Below are positions 1-64,000 of a stretch of 64,000 bases of DNA, in pieces (position 1 is the first letter of the stretch; each line of letters starts with the position of its first letter). The DNA is from an uncultured Marinicella sp. (GTDB lineage Bacteria > Pseudomonadota > Gammaproteobacteria > Xanthomonadales > Marinicellaceae), in the NCBI GenBank assembly GCA_947502595.1, contig CANNAM010000002.1:248001-312000 (forward strand), read 5' to 3'. Position numbers and translations under genes: made by a program. The notes under the pieces are model-generated. The model was not told the origin of the DNA. It searched no databases and worked only from the letters and a program-made list of their open reading frames with translations.

Positions 1-339
1 CCGCGGTGTCGCATGGGACCTGCCACTGATGAAGAACGCAAATTAGTGATGCAGCGTTCTCCAGTCGGCGGAAAATATGACCAAGATTTAGACCGTGAAT
101 CGGCTTATGAAAAGCTCAAAAAACGCAAAGCTGAACAGGCAGAACAAAAAGCCAAAGAGCTGGCTAAGCTTGAAGCAGAAGAGCAGCGAGCCGCCGCTGA
201 GAAAGCAAGCAGACCAAAACGCCGACCAGGAAGGCCGGCAGATTCATTTGGTACCAAACTGGGTAAATCTTTACAGCAAAAGTTCACCACCAAAGTGGTT
301 AACGCCATTTGGAAATCCGTGTTTGGACGCAAGCGGTGA
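1..339 (+). CDS. C-terminal end of HerA-like helicase/ATPase (DUF853, YjgR family), 5' truncated by window
   Basis: This is the last 112 codons of a gene that begins before the window; the frame is open from base 1. The visible part has the YjgR/DUF853 ending: a GPATDEERKLVMQRSP segment, then KYDQDLDRESAYEKL, then a charged Ala/Glu/Lys-rich coiled segment and an RPGRPADSFGTKLGKS tail. The family are cytoplasmic HerA-related P-loop ATPases of unclear role. The ATPase motifs lie outside the window, so the assignment rests on the tail only. A TSUP transporter gene follows 92 bases downstream on the same strand. Confidence 0.72.
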   Translation, partial: PRCRMGPATDEERKLVMQRSPVGGKYDQDLDRESAYEKLKKRKAEQAEQKAKELAKLEAEEQRAAAEKASRPKRRPGRPADSFGTKLGKSLQQKFTTKVVNAIWKSVFGRKR

Positions 340-431
340 GTTAATCGCCAACATGTGCCAACAAATTGAAACCAGCCTTATTAGTGCTGTATCGCCAGCT
401 TCGAACCAGCCTACGGAGCTGAACCCAACTC

Positions 432-1226
432 ATGTTTGAGTTCATGTTGTTATTACTACTGGGCTTGGTGGTTGGCTTCTTTGCTGGCTTACTTGGCATC
501 GGCGGTGGTGCCATCATGGTACCTGCCTTAACCGCTTTTTTTCTGTGGCAAGGCCTGCACCCCGATGTGGTTGTGCATATGGCTTTGGCCACGTCCATGT
601 CATGCATCGTATTCAACGCACTGTTCAGCATCCACACCCACCAAAAACATCAAGCCATCATTTGGTCTATCACCCTAAAGATGACGCCCATGGTGTTGTT
701 AGGCAGCGCACTGGCAAGCTATATGGTGGTACAAATCAGTTCCAAAGCCATCGCTTTGGTATTTATGTTGCTGATGTTTTTGGTCGCAACTCAAATGATT
801 GTTGATTTTAAGCCAACACCCTCCGCAGCCAAAAAGATTCACACACTTGAACTGCTGCCTGCTGGCTTCATCATTGGTTTCATCTCAGCAATGATAGCCA
901 TCGGCGGTGGATCGCTGTCTGTACCGTATCTGAACTGGCATCAAATCAACATCAAAAGGGCGATAGCCACTGCAGCCAGTATAGGTTTGCCTTTGGCATT
1001 GGCGGGTTGTTTGGTGTTCATGCTGCAAACCACAGAACACATGAACTTGCCGACCCAAACCTTTGGCTATATTTATTGGCCAGCCACCCTGATCATCACC
1101 TTGGGCAGCTTTATGACCACAGCCCAAGGCGCGCACTTAACCCATCGATTACCAACCAGACCGCTGAAAATTATTTTTGCCCTGCTGGTGAGCCTACTGG
1201 CCATCAGGATGTTTTTAACTGTTTAA
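432..1226 (+). CDS. TSUP family membrane transporter (TauE/SafE-like)
   Basis: A 264-residue hydrophobic protein with about eight predicted membrane segments and the two internally related glycine-rich motifs of the TSUP (sulfite exporter TauE/SafE) family: FFAGLLGIGGGAIMVPAL near residue 20 and GFISAMIAIGGGSLSVPYL near residue 150. The family moves sulfur-containing or organic anions across the inner membrane; the substrate cannot be told from sequence. The ATG at 432 is only loosely preceded by GGAG (13 bases away), and a second ATG at 444 is possible. An ABC exporter gene follows 121 bases downstream on the same strand. Confidence 0.82.
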   Translation: MFEFMLLLLLGLVVGFFAGLLGIGGGAIMVPALTAFFLWQGLHPDVVVHMALATSMSCIVFNALFSIHTHQKHQAIIWSITLKMTPMVLLGSALASYMVVQISSKAIALVFMLLMFLVATQMIVDFKPTPSAAKKIHTLELLPAGFIIGFISAMIAIGGGSLSVPYLNWHQINIKRAIATAASIGLPLALAGCLVFMLQTTEHMNLPTQTFGYIYWPATLIITLGSFMTTAQGAHLTHRLPTRPLKIIFALLVSLLAIRMFLTV

Positions 1227-1347
1227 TGGGTGTATTCGCTGGCAGTTTATGCGGCCCGAAAAATAAGCCTGCTCCAGCTGTTATCACAGCAATAATTTCA
1301 AGCACCAATGCTGTTACAATATTATTCAACCAACCCCCATTATTGAT

Positions 1348-3147
1348 ATGCGCGGACAACCACCACCAGACACCAATCAAGACGAAAACTGGGCTGTTTT
1401 AACTAAATTATGGCCGTATCTATCGGAATACAAAGCGCGGGTTATTTTGGCGCTGTTGTTTTTGGTAGGCGCTAAACTGGCCACCACTGGCATGCCTTTT
1501 TTAATCAAAGGCATGGTTGACCAACTGAGTGAAAACGCTGAGTCTGCAGTCAGTGCACAAACATGGTTATTGGCACCAGTGGCCTTGGTTTTTGTATATG
1601 GCGGATTGCGCTTTGCCAATGTGTTATTTGGTGAAATTCGTGACACCTTATTTGGCAGAGTGACTGAACGGGCCATGCGGCGCATCGCGCACCAAGTGTT
1701 TGTCCATTTACACCGCTTGGATTTAGACTACCATTTGAACCGCAAAACCGGGGGTGTTTCAAGGGACATTGAACGTGGCATCAGTGGCATCAGTTTTCTG
1801 CTGCGATTCATGGTGTTCAGCATTTTACCGGCTTTGATTGAAATCTTTTTGGTGGTTGGAATTTTGCTGTTTCAATATGGCTGGACCTTTGCAGTAACCA
1901 CCTTGGTGGCGATAATAACCTATGTAACATTTTCAGTAAAAATCACCAATTGGCGAAAAGCATTTTTGCGTGAGGCCAACACCGCTGACTCAGCCAGCAG
2001 CAGCCGAGCGATAGACAGTTTACTGAACTATGAAACGGTTAAATACTACACCAATGAATCCTATGAAGCCAATCGCTATGATGCCAACCTGAAACAACTC
2101 GAACAAGCCAAAAGAAAAAACCGCTGGTCATTATTCGCCTTGAATGGCGGACAGGCCTTAATCATTGCTTTATCGATGACCGCAATGATGTTATTGGCGG
2201 TGTTGGGGGTACAAAGTGGTGACATGAGTGTTGGTGACTTTGTTTTGATCAATGCTTTTATGATGCAGCTGTTTATTCCACTGGGCTCTTTGGGTTTTGT
2301 CTATCGAGAGATCAAAACCTCGATGATAAATATTGAACAATTATTCAACATTTTGGACATTGAGCCTAAAATCATAGATGCGCCAAACGCCAAAGCGCTG
2401 CTGATAAAGCAGGCTGCAATTGAGTTCAACCAAGTCGAGTTCAGTTACCGCGCTGACCGAGAAATCATCAAAGGCATCAGTTTCACCGTTGCAGCTGGGC
2501 AAACATTGGCTGTTGTTGGTGCCAGCGGCTCAGGAAAATCGACCTTGGTAAAATTATTGTTTCGTTTTTATGAACCCAGCGCAGGCAAGATTCTTATTGA
2601 CGGGCAAGACATCCAACTAATCAGCCAAAACTCCCTGCGTAAGGCCATCGGTATCGTGCCCCAAGATACGGTACTGTTCAATGACAGTATTTGGGAAAAT
2701 ATCCGCTACGGTAACCCTGCTGCCAGTGATGCTGAAGTACAAGTAGCCATAACCATGGCTTATTTAGATGACTTCATTGCGCAGTTGCCTGATGGCACCA
2801 ATACCCAAGTCGGCGAACGCGGTTTAAAACTTTCTGGTGGTGAAAAACAACGGGTTGCCATTGCCCGAACCATACTGAAAAAACCACCCATTATGGTGTT
2901 TGATGAAGCCACCTCCTCGCTGGACAGTAAAGCTGAACAAATGATCCTAAGAGCCATTCAAGCAATGGCTAAAAACACCACCAATCTGGTCATTGCTCAC
3001 CGCTTATCCACTGTCGTCAATGCCGATCAAATCATCGTTTTAGAACACGGTCGTATCATTGAACAAGGCAACCATGAAAGTTTATTAAACGCCCAAGGTG
3101 CTTATGCTGAACTGTGGCAAGCCCAACAAAAAGAAACACTGAACTGA
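1348..3147 (+). CDS. Atm1/ABCB7-type ABC exporter, fused permease and ATPase
   Basis: A 599-residue half-transporter. Residues about 20-320 are a six-helix type I exporter domain. The nucleotide-binding domain follows, with Walker A GASGSGKST near residue 391, signature LSGGEKQR near 495 and Walker B IMVFDEATSSLD near 515, then the His-switch AHRLS. The permease region (a charged Asn/Arg-rich loop around NRKTGGVSRDIERGISGISFLLRF) matches the Atm1/ABCB7/HMT1 branch, which exports glutathione-linked sulfur or metal compounds. It would act in the inner membrane as a homodimer. The substrate is inferred from family only. It faces thrC convergently across about 200 bases in which I see no gene. 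Confidence 0.85.
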   Translation: MRGQPPPDTNQDENWAVLTKLWPYLSEYKARVILALLFLVGAKLATTGMPFLIKGMVDQLSENAESAVSAQTWLLAPVALVFVYGGLRFANVLFGEIRDTLFGRVTERAMRRIAHQVFVHLHRLDLDYHLNRKTGGVSRDIERGISGISFLLRFMVFSILPALIEIFLVVGILLFQYGWTFAVTTLVAIITYVTFSVKITNWRKAFLREANTADSASSSRAIDSLLNYETVKYYTNESYEANRYDANLKQLEQAKRKNRWSLFALNGGQALIIALSMTAMMLLAVLGVQSGDMSVGDFVLINAFMMQLFIPLGSLGFVYREIKTSMINIEQLFNILDIEPKIIDAPNAKALLIKQAAIEFNQVEFSYRADREIIKGISFTVAAGQTLAVVGASGSGKSTLVKLLFRFYEPSAGKILIDGQDIQLISQNSLRKAIGIVPQDTVLFNDSIWENIRYGNPAASDAEVQVAITMAYLDDFIAQLPDGTNTQVGERGLKLSGGEKQRVAIARTILKKPPIMVFDEATSSLDSKAEQMILRAIQAMAKNTTNLVIAHRLSTVVNADQIIVLEHGRIIEQGNHESLLNAQGAYAELWQAQQKETLN

Positions 3148-3348
3148 GTTCTGAAACCAATTCCTCACGGCACTTTTTTGGCTTAGATTCTGGTCAAAGT
3201 AAATTCAGTTTTAATGCATTTTTCTAGCTAATCAGGTAAAGGTACAAGCCGCCCAAAAAGAATAGTTACTTGATTTGATAAAAGTTCTTGATTACAAGCA
3301 GTTCAGCAGTGATTGTTGGCCATTCAGCACAGTGATCAATTCAATATA

Positions 3349-4641
3349 TTAATTAATCATCAGAAATTGTTTTAAGCGCTGAAAATCAGCCTCCATGTAA
3401 ATAGATAAATCCACTTTTTCAGCACAGTCCGCTATTGCTTCTGGTAAGGGTAATTCAATGTTCAGCAATTCCTCAACTGTGGATTTAAACTTTGCTGGAT
3501 GGGCTGTGCCTAAAAAGATGCCCACTTCTTCTGGGGTCAAGGAATCATGCAAACCCTGATAAGCCACCGCTGCATGGGGTTCGCTGATGTAACCCAATTG
3601 ATACAACTGCTTGAGGGTTCTGGCAGTGGTGTGTTCATCAACAGCCAAACCAGACAGCAGGTCTCGATCAAATTGACCTGACTCAATCATGTACTCAATT
3701 CTTGGCCAGTTATTCGGTTTGCTGACGTCCATGGCATTGGACAGTGTTTCCACCGTTGCATTGGGCGACCAAACACCGTCTTCAAGATACCGTGGTACGG
3801 TGTCATTGAGGTTAGTGGAAGCCACGAAACGTTTGATAGGTAAGCCCATGGTCTTGGCAATAATACCAGCACAGAGGTTGCCAAAATTACCACTTGGCAC
3901 TGCAAAAACTGAACGTGAACGCTGTGCTGGGGATAATTGGGCCAAAGCATCAAAATAATAACAAACCTGCGCAAACAAACGGCTGACATTGATCGAATTG
4001 GCCGAATTTAAACCTACAGTTTTAACTAAATCTGCGTCATCAAAACATTGTTTGACTAATTTTTGACAATCATCGAAGGTCCCATCTACAGCTACGGTAC
4101 GGATGTTATCAGCCAATGTGGTGAACATCTTTTGTTGCAGTGCACTGATTTTACCCTTGGGAAACAAGATCACCACATCAATATTTTTTAGGCCATGAAA
4201 AGCATGGGCTACAGCCGCACCGGTGTCTCCTGAGGTGGCAGTAAGTATTGTAGTTTTTTCACCCTTGACGGCTTGTTGGGTGGCAAAATGTTGTAAACAA
4301 TTGGCCATAAAACGTGCACCAAAATCCTTGAATGCCAGTGTAGGACCATGAAACAGCTCTAAACAATGCGTTTGGTCATGGACAGGCACCAAAGGCGAGG
4401 AGAACGAAAAGGTTTTCCCAATGATGGATTTAAGTGCTTCATCATTGATGTTATCGCGCACGAATGGTCGCAAAACATCAAAATTTCTGTCGCTGGTTGG
4501 CATCGATAATAAGGCATCTATATTGGATAATATCGGTATTTCAGCTGGAAAGAATAAACCTTGGTTATTACCTAAACCGGTTTTAACCGCAGTGGCAAAA
4601 TCTACAATTTGTTGTGGGTCTTTGAGGTTATTCAATTTCAT
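3349..4641 (-). CDS. thrC: Threonine synthase
   Basis: A 430-residue PLP enzyme that converts O-phosphohomoserine to threonine, the last step of the pathway. The PLP-lysine region HGPTLAFKDFGARFM (near residue 95-110), TATSGDTGAAVAHAF and VPSGNFGNLCAG are the ThrC hallmarks, and the length matches the gammaproteobacterial enzyme (about 428). The ATG overlaps the thrB stop by four bases (ATGA), so it should be translationally coupled. It is the last gene of thrABC. No clear Rho-independent terminator is visible in the 200 bases downstream. Confidence 0.95.
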   Translation of the reverse strand: MKLNNLKDPQQIVDFATAVKTGLGNNQGLFFPAEIPILSNIDALLSMPTSDRNFDVLRPFVRDNINDEALKSIIGKTFSFSSPLVPVHDQTHCLELFHGPTLAFKDFGARFMANCLQHFATQQAVKGEKTTILTATSGDTGAAVAHAFHGLKNIDVVILFPKGKISALQQKMFTTLADNIRTVAVDGTFDDCQKLVKQCFDDADLVKTVGLNSANSINVSRLFAQVCYYFDALAQLSPAQRSRSVFAVPSGNFGNLCAGIIAKTMGLPIKRFVASTNLNDTVPRYLEDGVWSPNATVETLSNAMDVSKPNNWPRIEYMIESGQFDRDLLSGLAVDEHTTARTLKQLYQLGYISEPHAAVAYQGLHDSLTPEEVGIFLGTAHPAKFKSTVEELLNIELPLPEAIADCAEKVDLSIYMEADFQRLKQFLMIN

Positions 4642-5615
4642 GGTAGTTCCTGGGTATTGATGACTGAGTCTATTGCTCTGGTGCCTGTGGCATCAGCTTG
4701 GCAAATAGCCACAAAACCATGCTCGGTTTGTAAGTAATTCTTTTCCAACCAAGTCGCTTGTTGTTGGGCCGTTTTTAAATCCTCGCAAGCTGAAAAAATG
4801 GTTGGGCCTGAGCCTGAAATTCCCACCGCCAAACTGTTCATCTTCAGTAGTTGCTGCTTGGTTTGTGCATAATCAGGTAATAATTCAGCCCGATAAGGTT
4901 CAGCAATTTCATCTTTCAACAAAGCAAAAGCCAAGGCCTGGTCTTGCTGAAAACAGGCTGCCACAAAACCAGCCAGGTTTTGTCCAAAGCTGATCAAAGT
5001 CGATCGTTCATACACCGCTGGCAGTAACGCCCTGGCTGCTTGGGTACTGACCTCCACATCGGGATAGGCCAACACCCAATAGATGTCTTTAAACAAGGGC
5101 AATGACAAGGTCACTTGCTCCTGGTTGTTCAGCATCAGTTGCATGCCACCAAGAAAACAAGGCGCCACATTGTCATAATGTACTGAACCGCTGATTTTGG
5201 CTTCGGCTTGGCCCATCAACTGCAACAACTGATTGTCATCAAAAGGTTGTTGGTAGAAGTCGTTGAGGGCCACAAAGGCTGCCACCACTGAGCAAGCACT
5301 GGAACCCATGCCACTACAAACAGGGATGTTCTTATGCAAAGTCACTTTAACTGCAACAACCGGGATTTGACGCACAATCAATTCAGCTTCAAAAGCCTGT
5401 AACACCAGCCAAACAATGTTCGATTCACGGTCTGTTGGTAGTCGGTCTGCAAAGTCACCGGTTAACTCAAAATTGTTTTGTTGTGCAGCTTCAACTTCAA
5501 CCACATCACCTAACAATTGCCCGTCAATGGGCCGCAACGCCAAACCCAGAGAATCAAACCCGACGCTCACATTGCCAATGGATACTGGCGCAAATACAGC
5601 TGTTTTCTTACTCAT
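4638..5615 (-). CDS. thrB: Homoserine kinase
   Basis: A 325-residue GHMP kinase that phosphorylates homoserine with ATP. The N terminus MSKKTAVFAPVSIGNVSVGFD and the ATP loop PVCSGMGSSACSVVAAFVAL near residue 90 are diagnostic, and the C-terminal motif GISGSGPTIFS near 265 is the third GHMP motif. The reading frame is open for 60 codons further upstream inside thrA, but the family-like start is the ATG at 5615, one base after the thrA stop. thrA, thrB and thrC therefore run without gaps as one operon. Confidence 0.95.
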   Translation of the reverse strand: MSKKTAVFAPVSIGNVSVGFDSLGLALRPIDGQLLGDVVEVEAAQQNNFELTGDFADRLPTDRESNIVWLVLQAFEAELIVRQIPVVAVKVTLHKNIPVCSGMGSSACSVVAAFVALNDFYQQPFDDNQLLQLMGQAEAKISGSVHYDNVAPCFLGGMQLMLNNQEQVTLSLPLFKDIYWVLAYPDVEVSTQAARALLPAVYERSTLISFGQNLAGFVAACFQQDQALAFALLKDEIAEPYRAELLPDYAQTKQQLLKMNSLAVGISGSGPTIFSACEDLKTAQQQATWLEKNYLQTEHGFVAICQADATGTRAIDSVINTQELP

Positions 5616-5616
5616 A

Positions 5617-8079
5617 TCAATGTTCCTGCTCCCACGACAAGGTGCGCAACAAATCACCAAACAGTCCTGCTGCCGTGACCGCTGCACCGGCACCGTAACC
5701 CCGAATGATGAACGGCTTGGGTTGGTAATATTGGGTGTTGATGGCCAAAGCGTTTTCCCCGGCTTCAATTTCAAATAATGGGTGCGCTTTATCAACCGGC
5801 ACTATTTTTACCGCACATTGCTGGTTTTTAATGATGGCCACATATTTAAGCTTTTGCTGTTTGGCTTCAGCTGCATCAATCATTTGTTGAAACGCAGCAT
5901 CAAAACCAGACAATTGTTGCATGAACTCATCGCCATCAGTTAACTTGGCTAAGTGTTCAGGCACTACGGGCTGTAGATCAACATCTGACAATTCCAATTC
6001 TAAACCAGCCTCTCGAGCAATCACCAGTACTTTTCTGGCCACATCCATACCGTTCAAGTCTTCAGCAGGATTGGGTTCTGTATAGCCCAATTTACGGGCT
6101 TTTTCTGTGGCGGCAGACAAACTCAAACCTTGGTGTATTTCACCAAATATATATGACAATGAACCTGATAAAATTCCCTCAAACTGAATCAGTTCATCCC
6201 CAGCGCGCAATAAACTTTGTAAATTATCTATCACCGGTAAGCCTGCACCGACATTGGTTTCATACAAAAACCGCCGTTGCCGCTTGGCTGCCATATTTTG
6301 TAACTGGTAATAGTAAGCCAAACTGTCGGTGTTGGCTTTTTTATTCGCTGTAACCACATGAAAATTGGCTTCCAAGTAATCCAAATAACTCATGGCTATG
6401 ACTTGGTTGCTGGTACAGTCGATGATTACTGGGTTGGTTAAGTGGGTGGTGCCAACAAAATTTTTCAACAGAGCCAGTGACATGCTTTGATCACTTCTGG
6501 ATAACTGTGCTTGCCAATCTTCAAGATCAACCCCATCGGCATTCAATAGGCATTGTTTGCTGTTGGCAATCCCCACCAAGTTCAATTCAATGTTTTTAGC
6601 TTTCAGCCAATCTTGTTGTCTGCTGATTTGCTGAATCAATTCTCTGCCAACCGTACCACAGCCAATCAAAAAAGCGTCAATGCGTGGCTTTTTCAAAAAC
6701 AGTCGCTGGTGACAAACTACCACCGCAGCATCTACACGCTTGGCCCTGACCACTGCAGATATACTGCGCTCAGATGAATCCTGCGCGATTGCAATGATGT
6801 TCACTCTGGCATGCGATAAAGCACTGAAAAAACGACTGGCGGTGCCTTTTTGTTGGTGCATGCGGTCACCGATTAAGGTAATGACAGCTAGTTTTTCCCG
6901 GCATTGTATCGGCTCTAATAAAGCACTTTTCAATTCCAGTTTAAAGGCTTCATTCAAGGCCGCCATGGCCGATACCGCTTCTTCACCTGGTACACAAAAA
7001 CTGATGCTGTACTCTGAGGAAGATTGGCTGATTAAAATCACTGAAATCTTGGCCTCACTCATGGCTGCAAAAACCCGCGCAGCCATCCCTACCATACCTT
7101 TCATACCAGGACCTGAAACATTAATCATCGCCACATCAGACAAGTTTGAAATCGCCTTGACCGTTTTTTGTTGGGCTGTTTCAGCTGAAATGGTGGTGCC
7201 TGGATGATTTGGATTTTGGGTGTTCTTGATGACACATTGGATTTGGTGTTTAGCCAATGGTGTGATGGTCTTCGGATGCAAAACTTTGGCGCCAAAATAT
7301 GACAATTCCATGGCTTCCTGATAGGACATTTGCTCAATCAATTGTGCTTCAGAGACCAACCTTGGATCCACGCTGTAAATACCATCAACATCGGTCCAAA
7401 TTTCACAGCTGTTGGCCGCCACACAAACCGCTAAAATAGCAGCAGAATAATCAGATCCATTGCGGCCTAAAGTGATTAAATCCCCACCAGGATTAACACC
7501 ATAAAACCCAGGCATCACTGATATATCAGTCAATGCCGCATAATGTGTTTTGAAGGCATCTGTACTTTTTTGTATGTCTGCAACTGGATCATCGACGTCA
7601 TCTTCAACATAAATAAATAAACGCGGATCAAGCACGGTAACTGGGCTTTTGGCACGCAATAAGGTAGCCATCAATAGGGTACTGAACTTTTCACCTGTGG
7701 AGAGTATTTGTGCCGCTGTTTTTTTCGGACAATATCCAATCAGTGCACAACCTTGTGCCCAATTGCGTAACTGGTCCAATAAATAAGCTGTTTGTTGCTG
7801 GCTTTTACTTGCATCAAAATCAACACGCATGGTGGCACATTCACTGCTGATGGTGAGTAGTTTTTGACTGATTAAGTCAAGTTGTTGGGTTAATTCCTGC
7901 TGTTGATTAATCAGCTCAATCAACAGTACCAAATCATTGGTGATGCCTTTGGGTGCGGAAAAAACAGCACTTATAGCTTGTTGCTGGCTTTCTATCAAGG
8001 CCACAACGTGGTTGAATTTTTCTGCAGTGGCCAAAGAAGAACCACCAAATTTCATGACTTTCATAATTGTAATGCTCAA
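5617..8079 (-). CDS. thrA: Bifunctional aspartokinase / homoserine dehydrogenase I
   Basis: An 820-residue fusion catalysing the first and third steps toward threonine. It has an N-terminal aspartokinase (VMKFGGSSLATAEKF at residues 8-22, then GRNGSDYSAAILA), two ACT regulatory domains in the middle (around 320-460), and a C-terminal homoserine dehydrogenase with the NAD(P) motif IGCGTVGREL near 475 and NVGAGLPVIDNLQ. Length and order match E. coli ThrA (820), and the ACT domains imply threonine feedback. ATGs at 8079 or 8064 could both serve as start. It lies directly downstream of a Thr/Ile-rich leader peptide and attenuator, so attenuation by threonine/isoleucine supply is expected. Confidence 0.96.
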   Translation of the reverse strand: MSITIMKVMKFGGSSLATAEKFNHVVALIESQQQAISAVFSAPKGITNDLVLLIELINQQQELTQQLDLISQKLLTISSECATMRVDFDASKSQQQTAYLLDQLRNWAQGCALIGYCPKKTAAQILSTGEKFSTLLMATLLRAKSPVTVLDPRLFIYVEDDVDDPVADIQKSTDAFKTHYAALTDISVMPGFYGVNPGGDLITLGRNGSDYSAAILAVCVAANSCEIWTDVDGIYSVDPRLVSEAQLIEQMSYQEAMELSYFGAKVLHPKTITPLAKHQIQCVIKNTQNPNHPGTTISAETAQQKTVKAISNLSDVAMINVSGPGMKGMVGMAARVFAAMSEAKISVILISQSSSEYSISFCVPGEEAVSAMAALNEAFKLELKSALLEPIQCREKLAVITLIGDRMHQQKGTASRFFSALSHARVNIIAIAQDSSERSISAVVRAKRVDAAVVVCHQRLFLKKPRIDAFLIGCGTVGRELIQQISRQQDWLKAKNIELNLVGIANSKQCLLNADGVDLEDWQAQLSRSDQSMSLALLKNFVGTTHLTNPVIIDCTSNQVIAMSYLDYLEANFHVVTANKKANTDSLAYYYQLQNMAAKRQRRFLYETNVGAGLPVIDNLQSLLRAGDELIQFEGILSGSLSYIFGEIHQGLSLSAATEKARKLGYTEPNPAEDLNGMDVARKVLVIAREAGLELELSDVDLQPVVPEHLAKLTDGDEFMQQLSGFDAAFQQMIDAAEAKQQKLKYVAIIKNQQCAVKIVPVDKAHPLFEIEAGENALAINTQYYQPKPFIIRGYGAGAAVTAAGLFGDLLRTLSWEQEH

Positions 8080-8100
8080 AAACTAATCAAATTTTGGCTT

Positions 8101-8140
8101 AAAAAAAAGCCCGTGAATTGTTTCCAAGTCACGGGCTTTT
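8101..8140 (-). terminator. thr operon attenuator (intrinsic terminator)
   Basis: On the minus strand a perfect 12-base-pair stem (arms 8129-8140 and 8105-8116) with a 12-base loop is followed by a run of eight U (8101-8108), just ahead of thrA and 16 bases after the leader-peptide stop. The 5' arm (8128-8136) can alternatively pair with 8160-8168, the last codons of the leader peptide, in 8 of 9 positions including one G-U. This gives an antiterminator when a ribosome stalls on the Thr/Ile codons. Confidence 0.88.
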
Positions 8141-8156
8141 GAGGTATTTTATTGAC

Positions 8157-8216
8157 TCAGCACATGACACAAAGCTTATAAGCGGTGGTTGTCGATGTGA
8201 TGATTGTGTCTAACAT
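8157..8216 (-). CDS. thrL: thr operon leader peptide
   Basis: A 19-codon ORF encoding MLDTIITSTTTAYKLCVMC. Seven of residues 4-11 are Thr or Ile (T-I-I-T-S-T-T-T), the two amino acids sensed by the E. coli thr attenuator. It ends 16 bases before the attenuator hairpin of thrA. No convincing separate ribosome binding site is visible, because AGGTG lies almost against the ATG. A promoter-like pair upstream would put transcription start at or next to the ATG itself, so a leaderless or very short 5' end is possible. The peptide sequence differs from ThrL of E. coli but keeps its function-defining codon run. Confidence 0.82.
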   Translation of the reverse strand: MLDTIITSTTTAYKLCVMC

Positions 8217-8222
8217 GCACCT

Positions 8223-8251
8223 AATATATTGAGTTTAGACCAAAATTACAA
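8223..8251 (-). promoter_or_regulatory. Probable sigma70 promoter of the thr operon
   Basis: Minus-strand -35 TTGTAA (8246-8251) and -10 TATATT (8223-8228) are separated by 17 bases. The predicted start, about seven bases after the -10, falls at 8216, the A of the leader-peptide ATG. Confidence 0.5.
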
Positions 8252-8392
8252 CAATTGATTTAACACGAATGATAATTACCCAAGCTGCTTTGTCATTACA
8301 GTCATCCATAACGCTGAATATAATCCCTAATTAACATAAATTACCGTGTGCATTTGGTATAACTGTAAATTGGTAAAAATTTGGAACAACAC

Positions 8393-8836
8393 ATGAAATA
8401 TTTACTCAACATTTTAGTCCTTATACTCTTATCTGCTTGCCAGAACAACCGTCAGCAGCGTGTCGACTATGCCGATTTTATTGCTGAACATCAGCTACAA
8501 AATCTAAACCGAGTTCAACAGTTCAATTTCCTCGGTTGGCAGCCCTTAAATGATCGCTATTTAATTCTGCGGGGAAACCAGCGCAAGAGTTTCTTAATTC
8601 AATTAATGTCACCTTGTAACGAGTTACCCTATGCAGTCAATATTCACCTCAAACAACGCTCAGGTACTATTTTAAGCAGCAAATTTGACTCTGTTATTGT
8701 GCCTGGTCAATTGAATCAAGAGTGTCGCATCAATGCCATATATCCACTTGACCAGATTCAACAACAAGCACTGTTGGATTACAGTGGGCACCAACGGCAG
8801 TTTAAAGGTCAAATACTCAATAAATCAACTCCCTGA
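8393..8836 (+). CDS. DUF6491 family lipoprotein
   Basis: A 147-residue protein from the ATG at 8393 (the in-frame TTG at 8381 is less likely). It starts with a short hydrophobic signal and lipobox LLSAC, so it should be lipid-anchored. The mature part has the DUF6491 pattern: DFIAEHQLQNLNRVQQF, FLGWQPLNDRYLIL, a conserved SPCNEL cysteine, FDSVIVPG and a second Cys in CRINAIYPL; the two Cys may form a disulfide. The molecular role of DUF6491 is unknown. The 3' end overlaps the convergent RidA gene by 12 bases. Confidence 0.75.
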   Translation: MKYLLNILVLILLSACQNNRQQRVDYADFIAEHQLQNLNRVQQFNFLGWQPLNDRYLILRGNQRKSFLIQLMSPCNELPYAVNIHLKQRSGTILSSKFDSVIVPGQLNQECRINAIYPLDQIQQQALLDYSGHQRQFKGQILNKSTP

Positions 8837-9211
8837 AAGCAGCTTGGCAGTCACTTCAATCTCAATTTTCATGGCATCATCCAGTAAGCCTGCCTCAACC
8901 ATGGTCGCAGCAGGGCGGATATTACCCAGGTATTTTTGAATCACGGGAGCACAACAAGCAAAGTCTTCTTTATTCGGCACAATGTAGTTAACCCGCACCA
9001 CTGCAGACAAATCAGTGCCAGCTTCTTTAAGTGCCTGTTGAATGTTTATAAAACACTGGGTTGTTTGTTCTGCCACTGAATCACTGATATTCATGTCAGC
9101 ATAATCATACCCAGTGGTGCCAGAGACAAAAACCCAACCGTCTTGCACCACTGCCCTTGAATAAGCAAACTGTTGTTCAAAGTCCGAGCCACTGCTGATT
9201 AATTTTTTCAT
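8825..9211 (-). CDS. RidA/YjgF/YER057c/UK114 family protein
   Basis: A 128-residue small trimeric-fold protein. Family marks are the N-terminal FAYSRAVVQDGWVFVSGTTGYD, the helix QCFINIQQALKEAGTDLSAVV and the C-terminal IRPAATMVEAGLLDDAMKIEIE, which carries the arginine that binds the substrate carboxylate. RidA proteins hydrolyse reactive enamine/imine products of PLP enzymes. This one belongs to a divergent subgroup (the usual RPAR is RPAA), so the exact substrate is unsure. It is monocistronic and convergent with the DUF6491 gene. Confidence 0.82.
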   Translation of the reverse strand: MKKLISSGSDFEQQFAYSRAVVQDGWVFVSGTTGYDYADMNISDSVAEQTTQCFINIQQALKEAGTDLSAVVRVNYIVPNKEDFACCAPVIQKYLGNIRPAATMVEAGLLDDAMKIEIEVTAKLLSGS

Positions 9212-9344
9212 CTGAAATTTTTATTGTTGTTACAGCCTCAGTTTATTCTTTATTTGCATGGCTGTTGTAAACTTTTCTCTTGCCTGGGTGGTTTTTTTTC
9301 ATTGCATAATTAACTACAATGTTGGTTTCTCTATCAATTATCCT

Positions 9345-10055
9345 ATGCGCCCTCAACCATTGTTCAGAAAAATTCATAAATGGGCAGGCCTCATTCTTGG
9401 CATCCAAATCTTGTTGTGGTTCACCAGTGGCTTCTTAATGAGCTTCATGCCTATTGACGAAATACATGGCGACCACTTGCTCAAAAAACCAGCACCTACA
9501 GCCATCAACTTAAGCAAGGTTAATTTATCCACCATTGCTGAACAAGTGTCTGCACCAATACAATCTCTCGAGCTGAACTCATGGTTAGGCCAAACTGTGG
9601 TAACAGTTAAAACACCTGAGGGGATAAAACGGTTTACCACCCCTGACATGCATCCAATCACTGTCATCAATAAATCTCAAATTCAGCAGATTTTAGCTGC
9701 CCAGCTCAAAGGTAACCCTGAAATTCATCAGTTAAAACGGTTGAACCACGTGCCCAACGAAGCCAGAGGCAACATTGCACCGCTGTGGCAAGTACAGTTA
9801 GCAGATGCAGAAAACACCAGAATTTACATTTCAGACCAAAGCGGCCAAATCGTTGCAAAAAGAACCGATCGTTGGCGCCTATTTGACTTTCTATGGATGC
9901 TACACATCATGAATTATGATGACCGTGTGAGCTTCAACCACCCATTGTTGTACATTACAGCCTTTTCAGCAATGCTATTTACCCTTACTGGGTTCGTCTT
10001 ATTGTACTTTCGCTTTCGAAAAAACAAACAGGGTAAAAAACGAATTCAAAACTGA
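9345..10055 (+). CDS. PepSY-domain inner-membrane protein
   Basis: Starting at the ATG at 9345 the product is 236 residues: an N-terminal FRKIHKWAGLILGIQILLWF membrane segment with the His seen in PepSY_TM proteins, a periplasmic PepSY-like region, and a C-terminal membrane helix followed by a basic tail (FRFRKNKQGKKR). The frame is open back to 9258, but that extension is not family-like. These proteins often accompany iron uptake or ferric reductases; nothing nearby confirms that here. It could be a heme- or metal-linked reductase subunit. Confidence 0.68.
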   Translation: MRPQPLFRKIHKWAGLILGIQILLWFTSGFLMSFMPIDEIHGDHLLKKPAPTAINLSKVNLSTIAEQVSAPIQSLELNSWLGQTVVTVKTPEGIKRFTTPDMHPITVINKSQIQQILAAQLKGNPEIHQLKRLNHVPNEARGNIAPLWQVQLADAENTRIYISDQSGQIVAKRTDRWRLFDFLWMLHIMNYDDRVSFNHPLLYITAFSAMLFTLTGFVLLYFRFRKNKQGKKRIQN

Positions 10056-10060
10056 ATAAC

Positions 10061-10093
10061 AAAGCTTTCATGGACAGATCCCCATGGCTTTTT
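10061..10093 (+). terminator. Possible intrinsic terminator after the PepSY gene
   Basis: CATGG and CCATG can pair, with an outer AAAGC/GCTTT extension interrupted by a three-base bulge, followed by TTTTT. It is an imperfect stem, so support is modest. Confidence 0.35.
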
Positions 10094-10162
10094 GACTATT
10101 GTCAAACTCATGAGTTAACGGTTTTTTTACAATGCGTTTTTTAACCAGAAAAGAGCAAAACC

Positions 10163-10831
10163 ATGAAAAAAATATTAACCACTGCATTGGCGGTTATGAG
10201 TATGAACGCAATGGCAGTAGAACAGGGTGATTGGTTGTTACACATCCGCGCAATCAATGTTGCACCCAATGACAGCAGTTCAATGATTCATGTAGATGGA
10301 GTTGGTGTGGCAGGCACAGGCGTGACAGTGGACTCTAATCAAAGCTTGGATATTTCATTGGGCTACATGTTTACCGACAACTGGGCCGTAGAACTGTTGG
10401 CTGACCTGAGTTCAAAGCACAGCGTATCAGCCAATGGCTTGGCTGGCTTGGGCGTGCCCAACGGCACTGATGTGGTCGATACCAATGTCTTACCACCCAC
10501 TTTATTTTTACAGTACCAATTTAATCCAAAAGGCAAAATTCGACCTTATGCGGGAGTTGGTTTGAACTATACACTGTTCTTCAACGATGAATTAACTGGT
10601 GCCGCTAAAACTGTATTGGGGGCAAATAATTTAGACATTGATTCTTCAGTAGGTGCCGCGGCACAATTCGGCATTGATTGGCAATTAAAAAATAACTGGT
10701 CATTCAATATTGATGTGAAGTACATTCAAATTGAAACCGAAGCCACTTTTGATACCGCCATTGGCCGTGCATCCGTTGATATCGACATCAACCCCACAGT
10801 TTTTGGTATTGGCTTTGGTAAAACTTTTTAA
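10163..10831 (+). CDS. OmpW family outer-membrane beta-barrel protein
   Basis: A 222-residue protein with an 18-residue signal peptide (MKKILTTALAVMSMNAMA). The mature protein begins EQGDWLLHIRAINVAPND, an OmpW hallmark, contains the conserved GYMFTDNWAVELLAD and LQYQFNPKGKIRPYAGVGLNYTLFF strands, and ends in a C-terminal Phe (GIGFGKTF) as outer-membrane barrels do. OmpW forms an eight-stranded barrel thought to let small hydrophobic compounds enter. A purine-rich stretch precedes the ATG. It stands alone between two terminator-like hairpins. Confidence 0.9.
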   Translation: MKKILTTALAVMSMNAMAVEQGDWLLHIRAINVAPNDSSSMIHVDGVGVAGTGVTVDSNQSLDISLGYMFTDNWAVELLADLSSKHSVSANGLAGLGVPNGTDVVDTNVLPPTLFLQYQFNPKGKIRPYAGVGLNYTLFFNDELTGAAKTVLGANNLDIDSSVGAAAQFGIDWQLKNNWSFNIDVKYIQIETEATFDTAIGRASVDIDINPTVFGIGFGKTF

Positions 10832-10863
10832 TCCATTGCATTGGTGCTCAGTATTGCAAGAAA

Positions 10864-10889
10864 GGCTCAGTTTTAAAATTGGGTCTTTT
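10864..10889 (+). terminator. Probable terminator of the ompW-like gene
   Basis: GGCTCAGTT at 10864 pairs (with several G-U pairs) with AATTGGGTC ending at 10885 around a TTAA loop, and a T-rich run follows. The rest of the 302-base gap up to 11133 is AT-rich and holds no ORF I believe; it must contain the promoter of the BON gene. Confidence 0.5.
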
Positions 10890-11133
10890 ATATTTCTGAC
10901 TTAAAATATCAACTGCCTCGCCTTCTTTTCTCACCTTATTGCCTTGAACAAACTATTTTATGTTTTTGTTTAAATTTTAAATTATTGATGTTTTTCAACA
11001 ACTTAAACCGATAAAGCTCACTCCATTAACTTGAATTTAACACTATATCCACGCCTCATTTTAATGCATTTGTAAAATGGGTAACCATCATATCGGTTTG
11101 GTATGTGTTTACTTAATCAATTAAGGAGTTACT

Positions 11134-11760
11134 ATGAAAACGAATACAGACAAGTTGAAAACAGCCATTAAAACCACTTTATTAGCCGCTTCTCTTGCTG
11201 TGGCGCCATTGGCCATGGCCGACGGCAATGAACAGTACAACACTGATGATAAATTAAGAGACGCATGGCTCGATGGTAAAGTTGAAACCGCTTTATTGGT
11301 CAACAGACATTTAAACAACTTCACCATTGATACCGATGTAAAAGGCAATGTGGCGTATTTATCAGGAACTGTTAAGTCAGAAATTGATCGAGAATTGGCA
11401 GCTGAAATTGCCCAAAGCATTAAGGGCGTTACCTCAGTTGATAATGACATCATTGTTAAGAAAAAGGATGAAAACATTGCGGATGAAATGCATGTTACTC
11501 ACCAGCACCAACAAGACAAAACCAGAAATTTTGGTACTTGGTACGACGATGCCACCACCACAGCTGCAATTAAATCTGAACTGTTGTGGAATTCGGAAAC
11601 TTCAGGGTTGGATGTCAATGTAGACACTGCATATGGTGTAGTCACTTTGAATGGTGTGGTAGAAACTGCAGCAGAGAAGGACTTGATCGAAGAAATTGCA
11701 GCCAACACGCCTGGAGTCAGGAATGTAGAGTCTGAAATTGAAGTTGATAGCAATTCATAA
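11134..11760 (+). CDS. Periplasmic double-BON-domain protein (OsmY-like)
   Basis: A 208-residue protein with a signal peptide ending near APLAMADG (about residue 30). Two BON domains follow: residues about 46-110 (KVETALLVNRHLNNFTIDTD...) and about 140-205 (AIKSELLWNSETSGLDVNVD...), each with the typical G-V-V/A-Y-L-x-G turn. BON domains bind phospholipid, and OsmY-type proteins are periplasmic stress proteins. A strong ribosome site AAGGAG lies ahead of the ATG. DUF1328 follows after a hairpin, a pair often seen in stress-induced envelope loci, so general-stress control is plausible but not shown. Confidence 0.88.
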   Translation: MKTNTDKLKTAIKTTLLAASLAVAPLAMADGNEQYNTDDKLRDAWLDGKVETALLVNRHLNNFTIDTDVKGNVAYLSGTVKSEIDRELAAEIAQSIKGVTSVDNDIIVKKKDENIADEMHVTHQHQQDKTRNFGTWYDDATTTAAIKSELLWNSETSGLDVNVDTAYGVVTLNGVVETAAEKDLIEEIAANTPGVRNVESEIEVDSNS

Positions 11761-11772
11761 GCAACCATTTTT

Positions 11773-11803
11773 AAACAGCGCGGGCTTGATGCCTGCGCTG
11801 TTT
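11773..11803 (+). other. Intercistronic hairpin between the BON and DUF1328 genes
   Basis: A 13-bp stem (AAACAGCGCGGGC against GCCTGCGCTGTTT, one G-U) with a five-base loop. No U-run follows, so it is more likely an mRNA-stabilising or partial-attenuation element than a full terminator. Confidence 0.6.
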
Positions 11804-11828
11804 AACCGATTAGATACGAGGTATTTAT

Positions 11829-11987
11829 ATGTTAAATTATGCACTTATATTTTTAGTTATCGCATTGATTGCAGCGGTATTTGGTTTTGGTGGCGTGGCC
11901 GGTACTGCAGCCAGTATTGCAAAGGTGTTGTTCTTTGTCTTTCTGGTACTGGTGGTATTGTCCCTTTTTGGCCACCTCTTCAGTTAG
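11829..11987 (+). CDS. DUF1328 (YtjA-like) small membrane protein
   Basis: A 52-residue protein with two hydrophobic segments. The glycine-rich turn [19 protein letters not shown] between the helices is the DUF1328/YtjA signature, and the end HLFS is short. GAGG lies seven bases before the ATG. The molecular function is unknown. It shares a transcript with the BON gene if the intervening hairpin is read through, and a good terminator follows at once. Confidence 0.85.
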
Positions 11988-12003
11988 CAATTAATTCCTG
12001 TAT

Positions 12004-12032
12004 AAAACCTCACACTGTTGGGGTTTTATTTT
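12004..12032 (+). terminator. Terminator after DUF1328
   Basis: AAAACCTC (12004-12011) pairs with GGGGTTTT (12020-12027, one G-U) around an eight-base loop, followed by ATTTT. It overlaps the last bases of the convergent MBL-fold gene. Confidence 0.65.
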
Positions 12033-12832
12033 GGATTAATAAAACCACTAGGAACTTCAAAATAAGACTGTCTAAGCACATCAACCCCACACTCTAAATC
12101 GCTTATCCAATCTAAAAATTGACCGATGATTTTGGGCCCTTTAAAGGCTGGTCCATGTTGTGGCACAATCATTTCAATATCTAACTTTCTCACCATTCTG
12201 GCCCATAAACCAGTCACCCTATTAGAACACATATAACGTTGATGAAAGCCAACCATAAATGGAATGTGAGCTGCAAAATCATCAACGTAAGCTGTGTCTG
12301 TTTGACTGCCTATTGAAGCACCCATATCTCCAGAAAACAGTATTTTGCTGATTGGGTCATAAAGCTGAAAGTTGCCCACGGAGTGTAAAAAATGAGCAGG
12401 AATTAAAACCAGTTCATTGTTTCCAAAAGGTATTCTGGCTCCCTCATCTGGAATTTCAGTCACTCGCTTATTGAAATCTCCTACCTGTTTATCAATATGT
12501 GAAGAAACTAAATGCGGCAAAAATCGACCCCATAATTTTGACACCAAAACTTGACACGATGTATTCATTACCCAGCGATCAATGGAAGCAATGATGTCTG
12601 GGTCTTGGTGAGATGCAAATATATAATCCAAATGCTTTGGATTGATATAACGAGTAATGGCCATGTTCAAAGGAATGTAGGTTAAATCTCCACCAGGGTC
12701 TAATAACATAGACTGGTTATCATCCATGATTAAAAACTGATTAGACTGTACTCCATGACCTTCGACCAAATCATTAAAAGCCAAACAAGCATGACCATTT
12801 TTTCTATACAAAACTTCCGGTTTTCCAACCAT
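12026..12832 (-). CDS. MBL-fold di-iron (ODP-type) protein
   Basis: A 268-residue metallo-beta-lactamase-fold protein resembling the oxygen-binding di-iron (ODP) domain of flavodiiron proteins. The metal motif appears as ASHQDPDIIAS (near residue 75), then PAHFLHSVGNFQLYD (near 150) and LFSGDMGASIG (near 170), and the last His sits in VPQHGPAF (near 230). There is no flavodoxin domain, so it is a stand-alone ODP protein. In this family such proteins can bind oxygen or NO and some act in signalling; activity here is inferred. It is monocistronic and convergent with DUF1328. Confidence 0.8.
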   Translation of the reverse strand: MVGKPEVLYRKNGHACLAFNDLVEGHGVQSNQFLIMDDNQSMLLDPGGDLTYIPLNMAITRYINPKHLDYIFASHQDPDIIASIDRWVMNTSCQVLVSKLWGRFLPHLVSSHIDKQVGDFNKRVTEIPDEGARIPFGNNELVLIPAHFLHSVGNFQLYDPISKILFSGDMGASIGSQTDTAYVDDFAAHIPFMVGFHQRYMCSNRVTGLWARMVRKLDIEMIVPQHGPAFKGPKIIGQFLDWISDLECGVDVLRQSYFEVPSGFINPK

Positions 12833-12958
12833 CTGACACCTACCATCAAAAAGGTTGTATTCTATTGGTCAATGATTTTTATGCTTTGACAAAAGTCAAT
12901 TTCTGGCCTAACAAGACTTGAGAGCGCACAAATTAACTTTTGGTTTTTAGGATTAAAT

Positions 12959-14809
12959 TCAGTTTATAGGCTGCTCTGACTCAGCTACCATTTCTTTTTC
13001 AGGTTCTGATTGTTTAATTAAGCCAATGACTTTCCAGTCAGCACTCAGCTTTTCTATGCCTTCTCTGCGGGTAAAGACCCTCAATTGTTTTCGATCAGGG
13101 GAAATCCCAAACATCGGAATGACCAATTTACCATGGGCTGCCATATACGCCTCATGACCAAATTCTTCGGTCAGCAAAGTGGTTTTGATTTGCGCTCCTT
13201 GGGCCAATAAACTGGCCAACTTGGCGTAGCTTACGTCCTTAGAAAATAAATGCCTGGCTTTACCTTCTTTAGATACCGCATGTTTGCTTTCGTCTTTATT
13301 CTTTTCTTCGTTATTGAGAACGAAGATATTGGCCAAACCAAATTCATTCTTATAGCGTGCTGCTGCCAATAAGTTTAAATCACTGTTCATCGACACCGCA
13401 ATCATCTTACCCACCCCAATCAAATCCAAATGTTGGTCGGCATGCTCAGAAACCACATTACCATAATAGGTTTTAATGTCTTTCATACGTGCCTCTTTGA
13501 TGTAGCGCCAATGCGAATCACTCAACAAGCATTCAAAGCCATGTTTATTCAATGCTTCTGCGATGGCAATGGCCACTGGATTACTACCAACCATCAAAAT
13601 ACCTTTTGATTCTGAATTGGCTACCCCCAACTTATTGGCCAAAAAGCCAGCAGTGGCTGACTGAAACACCACAGTACCGATGATTACCATAAAGGTCAGA
13701 GAAACCAATAAATCGGCTTCACTGTAGCCTTGTTGTTCAAGTTTTAAGGCAAAAAGAGCCGACACTGCTGCCGCCACAATACCCCGTGGTGCTATCCAAG
13801 ACAACACCGCTTTTTCTTGGATGGTTAAGTCTGACCCCCACGTTGACACCAAAATTTTAAGTGGTCTGGCAACAAACTGAATCACCAAAAACAACACCAC
13901 CGAACCCCAGCCTATTTGTAAAAACTGCTCTAAATCTAAGCGTGCAGCCAAGATAATAAATAATCCAGAAATCAATAATAAGGTTAAAGATTCTTTGAAA
14001 TTCAAAATGTCTTCTATTGGGGTGTTTTTGCTGTTGGCCAACCACATCCCCATAACAGTCACGGTCAACAAACCTGATTCATGCGCCAGCACATCTGAAA
14101 CCGCAAAAACTGCAAATACCAAGGTCAAAGTGAAGACATTGTGTAAATACTCAGGCAGCCAATGACGGCGCAGTACCATACCCATAAAAGCCCCGGCCAA
14201 AGCGCCTAAAAACCCACCAACCAACAAAATCCAGCCAAAATCCAATGCCACATCAACCAATCCAGCAGCACCTTGTTGAGATGAAATAATGAAATTAAAA
14301 ACCAGCACGGCCAACAAAGCCCCCAACGGATCAATCACGATCCCTTCCCAGCGCAAGACATTGGAGACTTTTTTATTCAGTTTCAAAATTCGCAGCATTG
14401 GCACAATAACCGTTGGGCCAGTAACCACCACCAGCGAACCAAACAGTAAGGACAATAACCACGGCAAATCCAACAACCAATGAGTGGCGAGCGCAATGGT
14501 TAACCAAGTAACCACCATACCCACTGTTACCATGCGCCGAACCACCGACTCCAACCCCCGAATTTGTCTGAAATTCAAAGTCAGCGCGCCCTCAAATAAA
14601 ATCACCGAAACAGCCAATGAAACCATGGGAAACAACAAGTCTCCAAACAGCAAATCTGGGTCAATGATGCCAGTCACGGGTTTACCCAACACAATGCCCA
14701 ACAGCAACAGCAACAAAATTGATGGCAACTTAAGCCACCAGGCCAGCCACTGCGCCATGGATCCTAAAATGCCTATGAGTGCAATGGCCAACATGAGGTT
14801 TTCTGTCAT
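12959..14809 (-). CDS. CPA1-type cation/proton antiporter with C-terminal RCK-like domain
   Basis: A 616-residue protein: residues 1-400 are 12-13 membrane segments with NhaP-like motifs (GPTVIVPMLR, WEGIVIDPLGALLA with the conserved Asp, WIAPRGIVAAAVSALFA), and residues about 400-540 form a TrkA-N/RCK-like domain beginning KGILMVGSNPVAIAIAEAL. It should exchange Na+ or K+ for H+ across the inner membrane. The dinucleotide loop is altered from GxGxxG, so ligand binding is uncertain. Its start lies three bases after the terC stop, so the two are one operon. Confidence 0.88.
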   Translation of the reverse strand: MTENLMLAIALIGILGSMAQWLAWWLKLPSILLLLLLGIVLGKPVTGIIDPDLLFGDLLFPMVSLAVSVILFEGALTLNFRQIRGLESVVRRMVTVGMVVTWLTIALATHWLLDLPWLLSLLFGSLVVVTGPTVIVPMLRILKLNKKVSNVLRWEGIVIDPLGALLAVLVFNFIISSQQGAAGLVDVALDFGWILLVGGFLGALAGAFMGMVLRRHWLPEYLHNVFTLTLVFAVFAVSDVLAHESGLLTVTVMGMWLANSKNTPIEDILNFKESLTLLLISGLFIILAARLDLEQFLQIGWGSVVLFLVIQFVARPLKILVSTWGSDLTIQEKAVLSWIAPRGIVAAAVSALFALKLEQQGYSEADLLVSLTFMVIIGTVVFQSATAGFLANKLGVANSESKGILMVGSNPVAIAIAEALNKHGFECLLSDSHWRYIKEARMKDIKTYYGNVVSEHADQHLDLIGVGKMIAVSMNSDLNLLAAARYKNEFGLANIFVLNNEEKNKDESKHAVSKEGKARHLFSKDVSYAKLASLLAQGAQIKTTLLTEEFGHEAYMAAHGKLVIPMFGISPDRKQLRVFTRREGIEKLSADWKVIGLIKQSEPEKEMVAESEQPIN

Positions 14810-14812
14810 CAG

Positions 14813-15601
14813 TTATTCCTGTATGCGTTTGGCTTTGAGGTTAGATAATTTTTTCGAATACCTGGATTGCACCAGTTCAGTAATCACCATCACCGCAATT
14901 ACAAAATAAAACGTGGCTTTGCTCATCTGAGTGATTTCATGACCGAAAAATTTCAAGTGGGCAATGTGGCCACCTTCTGATAACAACATCACGCCAACAA
15001 TAAATAATATGAATAAACCCAAAACTTCATACATGCGATTGCGCTGTAAAAAAGCCGCCACGGTATCTGCCAACCACACCATCAACAAAGCACCAATCAA
15101 AATAGCCGATGCCATGATGATGAAATTGTCTGTCAAAGCCATGGCACTAAGAATTGAGTCAAAGGAAAACACCACATTCATGGTTACAATCAAAATCAAT
15201 GCTTTGGCAAATGAAGATTTTTGTTGTTTTTCATGCTCCATGTTTTCTTCTAGTGACAGCATGTGCCATATTTCTTTCATGGCCGTGTATATAATGAAAA
15301 CGCCACCCAGTAAAACCACCACCGCGCGTAAGTTAAAAGTGCCTTCCACGACACCCTCCCAAGCCAAAGTAAATAATGGCTCAGTGAAATATGACAACAC
15401 CTTCAAGAGTAAAAACAACAGCACCAAACGGAACAGCACGGCCATCCAAATACCGGTTTTTCGCAATTTAGATTGTTTGGACTCTTCAACACGTTGTGAC
15501 TCAATAATGATGTACAGTAAGTTATCAAAACCCAATACGGCCTGCAGCATCACCAACATGCCCAAGGTGAATAAATTTTCTATAGTGAATAAACCTTCCA
15601 T
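14813..15601 (-). CDS. TerC family integral membrane protein
   Basis: A 262-residue protein with about seven membrane segments from the ATG at 15601 (MEGLFTIENLFTLGMLVMLQ). The TerC metal-binding acidic residues are visible in AVLGFDNLLYI near residue 25 and in VFSFDSILSAMALTDN near 145. Members export Mn2+ or support membrane protein maturation under alkaline or metal stress. The frame extends upstream to 15841, but that part overlaps the divergent bioB gene and is not family-like. It precedes the antiporter in a two-gene operon. Confidence 0.88.
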   Translation of the reverse strand: MEGLFTIENLFTLGMLVMLQAVLGFDNLLYIIIESQRVEESKQSKLRKTGIWMAVLFRLVLLFLLLKVLSYFTEPLFTLAWEGVVEGTFNLRAVVVLLGGVFIIYTAMKEIWHMLSLEENMEHEKQQKSSFAKALILIVTMNVVFSFDSILSAMALTDNFIIMASAILIGALLMVWLADTVAAFLQRNRMYEVLGLFILFIVGVMLLSEGGHIAHLKFFGHEITQMSKATFYFVIAVMVITELVQSRYSKKLSNLKAKRIQE

Positions 15602-15698
15602 CTTCGATCGCTGATTTGTAAAGCAATCATTGTTAACTTTCCACTTATATTTTTCAAGCGAAAAATTGTAACAGTTGTTTGAAAATTCCTCGCAGTTA

Positions 15699-15727
15699 TT
15701 GACTATTTTAAAGGGGCGTCGCATACT
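15699..15727 (+). promoter_or_regulatory. Probable sigma70 promoter of bioB
   Basis: TTGACT (15699-15704), a 17-base spacer and CATACT (15722-15727) lie 25 bases before the bioB ATG. I do not see a BirA-type operator here. Confidence 0.5.
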
Positions 15728-15752
15728 GCGACTTTGATTTTTCACCAACTTA

Positions 15753-16718
15753 ATGACTGCCAAAACAGAAATACGCCATGATTGGACCATTGAAGAAGTC
15801 GAACAACTGTTTGCGCTGCCCTTCAATGACCTGATGTTCAAAGCCCAACAAGTACACCGTCAATACTTCAATCCGAATCACGTGCAAATCAGCACATTAT
15901 TAAGTATAAAAACCGGCGCTTGTCCTGAAGATTGTAACTACTGTCCGCAATCAGTGCGCTACGAAACCGAGGTCAAGGCCGAACCATTGATGGCGGTTGA
16001 TACCGTGGTTGAGCAAGCCGGATTAGCTAAACAACAAGGCGCCACAAGGTTTTGTATGGGTGCAGCTTGGCGCAGTCCCAAAGACCGAGATTTAGACCAG
16101 GTCATCAAAATGGTCAAAGGTGTCAAGGCGCTGGGTATGGAAACATGTTTAACTTTAGGCATGTTATCAGCAGAACAGTCCAAGAAACTTTCAGATGCTG
16201 GTTTAGATTACTACAACCACAATTTAGATACTTCAGAAGAATACTATAAAAAAATCATCACCACCCGAAAGTTTGAGATGCGCATGGATACATTAAAAAA
16301 CGTGCAAAAATCAGGCATCAACGTGTGTTCCGGTGGTATTGTTGGTATGGGTGAGTCACAACGCGATCGCGGTGGTATGTTAATGGCTTTGGCCAACTTA
16401 GAACAACATCCTGGCAGTGTACCCATCAATGCTCTGGTGCAAGTCAAAGGCACACCCTTGCATGGCATTGATAAAATTGATGAGCTCGACTTTGTCAGAA
16501 CCGTTGCTGTGGCACGTTTGATGATGCCCAAGTCTATGGTGCGTTTATCCGCTGGTCGAAATGACATGAGTGAGGCGGTACAAGCCATGTGCTTTATGGC
16601 TGGCGCCAATTCGATCTTTTATGGGGAAAAACTACTGACCACATCAAATCCAGAAGAAAATAAAGACCTGGCTTTGTTCAAAAAGCTGGGCATTGAGCCG
16701 ATGCCAAAACGGCATTGA
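15753..16718 (+). CDS. bioB: Biotin synthase
   Basis: A 321-residue radical SAM enzyme that inserts sulfur into dethiobiotin. The SAM-cluster motif CPEDCNYC (Cys57, 61, 64) is present, as are the family segments [33 protein letters not shown]-like [19 protein letters not shown] and [33 protein letters not shown], which include the [2Fe-2S] ligands and the conserved Arg. Length is slightly under the E. coli protein (346), with a shorter C terminus. No strong ribosome site is visible. It is divergent from terC, and other bio genes are not adjacent; bioF lies 3.4 kb downstream. Confidence 0.96.
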
Positions 16719-16780
16719 TTGAGATCAATTTTTTTGCACCCTCCATAATTTGGCGGGTGCAGTCAGCCGAATATAAATAC

Positions 16781-18268
16781 TTAATCACCAGAATGGTGTG
16801 ATTGTGCTGCCAGTTTTAAGCTTTCTTTGGCTTTCTCCAATTCTGCTTTGCTGTCTGAAATGACCACCAAAGTATCATTGACCTCAATAACGGTAAAACC
16901 CGTTGGAGTTAAATACTCATTGTTACGAATTATCATGGTTATGTGGGCGTTTTTAGGGAAGCGTACATCCACAATCTGTTTGTTTACTGCACTGTACTCA
17001 GGTAAAACCTTGATTTCTTTGATGGCTGACCTGGGACTGTCTGGCGCCTGTTGCTCGATGTCTGCGTAAGGGTTACTTTCTTCTGGTGAACCCACATTAA
17101 GCCATTTAGCTACAATGCTTAATGTGGTGCCTTGAACCAATACAGATGTCACCGATATAAAGAACACTATATTAAATATCATCTCCGCTTTGTCAATACC
17201 GGCTAACAACGGGTAAGTGGCAAATACAATCGGAACCGCACCACGCAGACCAACCCAAGATATATATACCCGCCTTCTTAATTTCATTTTAAAAAACATC
17301 AGACTGATCAGTACACTCAAAGGCCGAGCAACCACAATTAAGAACATCGAAATGATGATACCGATACCAATAATGGGCACTATGTGCGAAGGAAAAACCA
17401 ATAAACCCAATGTCAAAAAGAGTACAATTTGCATCAACCAAGCCAAGCCATCATACATTTGTAAAATGGTGTTTTTATGAATCAGGTCTTGGTTGCCCAG
17501 ATAAACCGCGCTGATATATATCGCCAAAAATCCATTCCCACCAAAAAAATCAGTGGTAGAAAAAATGATGAACATCAGAGAAATTACCAGTACAGAGTAC
17601 AAGCCTTCAAAACCCAGTTTTATCCGATTGATGATCAGCTTACTGAGTTTGCCAAAAGCAAAACCAAACACACCACCTAATATCATCTGTTGTAGAAACA
17701 TCGGAATAATTGAAGCAATGCCTTGGTCTTGATGTATAACTAAAGTCAAAAATGCAATCGTCAACACATATGCCATGGGGTCATTACTGCCACTTTCTAA
17801 CTCCAGGGTAGGGCGCAAGTTTTTTCTGAGGGCCAGGTTTTTCGAGCGCAAGATTGAAAACACCGCCGCTGCATCCGTGGATGACACAATAGAACCCAAC
17901 AACATACTCTCAAATAGAGTGAAGTCGGTGATTAACCACACAAAGTAACCAAGTGAAACTGCGGTTAACAACACACCAACTGTTGATAACACCAAGCCTT
18001 CCTTGAGTATCGGTTTAACCGCACCCCACTGGGTACTCAGACCACCAGAAAATAAGATGAAGTTCAACGCAACGATACCAATAAACTGAGCAGCTTTGGG
18101 GTCGTTAAAATGGATACCACCAATACCTTCTGAGCCAGCCAACATACCAATGGCTAAGAACAACAACAATGTAGGAACACCAAATCGATAGGAGGTTTTC
18201 CCAGCCACAATACTGATAAACAACAGCAAAGACCCGACCAGTAAAATGTTTTCAATGGTTAAACTCAT
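16781..18268 (-). CDS. Potassium/proton antiporter (CvrA/NhaP2-like, CPA1)
   Basis: A 495-residue protein with 12 or more membrane segments, CPA1 motifs (GSIVSSTDAAAVFSILR, LELESGSNDPMAYVLTIAFL, WVGLRGAVPIVFATYPLLAG) and a C-terminal TrkA-C/RCK_C domain (residues about 410-480, ending in the NDTLVVISDS strand). It matches the K+/H+ antiporter CvrA/NhaP2 group but is shorter than the E. coli protein and lacks its last domain. It would help tolerate osmotic or potassium shifts at the inner membrane. It is convergent with bioB. Confidence 0.87.
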   Translation of the reverse strand: MSLTIENILLVGSLLLFISIVAGKTSYRFGVPTLLLFLAIGMLAGSEGIGGIHFNDPKAAQFIGIVALNFILFSGGLSTQWGAVKPILKEGLVLSTVGVLLTAVSLGYFVWLITDFTLFESMLLGSIVSSTDAAAVFSILRSKNLALRKNLRPTLELESGSNDPMAYVLTIAFLTLVIHQDQGIASIIPMFLQQMILGGVFGFAFGKLSKLIINRIKLGFEGLYSVLVISLMFIIFSTTDFFGGNGFLAIYISAVYLGNQDLIHKNTILQMYDGLAWLMQIVLFLTLGLLVFPSHIVPIIGIGIIISMFLIVVARPLSVLISLMFFKMKLRRRVYISWVGLRGAVPIVFATYPLLAGIDKAEMIFNIVFFISVTSVLVQGTTLSIVAKWLNVGSPEESNPYADIEQQAPDSPRSAIKEIKVLPEYSAVNKQIVDVRFPKNAHITMIIRNNEYLTPTGFTVIEVNDTLVVISDSKAELEKAKESLKLAAQSHHSGD

Positions 18269-18454
18269 AAGACCTATTTAATACCTATTTGATTGATGTT
18301 GTGGCTCTGGCATGGTGCCAGCTATATATTTTACACCCAGTAGCGAGTGCCTTTTGCAGTTTAAACAACTGGTTCAGTGCTTGCCGTTTTAATTTCTATT
18401 AACCGGGTTTGGATTAAATATTGTCTGTTAAGCTGAAGATCAGGTCAATACTTT

Positions 18455-19903
18455 TTAAAGACTCCATAAGTCCATAAATGCATTCACTGACATTGCCGCC
18501 ATTTGCTCTTGGTCTTTAACAACGGCTTTAATAAGTGACGCCTGTTTGTTTGAAAAATGTCCATCCACTGCTTGTTCGAATTTTTCGATTAATACCGGAA
18601 TACCTTGTTCACGTCGATTGCGATGGCCGATGGGGTAATCAACGGCAATTTTATCTGTACTGGAACCGTCTTTGAAAAATACCTGTATGCTGTTACCAAT
18701 GGCACGTTTTTCAGGGTCAAAGTAGTCTTTGGTGAACTGTGGGTTTTCTGTTACCGTCATTTTATCGCGCAAAAAATCAACAACCGGTAATTGAGCGATG
18801 TCATCTTCATAGTCTTCCGCAGTTAAACGTCCAAAGGCCAACGGTACAGCCACCATATACTGCAGACAATGATCCCGATCAGCTGGATTATCTAATGGAC
18901 CGGTTTTATCAATGATGCGTACACCGGCCTCTTGGGTTTCAAGCGCAATGCGTTCAACCTCATCTAAGCGCTTTTTTACGTGCTGGTGCAAAGTCATGGC
19001 ACATTCCACTGCTGTCTGGGCGTGAAATTCCGCCGGAAAGGATAATTTAAATAGAATGTTTTCCATCACGTATGAGCCATATTCCCGCTGTAAGGTAAAG
19101 GCTTTGCCGTTAAACAGGACATCGTAAAAGCCCCAGGTTTTTGCTGATAAAGCGGATGGGTAACCCATTTCGCCGGTTTTGGCTGTCAATGCCAATTGCA
19201 CTGCGCGGCGACAAGCATCACCGGCTGCCCAAGATTTTCGTGATCCGGTATTTGGGGCATGACGGTAAGTGCGTAAAGCCCCACCATCTATCCAAGCGTT
19301 AGAAACGGCATTGAGCATTTCATCACGGTTACAACCCAACATCTGTGCCACCACTGCAGTGGATGCAATTCGTACCAAAATCACATGGTCGATGCCGACT
19401 CGGTTAAATGCGTTTTCTAAAGCCAGTACGCCTTGGATTTCGTGGGCTTTTATCATGGCGATGAGGACGTCATGAATGGTTAAGGCCGGTTTATTGTAAG
19501 TTACATTTTCTCGGGACAAGTAGTCTGCAACCGCTAATATAGCACCTAAGTTATCCGATGGGTGACCCCATTCGGCAGCCAACCAAGTGTCATTAAAATC
19601 CAACCAGCGAATTAAAGCACCGATATTAAAGGCCGCCTGTACCGGCTCGAGTTGATGTGAGGTGCCTGGTATTTTAGCCCCAGTGGTCAAGGTAGCACCA
19701 GGCACCACTGGACCTAAATGCTTAACACACTCGGGAAACTTCAAGGCCAAAAGCGCACAAGCTAAACTGTCCATTAAACAATAGTGGGCAGTGTCCATGG
19801 CAACATCAGATTGCACTTCATAGCCGATGACATAATCGACTATGTCGGTAATTATAAGATCAAATTCAGGGCGCTCAGCGGCGCGTATATCTACTTTACT
19901 CAT
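18455..19903 (-). CDS. prpD: 2-methylcitrate dehydratase (PrpD family)
   Basis: A 482-residue MmgE/PrpD family protein, the same size as E. coli PrpD (483). It carries the conserved IRWLDFNDTWLAAEWGHPSDN segment near residue 100 and HAPNTGSRKSWAAGDACRRAVQL near 225. It would dehydrate 2-methylcitrate in propionyl-CoA breakdown. The ATG at 19903 is chosen because GGAG lies nine bases before it; the frame runs to 19939. No prpB, prpC or acnD is within the window, so the gene stands alone between an antiporter and bioF. Confidence 0.9.
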   Translation of the reverse strand: MSKVDIRAAERPEFDLIITDIVDYVIGYEVQSDVAMDTAHYCLMDSLACALLALKFPECVKHLGPVVPGATLTTGAKIPGTSHQLEPVQAAFNIGALIRWLDFNDTWLAAEWGHPSDNLGAILAVADYLSRENVTYNKPALTIHDVLIAMIKAHEIQGVLALENAFNRVGIDHVILVRIASTAVVAQMLGCNRDEMLNAVSNAWIDGGALRTYRHAPNTGSRKSWAAGDACRRAVQLALTAKTGEMGYPSALSAKTWGFYDVLFNGKAFTLQREYGSYVMENILFKLSFPAEFHAQTAVECAMTLHQHVKKRLDEVERIALETQEAGVRIIDKTGPLDNPADRDHCLQYMVAVPLAFGRLTAEDYEDDIAQLPVVDFLRDKMTVTENPQFTKDYFDPEKRAIGNSIQVFFKDGSSTDKIAVDYPIGHRNRREQGIPVLIEKFEQAVDGHFSNKQASLIKAVVKDQEQMAAMSVNAFMDLWSL

Positions 19904-20131
19904 AGTTATCATCTCCACAGCGGATGTCGTCACCGCCACCTTAGGTTATTAAGTTTACAATCTTACCAATACAACCAGTATACCTCATTCAGTCAATTAT
20001 CAATGTTGATAACCCTTTCGCTATTCGACCGGTTAATCTAATTTGTACAAGCATTGCACTTAAGAAGCCCTGTACATGATAATTTTTCACATCATTCGGC
20101 CATTCCAAGTGCATAATCTGTACAATATTCA

Positions 20132-21319
20132 ATGACCCACATCAGCATTCGCAATTTGAACCAAGACCAACCATTCAAACAGCAACTAGAAAAGCTCAAA
20201 GCTGAGCAACTGTTTCGTGAACGCATGACACGCACTTCAAAAGCGGGGCGTTATGTGTCTATTGATGGGCAACAAATGCTCAACTTCAACAGCAATGATT
20301 ACCTGGGTTTGGCCAACCACCCTGCGGTTATCTTGGCGGCACATGATGCAGCCAGCAAATTTGGCTTTGGTGCCACTGGTTCACCGTTGATGTCAGGCTA
20401 CACTTCAATGCACCAAGAACTTGAATATGCCATGGCCGAATTTCTTGGCTACCCACGTGTGGTACTGTTTTCTGCCGGTTATTTGGCTAATTTAGGGGTG
20501 GCTCAAGCGTTGTTAAAGCGCAAAGACTGGTTCATTCAAGACCGTTTGAATCATGCTTCCTTGATTGACGCTGCACAAATCACCCATGCCGAACTCAAAC
20601 GCTACCGTCACTTGAACAACCAAGCCGCAGAAAACTTGCTCAAAACCGACATCAATCGATTCAAACTTTGGGCCACTGAAGGCGTGTTTAGTATGGATGG
20701 TGACAGCCATGATTTGTTTTCTGCAGCACTGAGTGCGCACACTTACAATGCCATGTTGTGGGTTGATGATTGCCATGGCGTGGGCGTTTTGGGTGAAAAT
20801 GGTCGTGGGGTGTTGGACACCATGACTTTAAGTGAAGCTGAAATTCCTATTTTATCAGGGACATTTGGCAAAGCTTTTGGTACTGCTGGTGCCTATGTAG
20901 CAGCATCGGACAGCTTAATTGAAACCATTATTCAAGGTGCAAGGACTTATAAATACAACACGGCATTACCAGTTCCAGTGGTGGCTGCAACATTGAAATC
21001 TCTGGAAATCATTCGCTCTGAACCCTGGCGCCGTGAAAAAATTCTGGAACTAATTTATCAATTCAAACAAGGCTGCCATCAGTATGGTTTGGATGAGCAA
21101 GCTAAACTGACTGATTCAGCCATCCAGCTGATCGTGTTGAAATCCGCAACGGCCGCACTTGAAAAATCTGCCTACTTAAAGTCATGTGGCATCATCACCA
21201 CTGCCATCAGACCACCGACCGTACCTAAAAATCAATGCCGTTTGCGCATCACCCTCAACAGCGACCTAGAGTCAGAAGACATTGACTTATTGATCCAATG
21301 TTTAATTGGCAATTATTAA
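20132..21319 (+). CDS. bioF: 8-amino-7-oxononanoate synthase
   Basis: A 395-residue alpha-oxoamine synthase that condenses pimeloyl-ACP/CoA with alanine in biotin synthesis. Family marks are NFNSNDYLGLANHP, GFGATGSPLMSGYTSMHQELE, VDDCHGVGVLGENGRG and the PLP-lysine motif SGTFGKAFGTAGAYV near residue 250. KBL or SPT-type relatives are less likely given the SNDYLGL and GFGATGSP context. Three TGTACA palindromes lie in the 90 bases before the ATG (20044, 20071, 20119), and their meaning is unknown. It is a single gene, convergent with the kynurenine-type cluster. Confidence 0.9.
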   Translation: MTHISIRNLNQDQPFKQQLEKLKAEQLFRERMTRTSKAGRYVSIDGQQMLNFNSNDYLGLANHPAVILAAHDAASKFGFGATGSPLMSGYTSMHQELEYAMAEFLGYPRVVLFSAGYLANLGVAQALLKRKDWFIQDRLNHASLIDAAQITHAELKRYRHLNNQAAENLLKTDINRFKLWATEGVFSMDGDSHDLFSAALSAHTYNAMLWVDDCHGVGVLGENGRGVLDTMTLSEAEIPILSGTFGKAFGTAGAYVAASDSLIETIIQGARTYKYNTALPVPVVAATLKSLEIIRSEPWRREKILELIYQFKQGCHQYGLDEQAKLTDSAIQLIVLKSATAALEKSAYLKSCGIITTAIRPPTVPKNQCRLRITLNSDLESEDIDLLIQCLIGNY

Positions 21320-21342
21320 TCCAATGAAGCCCCTGTAAAAGC

Positions 21343-22152
21343 TCATTTTTTAAGCTTTATTTCAAACAACAACGGGTTACTAGGCACCGCATTCAAATTC
21401 ATTCTTGGTAACTGTAGATCCAACACATACGGACCGTCTTTTATGTGTTCTGGCACATAAACCATCTCAGTGATGGTTTTGTGTTTGAATTGCGTGTCGC
21501 TCGACTCATGGGTTCCCGGCTCAATGTTCCAGAACAGGCGGTGATTGCTCAATAAACCATCATCATAAAGTCGATCAACTGATGGTAAATCCACCAGCAA
21601 ATGGTTGATATTCGTGTGTTCAACCAACCACCGCATCGCTTCATTGCTGAAAAAGGCTGGTTGGTTTGCTGTGGTATAACTGTTTGTAAGCTTGTCTTTG
21701 GTGTTTGGTAAGGTTCTGATAATTAAAGCTTTTACATCCTTGTGTAAAGACTTTAATACAGCTGTCAACTTGTTCAAAGTGATGATCAAATCACCCTCAA
21801 GCAAAGGTGGCTGATAGCTGTCATTTTGTGCGTTTTTACTTACATAGGGTTCAGCAGTAATGCCCACTAACTGTGCCAGCATCAGTGGCTGCTTTACCAC
21901 TTGATGCGGGGCAATCAGCTCATTGATGACATGAGAAATGCTTTCAGTGTGGGTCCCATTACAGTGTGGATTAAAGCTGATTTCATCGGCATTACAAGAA
22001 CCGCCTAGGCGCGTATTACCGATAAACGTACCTGACTGCATCGGTGTTGAAGTGGCTACTTTGGCTGCAAAATGGTTGGGTTGGTCACCATTAAAGTTCA
22101 GTTCAATGGCAATTGATTGCGGGGTTTGTTGCCATTCAAATTCAATCGGCAT
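21343..22152 (-). CDS. Cyclase family protein (kynurenine formamidase-like)
   Basis: A 269-residue cyclase-fold protein. The metal-binding motif HCNGTHTESISH (near residue 62) is the HxGTHxDxPxH pattern of KynB-type formamidases with Glu in place of Asp. Last gene of a four-gene minus-strand cluster with a RidA-type deaminase, 3-hydroxyanthranilate dioxygenase and ACMSD, which supports a kynurenine-route role such as hydrolysis of N-formylkynurenine. Sequence is otherwise divergent from classical KynB (which is near 210 residues), so a different amide or lactone in the same pathway is possible. Confidence 0.7.
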   Translation of the reverse strand: MPIEFEWQQTPQSIAIELNFNGDQPNHFAAKVATSTPMQSGTFIGNTRLGGSCNADEISFNPHCNGTHTESISHVINELIAPHQVVKQPLMLAQLVGITAEPYVSKNAQNDSYQPPLLEGDLIITLNKLTAVLKSLHKDVKALIIRTLPNTKDKLTNSYTTANQPAFFSNEAMRWLVEHTNINHLLVDLPSVDRLYDDGLLSNHRLFWNIEPGTHESSDTQFKHKTITEMVYVPEHIKDGPYVLDLQLPRMNLNAVPSNPLLFEIKLKK

Positions 22153-22157
22153 AATGT

Positions 22158-23168
22158 TTAGATAAATTGTTCATGCTTTAGGTCCAACCATTCTAATGCA
22201 GTGCCTGCTAACAACCGGCTTTTGACATCATCAGTATAAGGCATCGACTCAATCAGTTTGCCAGGCTCCAGTTCACCCAATGGGAACGGGTAGTCAGTCC
22301 CCAATGCCAATCTATCTGGGCCCATCAAAGCAAGTAAATAATCCAACATGCCAGCCTCATGAACCAAAGTATCTAAGTAAATTTGTTTGAGGTACTTACG
22401 CGGGTTATGAGGGTTGTCCACTGCCACCAAATCAGGCCTGACCGCAAAGCCATGTTCGATGCGTCCAATACTGGCTGGGAAGGCCCCACCACCATGAGCA
22501 AAAGCGATGCGCAAGTTTGGTAAGCGCTCTAAAACGCCACCAAAAATCATAGAACAAATGGCCAATGAAGTTTCTGCCGGCATGCCAACCAACCATGGCA
22601 ACCAATAGTCCTTCATCTGACCCTTACCCATCATGTCCCAAGGGTGAACAAATACCGCCGCGCCCAACGCTTCAGCTGCCGCAAAAATTTCAAACAATTC
22701 AGGGGCATTTAAATTCCACTCATTCACATGTGAACCAATTTGTACGCCTGCCAAACCCAGCTCATTGACACAACGGTCTAATTCTTTGATGGCTAAATCA
22801 GGGGCTTGCATGGGCAAAGTTCCCAAGCCAACAAACCTTTGGGGGTTGGTGGCCACCTTTTGCGCCATGTCATCATTCAAAAACCGTGACAAATCATAAG
22901 TGTCTTGCGGCTTGGCCCAATAACAAAACATCACTGGCACTGTAGACAACACCTGTACATCAACACCATGTTGGTCACACTCTGTTAATCGGGTTTGAGG
23001 GTCCCAACAGTTGGCTTCAACATCACGAAAATGGCGACCATCTTGAAGCATCTTGGCACAGCCACAGCCAGTGTGTTCAAGTTGCACAAAACCACCATAT
23101 CCATACTTTTCGCGTAAGTTAGGCCAATTTTCCGGTAATATATGTGTATGTATATCAATTTTTAACAT
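22158..23168 (-). CDS. 2-amino-3-carboxymuconate-6-semialdehyde decarboxylase (ACMSD)
   Basis: A 336-residue amidohydrolase-fold decarboxylase. It starts [18 protein letters not shown], with the zinc HxH pair, and has GGFVQLEHTGCGCAKML, the metal-ligand His in AVFVHPWDMMGKG, FAHGGGAFP and the catalytic Asp in LALGTDYPFPLGE. It removes CO2 from the ring-opened product of 3-hydroxyanthranilate, steering it to 2-aminomuconate semialdehyde rather than quinolinate/NAD. The ATG shares its A with the preceding dioxygenase stop (TGATG), so the two are coupled. Confidence 0.9.
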   Translation of the reverse strand: MLKIDIHTHILPENWPNLREKYGYGGFVQLEHTGCGCAKMLQDGRHFRDVEANCWDPQTRLTECDQHGVDVQVLSTVPVMFCYWAKPQDTYDLSRFLNDDMAQKVATNPQRFVGLGTLPMQAPDLAIKELDRCVNELGLAGVQIGSHVNEWNLNAPELFEIFAAAEALGAAVFVHPWDMMGKGQMKDYWLPWLVGMPAETSLAICSMIFGGVLERLPNLRIAFAHGGGAFPASIGRIEHGFAVRPDLVAVDNPHNPRKYLKQIYLDTLVHEAGMLDYLLALMGPDRLALGTDYPFPLGELEPGKLIESMPYTDDVKSRLLAGTALEWLDLKHEQFI

Positions 23169-23710
23169 CACAAATCCAGCCTGTTTGTGTCTGGCATCAC
23201 CGTACCACACTGCTCACATGTGCGGGCTTCTGGGTCATTGAAAAACCGCTCAAACACCGGAAGAAAATCTTTTTCAATGTCCTCTAAAGTAAAGTATTCC
23301 TCATACAACTTGTGGTTACAATTTTCACAAAACCACAGCAAGCCATCTTTTTCGTGTACCAACCTTTTGCGCTCCACCACCAAGCCTATGGAGTTGGCAT
23401 AGCGTATTGGAGAGTGGGGCATGCGGGGTGGTAACATAAAAACCTCACCGGCTTTAATGGGGTATTCAACCACCTCATCGTTTTGTTGGGTTTTGAGTAA
23501 CATTTCACCTTCTAACTGGTAAAAAAACTCCGGCCCTTCATCGTAGTGGTAGTCACGACGACCATTGGGGCCACCGACCACCATCACTATAAAATCATCT
23601 GCAGCAAAAACTTGCTTATTACCTACTGGGGGCTTAAGTTGATCGCGATGTTCATCTATCCACTGCTTGATATTGAAGGGCGGGACAGGCTTGTTTTCAA
23701 GGTCTGACAT
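23168..23710 (-). CDS. nbaC: 3-hydroxyanthranilate 3,4-dioxygenase
   Basis: A 180-residue cupin enzyme that opens the ring of 3-hydroxyanthranilate. The iron motif region [20 protein letters not shown] gives His, Glu, and [14 protein letters not shown] gives the second His. The C-terminal CENCNH and CEQCGTVMP motifs form the rubredoxin-like site found in the bacterial enzymes but not the animal ones. The start is ATG 23710 ([12 protein letters not shown]), six bases after the upstream gene's stop; the frame continues ten codons further. Length fits bacterial 3-HAO (about 175-180). Confidence 0.94.
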
Positions 23711-23715
23711 GGTCT

Positions 23716-24132
23716 TCACTCCGGAATGATGGCAATACATTTTAGCTCAATTGCAATTGGGGTTGGCAGTTTGTTGACTTCAACCGTGGTTCTACATGGT
23801 TGGTTACTGGCAAAATACTCCGCATAGACTTTATTGTAAGTCGCAAAGTCATCATCCATATGCGTTAAAAACACCGTCACATCGACCAAATCACCCCAAC
23901 TGGCTCCAGAAGCTTCAAGTACATACCTGACGTTATCAAACACACTGCGACACTGGGTTTCGATACAGTATGCGGTGACATTACCGTCTTGGTCTAAACT
24001 AACTCCAGGTATGTCTTTACTGCCTTTTTTTCTGGGACCGACGCCTGAAAGAAACAATAAATTACCGGCTTGCCTGGCATGCGGATAAGACCCTACTGGA
24101 TCGGGTGCTTGGTTGGCCATGACTTTCTTCAT
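23716..24132 (-). CDS. RidA-family deaminase, likely 2-aminomuconate deaminase
   Basis: A 138-residue RidA-fold protein with the segment [31 protein letters not shown] typical of NbaF/AmnD-type 2-aminomuconate deaminases, and [21 protein letters not shown] carrying the catalytic-site Arg. First gene of the cluster with 3-HAO and ACMSD, where it would release ammonia from 2-aminomuconate. AGGAG about ten bases before the ATG supports the start at 24132. The aldehyde dehydrogenase needed between ACMSD and this step is not in the window. Confidence 0.85.
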
Positions 24133-24175
24133 ATATTTAAGCTCCTGTTGTGTTTAGACTGGACATTGGTTGGCT

Positions 24176-24204
24176 TTCACCACACAATAATTGTACTTTA
24201 TACT
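24176..24204 (+). promoter_or_regulatory. Possible promoter for the small ORF/DUF885 unit
   Basis: TTCACC (24176-24181), a 17-base spacer and TATACT (24199-24204) precede the small ORF start by 15 bases. The -35 is weak. Confidence 0.4.
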
Positions 24205-24219
24205 CAGAGGAAAATCATC

Positions 24220-24303
24220 ATGCGTGGTTACATCACCGATGACACTACCGAATTTAGTGGTTTTTTAGACTGCTCTTATCGCATTTCAATCACATCAAAA
24301 TAA
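24220..24303 (+). CDS. Possible 27-residue small protein upstream of the DUF885 gene
   Basis: An ATG with AGAGG nine bases ahead opens a 27-codon frame (begins MRGYITDDTTEFSGF, ends YRISITSK) that stops nine bases before the DUF885 ATG. I do not recognise it. It may be a true small protein, a translated upstream ORF that affects the downstream gene, or chance. The placement with a ribosome site and promoter-like elements is the only support. Confidence 0.4.
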   Translation: MRGYITDDTTEFSGFLDCSYRISITSK

Positions 24304-24312
24304 AGGGGTTCT

Positions 24313-26133
24313 ATGAAAAAAATTTTTAAATATTTAGCTGGTTTACTGCTGGTTGTGGTGTTGTTGGCATCGGCGTTTTTTGTCCATGTTTGGTACTTTA
24401 AACCCTATGACATTAATTTGTTTTTTGGTCGAACTGCTTTACAGTTTGCTCTGAAAAGCCCAGAAACATTAAGTTCTGTTCGTGTACTAGAAGGTTTTGG
24501 TATTGATGGACACAACGCACGCCTGGATGATGCCAGCATAGCAGCTGGAGATGAATCCATCGAATTCATGCTGAAAGCCCATAAGACCTTATTGTCTTAT
24601 GCTGATGAAGACCTCAATGCAGCTGACAAAATGTCCAAAGATGTGATGCTGTCACTGTTAGATATTTTGGTCGAGGGACAGCGTTTTCGTTTTCACAATT
24701 ACCCTGTCAACCAATTATTCGGTGTCCAAAATGGTTTTCCTTCATTCATGGAAAGCACCCACCAAGTGAATGATGTGGGTGATGCTGAAGACTATGTCAG
24801 CCGCTTGTCTAAAGTGGGGGTTAAGTTTGATCAAGTACTAGAGGGATTGAAACACCGTGAAAATCTAGGTATTTTACCGCCCCAGTTTGTGGTCACCAAA
24901 GTGTTGGAAGAAATGCGTGGCTTTGTGAATACAGCTGCTGAAGAGAACATTTTATTTGTCTCGTTGGCAAAGAAAATGGCACAATCTGGATTGGCTGAAA
25001 GTGATCAAAATGAAATGGCTCAACAAGCCAAAGACAGCATTGAACAAACGGTGTACCCAGCTTATCAGAAGCTGATTGATTACATGGTCAAGTTAGACAA
25101 TAAGGTCAGTGAAAACCACGGTGTATGGAATTTACCAGATGGTGATGTTTTTTATGCTTTGGCGTTAAAGTTTTTCACCACCACCGATTATACGCCAGAC
25201 TATATTCACAATTTTGGTCTTACAGAAGTGGATCGCATTCAAGACGAAATACTGGCTATTTTGGCAACTGAGGGTTGGGATGTGAGTGCCGGTTTTACCG
25301 CCAGCATAGAAAATATGGCAGTCAACCCGAAATTTTACTACTCTGATTCAGACGAAGGTCGAGAACAAATTCTTGACGACTACAAAACCATGCTGGTTGA
25401 TGTGGAACGACAAATGTCCAGCCATTTTTATGACCTTCCCGAAGCCTCTGTCGATGTACAGCGGATTCCTGAGTTCAAAGAAAAAACTTCACCAGGTGCC
25501 TATTACCAACGACCAGCGATGGATGGCTCAAGACCCGGCGTGTTTTATGCCAACCTGTATGACATCAAAGCAACACCGAAATACAGCATGAAAACTTTGG
25601 CCTACCATGAAGGCATACCCGGCCACCATTACCAATTGGCCATTCAGCAAGAACTTAAAGACATGCCATTTTTTCGCAAGATGGTGCCTTTCATAGCTTA
25701 TTCAGAAGGTTGGGCTTTGTATGCCGAGCGGGTGGCCTATGAGATGGGCATGTTGCCTGATCCATATGACAACATTGGTCGATTACAAGCAGAGTTGTTT
25801 CGGGCCGTTAGGTTGGTGGTTGATACCGGTATCCACGCCCAACGTTGGTCACGCGAAAAAGCCATTGAATACATGTTGGCCAACACAGGCATGACTGAAT
25901 CTGATGTGGTGGCTGAAATTGAGCGTTATTTTGTGATGCCAGGCCAAGCCACTGCTTATAAAGTAGGTATGACTAAAATACTGGCCTTGCGTGAAAAAGC
26001 CCAATTGGCTTTGGGTGATTTATATGATGTCCGAGATTTTCACCGAGTGGTATTAAATAATGGTTCGGTACCTTTGAATATCCTGGAACAATTGGTGGAT
26101 ACTTATATCAGTGACAAAAGTTCAGCACAGTAA
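24313..26133 (+). CDS. DUF885 family (putative metallopeptidase), membrane-anchored
   Basis: A 606-residue protein with an N-terminal hydrophobic anchor (residues about 5-28) and a large exported domain. The zinc-peptidase-like signature of DUF885 is present: HEGIPGHHYQLA near residue 435 and the downstream glutamate motif YSEGWALYAERVAYEMG near 465. The family includes carboxypeptidase-type enzymes of the gluzincin fold; substrates are mostly unknown. AAGGGG lies just before the ATG. It follows a 27-codon ORF and ends against a convergent gene across a hairpin. Confidence 0.87.
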   Translation: MKKIFKYLAGLLLVVVLLASAFFVHVWYFKPYDINLFFGRTALQFALKSPETLSSVRVLEGFGIDGHNARLDDASIAAGDESIEFMLKAHKTLLSYADEDLNAADKMSKDVMLSLLDILVEGQRFRFHNYPVNQLFGVQNGFPSFMESTHQVNDVGDAEDYVSRLSKVGVKFDQVLEGLKHRENLGILPPQFVVTKVLEEMRGFVNTAAEENILFVSLAKKMAQSGLAESDQNEMAQQAKDSIEQTVYPAYQKLIDYMVKLDNKVSENHGVWNLPDGDVFYALALKFFTTTDYTPDYIHNFGLTEVDRIQDEILAILATEGWDVSAGFTASIENMAVNPKFYYSDSDEGREQILDDYKTMLVDVERQMSSHFYDLPEASVDVQRIPEFKEKTSPGAYYQRPAMDGSRPGVFYANLYDIKATPKYSMKTLAYHEGIPGHHYQLAIQQELKDMPFFRKMVPFIAYSEGWALYAERVAYEMGMLPDPYDNIGRLQAELFRAVRLVVDTGIHAQRWSREKAIEYMLANTGMTESDVVAEIERYFVMPGQATAYKVGMTKILALREKAQLALGDLYDVRDFHRVVLNNGSVPLNILEQLVDTYISDKSSAQ

Positions 26134-26152
26134 TCTGAAACTGGTTTGAGGC

Positions 26153-26191
26153 AATAAAACCGTCACCTTTGTGGTTACAAAAGTGACGGTT
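26153..26191 (-). terminator. Terminator of the 26216-27622 gene, at the convergent junction
   Basis: AACCGTCAC (26158-26166) pairs perfectly with GTGACGGTT (26183-26191) and an inner TTTGT/ACAAA extends the stem around a GGTT loop. On the minus strand TTTTATT follows. On the plus strand there is no U-run, so it probably serves the minus gene. Confidence 0.65.
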
Positions 26192-26215
26192 GAATTGAAC
26201 TGTTTAATGTTGAAG

Positions 26216-27622
26216 TTATTGAATGCCTCTGCTTTTTTTAACTTCTTCCATTTTTTTCTGTCTTTTAAGCTGCTCTTCCAATTGAAATTTCACGTCAGTT
26301 TGCATAATCAACAACTCTTCCCACTGCTCGCCTTCAGACAACAACCCCGAAAGCTCCATTTTGTCCCACTGGCTGTTGGCAATATAAAACAGGTCGTTAC
26401 CACTGAGGACACCTTTGCTTAAAGCTGCAAATTCCTCTCTACCAGCTTCAAGCGGAAACATGTTGACCAGCAACACGTCTTTCTGCAAAACCAAACGCAT
26501 GATCCGGGCTGGACTGACGCCATTTTGAATCACCACCAAATCACCTTGATGGTAAAATACATCATCATAACCTGCAGTAAAACCTTTAGAACTGCTGCCT
26601 ATTTGGCCTATTTTTTGAGTCTCTAAATCAATCGCAAACACACCCAAATCATAATCTGAAACATACAAAATGTTTTCATCGCTGTTGGTGGTAATAGATT
26701 TAATCGCTGACAAGTTTTTTAAGACCAACAGTGCTTCAATAGAGTCAGCGTCTTTGGCCACTTTAAAAGTTTGGTTATTGAACAGATTCACAAAATATAA
26801 ATTCCCCTGTTCAGAAAGGTGTAAGGCTGAGAACAACATCGGTTCTTGCGCACCTTTTAGGGCAAAACCTTGCAATATTTCTAAACTGCTTAATTGGTAT
26901 TTGGTGATCATAGATTGACCAAAATTGGCTTGTGTGGTGCCGGTATACTGAGGCATGGTGGATGAGGCCACCCACAACAGGTCATTGGCTTCATCAATCA
27001 CTAGGTCCACAGCACCCCAAGGGCCGGTGGCGGGATCACCTGCGGCTATGATTTCTTTAAACTCTTGGTTTTTATTGAGTTCATATATGGCACCTGACCT
27101 AATACTGGCCAATAAAAAACGCTCATTTTTAGCATCATATGCGATGTTTTCAAACAACATACCTGAATAATGTTCGCTGACTTTTCCAACCACTTTACCT
27201 GCACCGTAAGGTTTACCATTGACTTCCATACCTTCTTCAATGTAATCGTATACGGGTGTCCCAGTGATATTTTTGAACTCTTCATGACCAGCAGTTGGGT
27301 AACTCAAACCTGCATTTTGCATTTCGACCAACGTGTTATATGACTTGGTTTTATCATCTACCATGGCATATGCTTTGGCCAGAGCAAACTTTAAATTTGG
27401 GTTATGGGGTCGCAACACCACCAACCTTTCAACCACCATCACATGACGTTCAAGTTGTTTACTTTCTTTGGTGTTTTTTGCCAATGTAAATAACTGTTGG
27501 ATGTTACTTATAGCATTGAGGTCCTCACGAAATTTTGCTTCTGGATCCAGCGCTTGTGAGCTGGCAGTAAAGCTAACTGCTAAAAGCAGTAACAGGTAAA
27601 TTTTTCTCATCTTTGTAGTCAT
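26216..27622 (-). CDS. Secreted protein with helical-repeat and beta-propeller-like regions, unknown function
   Basis: I do not recognise a specific family. From the ATG at 27622 it is 468 residues, with a signal peptide (ATG 27610 is an equally possible start) ending near SFTASSQA. Residues about 25-120 look like TPR-type helical repeats (LVVLRPHNPNLKFALAKAYAM). Residues about 150-430 show repeated strand-turn patterns with DEANDLLWVAS, SDENILYVSDYD and GYDDVFYHQGDLVVIQNG, as in SMP-30/NHL-type propellers. The C terminus is a charged helix. It is probably periplasmic. It has its own terminator and is divergent from hemE. Confidence 0.6.
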   Translation of the reverse strand: MTTKMRKIYLLLLLAVSFTASSQALDPEAKFREDLNAISNIQQLFTLAKNTKESKQLERHVMVVERLVVLRPHNPNLKFALAKAYAMVDDKTKSYNTLVEMQNAGLSYPTAGHEEFKNITGTPVYDYIEEGMEVNGKPYGAGKVVGKVSEHYSGMLFENIAYDAKNERFLLASIRSGAIYELNKNQEFKEIIAAGDPATGPWGAVDLVIDEANDLLWVASSTMPQYTGTTQANFGQSMITKYQLSSLEILQGFALKGAQEPMLFSALHLSEQGNLYFVNLFNNQTFKVAKDADSIEALLVLKNLSAIKSITTNSDENILYVSDYDLGVFAIDLETQKIGQIGSSSKGFTAGYDDVFYHQGDLVVIQNGVSPARIMRLVLQKDVLLVNMFPLEAGREEFAALSKGVLSGNDLFYIANSQWDKMELSGLLSEGEQWEELLIMQTDVKFQLEEQLKRQKKMEEVKKSRGIQ

Positions 27623-27682
27623 ATTTAAAAAGTTGTTATAAGACCCCTTTATCGTTAAGAGGTTCAATTCAATGGACCAGCG

Positions 27683-27715
27683 CTGTTTTGTTGTTTGCTA
27701 AGTTCAGCAAAACAG
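27683..27715. other. Inverted repeat in the divergent hemE promoter region
   Basis: CTGTTTTG (27683-27690) and CAAAACAG (27708-27715) form a perfect eight-base inverted repeat with a 17-base spacer. There is no U-run, so it could be an operator or chance. Confidence 0.35.
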
Positions 27716-27877
27716 GGTGCTGATCAAACTGTGAATGGCTGTTTAGCCACTTCAATTCAACCCTTAAAACGAAGCACTGCATGGTTCTGCGCGGCATTTT
27801 AGCAGAAGTCATGCTAAATAGCTGTATGTGCTGCACGTTGCTGATAAAATGGAGGTTTTAAACCACAATTTGAACCC

Positions 27878-28924
27878 ATGGAACTGCAAAATGATTTGTA
27901 TTTGCGCGCTTTGCGTCGCGAAAAAACAGAGCGCACCCCAGTTTGGCTGATGCGCCAAGCTGGTCGCTACTTACCAGAGTATCGAGCGGTGCGCGCCAAA
28001 GCTGGTGACTTCATGACCTTGGCCAGTACCCCAGAATTGGCTTGCGAAGTAACCATTCAACCACTGGAACGCTTTCCTCTGGATGCTGCAATCATCTTTT
28101 CTGACATCCTGACCATTCCTGATGCGATGGGTTTAGAGTTGTACTTCGTGCAAGGTGAGGGTCCGAGATTCAAAAATCCCATCACTGATGCCAAACAAAT
28201 TGCAGCACTGCCAATTCCCGATGCTGAAGACTTACAGTATGTGATGGATGCCATCAGCTTAACTGCCAAAACCTTGAATGGCCGGGTGCCTTTGATAGGG
28301 TTCTCTGGCAGCCCGTGGACTTTATTAACCTACATGATTGAAAATGGTGGCAGCAAAACCTATGCCAAATCTAAGGCATTGCTGTACAAGACCCCAGAGA
28401 TGGCCCATCAATTACTGGATAAGTTGGCCCAGTCAATCGTAAAATACCTGATTGGCCAGATTCAAAGTGGTGCCGCGGCAGTCCAAATTTTTGACAGCTG
28501 GGGCGGTGTGTTGAGCCCCGCAGATTTCAAAACCTTTTCGCTCAAATACATGCAACAAATCATTGACGGCCTAAAAGCTGCTGGCTATGGTGAAACACCA
28601 GTGGTGTTATTCAGCAAAGGTGCCAACCAGAGTTTGTCTGCGCTGTCTAAAACCGGCTGTCATGGTCTAGGTGTAGATTGGACCATCAACATCAATGATG
28701 CCCAACAACTCACTGGTGGTCGCGTGGCTTTACAAGGTAATTTAGACCCTGCCACATTGTATGCACCTGATGCTTACATAGAACAAGCCGCCAAACAGGT
28801 GATTGATGCTTACGGTGACCAACCTGGGCATGTGTTTAATTTGGGCCATGGCATGCAGCCTGATATGTCACCCGAAAAAGTAGCGGTGTTGGTTGATGCA
28901 GTTCGCAAATATTCTACACGGTAA
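27878..28924 (+). CDS. hemE: Uroporphyrinogen decarboxylase
   Basis: A 348-residue cytoplasmic enzyme that removes four carboxyl groups from uroporphyrinogen III in heme synthesis. The two family signatures are clear: WLMRQAGRYLPEYR near residue 25 and GFSGSPWTLLTYMIENGGSK near 145. DILTIPDAMGL gives the active-site Asp and FNLGHGMQPDM closes the C terminus. Length matches E. coli HemE (354). A Rieske-type gene follows five bases after the stop, so the two are likely cotranscribed. Confidence 0.96.
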   Translation: MELQNDLYLRALRREKTERTPVWLMRQAGRYLPEYRAVRAKAGDFMTLASTPELACEVTIQPLERFPLDAAIIFSDILTIPDAMGLELYFVQGEGPRFKNPITDAKQIAALPIPDAEDLQYVMDAISLTAKTLNGRVPLIGFSGSPWTLLTYMIENGGSKTYAKSKALLYKTPEMAHQLLDKLAQSIVKYLIGQIQSGAAAVQIFDSWGGVLSPADFKTFSLKYMQQIIDGLKAAGYGETPVVLFSKGANQSLSALSKTGCHGLGVDWTININDAQQLTGGRVALQGNLDPATLYAPDAYIEQAAKQVIDAYGDQPGHVFNLGHGMQPDMSPEKVAVLVDAVRKYSTR

Positions 28925-28929
28925 TATTG

Positions 28930-29265
28930 ATGCAATATAAACTCGCACATTTGATTGATGTTCCCATTGGCCAATGGTCTGAACACAGCATCCAAACCAC
29001 CGATGGGAATACATCAATAATGGTTAAACGCGGAACGACAGAATGGGTGGCTTTTATCAATGAGTGTCCACACCAAGGCAGGCGGTTGGATTATGCCGAA
29101 AATGCCTTTTTAGAAACACCAGACCATCAAGTTGTTTGCCCCGCACATGGAGCCACTTTTGACACCAGTAATGGTTTTTGCACCAGTGGCCCATGTGCAG
29201 GCCAATCGTTGACTCAATTGAAAATAACCTTTGATGACAAGGATGTTTTTGTTGAGCTCACATAA
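28930..29265 (+). CDS. Rieske [2Fe-2S] domain protein
   Basis: A 111-residue soluble Rieske ferredoxin-like protein. The cluster motifs are CPHQG (C-x-H, near residue 48) and CPAHGATFD (C-x-x-H, near residue 70). It has no membrane anchor or reductase domain. Such proteins act as electron carriers for oxygenases or reductases, and the partner is unknown. The ATG at 28930 is five bases after the hemE stop. Its 3' end overlaps the GtrA-family frame. Confidence 0.82.
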   Translation: MQYKLAHLIDVPIGQWSEHSIQTTDGNTSIMVKRGTTEWVAFINECPHQGRRLDYAENAFLETPDHQVVCPAHGATFDTSNGFCTSGPCAGQSLTQLKITFDDKDVFVELT

Positions 29266-29641
29266 AGACTTATTGGCTTTAATGGTGCGTTATGGTCTGG
29301 TGGGTGTGGCAGCCAGTGTGGTGCATGCCGGCATCAGTTTATTGCTTATTGAATATTTTGAATGGCAACCCTTTTGGTCTCATGCCATGGGTTTTTTCGG
29401 TGGCTTAATAACCGCATACCTTGGTCATTACCATTTTTCATTTCGCGATAAAGGAGCCCATAAAAATCGTTTCCCGAAATTTGCCATTACCGCCTTAACT
29501 GGTTTTGCCTTACACCAAAGTGGGGTTTATCTACTGGTTAATCAGCTGCAATATGATTACAAAACCCTGGCGCTGCCGGTACTGATGGTTTGTGTACCCG
29601 TGGTGACTTTCTTACTCTCGAAGTTTTGGGTTTTTCGTTAG
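29234..29641 (+). CDS. GtrA family membrane protein
   Basis: A protein of about 135 residues with four predicted membrane helices and the GtrA pattern: an N-terminal FxRYGLVGVAASVVHAGIS helix, an AYLGHYHFSFRD turn and a C-terminal FLLSKFWVFR. GtrA proteins are thought to flip or assist polyprenyl-linked sugars. The start is uncertain: ATGs at 29234 and 29243, or a TTG near 29249, all lie inside the Rieske gene end. It is the third gene after hemE. Confidence 0.8.
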   Translation: MTRMFLLSSHKDLLALMVRYGLVGVAASVVHAGISLLLIEYFEWQPFWSHAMGFFGGLITAYLGHYHFSFRDKGAHKNRFPKFAITALTGFALHQSGVYLLVNQLQYDYKTLALPVLMVCVPVVTFLLSKFWVFR

Positions 29642-29738
29642 CTTCTGGATCAATATAAGCCACGTTAAATGGTACCAATTTAAAATCTAAGGGCAAATTA
29701 CTGAGGTCATCCTCATCCCAAAAACAAAACTGTTTCAT
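29538..29738 (-). CDS. Possible 66-residue small protein, antisense to the gtrA-like 3' end
   Basis: A minus-strand ATG at 29738 with AGGAA about six bases ahead opens a frame starting MKQFCFWDEDDLSNLPLDFK. The first 33 residues lie outside the GtrA gene and have protein-like composition; the basic remainder is antisense to it. I do not recognise a family. It may be a real small gene whose end overlaps its convergent neighbour, or a fortuitous frame. Confidence 0.35.
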   Translation of the reverse strand: MKQFCFWDEDDLSNLPLDFKLVPFNVAYIDPEANEKPKTSRVRKSPRVHKPSVPAAPGFCNHIAAD

Positions 29739-29839
29739 GTGGTATTCCTGCTTGAAAAATCACAGTGTAAACCTTGATTAAGGCCCTATTGAGGCACAGT
29801 TGAGACAAAGTATGGCTTTTTCAAGCAGCAACTGGCACC

Positions 29840-32800
29840 CTACGGGCAGCGGTAACGGTCTAAATAAGTCAATCGCTGAAGTTGCATGGTACCTGCAGTA
29901 AAACCCGGCAACTCAGGTTGCCATGATACTTTGGCATGATCATCATCAAGCAATTCAAACTCTACAGTTCCCCAATAGTCATAAAGGACTTCACTGCTGT
30001 CAAACTCAGGCGGAAACTGAGCGCCATAACTGGACTGTGCTTGTAATGTGGCTTTATTTCCTATAATAGGGCCTGCGGAGGTAAGCCAAAATTGTTCACC
30101 ATCAAGGTAAGTAAACCAAGTAAGTACCAGTCTTGATAGGCCTCCTGAATTGACCACCTGAGTCATAAAACCATGCCCGCTTGCCGCAGGATCATACCAT
30201 GACGTTGAATGACAACTGTTCAATTCACCTGATTTGGCCTGGGTCGGCTGGACCACCGAAAGTCTATCAAACTGCATCGCTCCTGAAGAAAAACCAGGGT
30301 ACGCTGAAGCCCACTCAAATTGCATGCTGTGTTGTTCAGTCAAAGTCAGCTTAACCGTACCCCAATAATCCATACTCAAGTCTTCAGGGTTATAGGCTGA
30401 ACCAAACCCTGGGCCTGAAGTTATGGCCATCTGTACAGTGGCTTGAGAGTCATTTATTGGGCCTGCGCCAGTGAGCCAAACCGGCGAACCATCCATGTAA
30501 ACATACCAAGCCAGGTTAACGTGCGGTAAGCCTGATGAAATGATTTCTTCAACTTGGAGACCATGGCCGCTTTGTTCTGGGTCATACCATTGACCAGAGA
30601 AATCTTGGTCTATGGTGGTATTAATAAACGTACTTATGCCGCCTTGGCTTGTATTCAATAAATAATCCAAATTCAAAGTCAATAAATCCAAGTCACCATC
30701 GCCGTCTATATCAGCTGTATGCATACTCGAAGTCAACGCCAACTCATCTATGCTGTGTTGTTGCCAGTGATTGTTGTTTTCACCCTCATTAAGCAAAAGG
30801 GTGTCCTGCCATCCAACCAAACCCACTTTCAAGGCAGTGATAAAATCAACATTACCGTCCAAATTGAAGTCGCCCATGGCCTTGGGAAATGAGTCAATTG
30901 AAGATGGAAAATAATAGTTACTGAGCACCAAGCTTTGGTCCTGGTTTTCTACCAACAAAAACCCACCAAAACCGCTGGACTGATTCAACAACAGGTCAAT
31001 ATCTCCGTCGTTGTCATAATCAAATGCCCAAGCAGCTGGACTAAAACCCAGGCTGTAATCAAGCAGGTTTATAACAATGGATCGGTTGGCTTGTAAACCA
31101 GTTGCGGTTAAATAATACTCAATCAACTGGCCCCCAGCGTCTGCAGAACAGTCGACACAACCAGCAATAATGCTGGGTTTATCCATACCATTATCCAGCA
31201 GGTAAGCTTGGGTAAAGCCACCACTTAATTGGGTGAGTGGCTGAAAACCTGTTGGCGCATAACGGTAAACCTCAAGGCCTTCATTAGGCACCAAAAGCAG
31301 CAATTCAATTTGTCCGTCATGATTAAAGTCTTGCAGCATCATCTGGAGCATATAAAGGGGCTCGTTACTGGTAAAAATCAATTGTTCTGCAAAATCTGAA
31401 TCTCCAGTATTGAGGTAAAAATATACCGAATTAAAATCGGCCAGCATCACATCGCTGAGACCATCCCCATTCACATCTTGCCAAGCCCAATGCTGAACTT
31501 CTCGCTGTGAAATAAGCTGTTCTTCAGCGAAGTTACCGCGGCCATTACCGGCACGAAAGTATGCGCCATTGATACCGGCCACCAACATATCTAAATGCCC
31601 ATCGGCATTCATGTCCGCAGTACCTACCATGCTTTTGGACTTCCATGCTGATGCTGTTGCGGCTTGAATAGTTTCAGACCAACCATCAGCTGCATACTGC
31701 CAATGTTGGACACCCATTTCCCCCACCGTAACAACAGCTGGACCGGTACCGAAATCTCCGCTCAATAACTGCCTGACATGGGTACTGGGTAAGGGGTGTT
31801 CTGCAGGCTGCCAAATACCGTTTTGGTTAAGTAAAACATTAGAATCACTACCACCGGATGAACTGACCACTAAATCCACAAATTTATCACCATTAAAATC
31901 AAGCAAAGCCCCTCGGTTTAGCGGCACATCTAAAAACTGAATATTTTTTGTGAATGAACCATCTGGCTGTTGGAGCAAGGTAATGATGTTTTTATTACCC
32001 GACAGCATCACCACATCTACATCACCATCAGCATCAACATCTGCAACCAGCACATCACCTATATACTCAAACAAAAGCGCATCCATTGCAGCGAGGACTT
32101 TGTGTTCCTGACTGAATTGCCCCTGACGATCATTCAGGTAGATTGCCAAATGTTGAGTGTTATCTGCCGCAATACTGCTGTCGAGCGTCCACAGGTCCAC
32201 ATGACCGTCATTGTTGTAGTCAGCCACCACCACAAACCGCAAGAACTCCAATGCTATGGTTGTTTCAATAAAGCCCGCTGAGCCATTGTTTTGGTAGCTG
32301 TATACACCAAATATATGGTCTGACTGTTGTTGTACTTTGAGCACATCCGGATCACCGTCTTGATCAAGGTCTTGGACATACATATACTGACCACCAACTG
32401 CACTGTCCCCTAATGTGACAGGTGGTTGAGCGGCGAATTGTCCGGTTCCATCATTGATTAACAGTATTTCCGGTGTATCAGCAAGGGTATAGGTATTGGG
32501 ACTGGTATTAAAGCCCGGTTCTTGAGGTTGGGTATAGTCTATGAACGTACCGCCCTGGTTCACCACACTGACCCAAAAATCAATGTCACCATCACCATCA
32601 AAATCTGCCAACAAAGCCTGCTGTGCAGCACCAGTGTGCAGCGGTTTTTCAGACTGTGTAAACTGACCATTTCCTTGGTTCCAATAAATCATCACCCCCA
32701 ACTCATGGCCTGTGACCACCACCAAGTCTGCCCGACCATTGCCATTCAGGTCAGCAGATTTAAAATCTTTGATTTGTTGGGTGTACGGGTAATAACCATT

Positions 32801-32905
32801 GGCCTTTAACAAGGTTGGTTGGGCTTGGGCGCTTAAACTGATAACCAGCAAAAATGTAATTTTCAGCACCGTAATTCGTATGTTTTTCAGTCTTAAGTTG
32901 ACCAT
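29840..32905 (-). CDS. Large secreted FG-GAP/VCBS-repeat protein with duplicated C-terminal domain
   Basis: A 1,021-residue protein with a signal peptide ending near SLSAQA. It has about twelve FG-GAP/VCBS calcium-type motifs of the form DxNxDGxxDL (for example DFDGDGDIDFW, DVDADGDVDVV, DIDGDGDLDLL), which build one or more beta-propellers, up to about residue 760. The last 240 residues hold two related domains, each opening with WYDPxxSGHG and continuing to a WLTGAGPI or WLTSAGPI motif. It is probably surface-exposed or secreted, perhaps in binding. Its start codon abuts the stop of the GNAT gene, making it the last gene of a four-gene operon. Confidence 0.85.
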   Translation of the reverse strand: MVNLRLKNIRITVLKITFLLVISLSAQAQPTLLKANGYYPYTQQIKDFKSADLNGNGRADLVVVTGHELGVMIYWNQGNGQFTQSEKPLHTGAAQQALLADFDGDGDIDFWVSVVNQGGTFIDYTQPQEPGFNTSPNTYTLADTPEILLINDGTGQFAAQPPVTLGDSAVGGQYMYVQDLDQDGDPDVLKVQQQSDHIFGVYSYQNNGSAGFIETTIALEFLRFVVVADYNNDGHVDLWTLDSSIAADNTQHLAIYLNDRQGQFSQEHKVLAAMDALLFEYIGDVLVADVDADGDVDVVMLSGNKNIITLLQQPDGSFTKNIQFLDVPLNRGALLDFNGDKFVDLVVSSSGGSDSNVLLNQNGIWQPAEHPLPSTHVRQLLSGDFGTGPAVVTVGEMGVQHWQYAADGWSETIQAATASAWKSKSMVGTADMNADGHLDMLVAGINGAYFRAGNGRGNFAEEQLISQREVQHWAWQDVNGDGLSDVMLADFNSVYFYLNTGDSDFAEQLIFTSNEPLYMLQMMLQDFNHDGQIELLLLVPNEGLEVYRYAPTGFQPLTQLSGGFTQAYLLDNGMDKPSIIAGCVDCSADAGGQLIEYYLTATGLQANRSIVINLLDYSLGFSPAAWAFDYDNDGDIDLLLNQSSGFGGFLLVENQDQSLVLSNYYFPSSIDSFPKAMGDFNLDGNVDFITALKVGLVGWQDTLLLNEGENNNHWQQHSIDELALTSSMHTADIDGDGDLDLLTLNLDYLLNTSQGGISTFINTTIDQDFSGQWYDPEQSGHGLQVEEIISSGLPHVNLAWYVYMDGSPVWLTGAGPINDSQATVQMAITSGPGFGSAYNPEDLSMDYWGTVKLTLTEQHSMQFEWASAYPGFSSGAMQFDRLSVVQPTQAKSGELNSCHSTSWYDPAASGHGFMTQVVNSGGLSRLVLTWFTYLDGEQFWLTSAGPIIGNKATLQAQSSYGAQFPPEFDSSEVLYDYWGTVEFELLDDDHAKVSWQPELPGFTAGTMQLQRLTYLDRYRCP

Positions 32906-33430
32906 TTAATCACTTAAATTAAGGTTAATAGACAAAACCAGACTTGCAAAGTCTTGGTTGGGTAATTGGGTGGTGTACTGTTGTTGTAAACCAATTTTTT
33001 CTAACACCCGAATTGACGCTTTATTATCAGGATGGGTGTAGGCCAAGATGACGTCACTGAGCTGTTGGGATTTAACCCATTTCAGGACCGCTTGAGCCGC
33101 TTCGGTACAATGACCGGCGGCTCGAAACTCAGGCAAAAAAGCAAAACCAATATCTGGCGGCTTGGTTTCTGCTCGTAAAACCAAGCCACACAGTCCAAAA
33201 GGTTGTGGATTGTTTTTGGCTGTAACTTTGAATAAACCATACCCATATTTCTGGTACGAAGGTATCAGTTTATCTGCAAGGTAAACCGCTGCGCTCTTGA
33301 TGTCACTGATTCCACGGTCACCAATGAAGCGCAAACAATCGGAATCAGTGAACAACTGATAAATAAATGCAGCATCCTGAGTAGTCAGCTCGCTTAATTC
33401 CAGCCGCGCAGTTGAAATTATGCAAGTCAC
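32906..33430 (-). CDS. GNAT family N-acetyltransferase (RimJ/RimL-like)
   Basis: A 174-residue GNAT enzyme. It begins STARLELSELTTQDAAFIYQLF and has the acetyl-CoA loop region FLPEFRAAGHCTEAAQAVLKW (a degenerate R/Q-x-x-G-x-A/G) and AYTHPDNKASIRVLEKIGL, as in the RimJ/RimL-type subgroup. The acceptor (ribosomal protein, antibiotic or small molecule) cannot be told. Its start overlaps the lipoprotein stop by four bases, and its stop abuts the FG-GAP gene start. Confidence 0.85.
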   Translation of the reverse strand: MTCIISTARLELSELTTQDAAFIYQLFTDSDCLRFIGDRGISDIKSAAVYLADKLIPSYQKYGYGLFKVTAKNNPQPFGLCGLVLRAETKPPDIGFAFLPEFRAAGHCTEAAQAVLKWVKSQQLSDVILAYTHPDNKASIRVLEKIGLQQQYTTQLPNQDFASLVLSINLNLSD

Positions 33431-33984
33431 CGCAATAATTTTTGTGGTTTAAGCTGGGCTTGGTACCTAGGTAACTCATTTCTGTGTAAGTCATAAGTCA
33501 GTACTTGGGTGCTGGGCTCGTATTTGAGCATCCAGACATTGGTGCTGGCGGCTGGTATCAATTCAGCAGTTTCTTCATCGGCAGCAAAATATTGTAGCCA
33601 GTCGGTGCCTTGGTCTGTGGCCCATCCGCCGTAATTGGTGACTTCATCAGGTGTGCCATCTTCATGGCGATGGTCATGTTTAAGTAACAACCCTTTTACA
33701 GACTCGGTAACCACCCAAGTTCTGGAGTGGTCCTCACCAACCGCAAACTTGATGCGAATTTCTTGATCTTCACAGGCACTGAAATCAGCAACCAACAACT
33801 TACCCGCAAAATCATGCTCAGGATCATCAGGAAATGTACTGGCTCCAGTGAAAACCTGTCCACACAAAGTTTTGAGGTTAGCAAAAAAACTTTGCTGAGC
33901 GGTGTCCGGTGGTGTGGGTTTTTTTTCACAAGCACTGAGCAGTGTCAGTGCCACAATCAAAGTGGTGGTTTTTAAGGTTTTCAT
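33427..33984 (-). CDS. Putative lipoprotein of unknown function
   Basis: A 185-residue protein with signal peptide and lipobox LLSACEK, so it should be a lipoprotein. I do not recognise the mature part, which has FANLKTLCGQVFTGAS, DPEHDFAGKLLVAD, an acidic and His-rich KHDHRHEDGTPDEVTNYGGW stretch and a WLQYFAADEETAEL region. It is in an operon between tag and a GNAT gene, overlapping each by four bases. Confidence 0.7.
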   Translation of the reverse strand: MKTLKTTTLIVALTLLSACEKKPTPPDTAQQSFFANLKTLCGQVFTGASTFPDDPEHDFAGKLLVADFSACEDQEIRIKFAVGEDHSRTWVVTESVKGLLLKHDHRHEDGTPDEVTNYGGWATDQGTDWLQYFAADEETAELIPAASTNVWMLKYEPSTQVLTYDLHRNELPRYQAQLKPQKLLR

Positions 33985-34565
33985 GGTGTTTCTCCTTTAA
34001 TTTTTTTATAACAAAAACAGTCGGTGGTGTGGTCATTGACCATACCAGTGGCTTGCATCAAAGCATAACAGATGGTGCTGCCAACAAACTTAAAGCCACG
34101 CTGCTTAAGGTCTTTACTTAAGGCATCTGACTCAGCTGTGATGACTGGCACTTCTGCCGCACTATGCCAGTGGTTGATGATAGGCTGAGCACCAACAAAT
34201 TGCCAAATGTAATCGTTGAAACTGGTGAATTCTTTTTGAATTTCTATGAATGCCACGGCATTGGTGACGGTGGATTTGATTTTTAGGCTGTTACGTACTA
34301 TGGCTGGATTGGCTTTCAGCTCCAGCTGTTTGGCCTCGCTGTATTGGGCTATTTTACGGTAATCAAAACCATCAAAGGCTTCTCTGTAGCCTTCGCGTTT
34401 ATTTAATATGGTCGACCAACTTAAGCCTGCCTGTGCACCTTCTAAGGTCAAAAACTCAAACCAAATCCGGTCATCATACACCGGCCGACCCCATTCATGG
34501 TCATGGTATGCTTGTTCCAATGCAGTGCCTTTTTCAGCCCATTCACAACGTTGCTTAATTTTCAT
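33981..34565 (-). CDS. tag: DNA-3-methyladenine glycosylase I
   Basis: A 194-residue base-excision repair glycosylase that removes 3-methyladenine. Family features are the N-terminal RCEWAEKGTALEQAYHDHEWG, the helix LTLEGAQAGLSWSTILNKREGYREAF, and the C-terminal NDHTTDCFCY carrying Zn-ligand His/Cys. Length matches E. coli Tag (187). First gene of a coupled operon with a lipoprotein, a GNAT enzyme and a large FG-GAP protein, whose products have no evident link to repair. Confidence 0.93.
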   Translation of the reverse strand: MKIKQRCEWAEKGTALEQAYHDHEWGRPVYDDRIWFEFLTLEGAQAGLSWSTILNKREGYREAFDGFDYRKIAQYSEAKQLELKANPAIVRNSLKIKSTVTNAVAFIEIQKEFTSFNDYIWQFVGAQPIINHWHSAAEVPVITAESDALSKDLKQRGFKFVGSTICYALMQATGMVNDHTTDCFCYKKIKGETP

Positions 34566-34616
34566 GCAGCCATGTTATTACATTTACTGCCTTTTTGGTT
34601 TATCTTTTTATACAAC

Positions 34617-34639
34617 AAAAAAACGCCACTGTTGTGGCG
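34617..34639 (-). terminator. Terminator of the Spy-like gene
   Basis: On the minus strand a perfect CGCCAC/GTGGCG six-base-pair stem with a four-base loop is followed by seven U (34617-34623). It stands between the Spy-like gene and tag. Confidence 0.75.
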
Positions 34640-34664
34640 CTTGTAGGTAATTAAATTCTTGGTT

Positions 34665-34985
34665 TTATTCTTTATTGCGTTTATTTTTACGGTGTTTTTT
34701 ATGGCTTTTATGTTTACGCATTTGGGCATGTTCTTTCCTGTGCTCATGCATACTTTCTAGTTTTTCCATTTGTTCTGTAGTCAAGAATGTAGCCATTTCT
34801 GCTTTGCTGTCAGCCATGATTTCTTCACGGGCAGCTTGCATGCGCTCATGCTGTTTCTGTTTTACGGCTTGCATTTGTGCCTGTTGTGCTTCATCTAAAC
34901 CCAGTGGGTTTTTACCCCTTTCAGCTGGTGAAGCAAATACCTGTCCTGCAAATATAAGCAGCAATATAAAATTAAATTTTCTCAT
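34665..34985 (-). CDS. Spy/CpxP-like small periplasmic protein
   Basis: A 106-residue protein with a signal peptide ending VFASPA. The mature part is almost all helix and rich in Gln, Glu and Met, with the LTxxQ-like motif FLTTEQMEKLESM near residue 68. This fits the Spy/CpxP/LTXXQ family of periplasmic chaperone or sensor-modulating proteins. The last 25 residues are extremely His/Lys/Arg-rich (for example HKSHKKHRKNKRNKE), which is unusual for Spy and could bind metal or nucleic acid. It follows the BaeSR-like genes on the same strand, and in E. coli spy is a BaeR target. Confidence 0.65.
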   Translation of the reverse strand: MRKFNFILLLIFAGQVFASPAERGKNPLGLDEAQQAQMQAVKQKQHERMQAAREEIMADSKAEMATFLTTEQMEKLESMHEHRKEHAQMRKHKSHKKHRKNKRNKE

Positions 34986-35051
34986 GTCATCTCCTGTTGG
35001 TTAAGTTGTATAACCAGTATAGGAAACAATATTGCAAGGATTAAGGAAGCA

Positions 35052-35783
35052 TTATGGTTTATGCACAAACTTGTAGCCACTGCCATATACGGCTTGAATG
35101 TATTCGTGTGCATTCAGTTGTTTTAACTTCTGTCTGATTTTTTTAATGTGACTGTCTATAGTGCGGTCTGAGACAATCCGTCCATCAGTATATATGGCAT
35201 CCATTAATTGATCGCGGTTAAAGACTCTTGTTGGTTGCGAAACCAATTTACTGAGTAAATTGAACTCCACAGAAGTCAGCGCTACCGCAAGGTCTTTGAA
35301 TTGAGCTTGTAATTGGTGGTGATCCAAATGAAGGCTTGCATCATGGTTGTTGGTATTGACTCGACTTCTTAACTGCACCTTGACTCTGGCGACCAATTCT
35401 CTGGGGCTGTAGGGTTTACACACATAATCATTGGCGCCAATTTCCAGACCAATGATGCGGTCAATTTCTTCCACTTTGGCGGTGGTCATGATGATGGGTA
35501 CATCACTGAATTTTCTGATGTCTTTGCACACGTCAATGCCATTTTTTCTAGGTAACATCAAGTCCAATAAGATCACATCAAAATGCTGGTTCTTAACCAG
35601 TTCAACCACCCCTTCACCTGAGTGGTTCAAACTCACTTGGTAACTTTCTTTATATAAGTAATCACGCATCAGTTCAGCCAGATTCACTTCATCCTCAACG
35701 ATTAACACATGCGGAGTAGATCGTGCTATTTTAGATTCAGCCATTTTAGACACCGATATTGTAGACTCAGGTATTTTAGGCAT
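35052..35783 (-). CDS. OmpR-family response regulator (BaeR-like)
   Basis: A protein of up to 243 residues with a receiver domain (HVLIVEDEVNLAELMRDYL, phospho-acceptor Asp in FDVILLDLMLPRKNG, switch Thr in IIMTTAK, Lys in YVCKPYSPREL) and a C-terminal winged helix ending YGSGYKFV. The sequence resembles BaeR (about 240 residues). ATG 35783 overlaps the kinase stop by eight bases; ATG 35744, with GGTG six bases ahead, would give a start more like BaeR. Together with the kinase it would control an envelope-stress response. Confidence 0.88.
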   Translation of the reverse strand: MPKIPESTISVSKMAESKIARSTPHVLIVEDEVNLAELMRDYLYKESYQVSLNHSGEGVVELVKNQHFDVILLDLMLPRKNGIDVCKDIRKFSDVPIIMTTAKVEEIDRIIGLEIGANDYVCKPYSPRELVARVKVQLRSRVNTNNHDASLHLDHHQLQAQFKDLAVALTSVEFNLLSKLVSQPTRVFNRDQLMDAIYTDGRIVSDRTIDSHIKKIRQKLKQLNAHEYIQAVYGSGYKFVHKP

Positions 35784-37206
35784 ATTTAGGTAAGCTCACA
35801 ATCATGCACACGCCGCCCAAATCAGACTGTTTGGCCACCACCCGGCCATGGTGGGCTTCGACAATTTTTTTCACAATCGCCAAACCCAATCCAGAACCAC
35901 CAGATAGTTTATTTCTCGAGGCTTCCTTGCGATATAAATAATCGAACATTTGTGCCATTTCATGCGGCAATAATCCTGGTTCACTGTCTTGAATTTCAAT
36001 CACATATTCGTCCGCCTGTAGGTCTTCATAAAGTCGCAGTTTAATTTGACCACCAGCATCGGTATAAGCAACCGCATTAACCAATAAATTATTCAGCATT
36101 TGTTGTAAACGCGCCGCATCACCCATGACCTTGGCTCCGGCTTTTAATCGCTGGCTGTCTAAATCGATGGTGATGTTTTTTTCATCAGCTGAAAACTGCA
36201 CCGATGCACGCACCGTTTCAAGAATGGGCTTAATCTCGACAGCAGTCATTTGGTACTGCAAGCTGCCTAAATCAGCCACACTGAGCTGGTGTAAATCATT
36301 GATTAAATGCGCCAGCGAGGAGATTTGTTGGTGTAATAGTGCCAGATTTTTCTCATCCGCCAGATGTACGCCATCTTGAATGGCTTCCACTTGGGCCTGT
36401 AACACCGCGACCGGCGTGCGCAATTCATGCGAAATGTCGGCCATCATTTTCTTTTGTACCTCGGCATTGGATTCGAGGGTGCTGGTCAAAACATTAAAGT
36501 TTTGACTGAGCTGTCCGATTTCATCATTGCGCTTGACTTGGGTTCTGACCGTGAAGTCACCTGCCGCCGCTTTTTTGGTGGCTGCATTGATGGCTTTAAT
36601 GGGTTTAGAAAAATATTTAGCGATTGGCCAAGTAGCCAATAAAGTGATTAACAGCATAACCAAACCCAAAGTCCATAAAAACACCTTAATGCCTTGGTTC
36701 AATTTAACATCTTCCTGAAGGCTCACAGCTTTGAGTTTCAAGGACAATAAATAACCCACAATTTGCTCACCAGACTTTATTTTAATTTTCTGGTATGCAT
36801 TATTTGATCGGTGCAAACGACCCACTACATGGTTTTTTTGATGGTCTAATAAACTGAACTGCGGCATGATACGGTGCATTCCGGTGCTGTCTTTAGAATG
36901 TTTTTTATGTCTTTTTTGTTTGCTTCTCGGCAGATCTTTCAGATCAATATCCGCCACACTTTCAACCAACAATTGTCCCCACAAACGGCCGTTGTTCTCC
37001 AGTTCAGTCCAACTGCCACTTTGTTGGTAATAACTTTCGAGGGTACGTACTACATTATTATTCAACTGTTCGGCTTGATCTTGCTTATAGGCGTTGAACT
37101 GTTGATTAAAACCGTAGCGCACCATCACTGACATAGACAATAACAGCACCACAGTTAGCAGTATAAATAGCAACAGAACCTTGCTTTGAATCGATCTCAA
37201 CCTCAT
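35776..37206 (-). CDS. Sensor histidine kinase (BaeS-like)
   Basis: A 476-residue membrane kinase. It has a first membrane helix at residues about 8-30, a periplasmic region of about 140 residues containing a very basic patch (RSKQKRHKKHSK), a second helix near residue 180, HAMP, and a DHp motif with the phospho-His in MMADISHELRTPVAVLQAQVEAI. The ATPase has N-box LLNNLLVNAVAYTDAGG and GGSGLGLAIVKKIVEAHHG. This order and the BaeS-like DHp suggest an envelope-damage sensor. It is the first gene of the kinase-regulator pair, with the Spy-like gene behind it. Confidence 0.87.
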   Translation of the reverse strand: MRLRSIQSKVLLLFILLTVVLLLSMSVMVRYGFNQQFNAYKQDQAEQLNNNVVRTLESYYQQSGSWTELENNGRLWGQLLVESVADIDLKDLPRSKQKRHKKHSKDSTGMHRIMPQFSLLDHQKNHVVGRLHRSNNAYQKIKIKSGEQIVGYLLSLKLKAVSLQEDVKLNQGIKVFLWTLGLVMLLITLLATWPIAKYFSKPIKAINAATKKAAAGDFTVRTQVKRNDEIGQLSQNFNVLTSTLESNAEVQKKMMADISHELRTPVAVLQAQVEAIQDGVHLADEKNLALLHQQISSLAHLINDLHQLSVADLGSLQYQMTAVEIKPILETVRASVQFSADEKNITIDLDSQRLKAGAKVMGDAARLQQMLNNLLVNAVAYTDAGGQIKLRLYEDLQADEYVIEIQDSEPGLLPHEMAQMFDYLYRKEASRNKLSGGSGLGLAIVKKIVEAHHGRVVAKQSDLGGVCMIVSLPKYA

Positions 37207-37412
37207 CAGTTAATAATGTCACAAAACTGTGCAAGAAAAAAGGATGGTTTGGTTATTCTTTAACCTTGATAAGGTTGGTGTTTAATTCTTAAATTGCCCA
37301 CTATCACCCGGTCATTCTAGCCGAGCAAAAGCAAGATTTAGAGTTAAGATGCACTTTATAAAACTCACGAGGTGTTTAAAACTAAATTGAGAAGAGGCCC
37401 AATGAAATTAAC

Positions 37413-37946
37413 TTACTTGTTTTCAATCCACTGCTGGACTTCAGCGGCTTCTATGATTTTTCGTTTTATTGCTCGATAGTCTTCAGAAAAATAATGATCT
37501 AACTGAACTTTACGTTTTTTATCACCAAATTTAATGTTGATGTCAGTAAAAGGGCCGTGACTTGAGGTTACGCAGATACGACCTTGTTCTTCATAGTTGC
37601 CGCCTTCAATAACTTTAACTGAAGCATAGCCACAGTCTTCTGACTCATCCGTTCGTTCAAAATACCTAAGACTCAACAGCTCAGTTATAAAATTTGCAAT
37701 TTTTTGTTTTTCAATTTTTTTCTGATAAATACCTAATTTTGAAACATCGCGTTGGCCTTCAAAAATCACAGTTCCATCTCCCAGAATGGTTATTTCAAAA
37801 TCTGGGCAACTAATTCCTCGATGACAAGCAGTAAATTCTAATTTGATGTAAACATCCTCTACTAAAATACCATCGTAGTCTTGTGAGCTGATATTGAACG
37901 TGGCAAGTAGCAATAGAGCAGTGCTTAAAATATGTTTATATGACAT
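37413..37946 (-). CDS. Secreted DUF6438 domain protein
   Basis: A 177-residue exported protein with a signal peptide ending near NISSQDYDG. The pattern IKLEFTACHRGISCPDFEITILGDGTVIFEGQRDV (residues about 33-65) matches DUF6438, which has a conserved Cys-rich loop and a DGTVxYEG strand. The function of the family is unknown. It is a solitary gene, and nothing in its surroundings suggests a role. Confidence 0.65.
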   Translation of the reverse strand: MSYKHILSTALLLLATFNISSQDYDGILVEDVYIKLEFTACHRGISCPDFEITILGDGTVIFEGQRDVSKLGIYQKKIEKQKIANFITELLSLRYFERTDESEDCGYASVKVIEGGNYEEQGRICVTSSHGPFTDINIKFGDKKRKVQLDHYFSEDYRAIKRKIIEAAEVQQWIENK

Positions 37947-38235
37947 ATTAGTTTATAAAAGGATTTGTGTAAATTAAACAAATTATAACACCACGTTTTT
38001 AGAATAAATCGTAAACCATATACCTTTAGGATTTAAAGGATATTGGTTGTCAATGCGCTTGGGAAAATGCAGTTATCACTACAATGATATGGTTGGAGTT
38101 TGATTTTTTAAAAGTCGGATAATAATGCTCATTCTGAAAACTCGCCCGGTGATGATGGTCGTCAAGAGTATGTACTTGAGTTGACTTCAAAAATAGGCAA
38201 AAATTTAAACCAGGGCGTTTTGAAATTCAAAACCG

Positions 38236-39570
38236 TCATTTACCAATACAAAAACTGGAAAATATCTCGCCGAGCAAGTCATCTGAACTGAAGTCGCCGG
38301 TTATTTCGCTCAATGCATGTTGTGCCAAGCGCAGTTCTTCGGCGGACAATTCGCCTTGATTAAACTGCAGTTGCTGTTCAGCCAGATCAATGTGCTGATG
38401 GGTCAGTTTAAGCTGCTCAATGTGTCGCTGTCGAGCAGTGTAGCTGTTTTCATTCAGGCCGCCTGAAGTAACTTGCTCGATGATGGCTTGCCTGATTGAA
38501 TCGATGCCTTGATTGTCTTTGGCTGAAACCATTAGCGCGCTTGGGTGGTTGCTGTTGATTTTTTCTGCTTGTGCGCTGCTGATTAAATCAACTTTATTGA
38601 TGATTTGTAAAGTGTTTTTACTGTCAGGTAATGTGGTCTCAAGGTCATTACTGCCATCCAACACATGCAGCACCACATCGGCTTGTTGTTGTGCTTGTAA
38701 GGCCCGTGCGATGCCTTGTTGTTCAATCGGATTATCGGTTTCATGGATGCCAGCGGTGTCTATCAAACGCACCGGAATACCAGCTATCACCACGTCTTCT
38801 TTGATGACATCGCGGGTGGTGCCAGCCACATCTGATACGATCGCAGTGTCTGCTTCAGTTAAGCGGTTCAATAAGGAAGACTTACCGGCATTGGGTTTAC
38901 CAATGATGGCAATGCTGATGCCTTGGTTTAACACCACCCCAGTTTGGGTCTTTGCCAAAGTGTTTTTCATACTTTGGTGTAATTGAGACATCTGTTGTTT
39001 GAGTCCACTATCGGACAAAAAATCAATTTCCTCTTCAGGAAAATCAATGGCTGACTCCACCCAAACACGGGTTTCAATCAATAAAGCCAGGATCTGTTTG
39101 ATGTGCTCGGAAAACAAGCCTTGTAAAGACCTTTGGGAGGCCAAAACAGCTTGTTCTGAACCACTGGAAATGATGTCAGCAATGGCTTCAGCTTGCACCA
39201 AATCAATTTTTTCATTCAAAAAAGCGCGTTCGGAGAATTCTCCTGGTCGTGCCATTCTGGCACCCAAGGCAATCACTGCTTTGAGCAACATATTCATCAC
39301 CACTTGACCACCATGTCCCTGTAATTCAACCACATCCTCACCAGTAAATGAAGCGGGGGCTTGAAAATACAAAACCAGGCCTGAGTCTATGGTTTGTTGC
39401 TGTTGGTTAGTGAATTGAGCAAACTGTGCTTTGCGTGGAATCAAGGTTTTGCATTGACTGATGGCGGAGGCAATGCGCTTGGCCTCAGGTCCAGAGATGC
39501 GGATGATACCAACACCACCGGTGCCTGCCGGGGTGGCTATGGCAGCGATGGTGTCAGTTTGTGTTTTCAT
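38236..39570 (-). CDS. mnmE: tRNA uridine-5-carboxymethylaminomethyl modification GTPase
   Basis: A 444-residue protein. The N-terminal tetrahydrofolate-binding domain starts TIAAIATPAGTGGVGIIRISG. The inserted G domain has GKPNAGKSSLLNRL (near residue 220), DTAG and NKVD. The C-terminal CIGK contains the catalytic Cys. With MnmG it adds the cmnm5 group at the wobble uridine of tRNAs. It is the last gene of the rpmH-rnpA-yidC-mnmE set transcribed away from the origin, 19 bases after the yidC stop. Length matches E. coli (454). Confidence 0.95.
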   Translation of the reverse strand: MKTQTDTIAAIATPAGTGGVGIIRISGPEAKRIASAISQCKTLIPRKAQFAQFTNQQQQTIDSGLVLYFQAPASFTGEDVVELQGHGGQVVMNMLLKAVIALGARMARPGEFSERAFLNEKIDLVQAEAIADIISSGSEQAVLASQRSLQGLFSEHIKQILALLIETRVWVESAIDFPEEEIDFLSDSGLKQQMSQLHQSMKNTLAKTQTGVVLNQGISIAIIGKPNAGKSSLLNRLTEADTAIVSDVAGTTRDVIKEDVVIAGIPVRLIDTAGIHETDNPIEQQGIARALQAQQQADVVLHVLDGSNDLETTLPDSKNTLQIINKVDLISSAQAEKINSNHPSALMVSAKDNQGIDSIRQAIIEQVTSGGLNENSYTARQRHIEQLKLTHQHIDLAEQQLQFNQGELSAEELRLAQHALSEITGDFSSDDLLGEIFSSFCIGK

Positions 39571-39589
39571 GTTTTAGTGTAAATTTAAT

Positions 39590-41275
39590 TCAGACTTGGT
39601 CGTCTTGTGCTTCAATGCGTTTGGTAATGAACCATTGTTGAGCCAATGACAACACCGAGTTAACTGCCCAGTACAACACCAACCCTGATTGGAAGAAGGC
39701 AAACATCACTGAAAAAGCAATGGGCATGAATTTCATTATTTTTGCCTGCATCGGATCCATACCAGGGGTTGGAGACAACCTTTGCGTCATGATCATTGCT
39801 GCCGCATTGATGGCGGGCAATATGAAATAGGGGTCTGGTGAAGACAAATCTTGTATCCACAACATGAAAGGGGCTTGTCGCAACTCAACAGACTCTAACA
39901 GTACCCAATAAAGGGCAATAAAAACTGGAATCTGAATCAAAATAGGTAAACAACCACCCAAAGGATTCACTTTTTCCTTCTTGTACAAACCCATCATTTC
40001 TTGATTGAACTTTTGCTTGTCTTCTTTATAACGTTCTTTAAGGATGGTGATTCTGGGTTGCAATTTACGCATTCGCGCCATTGACTTATATTGTGCCTCG
40101 GAAAGCTTAAAGAACAACAGTTTGATTAACACGGTGAGTAATACAATTGACCACCCCCAGTTACCAACAAAACTGTGGATTTTTTCCAACACCCAAAACA
40201 AAGGTTTTGATATCGCAGTAAATACCCCATAATCAACAGTTAAATCCAAACCTTTGGCTATGGCTGGTAACTCTTTTTGTAACTTTGGACCTACATACCA
40301 AGTAGAGTCGAAATCAACAACTGCACCAGCTGGTACAGGTTTATTATTGGTCAAAATTTGAGCCAAATAAGGGTGGGTTGAATTTGGCCGGTATTTAGCC
40401 ACCACTTGGGCTTGGTCAGTGGTTGGAATAACCCCAGCAAAGAAATAATGTTGCACCATAGCCACCCAGTTATCTGCAGCCAATTTAACACTGGTGGTTT
40501 CATCTTTTAAATCATCAAAGCTTCTGGTTTCATAACCATTTTCAGCATCGAAATACCCCATGCCTTTGAATGAATATTTTCCTGCATCTGTAAAAGACGG
40601 GCTGTTACCCAACCATGGGTTGTTTCTCATTAACTGTTGGTATTCAGAAACATTCCAAGTTTGATTGGTGTTGTTGGTCAAAGTTTGGGTGACCTTAATG
40701 GCATAACTTTGAGGGTCTATGGTGTAAGTCTTAACCAACACACCTTCAGGTTTTTGGTGGGTAAAAACCACCTCTGTAACTTGACTATTAACCGCTACAG
40801 CAGAGGCATTGGTTTGATAGATGTCATTGTGAGTGAATTTGATGTTATCACTGACTAAACCAGCATCAATTTTAAATCGGTTGTCGCGGTAATCCATCAA
40901 CACCACATGTTCTTCTTTGTTCTTCTTTTCTAATGGGTATGCTTTCAGTTCCGCATACACCAGGGCTGCTCCTTGATCTGAAAACTGTAGTTTCAACAAA
41001 GGTGTATCAACTGTAGCGATGATGTTTGTGCTTGTATTATTTGCTGTTACAACTTGAATGTCATTATGGGTGTTGCTATTCAATGGTTGTGGGATGTCAT
41101 CATCACTTGGTGTTGATGTGGTAGGGATGTTGTTTTCAAAGTCAGTATCTACTGTGGCAAATGAAGTGTCTTGTTGGGCAACTTCAACTGTAGGTGCATA
41201 ATCTTTCTGCCACTGTGTATACAGCATAAAACCCAAAAACATCAGCACGATTAAATATAAATTTTTGTTGTTCAT
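39590..41275 (-). CDS. yidC: Membrane protein insertase YidC
   Basis: A 561-residue inner-membrane insertase. It has an N-terminal membrane segment (NLYLIVLMFLGFMLYTQWQ), a long periplasmic domain (residues about 60-340), and the conserved five-helix core at the C terminus with the positively charged RKLQPRITILKERYKED loop and GGCLPILIQIPVFIALYWVL. The length is near E. coli YidC (548). It overlaps the rnpA stop by four bases. YidD, usually between rnpA and yidC in gammaproteobacteria, is absent. Confidence 0.96.
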   Translation of the reverse strand: MNNKNLYLIVLMFLGFMLYTQWQKDYAPTVEVAQQDTSFATVDTDFENNIPTTSTPSDDDIPQPLNSNTHNDIQVVTANNTSTNIIATVDTPLLKLQFSDQGAALVYAELKAYPLEKKNKEEHVVLMDYRDNRFKIDAGLVSDNIKFTHNDIYQTNASAVAVNSQVTEVVFTHQKPEGVLVKTYTIDPQSYAIKVTQTLTNNTNQTWNVSEYQQLMRNNPWLGNSPSFTDAGKYSFKGMGYFDAENGYETRSFDDLKDETTSVKLAADNWVAMVQHYFFAGVIPTTDQAQVVAKYRPNSTHPYLAQILTNNKPVPAGAVVDFDSTWYVGPKLQKELPAIAKGLDLTVDYGVFTAISKPLFWVLEKIHSFVGNWGWSIVLLTVLIKLLFFKLSEAQYKSMARMRKLQPRITILKERYKEDKQKFNQEMMGLYKKEKVNPLGGCLPILIQIPVFIALYWVLLESVELRQAPFMLWIQDLSSPDPYFILPAINAAAMIMTQRLSPTPGMDPMQAKIMKFMPIAFSVMFAFFQSGLVLYWAVNSVLSLAQQWFITKRIEAQDDQV

Positions 41276-41616
41276 TTATTCTTCTCAGTTTGTATCCACA
41301 ATTGGTTGAGCAAGGTCAACAATTCTGTATTGGTGTATTTGGTTGAACCTGGTTTGGCCATGACGACATATTCAGCAAGTTTTAAACTGCTGTGGGTACG
41401 GAATGATTCCCTGATTAAGCGTTTGATTCGGTTTCTTTGCACCGCTGTTTTGTGGACTTTTTTTGAAACCACTAAACCCAATTTACTGGTTGTTATTTCA
41501 TTATTATAGTGCACCAACAAAGTAAACACTTTATTTTGGATTTTTTTCGACTTACTAAAAACCCGACTGTAATCAAGTCGGGTTAATAATCTTTTGCCTT
41601 TAGGGAAATGCTCCAA
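41272..41616 (-). CDS. rnpA: Ribonuclease P protein component
   Basis: A 114-residue basic protein, the protein partner of RNase P RNA in tRNA 5' maturation. The RNR motif KTAVQRNRIKRLIRESFR is near residue 57, and the start PKGKRLLTRLDYSRVFS is typical. It lies 35 bases behind rpmH and overlaps yidC by four bases, so the three genes form the usual origin-side operon. Confidence 0.95.
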   Translation of the reverse strand: MEHFPKGKRLLTRLDYSRVFSKSKKIQNKVFTLLVHYNNEITTSKLGLVVSKKVHKTAVQRNRIKRLIRESFRTHSSLKLAEYVVMAKPGSTKYTNTELLTLLNQLWIQTEKNK

Positions 41617-41651
41617 GGCACACCTGTTGACTTTATCTGTTGATCAGTTAC

Positions 41652-41786
41652 TTAAGCAGCTAATCTTTTTCTGCCTTTGGCTCTGCGTGCATTGATGACA
41701 GCACGTCCACCAGCAGTTTTCATACGTGCTCTGAAACCATGGGTTCTGGCTCGCTTTAAGTTACTTGGTTGGAATGTTCTTTTCAT
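41652..41786 (-). CDS. rpmH: 50S ribosomal protein L34
   Basis: A 44-residue basic protein with the invariant start [12 protein letters not shown] and [23 protein letters not shown]-type core. L34 is a universal small ribosomal protein encoded beside the origin in most bacteria. It is first in the rpmH-rnpA-yidC-mnmE operon, with a strong promoter 65 bases upstream. Confidence 0.97.
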
Positions 41787-41851
41787 GATTTTATACCTGT
41801 TTTATTTTACGCGTTAAACGTGCTTCATGCACGCCTATAAAAAGGTCGTGC

Positions 41852-41880
41852 ATCATACTGTTTTTTTATGTTTTTTTCAA
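41852..41880 (-). promoter_or_regulatory. Strong sigma70 promoter of rpmH-rnpA-yidC-mnmE
   Basis: Minus-strand TTGAAA (41875-41880), a 17-base spacer and TATGAT (41852-41857). Each hexamer matches consensus in five of six positions. Confidence 0.7.
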
Positions 41881-42029
41881 GCCTTTTTTACTGTGTGTTT
41901 GGCTTGCTTATTAAACACCCTGATTGATTCTGCTTTTATCGGTCCCAACTGACTGCTGCCAGCGTTTAAAATACTTAATGTAAGTCACTGGTTTGAAGCC
42001 AGTTTGCTATATGCTTTAAGCGCTTTTCT

Positions 42030-42038
42030 TGCTATACT
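42030..42038 (+). promoter_or_regulatory. Extended -10 element for dnaA
   Basis: TGCTATACT matches TGnTATAAT with one mismatch, about 50 bases before the dnaA ATG. No good -35 is seen, as expected for an extended -10. Confidence 0.45.
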
Positions 42039-42089
42039 TAAGCGATTTTTATCAGCCAATCTTTTTAACTCATCATACCAGACTAATCT

Positions 42090-43385
42090 ATGTGGGAACA
42101 TTGTCTCAAAAGACTTGAATCAGAAATACCAAAAAACGACATTTTGTTGTGGATTCGGCCGCTTGAAGTTTCTGTTTCCAACCATCAAATAAAATTGATG
42201 GCTGCCAATGATGTGGTATTAGGAAAAGTTAAAGGTCAGTATTATAAACTGATTCAGAGTGCAATCAAGGAAGTATTTGGAGAGCCCTTTTCAGCCACTT
42301 TAACTTTAAAAAAATCTCAAATTGTAGAATCAGTCAATCAGGATGCAGCACCAGTAACTCAAATTCCTTCAAACCTAGATGCACGTTTTGTGTTTGATAA
42401 TTTCATTGAGGGTAGATCCAATACGATTGCTTTGGCTGCCGCTTTACAAACCGCACAAACACCAAGCCCTGAATTTAATCCATTGTTGCTTTATGGCAGC
42501 ACCGGTTTGGGTAAAACACATTTGATGCACGCCATTGGCAATGAAATCAAAAAAAACAACCCTGATGAAGTGATCTGTTATTTACATTCTGAAATATACG
42601 TCAATGAAATGGTTAAAGCCATTCAACAAAAAGCCATGGAGGCATTCAAGCAAAAATACCGTTCTGTAACTACCTTGTTGATTGATGACATACAATTTTT
42701 TGCTCGCAAAGAACGTACTCAGGAAGAATTTTTTCACACTTTTAACTATTTATTGGAAGGTCAGAAGCGCGTCATTATTACTTGTGATCGTTACCCAAAA
42801 GAAGTTACAGGCTTAGAATCTCGATTAAAATCTCGATTGGGATGGGGTATAGTGGTGCCTATTGATCCCCCAGACTATGAAACACGGGTAGCGATATTAC
42901 GAGAAAAAGCCTTTCAGTTTGGCCTTTCTCTGCCTGATGAAGTGGCTTTTTATATTGCCAAACAACTTAATTCCAACATCAGAGAATTAGAAGGTGCGCT
43001 CAGTACCCTCAAAGCCAATGCATTTTTCACGGGTAAAAGTATAGATTTACCCTATACCAAACAAATTCTTAAAGAATTGTTTAAGGTTAATCACCAAATA
43101 GTTTCTGTAGAAAATATCCAAAAATGCACCGCACACTATTACAATGTGAAATTATCTGAGTTACTTGGTAAGAGTCGCAAACGTTCGATAGTTAGACCCA
43201 GACAATTGGCCATGTTTTTAGCCAAAGAATTGACGGATAAAAGCTACCCTGAAATTGGTGAACTTTTTGGTGGACGTGATCACACCACAGTACTACATGC
43301 TTACCGTAAAATGAGCGAATTATTGACTGAAAACAATGACTTGGATGAAGACCGTCAGAAGATTGTGAATAAGTTGACTGAATGA
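42090..43385 (+). CDS. dnaA: Chromosomal replication initiator protein DnaA
   Basis: A 431-residue AAA+ protein that binds DnaA boxes and opens the origin. Domain I starts MWEHCLKRLESEIPKNDILLWIRPL. A short linker leads to FDNFIEGRSNTIALAA, then Walker A GSTGLGKTH near residue 136 and Walker B LLIDDIQFF near 195. The C-terminal domain IV has the DnaA signature GGRDHTTVLHAYRKM near 393. It is shorter than the E. coli protein (467), mainly in the domain II linker. It is first of dnaA-dnaN-recF-gyrB. Confidence 0.97.
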   Translation: MWEHCLKRLESEIPKNDILLWIRPLEVSVSNHQIKLMAANDVVLGKVKGQYYKLIQSAIKEVFGEPFSATLTLKKSQIVESVNQDAAPVTQIPSNLDARFVFDNFIEGRSNTIALAAALQTAQTPSPEFNPLLLYGSTGLGKTHLMHAIGNEIKKNNPDEVICYLHSEIYVNEMVKAIQQKAMEAFKQKYRSVTTLLIDDIQFFARKERTQEEFFHTFNYLLEGQKRVIITCDRYPKEVTGLESRLKSRLGWGIVVPIDPPDYETRVAILREKAFQFGLSLPDEVAFYIAKQLNSNIRELEGALSTLKANAFFTGKSIDLPYTKQILKELFKVNHQIVSVENIQKCTAHYYNVKLSELLGKSRKRSIVRPRQLAMFLAKELTDKSYPEIGELFGGRDHTTVLHAYRKMSELLTENNDLDEDRQKIVNKLTE

Positions 43386-43397
43386 TTGTTAACAAGC

Positions 43398-43406
43398 TGT
43401 GGATAA
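43398..43406 (-). promoter_or_regulatory. Perfect DnaA box
   Basis: TTATCCACA read on the minus strand. Confidence 0.85.
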
Positions 43407-43443
43407 GTTGTGTGTTAAAATATTTCTATTTTTCATCAACAAG

Positions 43444-43452
43444 TTATCCACA
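43444..43452 (+). promoter_or_regulatory. Perfect DnaA box
   Basis: TTATCCACA read on the plus strand, 37 bases from the inverted partner. Confidence 0.85.
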
Positions 43453-43557
43453 AGCAAAAATATAAGTTTTCATTAATTTAAACGTTAAGTATCAATAACT
43501 TAAGAAGATATCAACGTTTTTATTAAATACTATAATTACTATTTATATATATATACT

Positions 43558-44658
43558 ATGTTATTTAACATCCAACGAGAAAGTTTATTAGCACCTCTTA
43601 ATCAAATCTGTGGTGTCGTCGAAAAGAAAGGTACATTACCTGTTTTAAGCAATGTTTTATTGAAGCTTGATGGTGATACTTTACTGTTAACCACCAGTGA
43701 CTTAGATGTTGAGATGCGTTCTGAATGTACTGTTGATGCACAGACTCCTGGTGAGGTAACTGTACCAGCCAATAAGTTTTTAGACATTTGTAAAGCACTA
43801 CCTGATGGGTCCATCATTACTTTTTCCTATGATTCTGGTAAGTGTTTAATTACTTCAGGTGCAAGTCGATTCAGCCTCAGTACGTTATCAGCTCAAGAAT
43901 TTCCATTAATAGACGACATGGAATCTTATCAACCAGTGAATATGGGCGCGTCTGACTTACAGCGGATGCTCAAACAAACGGTTTTTTGTATGGCTGTCCA
44001 AGATGTCAGGTATTTCCTAAACGGCTTGTTATTCGAAGTACTGAATAATAAACTGCGTTGTGTATCAGCGGATGGTCATCGATTGGCTTTGGCAGAATGT
44101 GATTATGTAAATGAAAGCGGATTAAATAAACAGGTATTAATCCCAAGAAAAGGAATTTTGGAATTACAGAAAATGATTCGTGATCTTGATCAAGACATCA
44201 CCATTAATATGGGTGTAAACCACATTAAGATTGAAATTGAAAACATCAGTATGACTTCTAAATTAATTGATGGTAAATTTCCAGATTATGAATCTGTCAT
44301 TCCATTAAATATGGAAAATAACTTCATTGCTGATCGTGAAGAACTGCGGAATGCATTACACCGAGTAGCTATTTTGTCGAATGAGCAATACAAAGGTGTA
44401 AAGTTTAAAATCAGCAAAAATAAATTGGAAATTATTGGTCATAATCCAGATCAAGAACAAGCTGAAGACATCATTACAGTCCAAACTGATATAGATGACA
44501 TAGAAACTGCATTCAATGTTAATTACATACTAGATGCTACACAGGCCATTACAGAAAAAGAAATTCAATTCAGTTTTAAAGAAGCTTTATCAAGCTGTTT
44601 AATTAAACACCCAGAACGCTTAGATTGTCGACTTGTGGTGATGCCTTTACGCATATAA
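43558..44658 (+). CDS. dnaN: DNA polymerase III beta sliding clamp
   Basis: A 366-residue clamp, the same size as E. coli DnaN. It has three repeated clamp domains; recognisable parts are LLAPLNQICGVVEKKGTLPVLSNVLL at the start, SADGHRLALAE near residue 175 and the C-terminal MPLRI that forms part of the client-binding pocket. It encircles DNA and tethers polymerase. The recF GTG follows its stop without a gap. Confidence 0.97.
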   Translation: MLFNIQRESLLAPLNQICGVVEKKGTLPVLSNVLLKLDGDTLLLTTSDLDVEMRSECTVDAQTPGEVTVPANKFLDICKALPDGSIITFSYDSGKCLITSGASRFSLSTLSAQEFPLIDDMESYQPVNMGASDLQRMLKQTVFCMAVQDVRYFLNGLLFEVLNNKLRCVSADGHRLALAECDYVNESGLNKQVLIPRKGILELQKMIRDLDQDITINMGVNHIKIEIENISMTSKLIDGKFPDYESVIPLNMENNFIADREELRNALHRVAILSNEQYKGVKFKISKNKLEIIGHNPDQEQAEDIITVQTDIDDIETAFNVNYILDATQAITEKEIQFSFKEALSSCLIKHPERLDCRLVVMPLRI

Positions 44659-45747
44659 GTGCAAATATCTAAGCTTAAAATCCAAGGCTTTCGTTGTTAT
44701 GAAAGCCTTGAAATCGAATTCATTCAACGCATTAATATTTTCTCGGGTACCAATGGCGCAGGAAAAACTTCCATTTTAGAGGCTATTTATTTCATCTCTA
44801 CAGGTAAGTCATTTCGCTCCAAACGCAATAAAAACCTTATTAACCACCATGCTGATGAAATGCTTGTGTTTGCTCATTACAACAACGCAGATGATACAAA
44901 TAACAGGGTTGGAATCACATTAGCTAGTAACCTGAAAAAGAACATTAAGCTTAATGGTCAAAAAATAAACAACCAATCTGCAATCGCACACAAATTACCT
45001 GTTGTATCTATTGATCCAGATTCCTATCTATTTTTGGATAAGCCGCCACAATACCGCCGATCTTTTTTAGATTGGCTTGTGTTTCACGTGAAACCTGAAT
45101 ATCTGAATGTATGGTCTAAAGTTTCTCGCTGTCAAAAGCAGTTAAATAGTTTGTATAAAGGAAAAAGCGCTGATCAAGTGGACCACTGGGAATCTTTATA
45201 TATTAAATATGCAACAGAATTAACTCAAATGCGTGCTGCTGTGTTCAGTGATTTAAAACCTTTAATAAATCAACGCATTGAACTCATAGTTCCAGAGTTG
45301 GCAAAGTTTGATTTAATATTTTATCAAGGTTGGTCACAAGACAATACTTTAACCGAACAATTAACAAAAGATCGCAACAAGAATGTATTGTATGGCAACC
45401 TTAATTTTGGCGTCCACAAAATGGATATTAGAAACACTTTTAACAATCAACCTGCCCACGAAATTCTCTCACGCGGTCAAAAAAAGCTGATTTCAATCAT
45501 ATATTATTTAAGTTATATAGAACTGCTATCAACGCACCTAAAAGTTAATCCAATACTGTGTTTAGATGACATGGACGCGGAACTTGACAGTGGTAAAACC
45601 AAAGTATTATTTGATTTTATTCAAAACAGCAGTCACCAAACTTTTATCAGCACTGTTGATGCTAATAAATTATTAGATGTATTACCAAACGCTGATTTGT
45701 TTCACGTGGAACATGGTATGGTAAACCGACTAAGCAGTAAGAAATAG
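44659..45747 (+). CDS. recF: DNA replication and repair protein RecF
   Basis: A 362-residue ABC-type ATPase for gap repair and RecA loading. Starts with GTG directly after the dnaN stop. Walker A GTNGAGKTS (residues 30-38) follows QGFRCYESLEIEF, and the signature LSRGQKKLISI and Walker B LCLDDMDAELD are near the C terminus. Length equals the usual 357-370. The gene carries two near-perfect parS sites (45080 and 45698), so its sequence is under an extra constraint. Confidence 0.95.
   Translation: MQISKLKIQGFRCYESLEIEFIQRINIFSGTNGAGKTSILEAIYFISTGKSFRSKRNKNLINHHADEMLVFAHYNNADDTNNRVGITLASNLKKNIKLNGQKINNQSAIAHKLPVVSIDPDSYLFLDKPPQYRRSFLDWLVFHVKPEYLNVWSKVSRCQKQLNSLYKGKSADQVDHWESLYIKYATELTQMRAAVFSDLKPLINQRIELIVPELAKFDLIFYQGWSQDNTLTEQLTKDRNKNVLYGNLNFGVHKMDIRNTFNNQPAHEILSRGQKKLISIIYYLSYIELLSTHLKVNPILCLDDMDAELDSGKTKVLFDFIQNSSHQTFISTVDANKLLDVLPNADLFHVEHGMVNRLSSKK
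45080..45095. promoter_or_regulatory. parS-like site in recF
   Basis: TGTTTCACGTGAAACC agrees with the ParB target TGTTTCACGTGAAACA in 15 of 16 bases. Origin-proximal parS sites anchor ParB for chromosome segregation; parA/parB are not in the window. Confidence 0.8.
45698..45713. promoter_or_regulatory. parS-like site at the recF 3' end
   Basis: TGTTTCACGTGGAACA agrees with the same consensus in 15 of 16 bases, 618 bases from the first site. Confidence 0.78.
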
Positions 45748-45802
45748 GCTGTACACTGTTAAATGGCAGTACCTAATCAACGTTTTGTTCGGTAGTAAAA
45801 AA

Positions 45803-45811
45803 TGGTATAAT
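45803..45811 (+). promoter_or_regulatory. Extended -10 promoter element of gyrB
   Basis: TGGTATAAT matches TGnTATAAT exactly, 31 bases before the gyrB ATG. Confidence 0.6.
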
Positions 45812-45833
45812 GTCTTGTTTTATTTTGGAATGA

Positions 45834-48224
<2,391 letters not shown>

Positions 48225-48239
48225 ATAAGAGAATAAAAA

Positions 48240-49139
48240 ATGAATGACCAAACAACCCAAAGAATAGAACAAATGCTGGATGAAAGCCCGGTGTTTTTGT
48301 TTATGAAAGGCAATCCACAAACTCCCATGTGTGGCTTTTCTAGTAATACCGTTAAAATTTTAAAAGACCTGATAGGTGATAACTTTGGTTCTTTTAATGT
48401 GTTGGAAGATCCGGAAATACGTGAGGGCATTAAGGCCTATGGGCAGTGGCCTACGATTCCACAACTCTATATAAATAAAGAGCTGATTGGTGGTAATGAC
48501 ATCATTTCAGAAATGTTTAATACCGGTGAACTACACGAGTTATTAAATTTAAAACAGCCTGACAGAACTCCACCTGCCATAACCATCAGCGATGAGGCGT
48601 TAAGCCATATCAAAGAAGGTTTAAAGGACATGGGAGAACACCAGTTGTTTTTGTCAGTTGATGATGAATTCAATACGCGATTCAGTCTTGAAATGCCTAA
48701 AGGCTATGAAATTATTGCTGATATTGGTGATTTAAAAGTTTATATGGATATTGGTACAGCCAAACGTGCTGATGGTGTTGAAATCAGTTGGATTGATGAG
48801 TTACAAGGCTCAGGATTACGTATTAAAAACCCCAATGAACCACCTGCTGTTAAGGATTTATCCGTAGCAGAACTTCAAGATTGGTTGATGAGCGAGGTTA
48901 AAAACCCGCAAGTATATGATGTCAGATCTGAGGAGAAAATTGCTGAAGGTACAGTGGATCACGCGGTTCGATTGGATAAAACAGCGATTGAATCAATTGA
49001 ATCTATGGCAAAGGACACCCCTTTGGTGTTTGTTTGTCAAGTTGGACAATCTTCCATGTCTGCAGCTGAGTTTTTCCGCAAGAAAGGTTATACCAAAGTA
49101 TTCAATTTAACCGGTGGTTATAACGCTTGGAATGAATAA
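48240..49139 (+). CDS. Monothiol glutaredoxin (Grx4) fused to IscA-like and rhodanese domains
   Basis: A 299-residue three-domain protein. Residues 1-105 are a Grx4-type glutaredoxin with the CGFS motif (Cys31) and WPTIPQLYI and GGNDI loops, which bind a [2Fe-2S] cluster with glutathione. Residues about 110-200 look like an A-type (IscA/HesB) domain (PAITISDEALSHIKEGL to SGLRIKNPN) but none of the three cluster cysteines remain. Residues about 205-299 are a rhodanese domain with VYDVRSEEKIAEG and active-site Cys in CQVGQSS. Similar fusions are known in Xanthomonadales. It lies 15 bases after gyrB and overlaps DUF3465 by eight bases. Confidence 0.87.
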   Translation: MNDQTTQRIEQMLDESPVFLFMKGNPQTPMCGFSSNTVKILKDLIGDNFGSFNVLEDPEIREGIKAYGQWPTIPQLYINKELIGGNDIISEMFNTGELHELLNLKQPDRTPPAITISDEALSHIKEGLKDMGEHQLFLSVDDEFNTRFSLEMPKGYEIIADIGDLKVYMDIGTAKRADGVEISWIDELQGSGLRIKNPNEPPAVKDLSVAELQDWLMSEVKNPQVYDVRSEEKIAEGTVDHAVRLDKTAIESIESMAKDTPLVFVCQVGQSSMSAAEFFRKKGYTKVFNLTGGYNAWNE

Positions 49140-49566
49140 AACAGTAAACAGAAAAAAAACCAACACAAAGCGTCTGATTAAAGGCGCTTTTTTATTGTTG
49201 GTGTTGGTGTTTACCTGGTGGGCACAGGAGCAACAAGAGCCCAGCAGTGGTTTAGAGCAGGCGATTGAACAACGACACAGCGGAGAAATGATTGAGTTTG
49301 ATGCAGTGGTCGAACGCAATTTAAAAGATGATAATCAAGGCTCCAGACATCAAAAGTTCATTGTAAGAAGTGGTGCTTATACGGTGTTGGTAGCACATAA
49401 TATAGATTTGGCGTCAAGGGTGCCTATTGAAGTTGGCGATTCAGTGAAAATTCGGGGCGAATATGAGTGGAATGATTTAGGTGGTGTGGTACATTGGACA
49501 CATCATGACCCACAAAACAGAAGAAAAGGTGGTTGGATTGAGTGGAAAGGAAAAAAGATAAAATAA
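49132..49566 (+). CDS. DUF3465 family exported protein
   Basis: A 144-residue protein from the ATG at 49132, with an N-terminal hydrophobic signal/anchor (residues about 14-30). The family motif GGVVHWTHHDPQNRRKGGWIEWKGK at the C terminus is characteristic of DUF3465, and an OB-like strand pattern precedes it (KFIVRSGAYTVLVAHNIDLA). The function is unknown. It overlaps the glutaredoxin gene by eight bases, so coupled translation is likely. Confidence 0.82.
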   Translation: MNKTVNRKKTNTKRLIKGAFLLLVLVFTWWAQEQQEPSSGLEQAIEQRHSGEMIEFDAVVERNLKDDNQGSRHQKFIVRSGAYTVLVAHNIDLASRVPIEVGDSVKIRGEYEWNDLGGVVHWTHHDPQNRRKGGWIEWKGKKIK

Positions 49567-49579
49567 GCCTTAAAATAAC

Positions 49580-49608
49580 TTGCCTAATGCATTGATATAT
49601 TTTATTAT
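49580..49608 (+). promoter_or_regulatory. Promoter of tRNA-Lys
   Basis: TTGCCT (49580-49585), a 17-base spacer and TATTAT (49603-49608), followed by a GC-rich discriminator (GCGCACC), the pattern of stringently controlled stable-RNA promoters. Confidence 0.65.
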
Positions 49609-49652
49609 TGCGCACCTCGAAACAGTCTTGTTTCAAACCCGTTTATTCAAAT

Positions 49653-49728
49653 GGGCCGTTAGCTCAGCTGGTAGAGCAGTGGACTTTTAATCCATTGGTC
49701 ATAGGTTCAAATCCTATACGGCCCACCA
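49653..49728 (+). tRNA. tRNA-Lys (UUU)
   Basis: The 76-base sequence folds into a standard cloverleaf. The acceptor stem pairs GGGCCGT with ACGGCCC, D-loop AGCTCAGCTGGTAGAGC, anticodon loop CTTTTAA with anticodon TTT, T-loop GGTTCAAATCC, and the encoded CCA end. It closely resembles E. coli tRNA-Lys. A single tRNA gene with its own promoter. Confidence 0.97.
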
Positions 49729-50001
49729 TTGAATTTCTCTGAAAAAAAATCAAAACTTCCTAACAGCTTAAATATTCAGTCGATCACGTAAATAAACCCT
49801 ACATTGGGTTGAATTACTGAACTTGAATTAAAGTGGTTAAAAAATAACCAAAAAACAGCGGTGATAAAATAATTAGAAAAATGTTAATTAAATATTCATA
49901 ATCAATAACTTATGATGATATCTTATTAAAAATGCGATGGTTTTTATTAACTTGCTTGTATCATCATTCAATTTAAGTAATTTCAGGCAATTCTCAAGGG
50001 C
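49729..50001. other. Gene-free AT-rich stretch after tRNA-Lys
   Basis: Part of a 337-base gap between the tRNA and yceI. I see no ORF, no tRNA and no repeat of note, and no integrase that would suggest a tRNA-borne island. Confidence 0.6.
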
Positions 50002-50044
50002 AAAAAAAACGCCTTCATCTAAAGATGAAAGCGTGTATTTTTTT
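50002..50044. terminator. Bidirectional terminator between tRNA-Lys and yceI
   Basis: ACGC-C-TTCATCT (50009-50020) pairs with AGATGAA-A-GCGT (50023-50034) with one internal mismatch. An A-run before (50002-50009) gives the U-run for the minus-strand yceI gene, and a T-run (50038-50044) follows on the plus strand. Confidence 0.75.
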
Positions 50045-50065
50045 ACCGGATGTCAGGGTTAAAAT

Positions 50066-50629
50066 TTATTGTTTGATGCCTTCAACAGAAACAGTTAAGA
50101 ATAAAGTTTCAGAAGCTGGCCCTAAACTTTTCTTGATTTTATAGTCAGCCAAAGTTATTTCAGTGGTGGCTTCATAACCTAATCGGTATCCACCCCAAGG
50201 ATCTTTTCCACCACCAACAAATTCAACATTTAAGGTTTCTTCATTGGTGACACCATTGATGGTTAAATCACCTACCATGGTTCCATGTCCATTTTCTGCA
50301 GGAGTGAAAGATTTGCTTTTAAAAGTTGCGGTAGGGTGGGCGCTAACATTCAAAAAATCTTCACCACGCAAATGTTTATCTCTGGCTGTATGATTTGAAT
50401 TAACACTGTTGGTTTCAACAGTCATGGTGATACTGGCTTGTTCGGGTGTATTTTCATCGAACTCAAACTCACCAGAAAAACTATCGAATCGTCCATACAA
50501 CCAACTGTAGCCTAAGTGTTGTATTTTAAACTGTACAAAGGCATGAGCGCCTTTGGTGTCTATGGTGTATTTATCAGCAGATGCCAATGTAGCAGTGGTC
50601 AACAAAAGACCAATCAAAAAAGATTTCAT
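50066..50629 (-). CDS. YceI family periplasmic protein
   Basis: A 187-residue protein with a signal peptide (cleavage near LASADKY). The YceI lipocalin-like barrel pattern is clear: DTKGAHAFVQFKIQHLGYSWLYGRFDSFSGEF, then HLRGEDFLNVSAHPTATFKS and the C-terminal GYEATTEITLADYKIKKSLGPASE. YceI proteins bind isoprenoid-like lipids such as polyprenyl or ubiquinone precursors. It is preceded ten bases upstream by a cytochrome b561 gene, a common pairing in proteobacteria. Confidence 0.9.
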   Translation of the reverse strand: MKSFLIGLLLTTATLASADKYTIDTKGAHAFVQFKIQHLGYSWLYGRFDSFSGEFEFDENTPEQASITMTVETNSVNSNHTARDKHLRGEDFLNVSAHPTATFKSKSFTPAENGHGTMVGDLTINGVTNEETLNVEFVGGGKDPWGGYRLGYEATTEITLADYKIKKSLGPASETLFLTVSVEGIKQ

Positions 50630-50638
50630 GTAGTATTC

Positions 50639-51163
50639 CTATATCATGCGTTTTAAAGTGTCGTCTTTATCAATAAAATGGTGTTTTAAAGCACCTAAGG
50701 CATGTAACAAAGCCATTACCATCAATGTATAAGACGTGTATTCGTGTATCAAGCCCATGGTATCTATTTGATCAGCAGTAAAATGTGAAATTGCGGGCAA
50801 TTTAACTAACTCAAACAATACCAGAGGCTCACCTTGTCCGGTGGCGATTAAATAGCCGGTAACAACCATTACCACCACCAATATATAAAACAATCGTTTG
50901 ACCCATTGTGCCGTCATTCGTTCAAACTTATTATGAGATGACCCAAAGTCATGCTTTTTGTAAATTATTAAGCGCAATAAAACCAATGACCACAGTAACA
51001 GCAGCACGACACCGCCAGTGAAGTGTAATTCAGGTAATGTTTGGTACCATGAACTGTAGTAGTCGAGCTCTACCATGTACCAACCAGAAACAAACAAAGC
51101 AATAATCAACAAGGCAGTAACCCAGTGTAATAGCCTGCCGAGTAAAGGGTATTTAATTATCAT
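50639..51163 (-). CDS. Cytochrome b561-type membrane protein
   Basis: A 174-residue four-helix protein. The heme-ligand His residues are in the first helix (PLLGRLLHWVTALLIIALF), in LPELHFTGGVV, and in IHEYTSYTLMVMALLHALGALKHH. It is the di-heme prokaryotic b561 family, which can transfer electrons from quinol. The ATG at 51163 lies four bases after the xthA stop; a TTG at 51178 would overlap xthA. It is probably cotranscribed with xthA and yceI. Confidence 0.87.
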   Translation of the reverse strand: MIIKYPLLGRLLHWVTALLIIALFVSGWYMVELDYYSSWYQTLPELHFTGGVVLLLLWSLVLLRLIIYKKHDFGSSHNKFERMTAQWVKRLFYILVVVMVVTGYLIATGQGEPLVLFELVKLPAISHFTADQIDTMGLIHEYTSYTLMVMALLHALGALKHHFIDKDDTLKRMI

Positions 51164-51167
51164 ATCA

Positions 51168-51935
51168 TCACCAATCAAACTCTGTGATCACAGGGGTGTG
51201 ATCTGAAGGACGTTCCCATTTTCGCGGTTCAACATCAATATAGGCTGCTGTAACGGCTTCTGACATTTCATCACTACATAACACCAAATCAATGCGCAAC
51301 CCCAAGCCACGGGCAAAACCGTTCATGCGATAATCCCACCAACTGTAGAGCCCACCCTCATCATGCAGCAATCGAAAACTGTCTTGTAAGCCCAGATCTA
51401 AGATGCGATGTAATGCCTGTCGCTCTTCAGTGGTACAAAGGATTTTTTCATGCCATTTTTCTGGGTCATATACGTCCCTGTCATCGGGAGCAATGTTGAA
51501 GTCACCCAACACCACCACATCATCATATTCAGCCATTTGTTGTTCTATGAATTGAGTGACTTTATCTAACCAGTTGAGTTTATAGGTGAATTTTTCAGTA
51601 CCAGGTGCGGATCCATTGACCACGTACAAGTTGATGATGCGTACATCATCCACTGTAGCTGCTAAAATTCGTCGTTGAGGATCATCTAACTCAGGTATGT
51701 CAGTAATCACATCCGTCGGCTGATGTTTGGCAAGAATTGCCACCCCGTTGTAGGTTTTTTGGCCGGCAAATACCACTTGATAACCTGCCGCTTCAATTGC
51801 TGCTTGAGGAAACACCTCATCGGTCATTTTGGTTTCTTGTAACGCCAGTATGTCGGGTTGTGCAGTTTCCAACCACTGCAAAACATGTTCGAGTCGAACA
51901 TTAAGGGAGTTTACATTCCAAGAGGCTATTTTCAT
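51168..51935 (-). CDS. xthA: Exodeoxyribonuclease III
   Basis: A 255-residue AP endonuclease/3'-exonuclease of the exonuclease III type. The motifs SWNVNSLNVRLEH, LALQETKM (metal Glu), GDFNIAPDDRDVYDP and the terminal SDHTPV (catalytic His) are intact. It repairs abasic sites and damaged 3' ends. First gene of a three-gene minus-strand unit with cytochrome b561 and yceI. Confidence 0.94.
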   Translation of the reverse strand: MKIASWNVNSLNVRLEHVLQWLETAQPDILALQETKMTDEVFPQAAIEAAGYQVVFAGQKTYNGVAILAKHQPTDVITDIPELDDPQRRILAATVDDVRIINLYVVNGSAPGTEKFTYKLNWLDKVTQFIEQQMAEYDDVVVLGDFNIAPDDRDVYDPEKWHEKILCTTEERQALHRILDLGLQDSFRLLHDEGGLYSWWDYRMNGFARGLGLRIDLVLCSDEMSEAVTAAYIDVEPRKWERPSDHTPVITEFDW

Positions 51936-52264
51936 GGTGCGTTAAAGTTATTGGTATATTGATTAATTAACATGTGAAATTATATTACTTACAAAAAATA
52001 ATATGATGATTTAAAGCACTGTAACACTCATTTATATCGATATACTTAAAAGTATAATATATTTTCATTACATTATATGTTTTGCTTAACTTCAAACATT
52101 TCATTCGTGAAAGGTTGATGTTTAAACATTTACGAGTCCTTAATATACGGAACAGATTATACTGATTGATGCTTAAGTTTTATAATTATGACTTATCGGC
52201 AAAAGATTAACAATCAGCTAAACCAATAACATAAAATAAAGGGTTGTTTTGATACCATTAAATA
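51936..52264. other. AT-rich divergent intergenic region, xthA/ruvC
   Basis: These 329 bases separate two divergent units and must hold their promoters. I see a short ATACTT/AAGTAT inverted repeat at about 52042-52057 but no ORF, RNA gene or clear operator. Confidence 0.5.
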
Positions 52265-52780
52265 ATGATACGCATCATCGGCATTGATCCAGGCTCACGT
52301 TTTACTGGGGTGGGGATCATAGACACCCACAAGCAAAAAATACAGCATGTTCATCATGCGACGATTAAGTGTGGCGATGGTGATTTTCCGGATCGCTTAA
52401 AAACTATTTTTATGGCAATCAATGAACTGGTCAAACAGTTTCAACCTCATGAGATGGCCATTGAAACAGTGTTTATGGCAAAAAATGCCAATGCTGCCTT
52501 GAAACTTGGTCAAGCTCGAGGTGCTGCCATTTGTGCCACTGTGGTTAATGATATAGTGGTGCATGAATATGCACCCAAAGCGATAAAACAAGCTGTGGTT
52601 GGCAAAGGTGGTGCAGATAAAGCGCAGGTTCAATACATGGTTAAATTGTTGTTGAATATGACCGCATCGGTACAGAACGATGCTGCGGATGGATTGGCTG
52701 TGGCCATTTGTCATGCCAACAACCGTTGGGCACAACAACGGTTGGTGGCCAACAACACCAGTAATTGGAGAAAATTTTGA
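52265..52780 (+). CDS. ruvC: Crossover junction endodeoxyribonuclease RuvC
   Basis: A 171-residue Holliday-junction resolvase. The four acidic catalytic residues are visible: Asp in RIIGIDPGSRFTG near residue 8, Glu in MAIETVFM near 68, and two Asp in QNDAADGLAVAICHA near 138-141. Length equals E. coli RuvC (173). It overlaps ruvA, whose TTG start shares bases with the ruvC stop. ruvC, ruvA and ruvB follow in the usual order. Confidence 0.95.
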   Translation: MIRIIGIDPGSRFTGVGIIDTHKQKIQHVHHATIKCGDGDFPDRLKTIFMAINELVKQFQPHEMAIETVFMAKNANAALKLGQARGAAICATVVNDIVVHEYAPKAIKQAVVGKGGADKAQVQYMVKLLLNMTASVQNDAADGLAVAICHANNRWAQQRLVANNTSNWRKF

Positions 52781-53376
52781 TAGGACGATTACAAGGTCAA
52801 TTGGTACATACTGAACCACCTTCTCACCTTATTGTGGACGTAGGCGGTGTGGGCTATGAAGTGGAGGCTCCCACCAGTGTGTTTTACGATTTACCAGAAT
52901 TGAATCACCAAATCACCTTGGTGATTCATCATTTGGTGCGCGAGGATGCGTCTATTTTATATGGATTCAGAAGCTTTGCTGAACGTGCATTGTTTCGTAC
53001 TTTGCTCAAAGTAAATGGCATAGGTGCCAAGTCTGCACTGGCCATTCTGTCGACCATGAGTGCCGCTGAGTTTGCTCAGGTGATTCAAGAACAAAATGTT
53101 ACTGCCATTGTAAAAGTGCCCGGAATTGGGAAGAAAACTGCACAACGCTTGATCATTGAAATGAAAGATAAGGTGGATGTTAGCAGCATGGCTGGCGGCG
53201 ACCCGAATCAGCCGCAAGCCAGCCGTTTTGGCATTCAGGCAGAAGCTGAAAGTGCATTGCAATCACTGGGTTTTAAGCCAACAGAAGCGTCGCAAATGGT
53301 CAAACAAGTGGCCAAAGATGACATGGCAGTAGAAGACATCATCCGCATTTGTTTACAAACCAAAGGAGCCGGTTGA
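52777..53376 (+). CDS. ruvA: Holliday junction DNA helicase subunit RuvA
   Basis: A 199-residue junction-binding protein. Chosen start is the TTG at 52777, giving the canonical [14 protein letters not shown] lies about six bases before it, and it overlaps the ruvC stop (TTGA). Features are the OB-type N-terminal domain, the two helix-hairpin-helix motifs ([16 protein letters not shown] and [22 protein letters not shown]) and a C-terminal UBA-like domain that contacts RuvB. A longer TTG start at 52765 is not needed. Confidence 0.93.
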
Positions 53377-54434
53377 TGGGGATTGATGATTTTAATGACT
53401 TTGAAGGTGATGAGCGACTAATGGCAGGCATGCCAGAAAGCGCCCAAGAAAGAATCATTGAGGCCAGTATCAGGCCACAAATTTTAAAAGACTACTTAGG
53501 TCAACAAGAAGTCAAAGACCAGATGGAGTTGTTTATTCAAGCAGCCAAAAACCGTCAAGAGTCCTTAGACCATGTGTTGATTTTTGGTCCGCCTGGTCTG
53601 GGTAAAACCACCATGGCACATGTAATAGCCAATGAGATGGGGGTACAAATGCGCCAAACATCTGGTCCGGTGATAGAGAAAGCCGGTGATTTGGCTGCAC
53701 TTTTGACCAACTTACAGCCGCATGATGTATTGTTTATCGACGAAATTCACCGCTTATCGGCGGTGGTCGAAGAAGTTTTATATCCGGCGATGGAAGACTT
53801 CCAAATCGACATCATGATTGGAGAAGGACCTGCTGCGCGTTCAATTAAGTTGGACTTGCCACCATTTACATTGGTTGGAGCCACCACACGAGCGGGCTTA
53901 CTCACCTCGCCATTGCGTGATCGTTTTGGCATTGTACAACGACTTAAATTTTATAATTTCGAAGACTTAACCCAAATTGTAGCGCGCTCCGCTAAAATCC
54001 TTAACATTCAAACCGACCATGCGGGTTGTGTTGAAGTGGCCAAACGATCACGTGGAACACCGCGGATTGCCAATCGTTTGTTACGTAGAGTCAGGGATTA
54101 TGCTGAAGTTAAAGGCGATGGCGTGATTACTGAAAGTATTGCTTCAGCAGCAATGAATATGTTGCAAGTGGATCAAGCAGGCTTAGATGAAATGGATCGC
54201 AGGCTATTGGAAATCATCATAGAACAATTTGAAGGCGGACCGGTTGGCATCAATTCGCTGGCTGCTGCCTTGTCAGAAGAGCGCGGTACAGTTGAGGATG
54301 TCATTGAGCCTTATCTGATTCAACAAGGGTTGATTGCACGAACCGCCAGGGGTAGGATAGCCACCGCTAAAACTTGGCAAACCATGGGAATTAAACCGCC
54401 CAAAAGTAAATTCAACCAAGATATCTTTGAATGA
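53376..54434 (+). CDS. ruvB: Holliday junction DNA helicase subunit RuvB
   Basis: A 352-residue AAA+ branch-migration motor. Walker [10 protein letters not shown] near residue 73, Walker [12 protein letters not shown] near 122, the [16 protein letters not shown] sensor/arginine-finger region and [16 protein letters not shown] are present. The ATG shares its A with the ruvA stop, with AAAGGAG ahead. The start inside ruvA at 53349 is not family-like. Confidence 0.95.
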
Positions 54435-54447
54435 GGTTACTGAAAAG

Positions 54448-54846
54448 ATGAGCAAATATTGCCACCAATTTAGGGTCTATTATGAAGACACGGATGCAGG
54501 CGGTGTGGTTTACCATGCCAATTATTTGAACTTTTTCGAGCGTACACGGACTGAATGGTTGCGAGCTAAAGGTTTGCACCAAAGTGAGATGCGCAAACAA
54601 GCCAATGTGATTTTGGCGATTCGATCGATGCAAATAGATTTTGTGTTGCCAGCTCGGTTGGATGATTTATTGACCGTCAGTGCTGAAGTGATGAGTCACA
54701 GCAAAGTAACCATGCAAATGGAACAAGAAATGCACAAAGAAGGTGTTTTGCTGGCCAAAGCACAAGTAGAAATTATCAGTTTGAATGCCGAAAAATTCAA
54801 GCCGATGCGCTTTCCAACCCAATATTTAGAGGAGTTATTGTTTTGA
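54448..54846 (+). CDS. ybgC: Acyl-CoA thioesterase YbgC (Tol-Pal associated)
   Basis: A 132-residue hot-dog-fold thioesterase. The catalytic motif YYEDTDAGGVVYHANYLNFFERTRTEW contains the Asp near residue 15, and RSMQIDFVLPARLDDLL follows. YbgC acts on short acyl-CoA or acyl-ACP and is co-encoded with Tol genes in most gammaproteobacteria. ATG 54448 gives the family-like start. Its stop overlaps the tolQ TTG. Confidence 0.92.
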   Translation: MSKYCHQFRVYYEDTDAGGVVYHANYLNFFERTRTEWLRAKGLHQSEMRKQANVILAIRSMQIDFVLPARLDDLLTVSAEVMSHSKVTMQMEQEMHKEGVLLAKAQVEIISLNAEKFKPMRFPTQYLEELLF

Positions 54847-55508
54847 ACGACAGCGGACAATTTTATTACGAAATCATCATGAGTGCATCAATGCCGGTAA
54901 AGGTGGTGATGATTATTTTGATTCTGGCTTCAGTTTGGTCTTGGCTGATTATATTTTCCAAAGGTAGGGTGTTGGCCAATGCACAGCACAAGGCCAAAAA
55001 ATTTGAAGAACATTTTTGGTCGGGTGTAGATTTGAATAAACTGTACCAAAGCTTATCGGGCAAAAAGAACAGTGGACTGGCAAAAATATTTGAAGCTGGT
55101 TTCAAAGAGTTTCAGCGTAAAAACACCACTGGTAATGGTGCAATTCAGTCGATTGAAGGCTCTGATCGCGCGATGCGAGTGGCTTTGAACCGTGAAATTG
55201 AGGACATGGAAAGTCATTTACCGACCTTAGCCACCATTGGTTCAACCAGTCCCTACATCGGTTTGTTTGGAACAGTGATTGGCATCATGTTGTCATTCCA
55301 CGCGCTTTCGGATGTCACACAAGCCACCATTGCACTGGTTGCACCTGGTATATCAGAAGCTCTGATTGCCACAGCCATGGGTTTATTTGCCGCTATTCCT
55401 GCAGTTATTTTTTACAACAAATTCAGTGATAAAGTAGAAAGAATTTACGCTCAATACGACGCATTCAAAGAAGAGTTTTCCGCTATTTTGCACCGCCAGA
55501 TAGGCTGA
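54843..55508 (+). CDS. tolQ: Tol system proton channel subunit TolQ
   Basis: A 221-residue inner-membrane protein of the MotA/TolQ/ExbB family with three membrane helices. The cytoplasmic loop and the LPTLATIGSTSPYIGLFGTVIGIMLSF segment are conserved, as is GISEALIATAMGLFAAIPAVIFYN in helix 3. With TolR it uses the proton gradient to energise TolA during envelope constriction. The TTG at 54843 is the start; it overlaps the ybgC stop (TTGA). Confidence 0.94.
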   Translation: MNDSGQFYYEIIMSASMPVKVVMIILILASVWSWLIIFSKGRVLANAQHKAKKFEEHFWSGVDLNKLYQSLSGKKNSGLAKIFEAGFKEFQRKNTTGNGAIQSIEGSDRAMRVALNREIEDMESHLPTLATIGSTSPYIGLFGTVIGIMLSFHALSDVTQATIALVAPGISEALIATAMGLFAAIPAVIFYNKFSDKVERIYAQYDAFKEEFSAILHRQIG

Positions 55509-55512
55509 TCTA

Positions 55513-55929
55513 ATGAGACGTCCACGAAAAATCAAAGCAGAAATTAATGTTGTACCGTACATTGATGTGACCTTGGTGTTGTTGATTATTTTCATGATTA
55601 CTACGCCGTTAATGAACCTTGGTGTAGATGTGAATTTACCTGAGTCAAATGCCAATACCATGACCATTGAAACTGAACCTGCTGTAATAAATGTCACAGC
55701 CAATGGTGATTTGTACTTAAGTATTGGTGGTGAATATGAGTTGATTGACGGTGAATCTTTGACTAAAAAACTGGCTGCGTTTGTTAAAGTCAATGCGGAG
55801 TTACCCATCATGATAGGTGCTGATAAGTCAGTCAGTTATGGTCAAGTGTATCAAGCCATGGCGATTGCTCAACAAGCCGGTGCCAAGAAAGTGGGCTTAA
55901 TCAGCGACCCCATAAAACCAACACAGTGA
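55513..55929 (+). CDS. tolR: Tol system subunit TolR
   Basis: A 138-residue ExbD/TolR-type protein. Its single helix VVPYIDVTLVLLIIFMITTPL carries the proton-coupling Asp near residue 17. A periplasmic domain follows (NVTANGDLYLSIGGEYELID, PIMIGADKSVSYGQVYQAM). It lies five bases after tolQ. Confidence 0.94.
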   Translation: MRRPRKIKAEINVVPYIDVTLVLLIIFMITTPLMNLGVDVNLPESNANTMTIETEPAVINVTANGDLYLSIGGEYELIDGESLTKKLAAFVKVNAELPIMIGADKSVSYGQVYQAMAIAQQAGAKKVGLISDPIKPTQ

Positions 55930-55963
55930 TGGATTAATCAATGGTTGTTTTGAGGCACATTCA

Positions 55964-56752
55964 ATGAATACAGCAGCAGAGCAAAGAATAGGTTTGATCT
56001 ATTCAATTGGCTTACACGTGGTGATTGTGTTGTTATTGGTGTTTTCTACCCAGCAAGGCCCCAGTGTTGTGCCACCAAAAGGCATTGCCATTGAAGCTGA
56101 AATCATGGATTTAGAAGATTTTTTTAAAAATCAAAATAATCCCAAGCCTCAACCAGTCAAGCCTGAACCTAAGCCTGAACCTAAGCCTGAACCAGTCAAG
56201 CCTGAACTTAAGCCTGAACCTAAGCCTGAACCTAAGCCTGAACCTAAGCCAGTTGAAAAGCCGGTAATAAAACCCAAAGTTGATCCTGTCAAAAGACAAG
56301 AAAAAACCGAAAGGCAGAAAAAACTGGAAGAAATAAGGCGTCAAAGGGCAGCAGCAGAGCAGCAGGCCGAGCAACAACCAGTGTCTGCTGACAAACCAGA
56401 AGCGGAGATCACAGAACCCGATGCCACACCAGCTGTGGGGGTAGCCAATGGTGCTGCAGATCAGCGGCGTACTTTGCAGACTTTATATGTTGCCAGTATA
56501 CAGTCGGCAGTCAACCGGCAATGGGCCAGACCCAGCGGAACCCCTGCCGGATTACAGTGTCAAATCAAAGTCAACCAAATCCCTGGAGGCGGGGTGATTG
56601 ATGTGACTATTGGAACACCATGTAATGCCAGTGCGGTGGTGCGTAATTCAATCATCAATGCGGTTAAAAAAGCCGATCCACTGCCTTACTCAGGTTTTGA
56701 AGAAGTGTTTGACCGTCGACTTAATTTTATTTTTCAATATCAAGGAGATTGA
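55964..56752 (+). CDS. tolA: Tol system protein TolA
   Basis: A 262-residue TonB-like protein. The N-terminal helix (SIGLHVVIVLLLVFS) anchors it in the inner membrane. The middle is a PEPK repeat followed by a charged Glu/Arg/Lys helix (RQEKTERQKKLEEIRRQRAAAEQ). The C-terminal domain (residues about 165-262) includes TLYVASIQSAVNRQWARP and CQIKVNQIPGGGVIDVTIGTPCNASAVVRNS, with the two Cys of TolA domain III. It is shorter than E. coli TolA (421) because the central helix is short. It reaches to the outer membrane through the repeat region. Confidence 0.9.
   Translation: MNTAAEQRIGLIYSIGLHVVIVLLLVFSTQQGPSVVPPKGIAIEAEIMDLEDFFKNQNNPKPQPVKPEPKPEPKPEPVKPELKPEPKPEPKPEPKPVEKPVIKPKVDPVKRQEKTERQKKLEEIRRQRAAAEQQAEQQPVSADKPEAEITEPDATPAVGVANGAADQRRTLQTLYVASIQSAVNRQWARPSGTPAGLQCQIKVNQIPGGGVIDVTIGTPCNASAVVRNSIINAVKKADPLPYSGFEEVFDRRLNFIFQYQGD
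56159..56250 (+). repeat. 12-base tandem repeat in tolA (PEPK-type)
   Basis: About seven near copies of AAGCCTGAACCT encode K-P-E-P repeats, interrupted once by a Pro-Val variant. Repeat length polymorphism is possible. Confidence 0.8.
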
Positions 56753-56755
56753 TAC

Positions 56756-58039
56756 ATGAAGCAAATTCTTTTTTTATTAACAGTGCTGTTAACTTTCGAC
56801 AGTCAAGCCCAATTGAATATCACCATTGATGGCGGCAATGCTTCAGCCTTACCCATAGCGGTGGTTGATTTTGTTAACCCAAAAGATCCATTGCTGACAA
56901 ATATGGCCGAAGTGATTCGCAATGATTTGTCCCGCTCTGGCCAATTCAAACCTTTGAATCAAGATTTGCTGGTTGACCAACCTCGTTCGGATGCTGATAT
57001 TAATTACGGTACGTGGCGTTTATTGGGTGCAGATTTTTTGTCTTATGGTGACATCACTTACTTAGATGGTGACCGCATGGAAGTGCGTTTTAGACTGTCT
57101 TCTGTGGCTGATCAAAAACAATTACTGGCTTTGACCTTACCGCTGAACAAAGCCCAGGCGCGGGCTGGTGCACACTACATTGCAGACCGTATATACGAAG
57201 CCATTCTAGGTATTCCAGGCATATTCTCAACCAAATTGGCTTATGTCACAGCCACCAAAAATGGTGATGATTTTAAATACCAGATGATTGTTGCTGATTC
57301 AGATGGATACAACCCACAATCACTGGTCACCTCAAAAGAGCCGCTGTTATCGCCAGCCTGGTCTCCCGATGGTAAAAAGCTTGCCTATGTTTCATTTGAA
57401 CAAGGTAATTCAGCAATTTATATTCAAGACCTGAGCTCTGGGGCTCGCACTTTGTTATCAAGTTTTGCGGGAATCAATGGGGCACCAAAATTTTCTCCTA
57501 ATGGACAACGGTTGGCCATTACTTTATCTAAATCAGGAAATCCCGAAATTTATACCATCAATATTTTCGATAAAAAACTGACTCAAATCACCAACCATTG
57601 GGGCATAGACACTGAGCCTGAATGGTCACCTGATGGTCAATCGATATTTTTTACTTCTGACCGAGGTGGTAAACCTCAGATTTACCAAATTGATTTGATC
57701 AGTAAACAAGCCAAACGCATTACTTTTGAAGGGGCTTATAATGCCCGCCCAAGTTTGTCGCCTGATGGAAAATACATCGCCATGGTTCATGGAAACAACA
57801 ACCGCTACCAAATTGCTTTATTGCATCGGCCGTCTAACACCCTGCAGTTAATCAGCAGTGGCAGTCAGGATGAAACCCCAAGTTTTGCTCCCAATGGAGC
57901 GATGGTGTTGTTTGCAACGCGAACTGATGCCGGTAGGGGATTGCTTAAAGCCGTTTCAGTTGATGGCCAAACATCTAATGATTTGGTGTTATCCAGTGGT
58001 CATGTACGTGAGCCCAGCTGGTCACCATTGTTAAAATAA
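56756..58039 (+). CDS. tolB: Tol system periplasmic protein TolB
   Basis: A 427-residue periplasmic protein with a signal peptide ending DSQAQ. An N-terminal domain (residues about 22-160, PIAVVDFVNPKDPLLTNMAEVIRNDLSRSG) is followed by a six-bladed propeller with repeated SPDGxxxAxxS motifs such as SPAWSPDGKKLAYVS, EPEWSPDGQSIFFTS and RPSLSPDGKYIAMVH. TolB normally binds Pal, but pal is not downstream here. The ATG lies three bases after tolA. Confidence 0.95.
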   Translation: MKQILFLLTVLLTFDSQAQLNITIDGGNASALPIAVVDFVNPKDPLLTNMAEVIRNDLSRSGQFKPLNQDLLVDQPRSDADINYGTWRLLGADFLSYGDITYLDGDRMEVRFRLSSVADQKQLLALTLPLNKAQARAGAHYIADRIYEAILGIPGIFSTKLAYVTATKNGDDFKYQMIVADSDGYNPQSLVTSKEPLLSPAWSPDGKKLAYVSFEQGNSAIYIQDLSSGARTLLSSFAGINGAPKFSPNGQRLAITLSKSGNPEIYTINIFDKKLTQITNHWGIDTEPEWSPDGQSIFFTSDRGGKPQIYQIDLISKQAKRITFEGAYNARPSLSPDGKYIAMVHGNNNRYQIALLHRPSNTLQLISSGSQDETPSFAPNGAMVLFATRTDAGRGLLKAVSVDGQTSNDLVLSSGHVREPSWSPLLK

Positions 58040-58051
58040 CAGGAGCTACCA

Positions 58052-58477
58052 ATGACAACTACAGTATCCACCCAATGGGTTAAAGACTATACATTCGTGA
58101 GTACCAATCAAGCACAACAAAGTATTGTGATGGACTCACCTGCAACCCAAGGTGCTGAAAAGATTGGGCCTTCCCCGATGGAAGTGGTGTTGATGGGTTT
58201 AAGTGCTTGTGCTGGGATTGATGTGAAATTAATTTTAAGCAAAGCCCAACAAAATTTCAGCGACATACAAGTCAAAGTCAGCGCTGATCGTCGCGAAGAA
58301 ATTCCCAGAATTTATACCGATATCAACTTACATTTTATTGTTACTGGTGTGGACCTCGCTGAAAAACAAGTGGCTCGTGCTATCAAGCTTTCAGCTGAGA
58401 AATACTGTTCGGTTTCTCACATGTTACAAGACACGGTAAACATTACTCACAGTTATGAGCTGGTAGCGGAAAAATAA
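58052..58477 (+). CDS. OsmC family peroxidase-like protein
   Basis: A 141-residue OsmC-fold protein. The two active-site Cys are in LSACAGIDVKLILSK near residue 51 and AEKYCSVSHMLQDT near 115, as in OsmC/Ohr-type hydroperoxide reductases. The sequence fits the YhfA-like subgroup rather than Ohr. AGGAG lies five bases ahead of the ATG, 12 bases after tolB, so it takes the place that pal normally has. A strong terminator follows. Confidence 0.87.
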   Translation: MTTTVSTQWVKDYTFVSTNQAQQSIVMDSPATQGAEKIGPSPMEVVLMGLSACAGIDVKLILSKAQQNFSDIQVKVSADRREEIPRIYTDINLHFIVTGVDLAEKQVARAIKLSAEKYCSVSHMLQDTVNITHSYELVAEK

Positions 58478-58492
58478 ACTCTAGAACCAGAA

Positions 58493-58533
58493 ACACCATT
58501 GATTTTTTACTGTGCTCAATGGTGTGGGTTTTT
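58493..58533 (+). terminator. Strong intrinsic terminator of the ruv-tol-osmC transcript
   Basis: ACACCATTGA (58493-58502) pairs perfectly with TCAATGGTGT (58516-58525), followed by GGG and TTTTT. An outer CCAGAAA/TTTCTGG pairing may extend it. Confidence 0.82.
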
Positions 58534-58582
58534 CTGGATCTACTGCTAACGCAGGAAAATAGACTTTTAAGCACCAAGGCTA

Positions 58583-59101
58583 TTACTGTGCTTTGCTCAA
58601 GGTGAACTGAGTTTGCCACTTTCCTGACCAGTCGGGTTTGCTGCCATTGGGGTAGGTTTCATCGTACATAGTAAGTAATAACACCCCTGCCTTAAGTTCA
58701 TAGCGATAAAACAATTGCCCGCCTTCAAACCCAGGTACTTTTGCTACATGAGCGGTGGCTATTAATTTTTCACCATCAATGTAGTAACTTCCAGCGTTGA
58801 ATACTATTGAACGAAATCCTTTTAATATTTCTGCATCAGTGGGTTGAGATAAATTCTCAAAAGGTGTTCTGGGTGACTGTTTTGGACTCCACATCAGGGC
58901 ATAGTGGCTTTCACTGAAAATAAACATGCCTGGTTGTGCTGATTTAATTTTTTGGGTTTTCTCATCAGATAACCAAGTTACAGATTGAACCTCCCACGCA
59001 CCTACAAGTGGATTCGAAACAGTTTTATTGGCGGGGTTGGTTTGACAACCGGTGAGACAGAATAAGCAGACTGAATAAAAAATGTAAAAAATATTTTTCA
59101 T
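58583..59101 (-). CDS. Lipocalin-like putative lipoprotein
   Basis: A 172-residue protein from ATG 59101, with AGGA five bases ahead. The signal ends in lipobox LTGC, so it is probably lipid-anchored. The mature part opens NPLVGAWEVQSVTWLSDEKT and contains GMFIFSESHYALMW, NAGSYYIDGEKLIATA and FYRYELKAGVLLLTM, a pattern seen in lipocalin-like (DUF4488/Lipocalin_5-type) domains. The exact function is unknown. It is monocistronic and sits between the osmC terminator and the ABC operon. Confidence 0.6.
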   Translation of the reverse strand: MKNIFYIFYSVCLFCLTGCQTNPANKTVSNPLVGAWEVQSVTWLSDEKTQKIKSAQPGMFIFSESHYALMWSPKQSPRTPFENLSQPTDAEILKGFRSIVFNAGSYYIDGEKLIATAHVAKVPGFEGGQLFYRYELKAGVLLLTMYDETYPNGSKPDWSGKWQTQFTLSKAQ

Positions 59102-59176
59102 GTCTATCCTCAATAATTTGGTATGAATTTACTTTAATGATTCTTGTATTGGTGCGCAAGTTGAATTGGTGTATTT

Positions 59177-60952
59177 TTAGTCTTTATCAGTAAATTGCAG
59201 TTTGGCCAATTCAGCATATAAGCTGTTGTTATGAATCAGCTCCTCATGTTTACCCATTGCTACTATCTGGCCTTGATCCAGTACGATGATTTGGTCGGCT
59301 TTGCGGATGGTGGCCAGTCGATGGGCAATCACCAATGTGGTGCGTCCTTGCATGATGGTGTTCAAGGCTTCTTGAACCAACTTTTCGCTGTTGGCATCCA
59401 AGGCGCTGGTCGCTTCGTCTAACAACAGCACCGGTGGGTTGGTTAGGACTGCGCGTGCAATGGATAAGCGCTGAGCCTGACCGCCAGACAGCCTGACACC
59501 ACGTTCACCAAGGTAAGTGTCATAGCTGTGTTCCAACTGTTCTATAAATTCATCGGCATGGGCCAACCTGGCAGCTGCTTTGATTTCTTCATCGCTGGCA
59601 GCTGGTCGGCCATAGGCGATATTTTCACGGGCGGTGGTAGAAAAAATAGTGACATCCTGAGCCACCAAAGAAAATTGTGAGCGCAAGTCATTGAGTTGCA
59701 GTGTGTTTATGTCTGTGCCATCTAATTTTATGGTTCCAGTTTGTGGCTCATAAAAACGCATCAGCAGCTGGAATAGGGTGGACTTTCCCGACCCCGAAGG
59801 CCCAACCAAAGCCACTGTTTGACCGGGTTCCACAGAAAAAGAAATATCAGTTAACACATTCAAGTTGTTGCGGCTGGGATAAGCAAAGTTGAGGTTTTGT
59901 AGGCTGATGTTGCCCAATACAGGGGATTTTATCGGTATGGCTGCTGCACCGTCTTGGATGGTTGATTCGGTGTTCATCAGTTCAATGATGCGTTCCAGTG
60001 CGCCAGCGGCTTTTTTTAACTCACTCCACACGGTCGATAATGCACCCACTGAAGTTGCAGCCATAATGGCATACATCACAAATTGACTCAAAGTACCTGC
60101 GGTTATGTCGCCAGTAATGACGTCTTTGGCGCCCAACCACAACACAAACACAATCCCACCAAATATAACAAAGCCAACCAGCATCGACATGATGGTGGTC
60201 ATGCGGATTGAAGCAACAGCGGCTGTGAATGCATTGTTGATGGCTGCAATGAACTTATTGTTTTCTGCTTGTTCTTGTGCATAAGCTTGCACCGTGTGCA
60301 TGGCATTGATGGTTTCGGTCGCCAGTGCGGACGAGTCAGCGATGCGGTCTTGTTCGGCTTTGGACAGCTTTTGAATTTTACGTCCGGTTATGACAATCGG
60401 CAGTACCACCAAAGGGATGATAAAAGCAATGTACATGGCCAGCTTGGGCGCCGTGAAAACCATCATAAAAGTAGCCCCAAAAAATGTCACTGCTGAGCGC
60501 AAAGCAATTGAAAAGGTGCTACCAACCACAGTCTCAACCAGGGTAGTGTCGGTATTGATGCGCGACAGAATTTCTCCGGTTTTGGTTTTTTCAAAAAACT
60601 CTTGGGATTGAGTCATGACTTTGCCATACACCTGTTTTCGCAGGTCGGTAACCACCTTTTGGCCGATCCAAGAAACCCAAAAATAACGCAAAGAAGTGAA
60701 TAAAATCATCAATGATGAAACCACGAATACCAATAAAAAGTAATAAGACAAGGTGTCTTGGTTTTCCGCTGCAAAACCCAAATCGATCATTTGTTTGAAT
60801 GCCACCGGTATGGCTAAATTAGCTGCTGCACCAAGAAATAACAACAACAAAGCCAACATGATGTGTTTTTTGTAAGGCGTGATCAACGGTTTGATTAAAC
60901 GCAGATGATTTAAAGATGCCTTGTTATTTGTTGCTTCTGCTGGTGTATCCAT
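59177..60952 (-). CDS. MsbA/BmrA-like ABC exporter (fused permease and ATPase)
   Basis: A 591-residue half-transporter from ATG 60952 (AGGA nine bases ahead; a start at 60970 lacks one). The membrane domain begins LRLIKPLITPYKKHIMLALLLL. Walker A GPSGSGKST near residue 385, signature LSGGQAQRLSIARA, Walker B LLLDEATSALD and AHRLATI are intact. It belongs to the bacterial ABCB multidrug/lipid group and is not the Atm1 type of the exporter at 1348. The 5' end overlaps the hydrolase gene by 43 bases. Export of a compound that triggers the upstream MarR protein is possible but unproven. Confidence 0.87.
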   Translation of the reverse strand: MDTPAEATNNKASLNHLRLIKPLITPYKKHIMLALLLLFLGAAANLAIPVAFKQMIDLGFAAENQDTLSYYFLLVFVVSSLMILFTSLRYFWVSWIGQKVVTDLRKQVYGKVMTQSQEFFEKTKTGEILSRINTDTTLVETVVGSTFSIALRSAVTFFGATFMMVFTAPKLAMYIAFIIPLVVLPIVITGRKIQKLSKAEQDRIADSSALATETINAMHTVQAYAQEQAENNKFIAAINNAFTAAVASIRMTTIMSMLVGFVIFGGIVFVLWLGAKDVITGDITAGTLSQFVMYAIMAATSVGALSTVWSELKKAAGALERIIELMNTESTIQDGAAAIPIKSPVLGNISLQNLNFAYPSRNNLNVLTDISFSVEPGQTVALVGPSGSGKSTLFQLLMRFYEPQTGTIKLDGTDINTLQLNDLRSQFSLVAQDVTIFSTTARENIAYGRPAASDEEIKAAARLAHADEFIEQLEHSYDTYLGERGVRLSGGQAQRLSIARAVLTNPPVLLLDEATSALDANSEKLVQEALNTIMQGRTTLVIAHRLATIRKADQIIVLDQGQIVAMGKHEELIHNNSLYAELAKLQFTDKD

Positions 60953-61854
60953 GTTGCTGTTTCCTGCCATAGTTTGTTTGCTTTTGGCTTGAAAAAGCCA
61001 AAGTGCCCAATGCCGCTTAGACCCATCGATTTGGGGTCGATTATTCGTTTTTCTATGTGCCCATTGTCACGACCTGAAGCGCCACTTGTATGGCCAGCAG
61101 TGCCAAATTCTTGCAACAGGCCATCAATCGCTGCTTCTGGTGCCATGTCATCATCAGTAAAACCCAGGCTTAACAATGGCTTGTTAAACGCTTGCCAAGG
61201 GCTTAAATCAAAACCAAACTTAGGGTTAAACAAATAGTCTTTTTGTCGACCCCAGCTGGCCCATTGCTTGGCTGCGGCAGCTGGCCAAGGGTAGTTACCC
61301 AAACCCAACTTGTTGGCATCAAAGGTTAGTCCACGACTCATCCAAGGAATCAAAACATGCCACAACAGCATCAATTTAACTCGACCATTGAACGACCACC
61401 ATGGCCACAAGCGGTAATCCCCTTTTTGTGCTGTTACATGCAACAAACCATCAACCAAATCTAAATTCTCAGCAAAGCCAAGCAGTTGTCCACCAATGCT
61501 GTGTCCTAAGACCAACAATTTATCGGCTTTCAATGCAGACTTTGCCCAATTAATTACCGCAACTTGGTCCAGCCGACCCCATGCCTCAGCATCAGTGGGC
61601 ACACCATCGGGCAAGTTATGTAAGCCATCTTCCATGCCTCGATAGTTGTAGATAACCGCAGTTATGCCCTGATCGGCCATGTAAGCTGCAAACTCATGAT
61701 ACAGTCTGCGCTTAACGCCGATGGCTGGATTTATAATCAATACAGTAGAGTTTTCAGCACCAAACACAGCTAAATTAAGTTCGACTTCATCTGTTGTTAT
61801 GGTTTGCGCGTTAATGTACATATTCGGTGAGTCATTGTGGTGGTTCAAAATCAT
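60910..61854 (-). CDS. Alpha/beta hydrolase
   Basis: A hydrolase of about 314 residues (ATG 61854; 61821 and 61899 are other options). It shows the nucleophile elbow LVLGHSIGGQLLGFA near residue 125 (Ser), the oxyanion region VIYNYRGMEDG, the acidic residue in LGFTDDDMAPEA, and the catalytic His in LSGIGHFGFFKPKAN. It resembles serine aminopeptidase/monoacylglycerol lipase-type proteins. It overlaps the MarR gene at its start and the ABC gene at its end, so all three are one operon. The substrate is unknown. Confidence 0.78.
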   Translation of the reverse strand: MILNHHNDSPNMYINAQTITTDEVELNLAVFGAENSTVLIINPAIGVKRRLYHEFAAYMADQGITAVIYNYRGMEDGLHNLPDGVPTDAEAWGRLDQVAVINWAKSALKADKLLVLGHSIGGQLLGFAENLDLVDGLLHVTAQKGDYRLWPWWSFNGRVKLMLLWHVLIPWMSRGLTFDANKLGLGNYPWPAAAAKQWASWGRQKDYLFNPKFGFDLSPWQAFNKPLLSLGFTDDDMAPEAAIDGLLQEFGTAGHTSGASGRDNGHIEKRIIDPKSMGLSGIGHFGFFKPKANKLWQETATWIHQQKQQITRHL

Positions 61855-62386
61855 GTTCTCGACATAATTTAAGCTTTTCCTGGGTTGGTAAAAATTCACC
61901 GGTTAAACCACATTTAAAACTTTTGCTGTTATGCGGTTGGTGGAAACGACAACTCACACATTGTCCAAAACCTTGGTGGTTGTTTTGTTGTTGCCAGGCT
62001 TTGAGAAGTGACTGAATACCTGCCAGAATCACCGGTTCTTCTGTAGGCATGGTTACCATATGTTGGGCCATCTTGGCCAAACTTGATCGTCCTTTAGGAG
62101 TGAGAAAAATACGCACCACACGTTTGTCTTTTTCACATTTTTTCCTTTCTATGTGCCCACTGTTATCCATTATTTTTAAGCTTTGAGAAATACTGCCTTT
62201 GCTTTGTCCTAAGTACTCACTCAACGCTTGTGCAGTATTCGAATAGGCATTGCAAATTGATAAATATTGCAATATTTCAAGGTTAACCAATTGAAAACCT
62301 TCCGCGCTGACAGCTTGGCGCATTTGACTTTTATACAAGGAAGAAAGGCGCTCTAGCCAGATATCAATATTTTTTAACATGGGCAT
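61832..62386 (-). CDS. MarR-type regulator with C-terminal four-Cys domain
   Basis: A 184-residue protein. Residues about 10-125 are a MarR winged-helix (NLEILQYLSICNAYSNTAQAL, GQSKGSISQSLKIMDNSGHIERKK, LTPKGRSSLAKM). The remaining tail contains Cys143, Cys146, Cys159 and Cys175 as CVSCRFHQ, KCGLTGEF and LCREH, a likely zinc or iron-sulfur site that would make it a metal- or redox-responsive regulator. This tail type recurs in other MarR proteins with a Cys-rich CxxCRxF and CxLTG pattern; ligand unknown. It is divergent from the DUF4399 operon, with two palindromic sites between. Confidence 0.82.
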   Translation of the reverse strand: MPMLKNIDIWLERLSSLYKSQMRQAVSAEGFQLVNLEILQYLSICNAYSNTAQALSEYLGQSKGSISQSLKIMDNSGHIERKKCEKDKRVVRIFLTPKGRSSLAKMAQHMVTMPTEEPVILAGIQSLLKAWQQQNNHQGFGQCVSCRFHQPHNSKSFKCGLTGEFLPTQEKLKLCREHDFEPPQ

Positions 62387-62388
62387 AT

Positions 62389-62405
62389 AGTATCGTAACT
62401 AAACT
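62389..62405. promoter_or_regulatory. Putative MarR operator 1 (next to marR start)
   Basis: AGTATCGTAACTAAACT matches the perfect palindrome at 62446-62462 in 13 of 17 positions and lies two bases upstream of the MarR start codon, suited to autoregulation. Confidence 0.5.
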
Positions 62406-62408
62406 TTA

Positions 62409-62436
62409 TTGACAAGTTTAAAAAGTTAGGTATACT
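62409..62436 (+). promoter_or_regulatory. Consensus promoter of the DUF4399 operon
   Basis: TTGACA (62409-62414), a 16-base spacer and TATACT (62431-62436). It drives the plus-strand unit starting at 62493. Confidence 0.75.
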
Positions 62437-62445
62437 TGCAAATAA

Positions 62446-62462
62446 AGTTTAGATACTAAACT
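62446..62462. promoter_or_regulatory. Putative MarR operator 2 (perfect palindrome)
   Basis: AGTTTAGATACTAAACT is a perfect 7-3-7 inverted repeat just after the -10, around the expected transcription start. A bound MarR dimer would block the plus-strand promoter. Confidence 0.65.
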
Positions 62463-62492
62463 ATAATTTAATCAACTTAAAGGAGCACAATT

Positions 62493-62576
62493 ATGCATCA
62501 CTGTAAATTAGTAGAACTTGCAACACCACAGTTGGGTGCTAACAAGGCAATAACTTGGTTTAGGCCATCACTATGA
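62493..62576 (+). CDS. Possible 27-residue small protein at head of the DUF4399 operon
   Basis: AAAGGAG eight bases before an ATG opens a 27-codon frame (begins MHHCKLVELATPQLGANKAI) whose TGA overlaps the next ATG (ATGA). This is the only strong ribosome site in the leader, so the downstream gene may depend on its translation. I do not recognise it. Confidence 0.5.
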   Translation: MHHCKLVELATPQLGANKAITWFRPSL

Positions 62577-63037
62577 CTTGTTTAGCAACAACCACGCGAC
62601 CTTGGTTTGTTATGGGCATTTTAGCTGCTGCCCCAGTGCTGGCTGTCGAAACCGTGATGGCACCGAGCAGCGCGCAAGTTTACTTTGTTCATTTAAAAGC
62701 CGGTGATGAGGTAACCAGCCCATTCAAAGTGATGTTTGGCTTATCTGGTATGGGTGTGGCTCCAGCTGGGGTGAATCCCATTGATTTTAAGCAGGTTGGA
62801 CATCATCACTTATTCATCAATTCATCGATCAAACCAGGTATGTCTGGATTACCCATCCCTACAGACGATCAACACCTTCATTATGGTCAAGGTCAAACTG
62901 AAACAATGTTGAGCCTCAAACCGGGCACACATACCTTACAGTTGGTATTCTGCGACCCTCATCAGCGGCTTCACTACCCGGTAATTGCATCTGAAAAAAT
63001 AACCATTCAAGTGACAGAGAAAGACCATGAAAATTGA
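62573..63037 (+). CDS. DUF4399 domain exported protein
   Basis: A 154-residue protein with an N-terminal signal-like segment (about residues 9-25) and the DUF4399 pattern: GDEVTSPFKVMFGLSGMGVAPAGV, VGHHHLFINSSI, PIPTDDQHLHYGQGQTETMLSLKPGTHTLQLVF. Conserved His (HHH, QHLHYG) suggest metal binding. The function of DUF4399 is unknown. It is coupled by ATGA to the small ORF and overlaps DUF2024 by 11 bases. Confidence 0.85.
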   Translation: MTCLATTTRPWFVMGILAAAPVLAVETVMAPSSAQVYFVHLKAGDEVTSPFKVMFGLSGMGVAPAGVNPIDFKQVGHHHLFINSSIKPGMSGLPIPTDDQHLHYGQGQTETMLSLKPGTHTLQLVFCDPHQRLHYPVIASEKITIQVTEKDHEN

Positions 63038-63296
63038 TGTTTATGACAGTTATGCAACCTCAATGCGAGGTCATGTGATGCATTTTGATGTGTTTGTTGC
63101 TGCAACAACACCCGCCGAACAAGCTTTGTCTTTCGGCCGGCAATGGTTGACTTCTTTGGGTGAACCTGCCGAGGGTCTTAACCAATCACGATGTAAATAT
63201 TGCCACTCTGAAGTGGCCAACCCCGATGTGGAAAACCACATCAAATCCCACGGCTATTTCATCCTGCAGATGGAAGGCTGCCCAGCGCCTTATTAA
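63027..63296 (+). CDS. DUF2024 family protein
   Basis: An 89-residue protein, no signal. It begins MKIDVYDSYATSMRGHVMHFDVFV and has CKYCHSEVANPDVENHIKSHGYFI, a C-x2-C plus two-His arrangement that looks like a zinc site. The family function is unknown. It overlaps DUF4399 by 11 bases. Confidence 0.85.
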   Translation: MKIDVYDSYATSMRGHVMHFDVFVAATTPAEQALSFGRQWLTSLGEPAEGLNQSRCKYCHSEVANPDVENHIKSHGYFILQMEGCPAPY

Positions 63297-63348
63297 GGTG
63301 TTAATACAAAAATATGCAGGCTAAAAACCTGTTAACCGGAGAAATACA

Positions 63349-64000
63349 ATGAAAACTATTAAACCAAACAAGCTCAAATGGCCAGTTGTGCTGTGGTCTA
63401 CCAGTCTTATGGCCTCTGCTGTTTTTGCCCATGATGGAGGCGCTGTTAAAGCTGCTGGTATTCAAACAACCAGTGGCAACGCCAAACTGGCGGCATTTGA
63501 CATTGTTCAAGCCAACATTCAAGCCAGTGATAAGTGGCTTACTTTTGTTATGAGTGTGAGTAAAAAAGCAGGTAAAACAACCCCTACATCGACAGGTAAG
63601 CTGGCAGGCAGTGATGTGTTTTCTTATGTTTGGCCAACTAAAATAGACAGTTCAACGGTTGGCTTTGAAGCAGACCAGGGGATTTTATCTATGGCCATAA
63701 CTTCGCACCCTGATTTTGATGACACCCCGTTGTTTGATGAAAATGGCGACGGCAATTTGGATAATGATGGTACCGTTTGGCATGCACATTGGGTGGTTTT
63801 GGTGCCCGATAATGCCTGTGGTGAGGGCGCCCTTAAAGTCAAAGACATTCCAGCCGGCAGTACACCACAATTGCCATTAACTTGGCCGGGTTTACCCATA
63901 TTAATTGACAGTCCAGGCTATTCCCCGGTAATCAGTAAAACACAGGTCAGTGTCCGGGTGCCTTTCAAAAACGCCACAGCACTTAAAGGGGTTGCCTTTG
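63349..64000 (+). CDS. Secreted protein of unknown function (3' truncated by window)
   Basis: ATG 63349 with GGAG about seven bases ahead opens a frame that runs off the window after 217 codons. The signal peptide ends MASAVFAHDGG, so the product is exported. The visible part is not a family I can name; it has TGKLAGSDVFSYVWPTKIDS, a DFDDTPLFDENGDGNLDNDG acidic, Ca2+-like stretch and VWHAHWVVLVPDNACGEGALKVKD. Third or fourth gene of the MarR-flanked operon. Confidence 0.7.
   Translation, partial: MKTIKPNKLKWPVVLWSTSLMASAVFAHDGGAVKAAGIQTTSGNAKLAAFDIVQANIQASDKWLTFVMSVSKKAGKTTPTSTGKLAGSDVFSYVWPTKIDSSTVGFEADQGILSMAITSHPDFDDTPLFDENGDGNLDNDGTVWHAHWVVLVPDNACGEGALKVKDIPAGSTPQLPLTWPGLPILIDSPGYSPVISKTQVSVRVPFKNATALKGVAF

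Follow-up and report, generated by a model that had tools for sequence, protein, structure and literature searches.

A MarR-type regulator with a C-terminal Cys4 tail and paired predicted operators beside an undescribed secreted protein in Marinicella: a candidate stress defense module

Closest described systems

Local repressors of the MarR family (MarR_2) share with the regulator described here the winged-helix core, the divergent gene arrangement, and palindromic operators; the difference is the C-terminal tail with four Cys residues (Cys4 tail), which is a feature of the present regulator. NsrR/Rrf2-type NO regulators, in which a cysteine-ligated Fe-S center controls NO defense, may work alike but belong to a different DNA-binding family, and the center of the present regulator is a predicted one. 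We take the Pseudomonas protein PA0942 to be a member of the same kind. The literature searches made turned up no paper on the present regulator, and PA0939-PA0942 go unmentioned in the main text of a Pseudomonas HOCl/HOSCN study (PMC7950407).

Cytochromes c'-beta (McCP-beta, PDB entry 6hih, and TtCP-beta, 7ead) occupy the same operon slot as the secreted protein of the present locus, here called SECR, and adjoin the same kind of regulator. SECR is their positional alternative and not a homologue, with no sequence relation detectable. A 2025 review presents NO binding as a proposed function of the cytochrome c'-beta family and notes that, for every cytochrome c', the exact biochemical or physiological role has yet to be established (PMC11928373).

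Layout of the locus

In the window (the whole stretch of 64,000 nucleotides that was analyzed, from an uncultured Marinicella sp.), marR lies back to back with an operon that comprises a 27-aa mini-ORF and the genes for DUF4399, DUF2024, and SECR. The interval between marR and the operon contains two related 17-bp sites. The initial annotation had described a MarR protein with a four-Cys tail facing three genes (two of DUF families and one unrecognized), which the Pfam matches and the positions of the tail cysteines bear out. Two features are new relative to that description, the mini-ORF and a -35 box that can be read on either strand. The features are as follows.

61832-62386, minus strand: marR with C-terminal Cys4 tail (Pfam MarR_2, alignment)
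62387-62415, minus strand: predicted marR promoter, TTGTCA-17-TACTAT (9/12 to consensus)
62389-62405, no strand: predicted operator site 1, AGTATCGTAACTAAACT (from sequence)
62409-62436, plus strand: predicted operon promoter, TTGACA-16-TATACT (11/12 to consensus)
62446-62462, no strand: predicted operator site 2, AGTTTAGATACTAAACT (perfect 7-3-7 palindrome, about at the predicted +1)
62493-62576, plus strand: mini-ORF, 27 aa, MHHCKLVELATPQLGANKAITWFRPSL (ORF behind AAGGAG)
62573-63037, plus strand: DUF4399 (Pfam, 1.5e-28)
63027-63296, plus strand: DUF2024 (Pfam, 5.4e-29)
63349-64000, cut by the window end, plus strand: SECR, undescribed secreted protein (putative signal peptide, by eye)

The whole SECR gene ends at the equivalent of position 64116 and codes for 255 aa (L007:6349-7116).

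The regulator and its Cys4 tail

The regulator is a member of the MarR-type winged helix-turn-helix proteins, with 31.1 bits for Pfam MarR_2 (cut-off 27), 19.8 bits for PF01047 (below the cut-off of 24.6), and a Foldseek match to a solved MarR protein at E 5.4e-6. The marR starts of relatives agree with the second ATG (62380), and with this start the marR mRNA would be nearly leaderless. OhrR-type peroxide regulators carry a reactive Cys in the N-terminal helix; the first Cys of the present protein is residue 45, and assignment to that type was rejected.

The tail cysteines (Cys143, Cys146, Cys159, and Cys175; pattern C-x2-C-x12-C-x15-C) are invariant in both alignments, of 12 and 26 homologues, and the spacing C-x2-C-x11/12-C-x15-C is seen in 100 of the 107 distinct loci. 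Compared on its own with PDB chains, the tail had no significant match (best E 0.062); among the best 60 of 87 PDB matches listed for the protein, only 3nqo, which reaches 160, has a best-aligned stretch that passes profile position 143. The end of the tail is modeled with low confidence. The four residues may form an Fe-S or a Zn/thiol center.

Operators and promoters

Sites 1 and 2 are identical at 13 of 17 positions, as previously noted for the perfect palindrome and its copy, and their starts are 57 bp apart. The operon promoter puts its +1 about at site 2, which agrees with the palindrome having been placed at the +1 of a consensus promoter; the -10 of the predicted marR promoter overlaps site 1, and a single -35 box (TTGACAA/TTGTCAA on the two strands) would serve both predicted promoters. 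Palindromic operators are thus predicted over both marR's own promoter and the target promoter, the arrangement typical of the MarR family. The palindrome search that had been suggested for other genes was run on the organism's own genome: this whole-genome pattern search for a wider regulon found AGTWTMGNNNCKAWACT without mismatch in these two places only and with one mismatch in three more (17 for the backward control pattern).

Homologous marR loci numbered 112, of which 5 are repeats that were excluded from the distinct counts (107 loci, 105 upstream regions); the operator scan covered 110, leaving out L094 and L095. Two operator copies were detected in 91 of the 110 upstream regions (87 of 105 after removal of repeats) and in 0 of 550 letter-shuffled control regions, with a matrix trained on the same regions that it scored and shuffles that preserve letter content only. 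Among the 87 distinct two-site regions, the spacing is 55-56 bp in 50, site 1 begins 11 bp from the marR start in 54, and a TTGACA or TTGCAA box lies between the sites in 81. Four plasmid-borne divergent marR loci from outside the training set have two sites each, the second site being weak in one of them. The paired sites exceed chance expectation, and the arrangement extends far beyond the genus.

Partner genes across relatives

The gene left as unrecognized in the initial annotation indeed has no family match and yet is the commonest partner, with SECR encoded in 55 of the 107 distinct marR loci. P460-family cytochromes are encoded in 25 and never in the same locus as SECR; 25 of the 27 P460-family rows (two repeats included) have CxxCH. 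The cytochrome tested (L087) is a cytochrome c'-beta, closer to 6hih (1e-65) and 7ead (2e-33) than to the true P460 6hiu (7e-10). By their gene positions, SECR and the cytochrome alternate in one operon slot, which is taken by a truncated globin in two Nitrospirota loci and by a protoglobin in one relative. In Thermus, the gene for the structurally solved cytochrome c'-beta TtCP-beta lies immediately before one for a MarR protein with such a tail. For repeated switching between SECR and the cytochrome, a quick tree requires 6 changes where shuffled data average ~22, but well-supported branches force only 1, and the idea was dropped.

The other partners are CxxC thioredoxin-like proteins (24/107), DUF2024 (22/107), redoxins (20/107), CMD/AhpD-like proteins (4/107), DUF4399 (3/107), and a Cu/Zn SOD (one locus); 17 of the 107 loci encode none of the families sought. 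An NnrS gene adjoins the SECR-redoxin pair in Defluviimonas, and a thiol peroxidase gene adjoins a type II marR in Nostoc. Conservation of the locus, proposed earlier as a check, therefore holds for the paired operator and for the MarR-SECR and MarR-cytochrome pairs but not for the complete gene set: DUF4399 is not part of the core, and DUF2024 is optional.

That an ordinary MarR protein is encoded beside unrelated genes by chance is very improbable. Of the 18 genomes of the same genus that were searched, just 4 do combine MarR, DUF2024, and SECR, as such a reading would have it, but the operator pairs are conserved and the partners recur in several phyla. It is already contradicted by these pairs and by the neighborhoods in an even sample of 369 genomes of the class, the organism's own among them, where 18 of 25 marR matches lie no more than 2.5 kb from a gene for a P460-family cytochrome (14), DUF2024 (5), or SECR (3), and 7 have none of these partners nearby.

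The presence elsewhere of the same switch and paired sites beside gas-binding heme proteins suggests defense against nitric oxide or related oxidants. A general sensor of thiol oxidants or peroxides, whose tail would form disulfides or lose zinc under the action of peroxides or reactive chlorine and whose operon would repair thiols and remove peroxides, is possible, if somewhat unlikely. It would explain the CMD/AhpD-like, redoxin, and CxxC thioredoxin-like partners; indeed, the CMD, redoxin, Cu/Zn SOD, and thiol peroxidase neighbors suit peroxide equally well as NO, and PA0942 is counted among “oxidative response genes” in a passage of PMC6335721. However, the alternating partners are ligand-binding heme proteins, tied to NO in the review cited above, rather than catalases, although one cytochrome c'-beta has peroxidase-like activity (PMC11928373), and the MarR protein is without an N-terminal Cys of the OhrR kind.

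DUF2024, DUF4399, and the mini-ORF

To our knowledge, DUF2024 has no known function. The protein encoded here belongs to this family (100.4 bits, Pfam cut-off 27) and matches the solved protein 2hfq at E 9.5e-23; the Cys/His site first noticed in the single sequence proved to consist of residues (His19, Cys56, Cys59, and His60) invariant in all 22 aligned proteins. The DUF4399 protein (99.4 bits, Pfam cut-off 28) is His-rich, has a putative signal peptide (by eye), and is a genus-level accessory.

The stop codon of the mini-ORF overlaps the DUF4399 start (ATGA), and its position is occupied by a CMD/AhpD-like gene in three relatives (G002, G004, and G008). The mini-ORF was rejected as a remnant of such a gene, since blastn with 7-base words showed no convincing similarity to the CMD region of these relatives; a search for CMD elsewhere in the genome, run without a positive control, gave no match at E 1e-5.

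SECR

SECR is an undescribed protein without a family or solved-structure match. It matched nothing in Pfam and NCBIfam at E up to 0.1, no PDB chain by sequence at E up to 10, and nothing in phage records, while its 52 homologues gave only weak, scattered Pfam matches (best E 0.018). Its AlphaFold2 model reached a moderate pLDDT of 69.5, and Foldseek found no PDB match to it at E up to 0.001 (best 0.039), a CBM9 at rank 50 with TM 0.25 being given no weight. The invariant residues are His120, Asp122, Asp124, Asp125, and a WHxHW motif.

Several assignments were rejected. A cytochrome c'-beta has the P460 fold with a CxxCH heme motif, and CxxCH is absent from the SECR encoded in the window. A copper histidine-brace protein begins, once mature, with a His; in SECR a His follows the crudely guessed cleavage site in 23 of the 52 homologues, and lipobox-like forms exist. 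A calcium EF-like loop (DENGDGN) is no hallmark of SECR, being absent from a Sinorhizobium homologue at 49% identity.

The invariant His and Asp residues of SECR, like the Cys4 tail, the His-rich DUF4399, and the Cys/His residues of DUF2024, could point to a metal-responsive regulator whose tail would sense zinc, copper, or iron and whose secreted proteins would bind the same metal. In the relative G030 (L039), SECR is followed on its own strand by efflux genes, coding for an RND pump, a CusB/HlyD-type fusion protein, and an outer membrane efflux protein, and these also fit a metal. Such a system is nonetheless unlikely: clustering of the operon chains gave no transporter or efflux family in three or more, and the curated model of the zinc-responsive MarR protein AdcR scored 18.9 bits, with 175 needed.

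Proposed mechanism

The reading that we favor, to which we give about an even chance, is that of a local autoregulated stress defense module in which the Cys4 tail senses NO or a related oxidant. MarR dimers would bind the two 17-bp palindromes, one (site 1) over the -10 of the marR promoter and the other (site 2) where the divergent operon starts, and so keep down both promoters with their shared -35 box. The tail would hold a metal or Fe-S center, modification of which by NO or a related oxidant would release the DNA. Derepression would then yield a ligand-binding protein of the periplasm (SECR at this locus, cytochrome c'-beta at many others, and a globin at a few), SECR standing in for the cytochrome, together with thiol or peroxide helpers (DUF2024 and DUF4399 here; a thioredoxin-like protein, redoxin, CMD, or Rof elsewhere). 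The redox- or metal-responsive system of the initial annotation thus gains partial support from the invariant tail cysteines and the thiol-redox and heme neighbors, and its purpose, then left blank, would narrow to nitrosative or oxidative defense.

Tentatively, and with more doubt than conviction, we further propose that SECR represents a new class of secreted metalloproteins replacing cytochrome c'-beta in the periplasmic handling of NO or related molecules, and that MarR proteins of several phyla became dedicated switches for such proteins by way of the Cys4 tail as a sensor module. SECR would be an undescribed family with a predicted job, and DUF2024 and Rof gain context. The role of cytochrome c' can be approached directly through its own regulator and the conserved operator, by way of the signal that releases the repressor. 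Thermus thermophilus HB27, in which the TtCP-beta gene lies 9 bp before the MarR gene, is a tractable organism with a regulator of the same kind.

Module organization and control region

In the 3.2-Mb draft genome (G000, window at C2:248001-312000), the module comprises the following features:

61832-62386, minus strand, marR, encoding a 184-aa MarR protein
62415-62387, minus strand, predicted marR promoter, consensus match TTGTCA-17-TACTAT, reading towards marR
62389-62405, site 1
62409-62436, plus strand, predicted operon promoter, consensus match TTGACA-16-TATACT, between sites 1 and 2
62446-62462, site 2
62493-62576, plus strand, mini-ORF, 27 aa
62573-63037, plus strand, DUF4399 (Pfam)
63027-63296, plus strand, DUF2024 (Pfam)
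63349 to the equivalent of 64116 (past the window end), plus strand, SECR gene, encoding a 255-aa secreted protein

Pfam searches bore out the DUF4399 and DUF2024 families and the MarR core named in the initial annotation, and both sites are as it described them, a perfect 7-3-7 palindrome at the operon start (site 2) and a 13/17 copy beside the marR start (site 1). The two predicted promoters share a single -35 box, read in opposite directions on the two strands; the -10 box of the predicted marR promoter overlaps site 1, and the predicted operon start lies approximately at site 2. The MarR regulator would act as a repressor. Promoter-like sites are not enriched in the control region relative to shuffles (3 found, 4.2 expected), and the weight of the predicted promoters comes from conservation, not from the consensus matches as such.

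Of the 18 same-genus genomes searched, 4 have MarR, DUF2024, and SECR together (3 of these 4 also carry DUF4399), and G001 has a marR remnant only; this patchy occurrence indicates that the module is easily lost or moved. In three same-genus genomes (G002, G004, and G008), the first gene, at the position of the mini-ORF, is CMD/AhpD-like (for G002, Pfam and NCBIfam both support this assignment). An alpha/beta hydrolase frame (60910-61830, minus strand) starts at the stop of marR, in the same orientation, and we place it outside the module because G002 and G008 carry a convergent PepSY_TM gene there instead. An OsmC-like protein (58052-58477, plus strand; Pfam E value 1.3e-20) is encoded 3.8 kb from the module, with no link shown.

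Conservation of the operator

The regulator-operator-partner architecture proved to be conserved. MarR homologs with the Cys tail came from three sources, namely relatives (13 of 121 genomes, E up to 1e-8), the class (24 of 369 genomes, E up to 1e-20), and named genomes (the best 80 of 300 confirmed). Upstream regions were read for 110 of the 112 loci, and 91 of them contain two copies of the palindrome, consensus AGTATCGACTCGATACT; among 550 letter-shuffled control regions, none had both sites and 7 had one. The 112 loci include 5 that duplicate another locus; with these removed, two sites are found in 87 of 105 regions, with a spacing of 55-56 bp in 50 of the 87, a site that begins 11 bp from the start of marR in 54, and TTGACA or TTGCAA between the sites in 81.

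Two sites were also detected at four divergent plasmid marR loci, none of which was used for the matrix. They are spaced by 55 bp in Enterobacter and Pseudomonas, 53 bp in Lelliottia (where marR as annotated is a frame of only 112 aa without the tail), and 37 bp in Phaeobacter, where the second site is weak (8.6 bits). Three Methylococcaceae loci (L144, L159, and L168) keep site 1 and have no second site above threshold; their divergent gene encodes a small cytochrome c (Pfam assignment for L144 only). Locus L173 has the same small cytochrome c gene, yet two sites.

Recurrent partners and a possible signal

Among 107 loci with distinct marR proteins, selected by marR similarity, the partners are SECR (55 loci), a P460-family cytochrome (25), the thioredoxin-like protein TRX3 with YHAGCxxC (24), DUF2024 (22), a redoxin (20), CMD (4), and DUF4399 (3), and 17 have none of the partner families sought. 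SECR and the cytochrome never share a locus (12.9 cases expected under independence, 55 x 25 / 107), an exclusion that the relatedness of the loci makes less striking than it appears. In a less selected sample, an even draw of 369 genomes that includes the present one, 18 of 25 marR matches lie within 2.5 kb of a cytochrome (14), DUF2024 (5), or SECR (3), and 7 do not. The same draw yielded 14 DUF2024 matches (one below the family cut-off), 3 of them near SECR (in one case a 46-residue fragment) and 4 near a cytochrome; 3 of 7 SECR matches are near a marR of this kind. A DUF2024 gene with an internal stop is found near SECR at G386:C30:7105-7317.

The heme motif CxxCH is present in 25 of 27 cytochrome sequences. 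In a PDB search, one module cytochrome matched cytochromes c'-beta from Methylococcus (6hih, 1e-65) and Thermus (7ead, 2e-33), and far more distantly P460 (6hiu, 7e-10). In Thermus thermophilus HB27, the gene of the structurally solved TtCP-beta (7ead, E 1e-94) precedes a tailed MarR gene by 9 bp on the same strand. Two Nitrospirota loci (L161 and L172) encode TRX3 together with a truncated globin whose start resembles a lipobox, and one relative has a protoglobin and a redoxin. Truncated globin and protoglobin, like cytochrome c'-beta, bind small gases (for c'-beta, see also PMC11928373). The same review describes c'-beta proteins as having no lysine cross-link and no hydroxylamine oxidation, with an NO-binding role proposed and peroxidase-like activity in one (PMC11928373).

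The MarR tail may thus sense NO or related oxidants, NO being favored over general oxidants because three unrelated gas-binding heme families share the slot, and SECR could have a job resembling that of cytochrome c'-beta. In Defluviimonas, a convergent NnrS gene adjoins the SECR-redoxin pair. The peroxide-type helper genes suggest that the tail may instead be a general-oxidant sensor. In G030 (L039:1-3863, minus strand), an RND efflux pump, a CusB/HlyD-type fusion protein, and an outer membrane efflux protein are encoded behind SECR, on the same strand, with a gap and a small gene between; this set counts against a pure NO reading.

An 85-aa extra gene, a Rof-type Rho modulator in the one case tested, is present in 9 loci, 7 of them from Colwellia. 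A Pseudomonas aeruginosa plasmid record, in which the stretch with marR looks chromosomal, has marR facing thioredoxin, DUF2024, and Rof, and an Enterobacter IncHI2 plasmid has marR facing a TRX3-like glutaredoxin-domain gene and Rof. We take PA0942-PA0939 to be the PAO1 counterpart of the former. PA0942 figures in two papers, in lists only, and the main text of a Pseudomonas HOCl/HOSCN study names none of PA0939-PA0942 (PMC7950407). Literature searches found no paper on the MarR regulator of the module. Operons of this kind repeatedly include Rof, which modulates Rho termination (L245, L246, and L131), and MOSC-domain genes lie near several loci (L165:3195-4034, L247, L250, and L254).

Cys tail and a second MarR type

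Residues F140, G141, C143, C146, C159, and C175 are invariant among 26 aligned MarR homologs, and the spacing C-x2-C-x11/12-C-x15-C is kept in 100 of 107 distinct loci. The tail alone gave no significant match to solved structures (best E 0.062), and the AlphaFold2 model is confident in the core and not at the tail end; the tail is compatible with Fe-S, zinc, and bare thiols alike.

A second MarR type has a similar tail, CxxC...C...DCPEH. Its genes (L233, L234, L241, L243, L041, L249, L250, and L253-L255) lie near SECR, the P460-family cytochrome, TRX3, DUF2024, or redoxin, often co-directionally. No operator site was found in the stretches tested at two such loci with marR co-directional with SECR, so this type probably uses a different operator.

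SECR protein

SECR had no match in Pfam or NCBIfam (E up to 0.1), and its 52-row profile had none among PDB sequences (E up to 10). Its predicted fold, mainly beta strands at moderate confidence, has no convincing PDB match. An apparent signal peptide or lipobox precedes the conserved part, in which H120, D122, D124, D125, WHxHW, and Cys157 are invariant in all 52 homologs and Cys236 is present in 51. The invariant His residues 120, 145, and 147 suggest a metal site; a calcium-like loop is dispensable. At locus L106, SECR is split over two separate frames.
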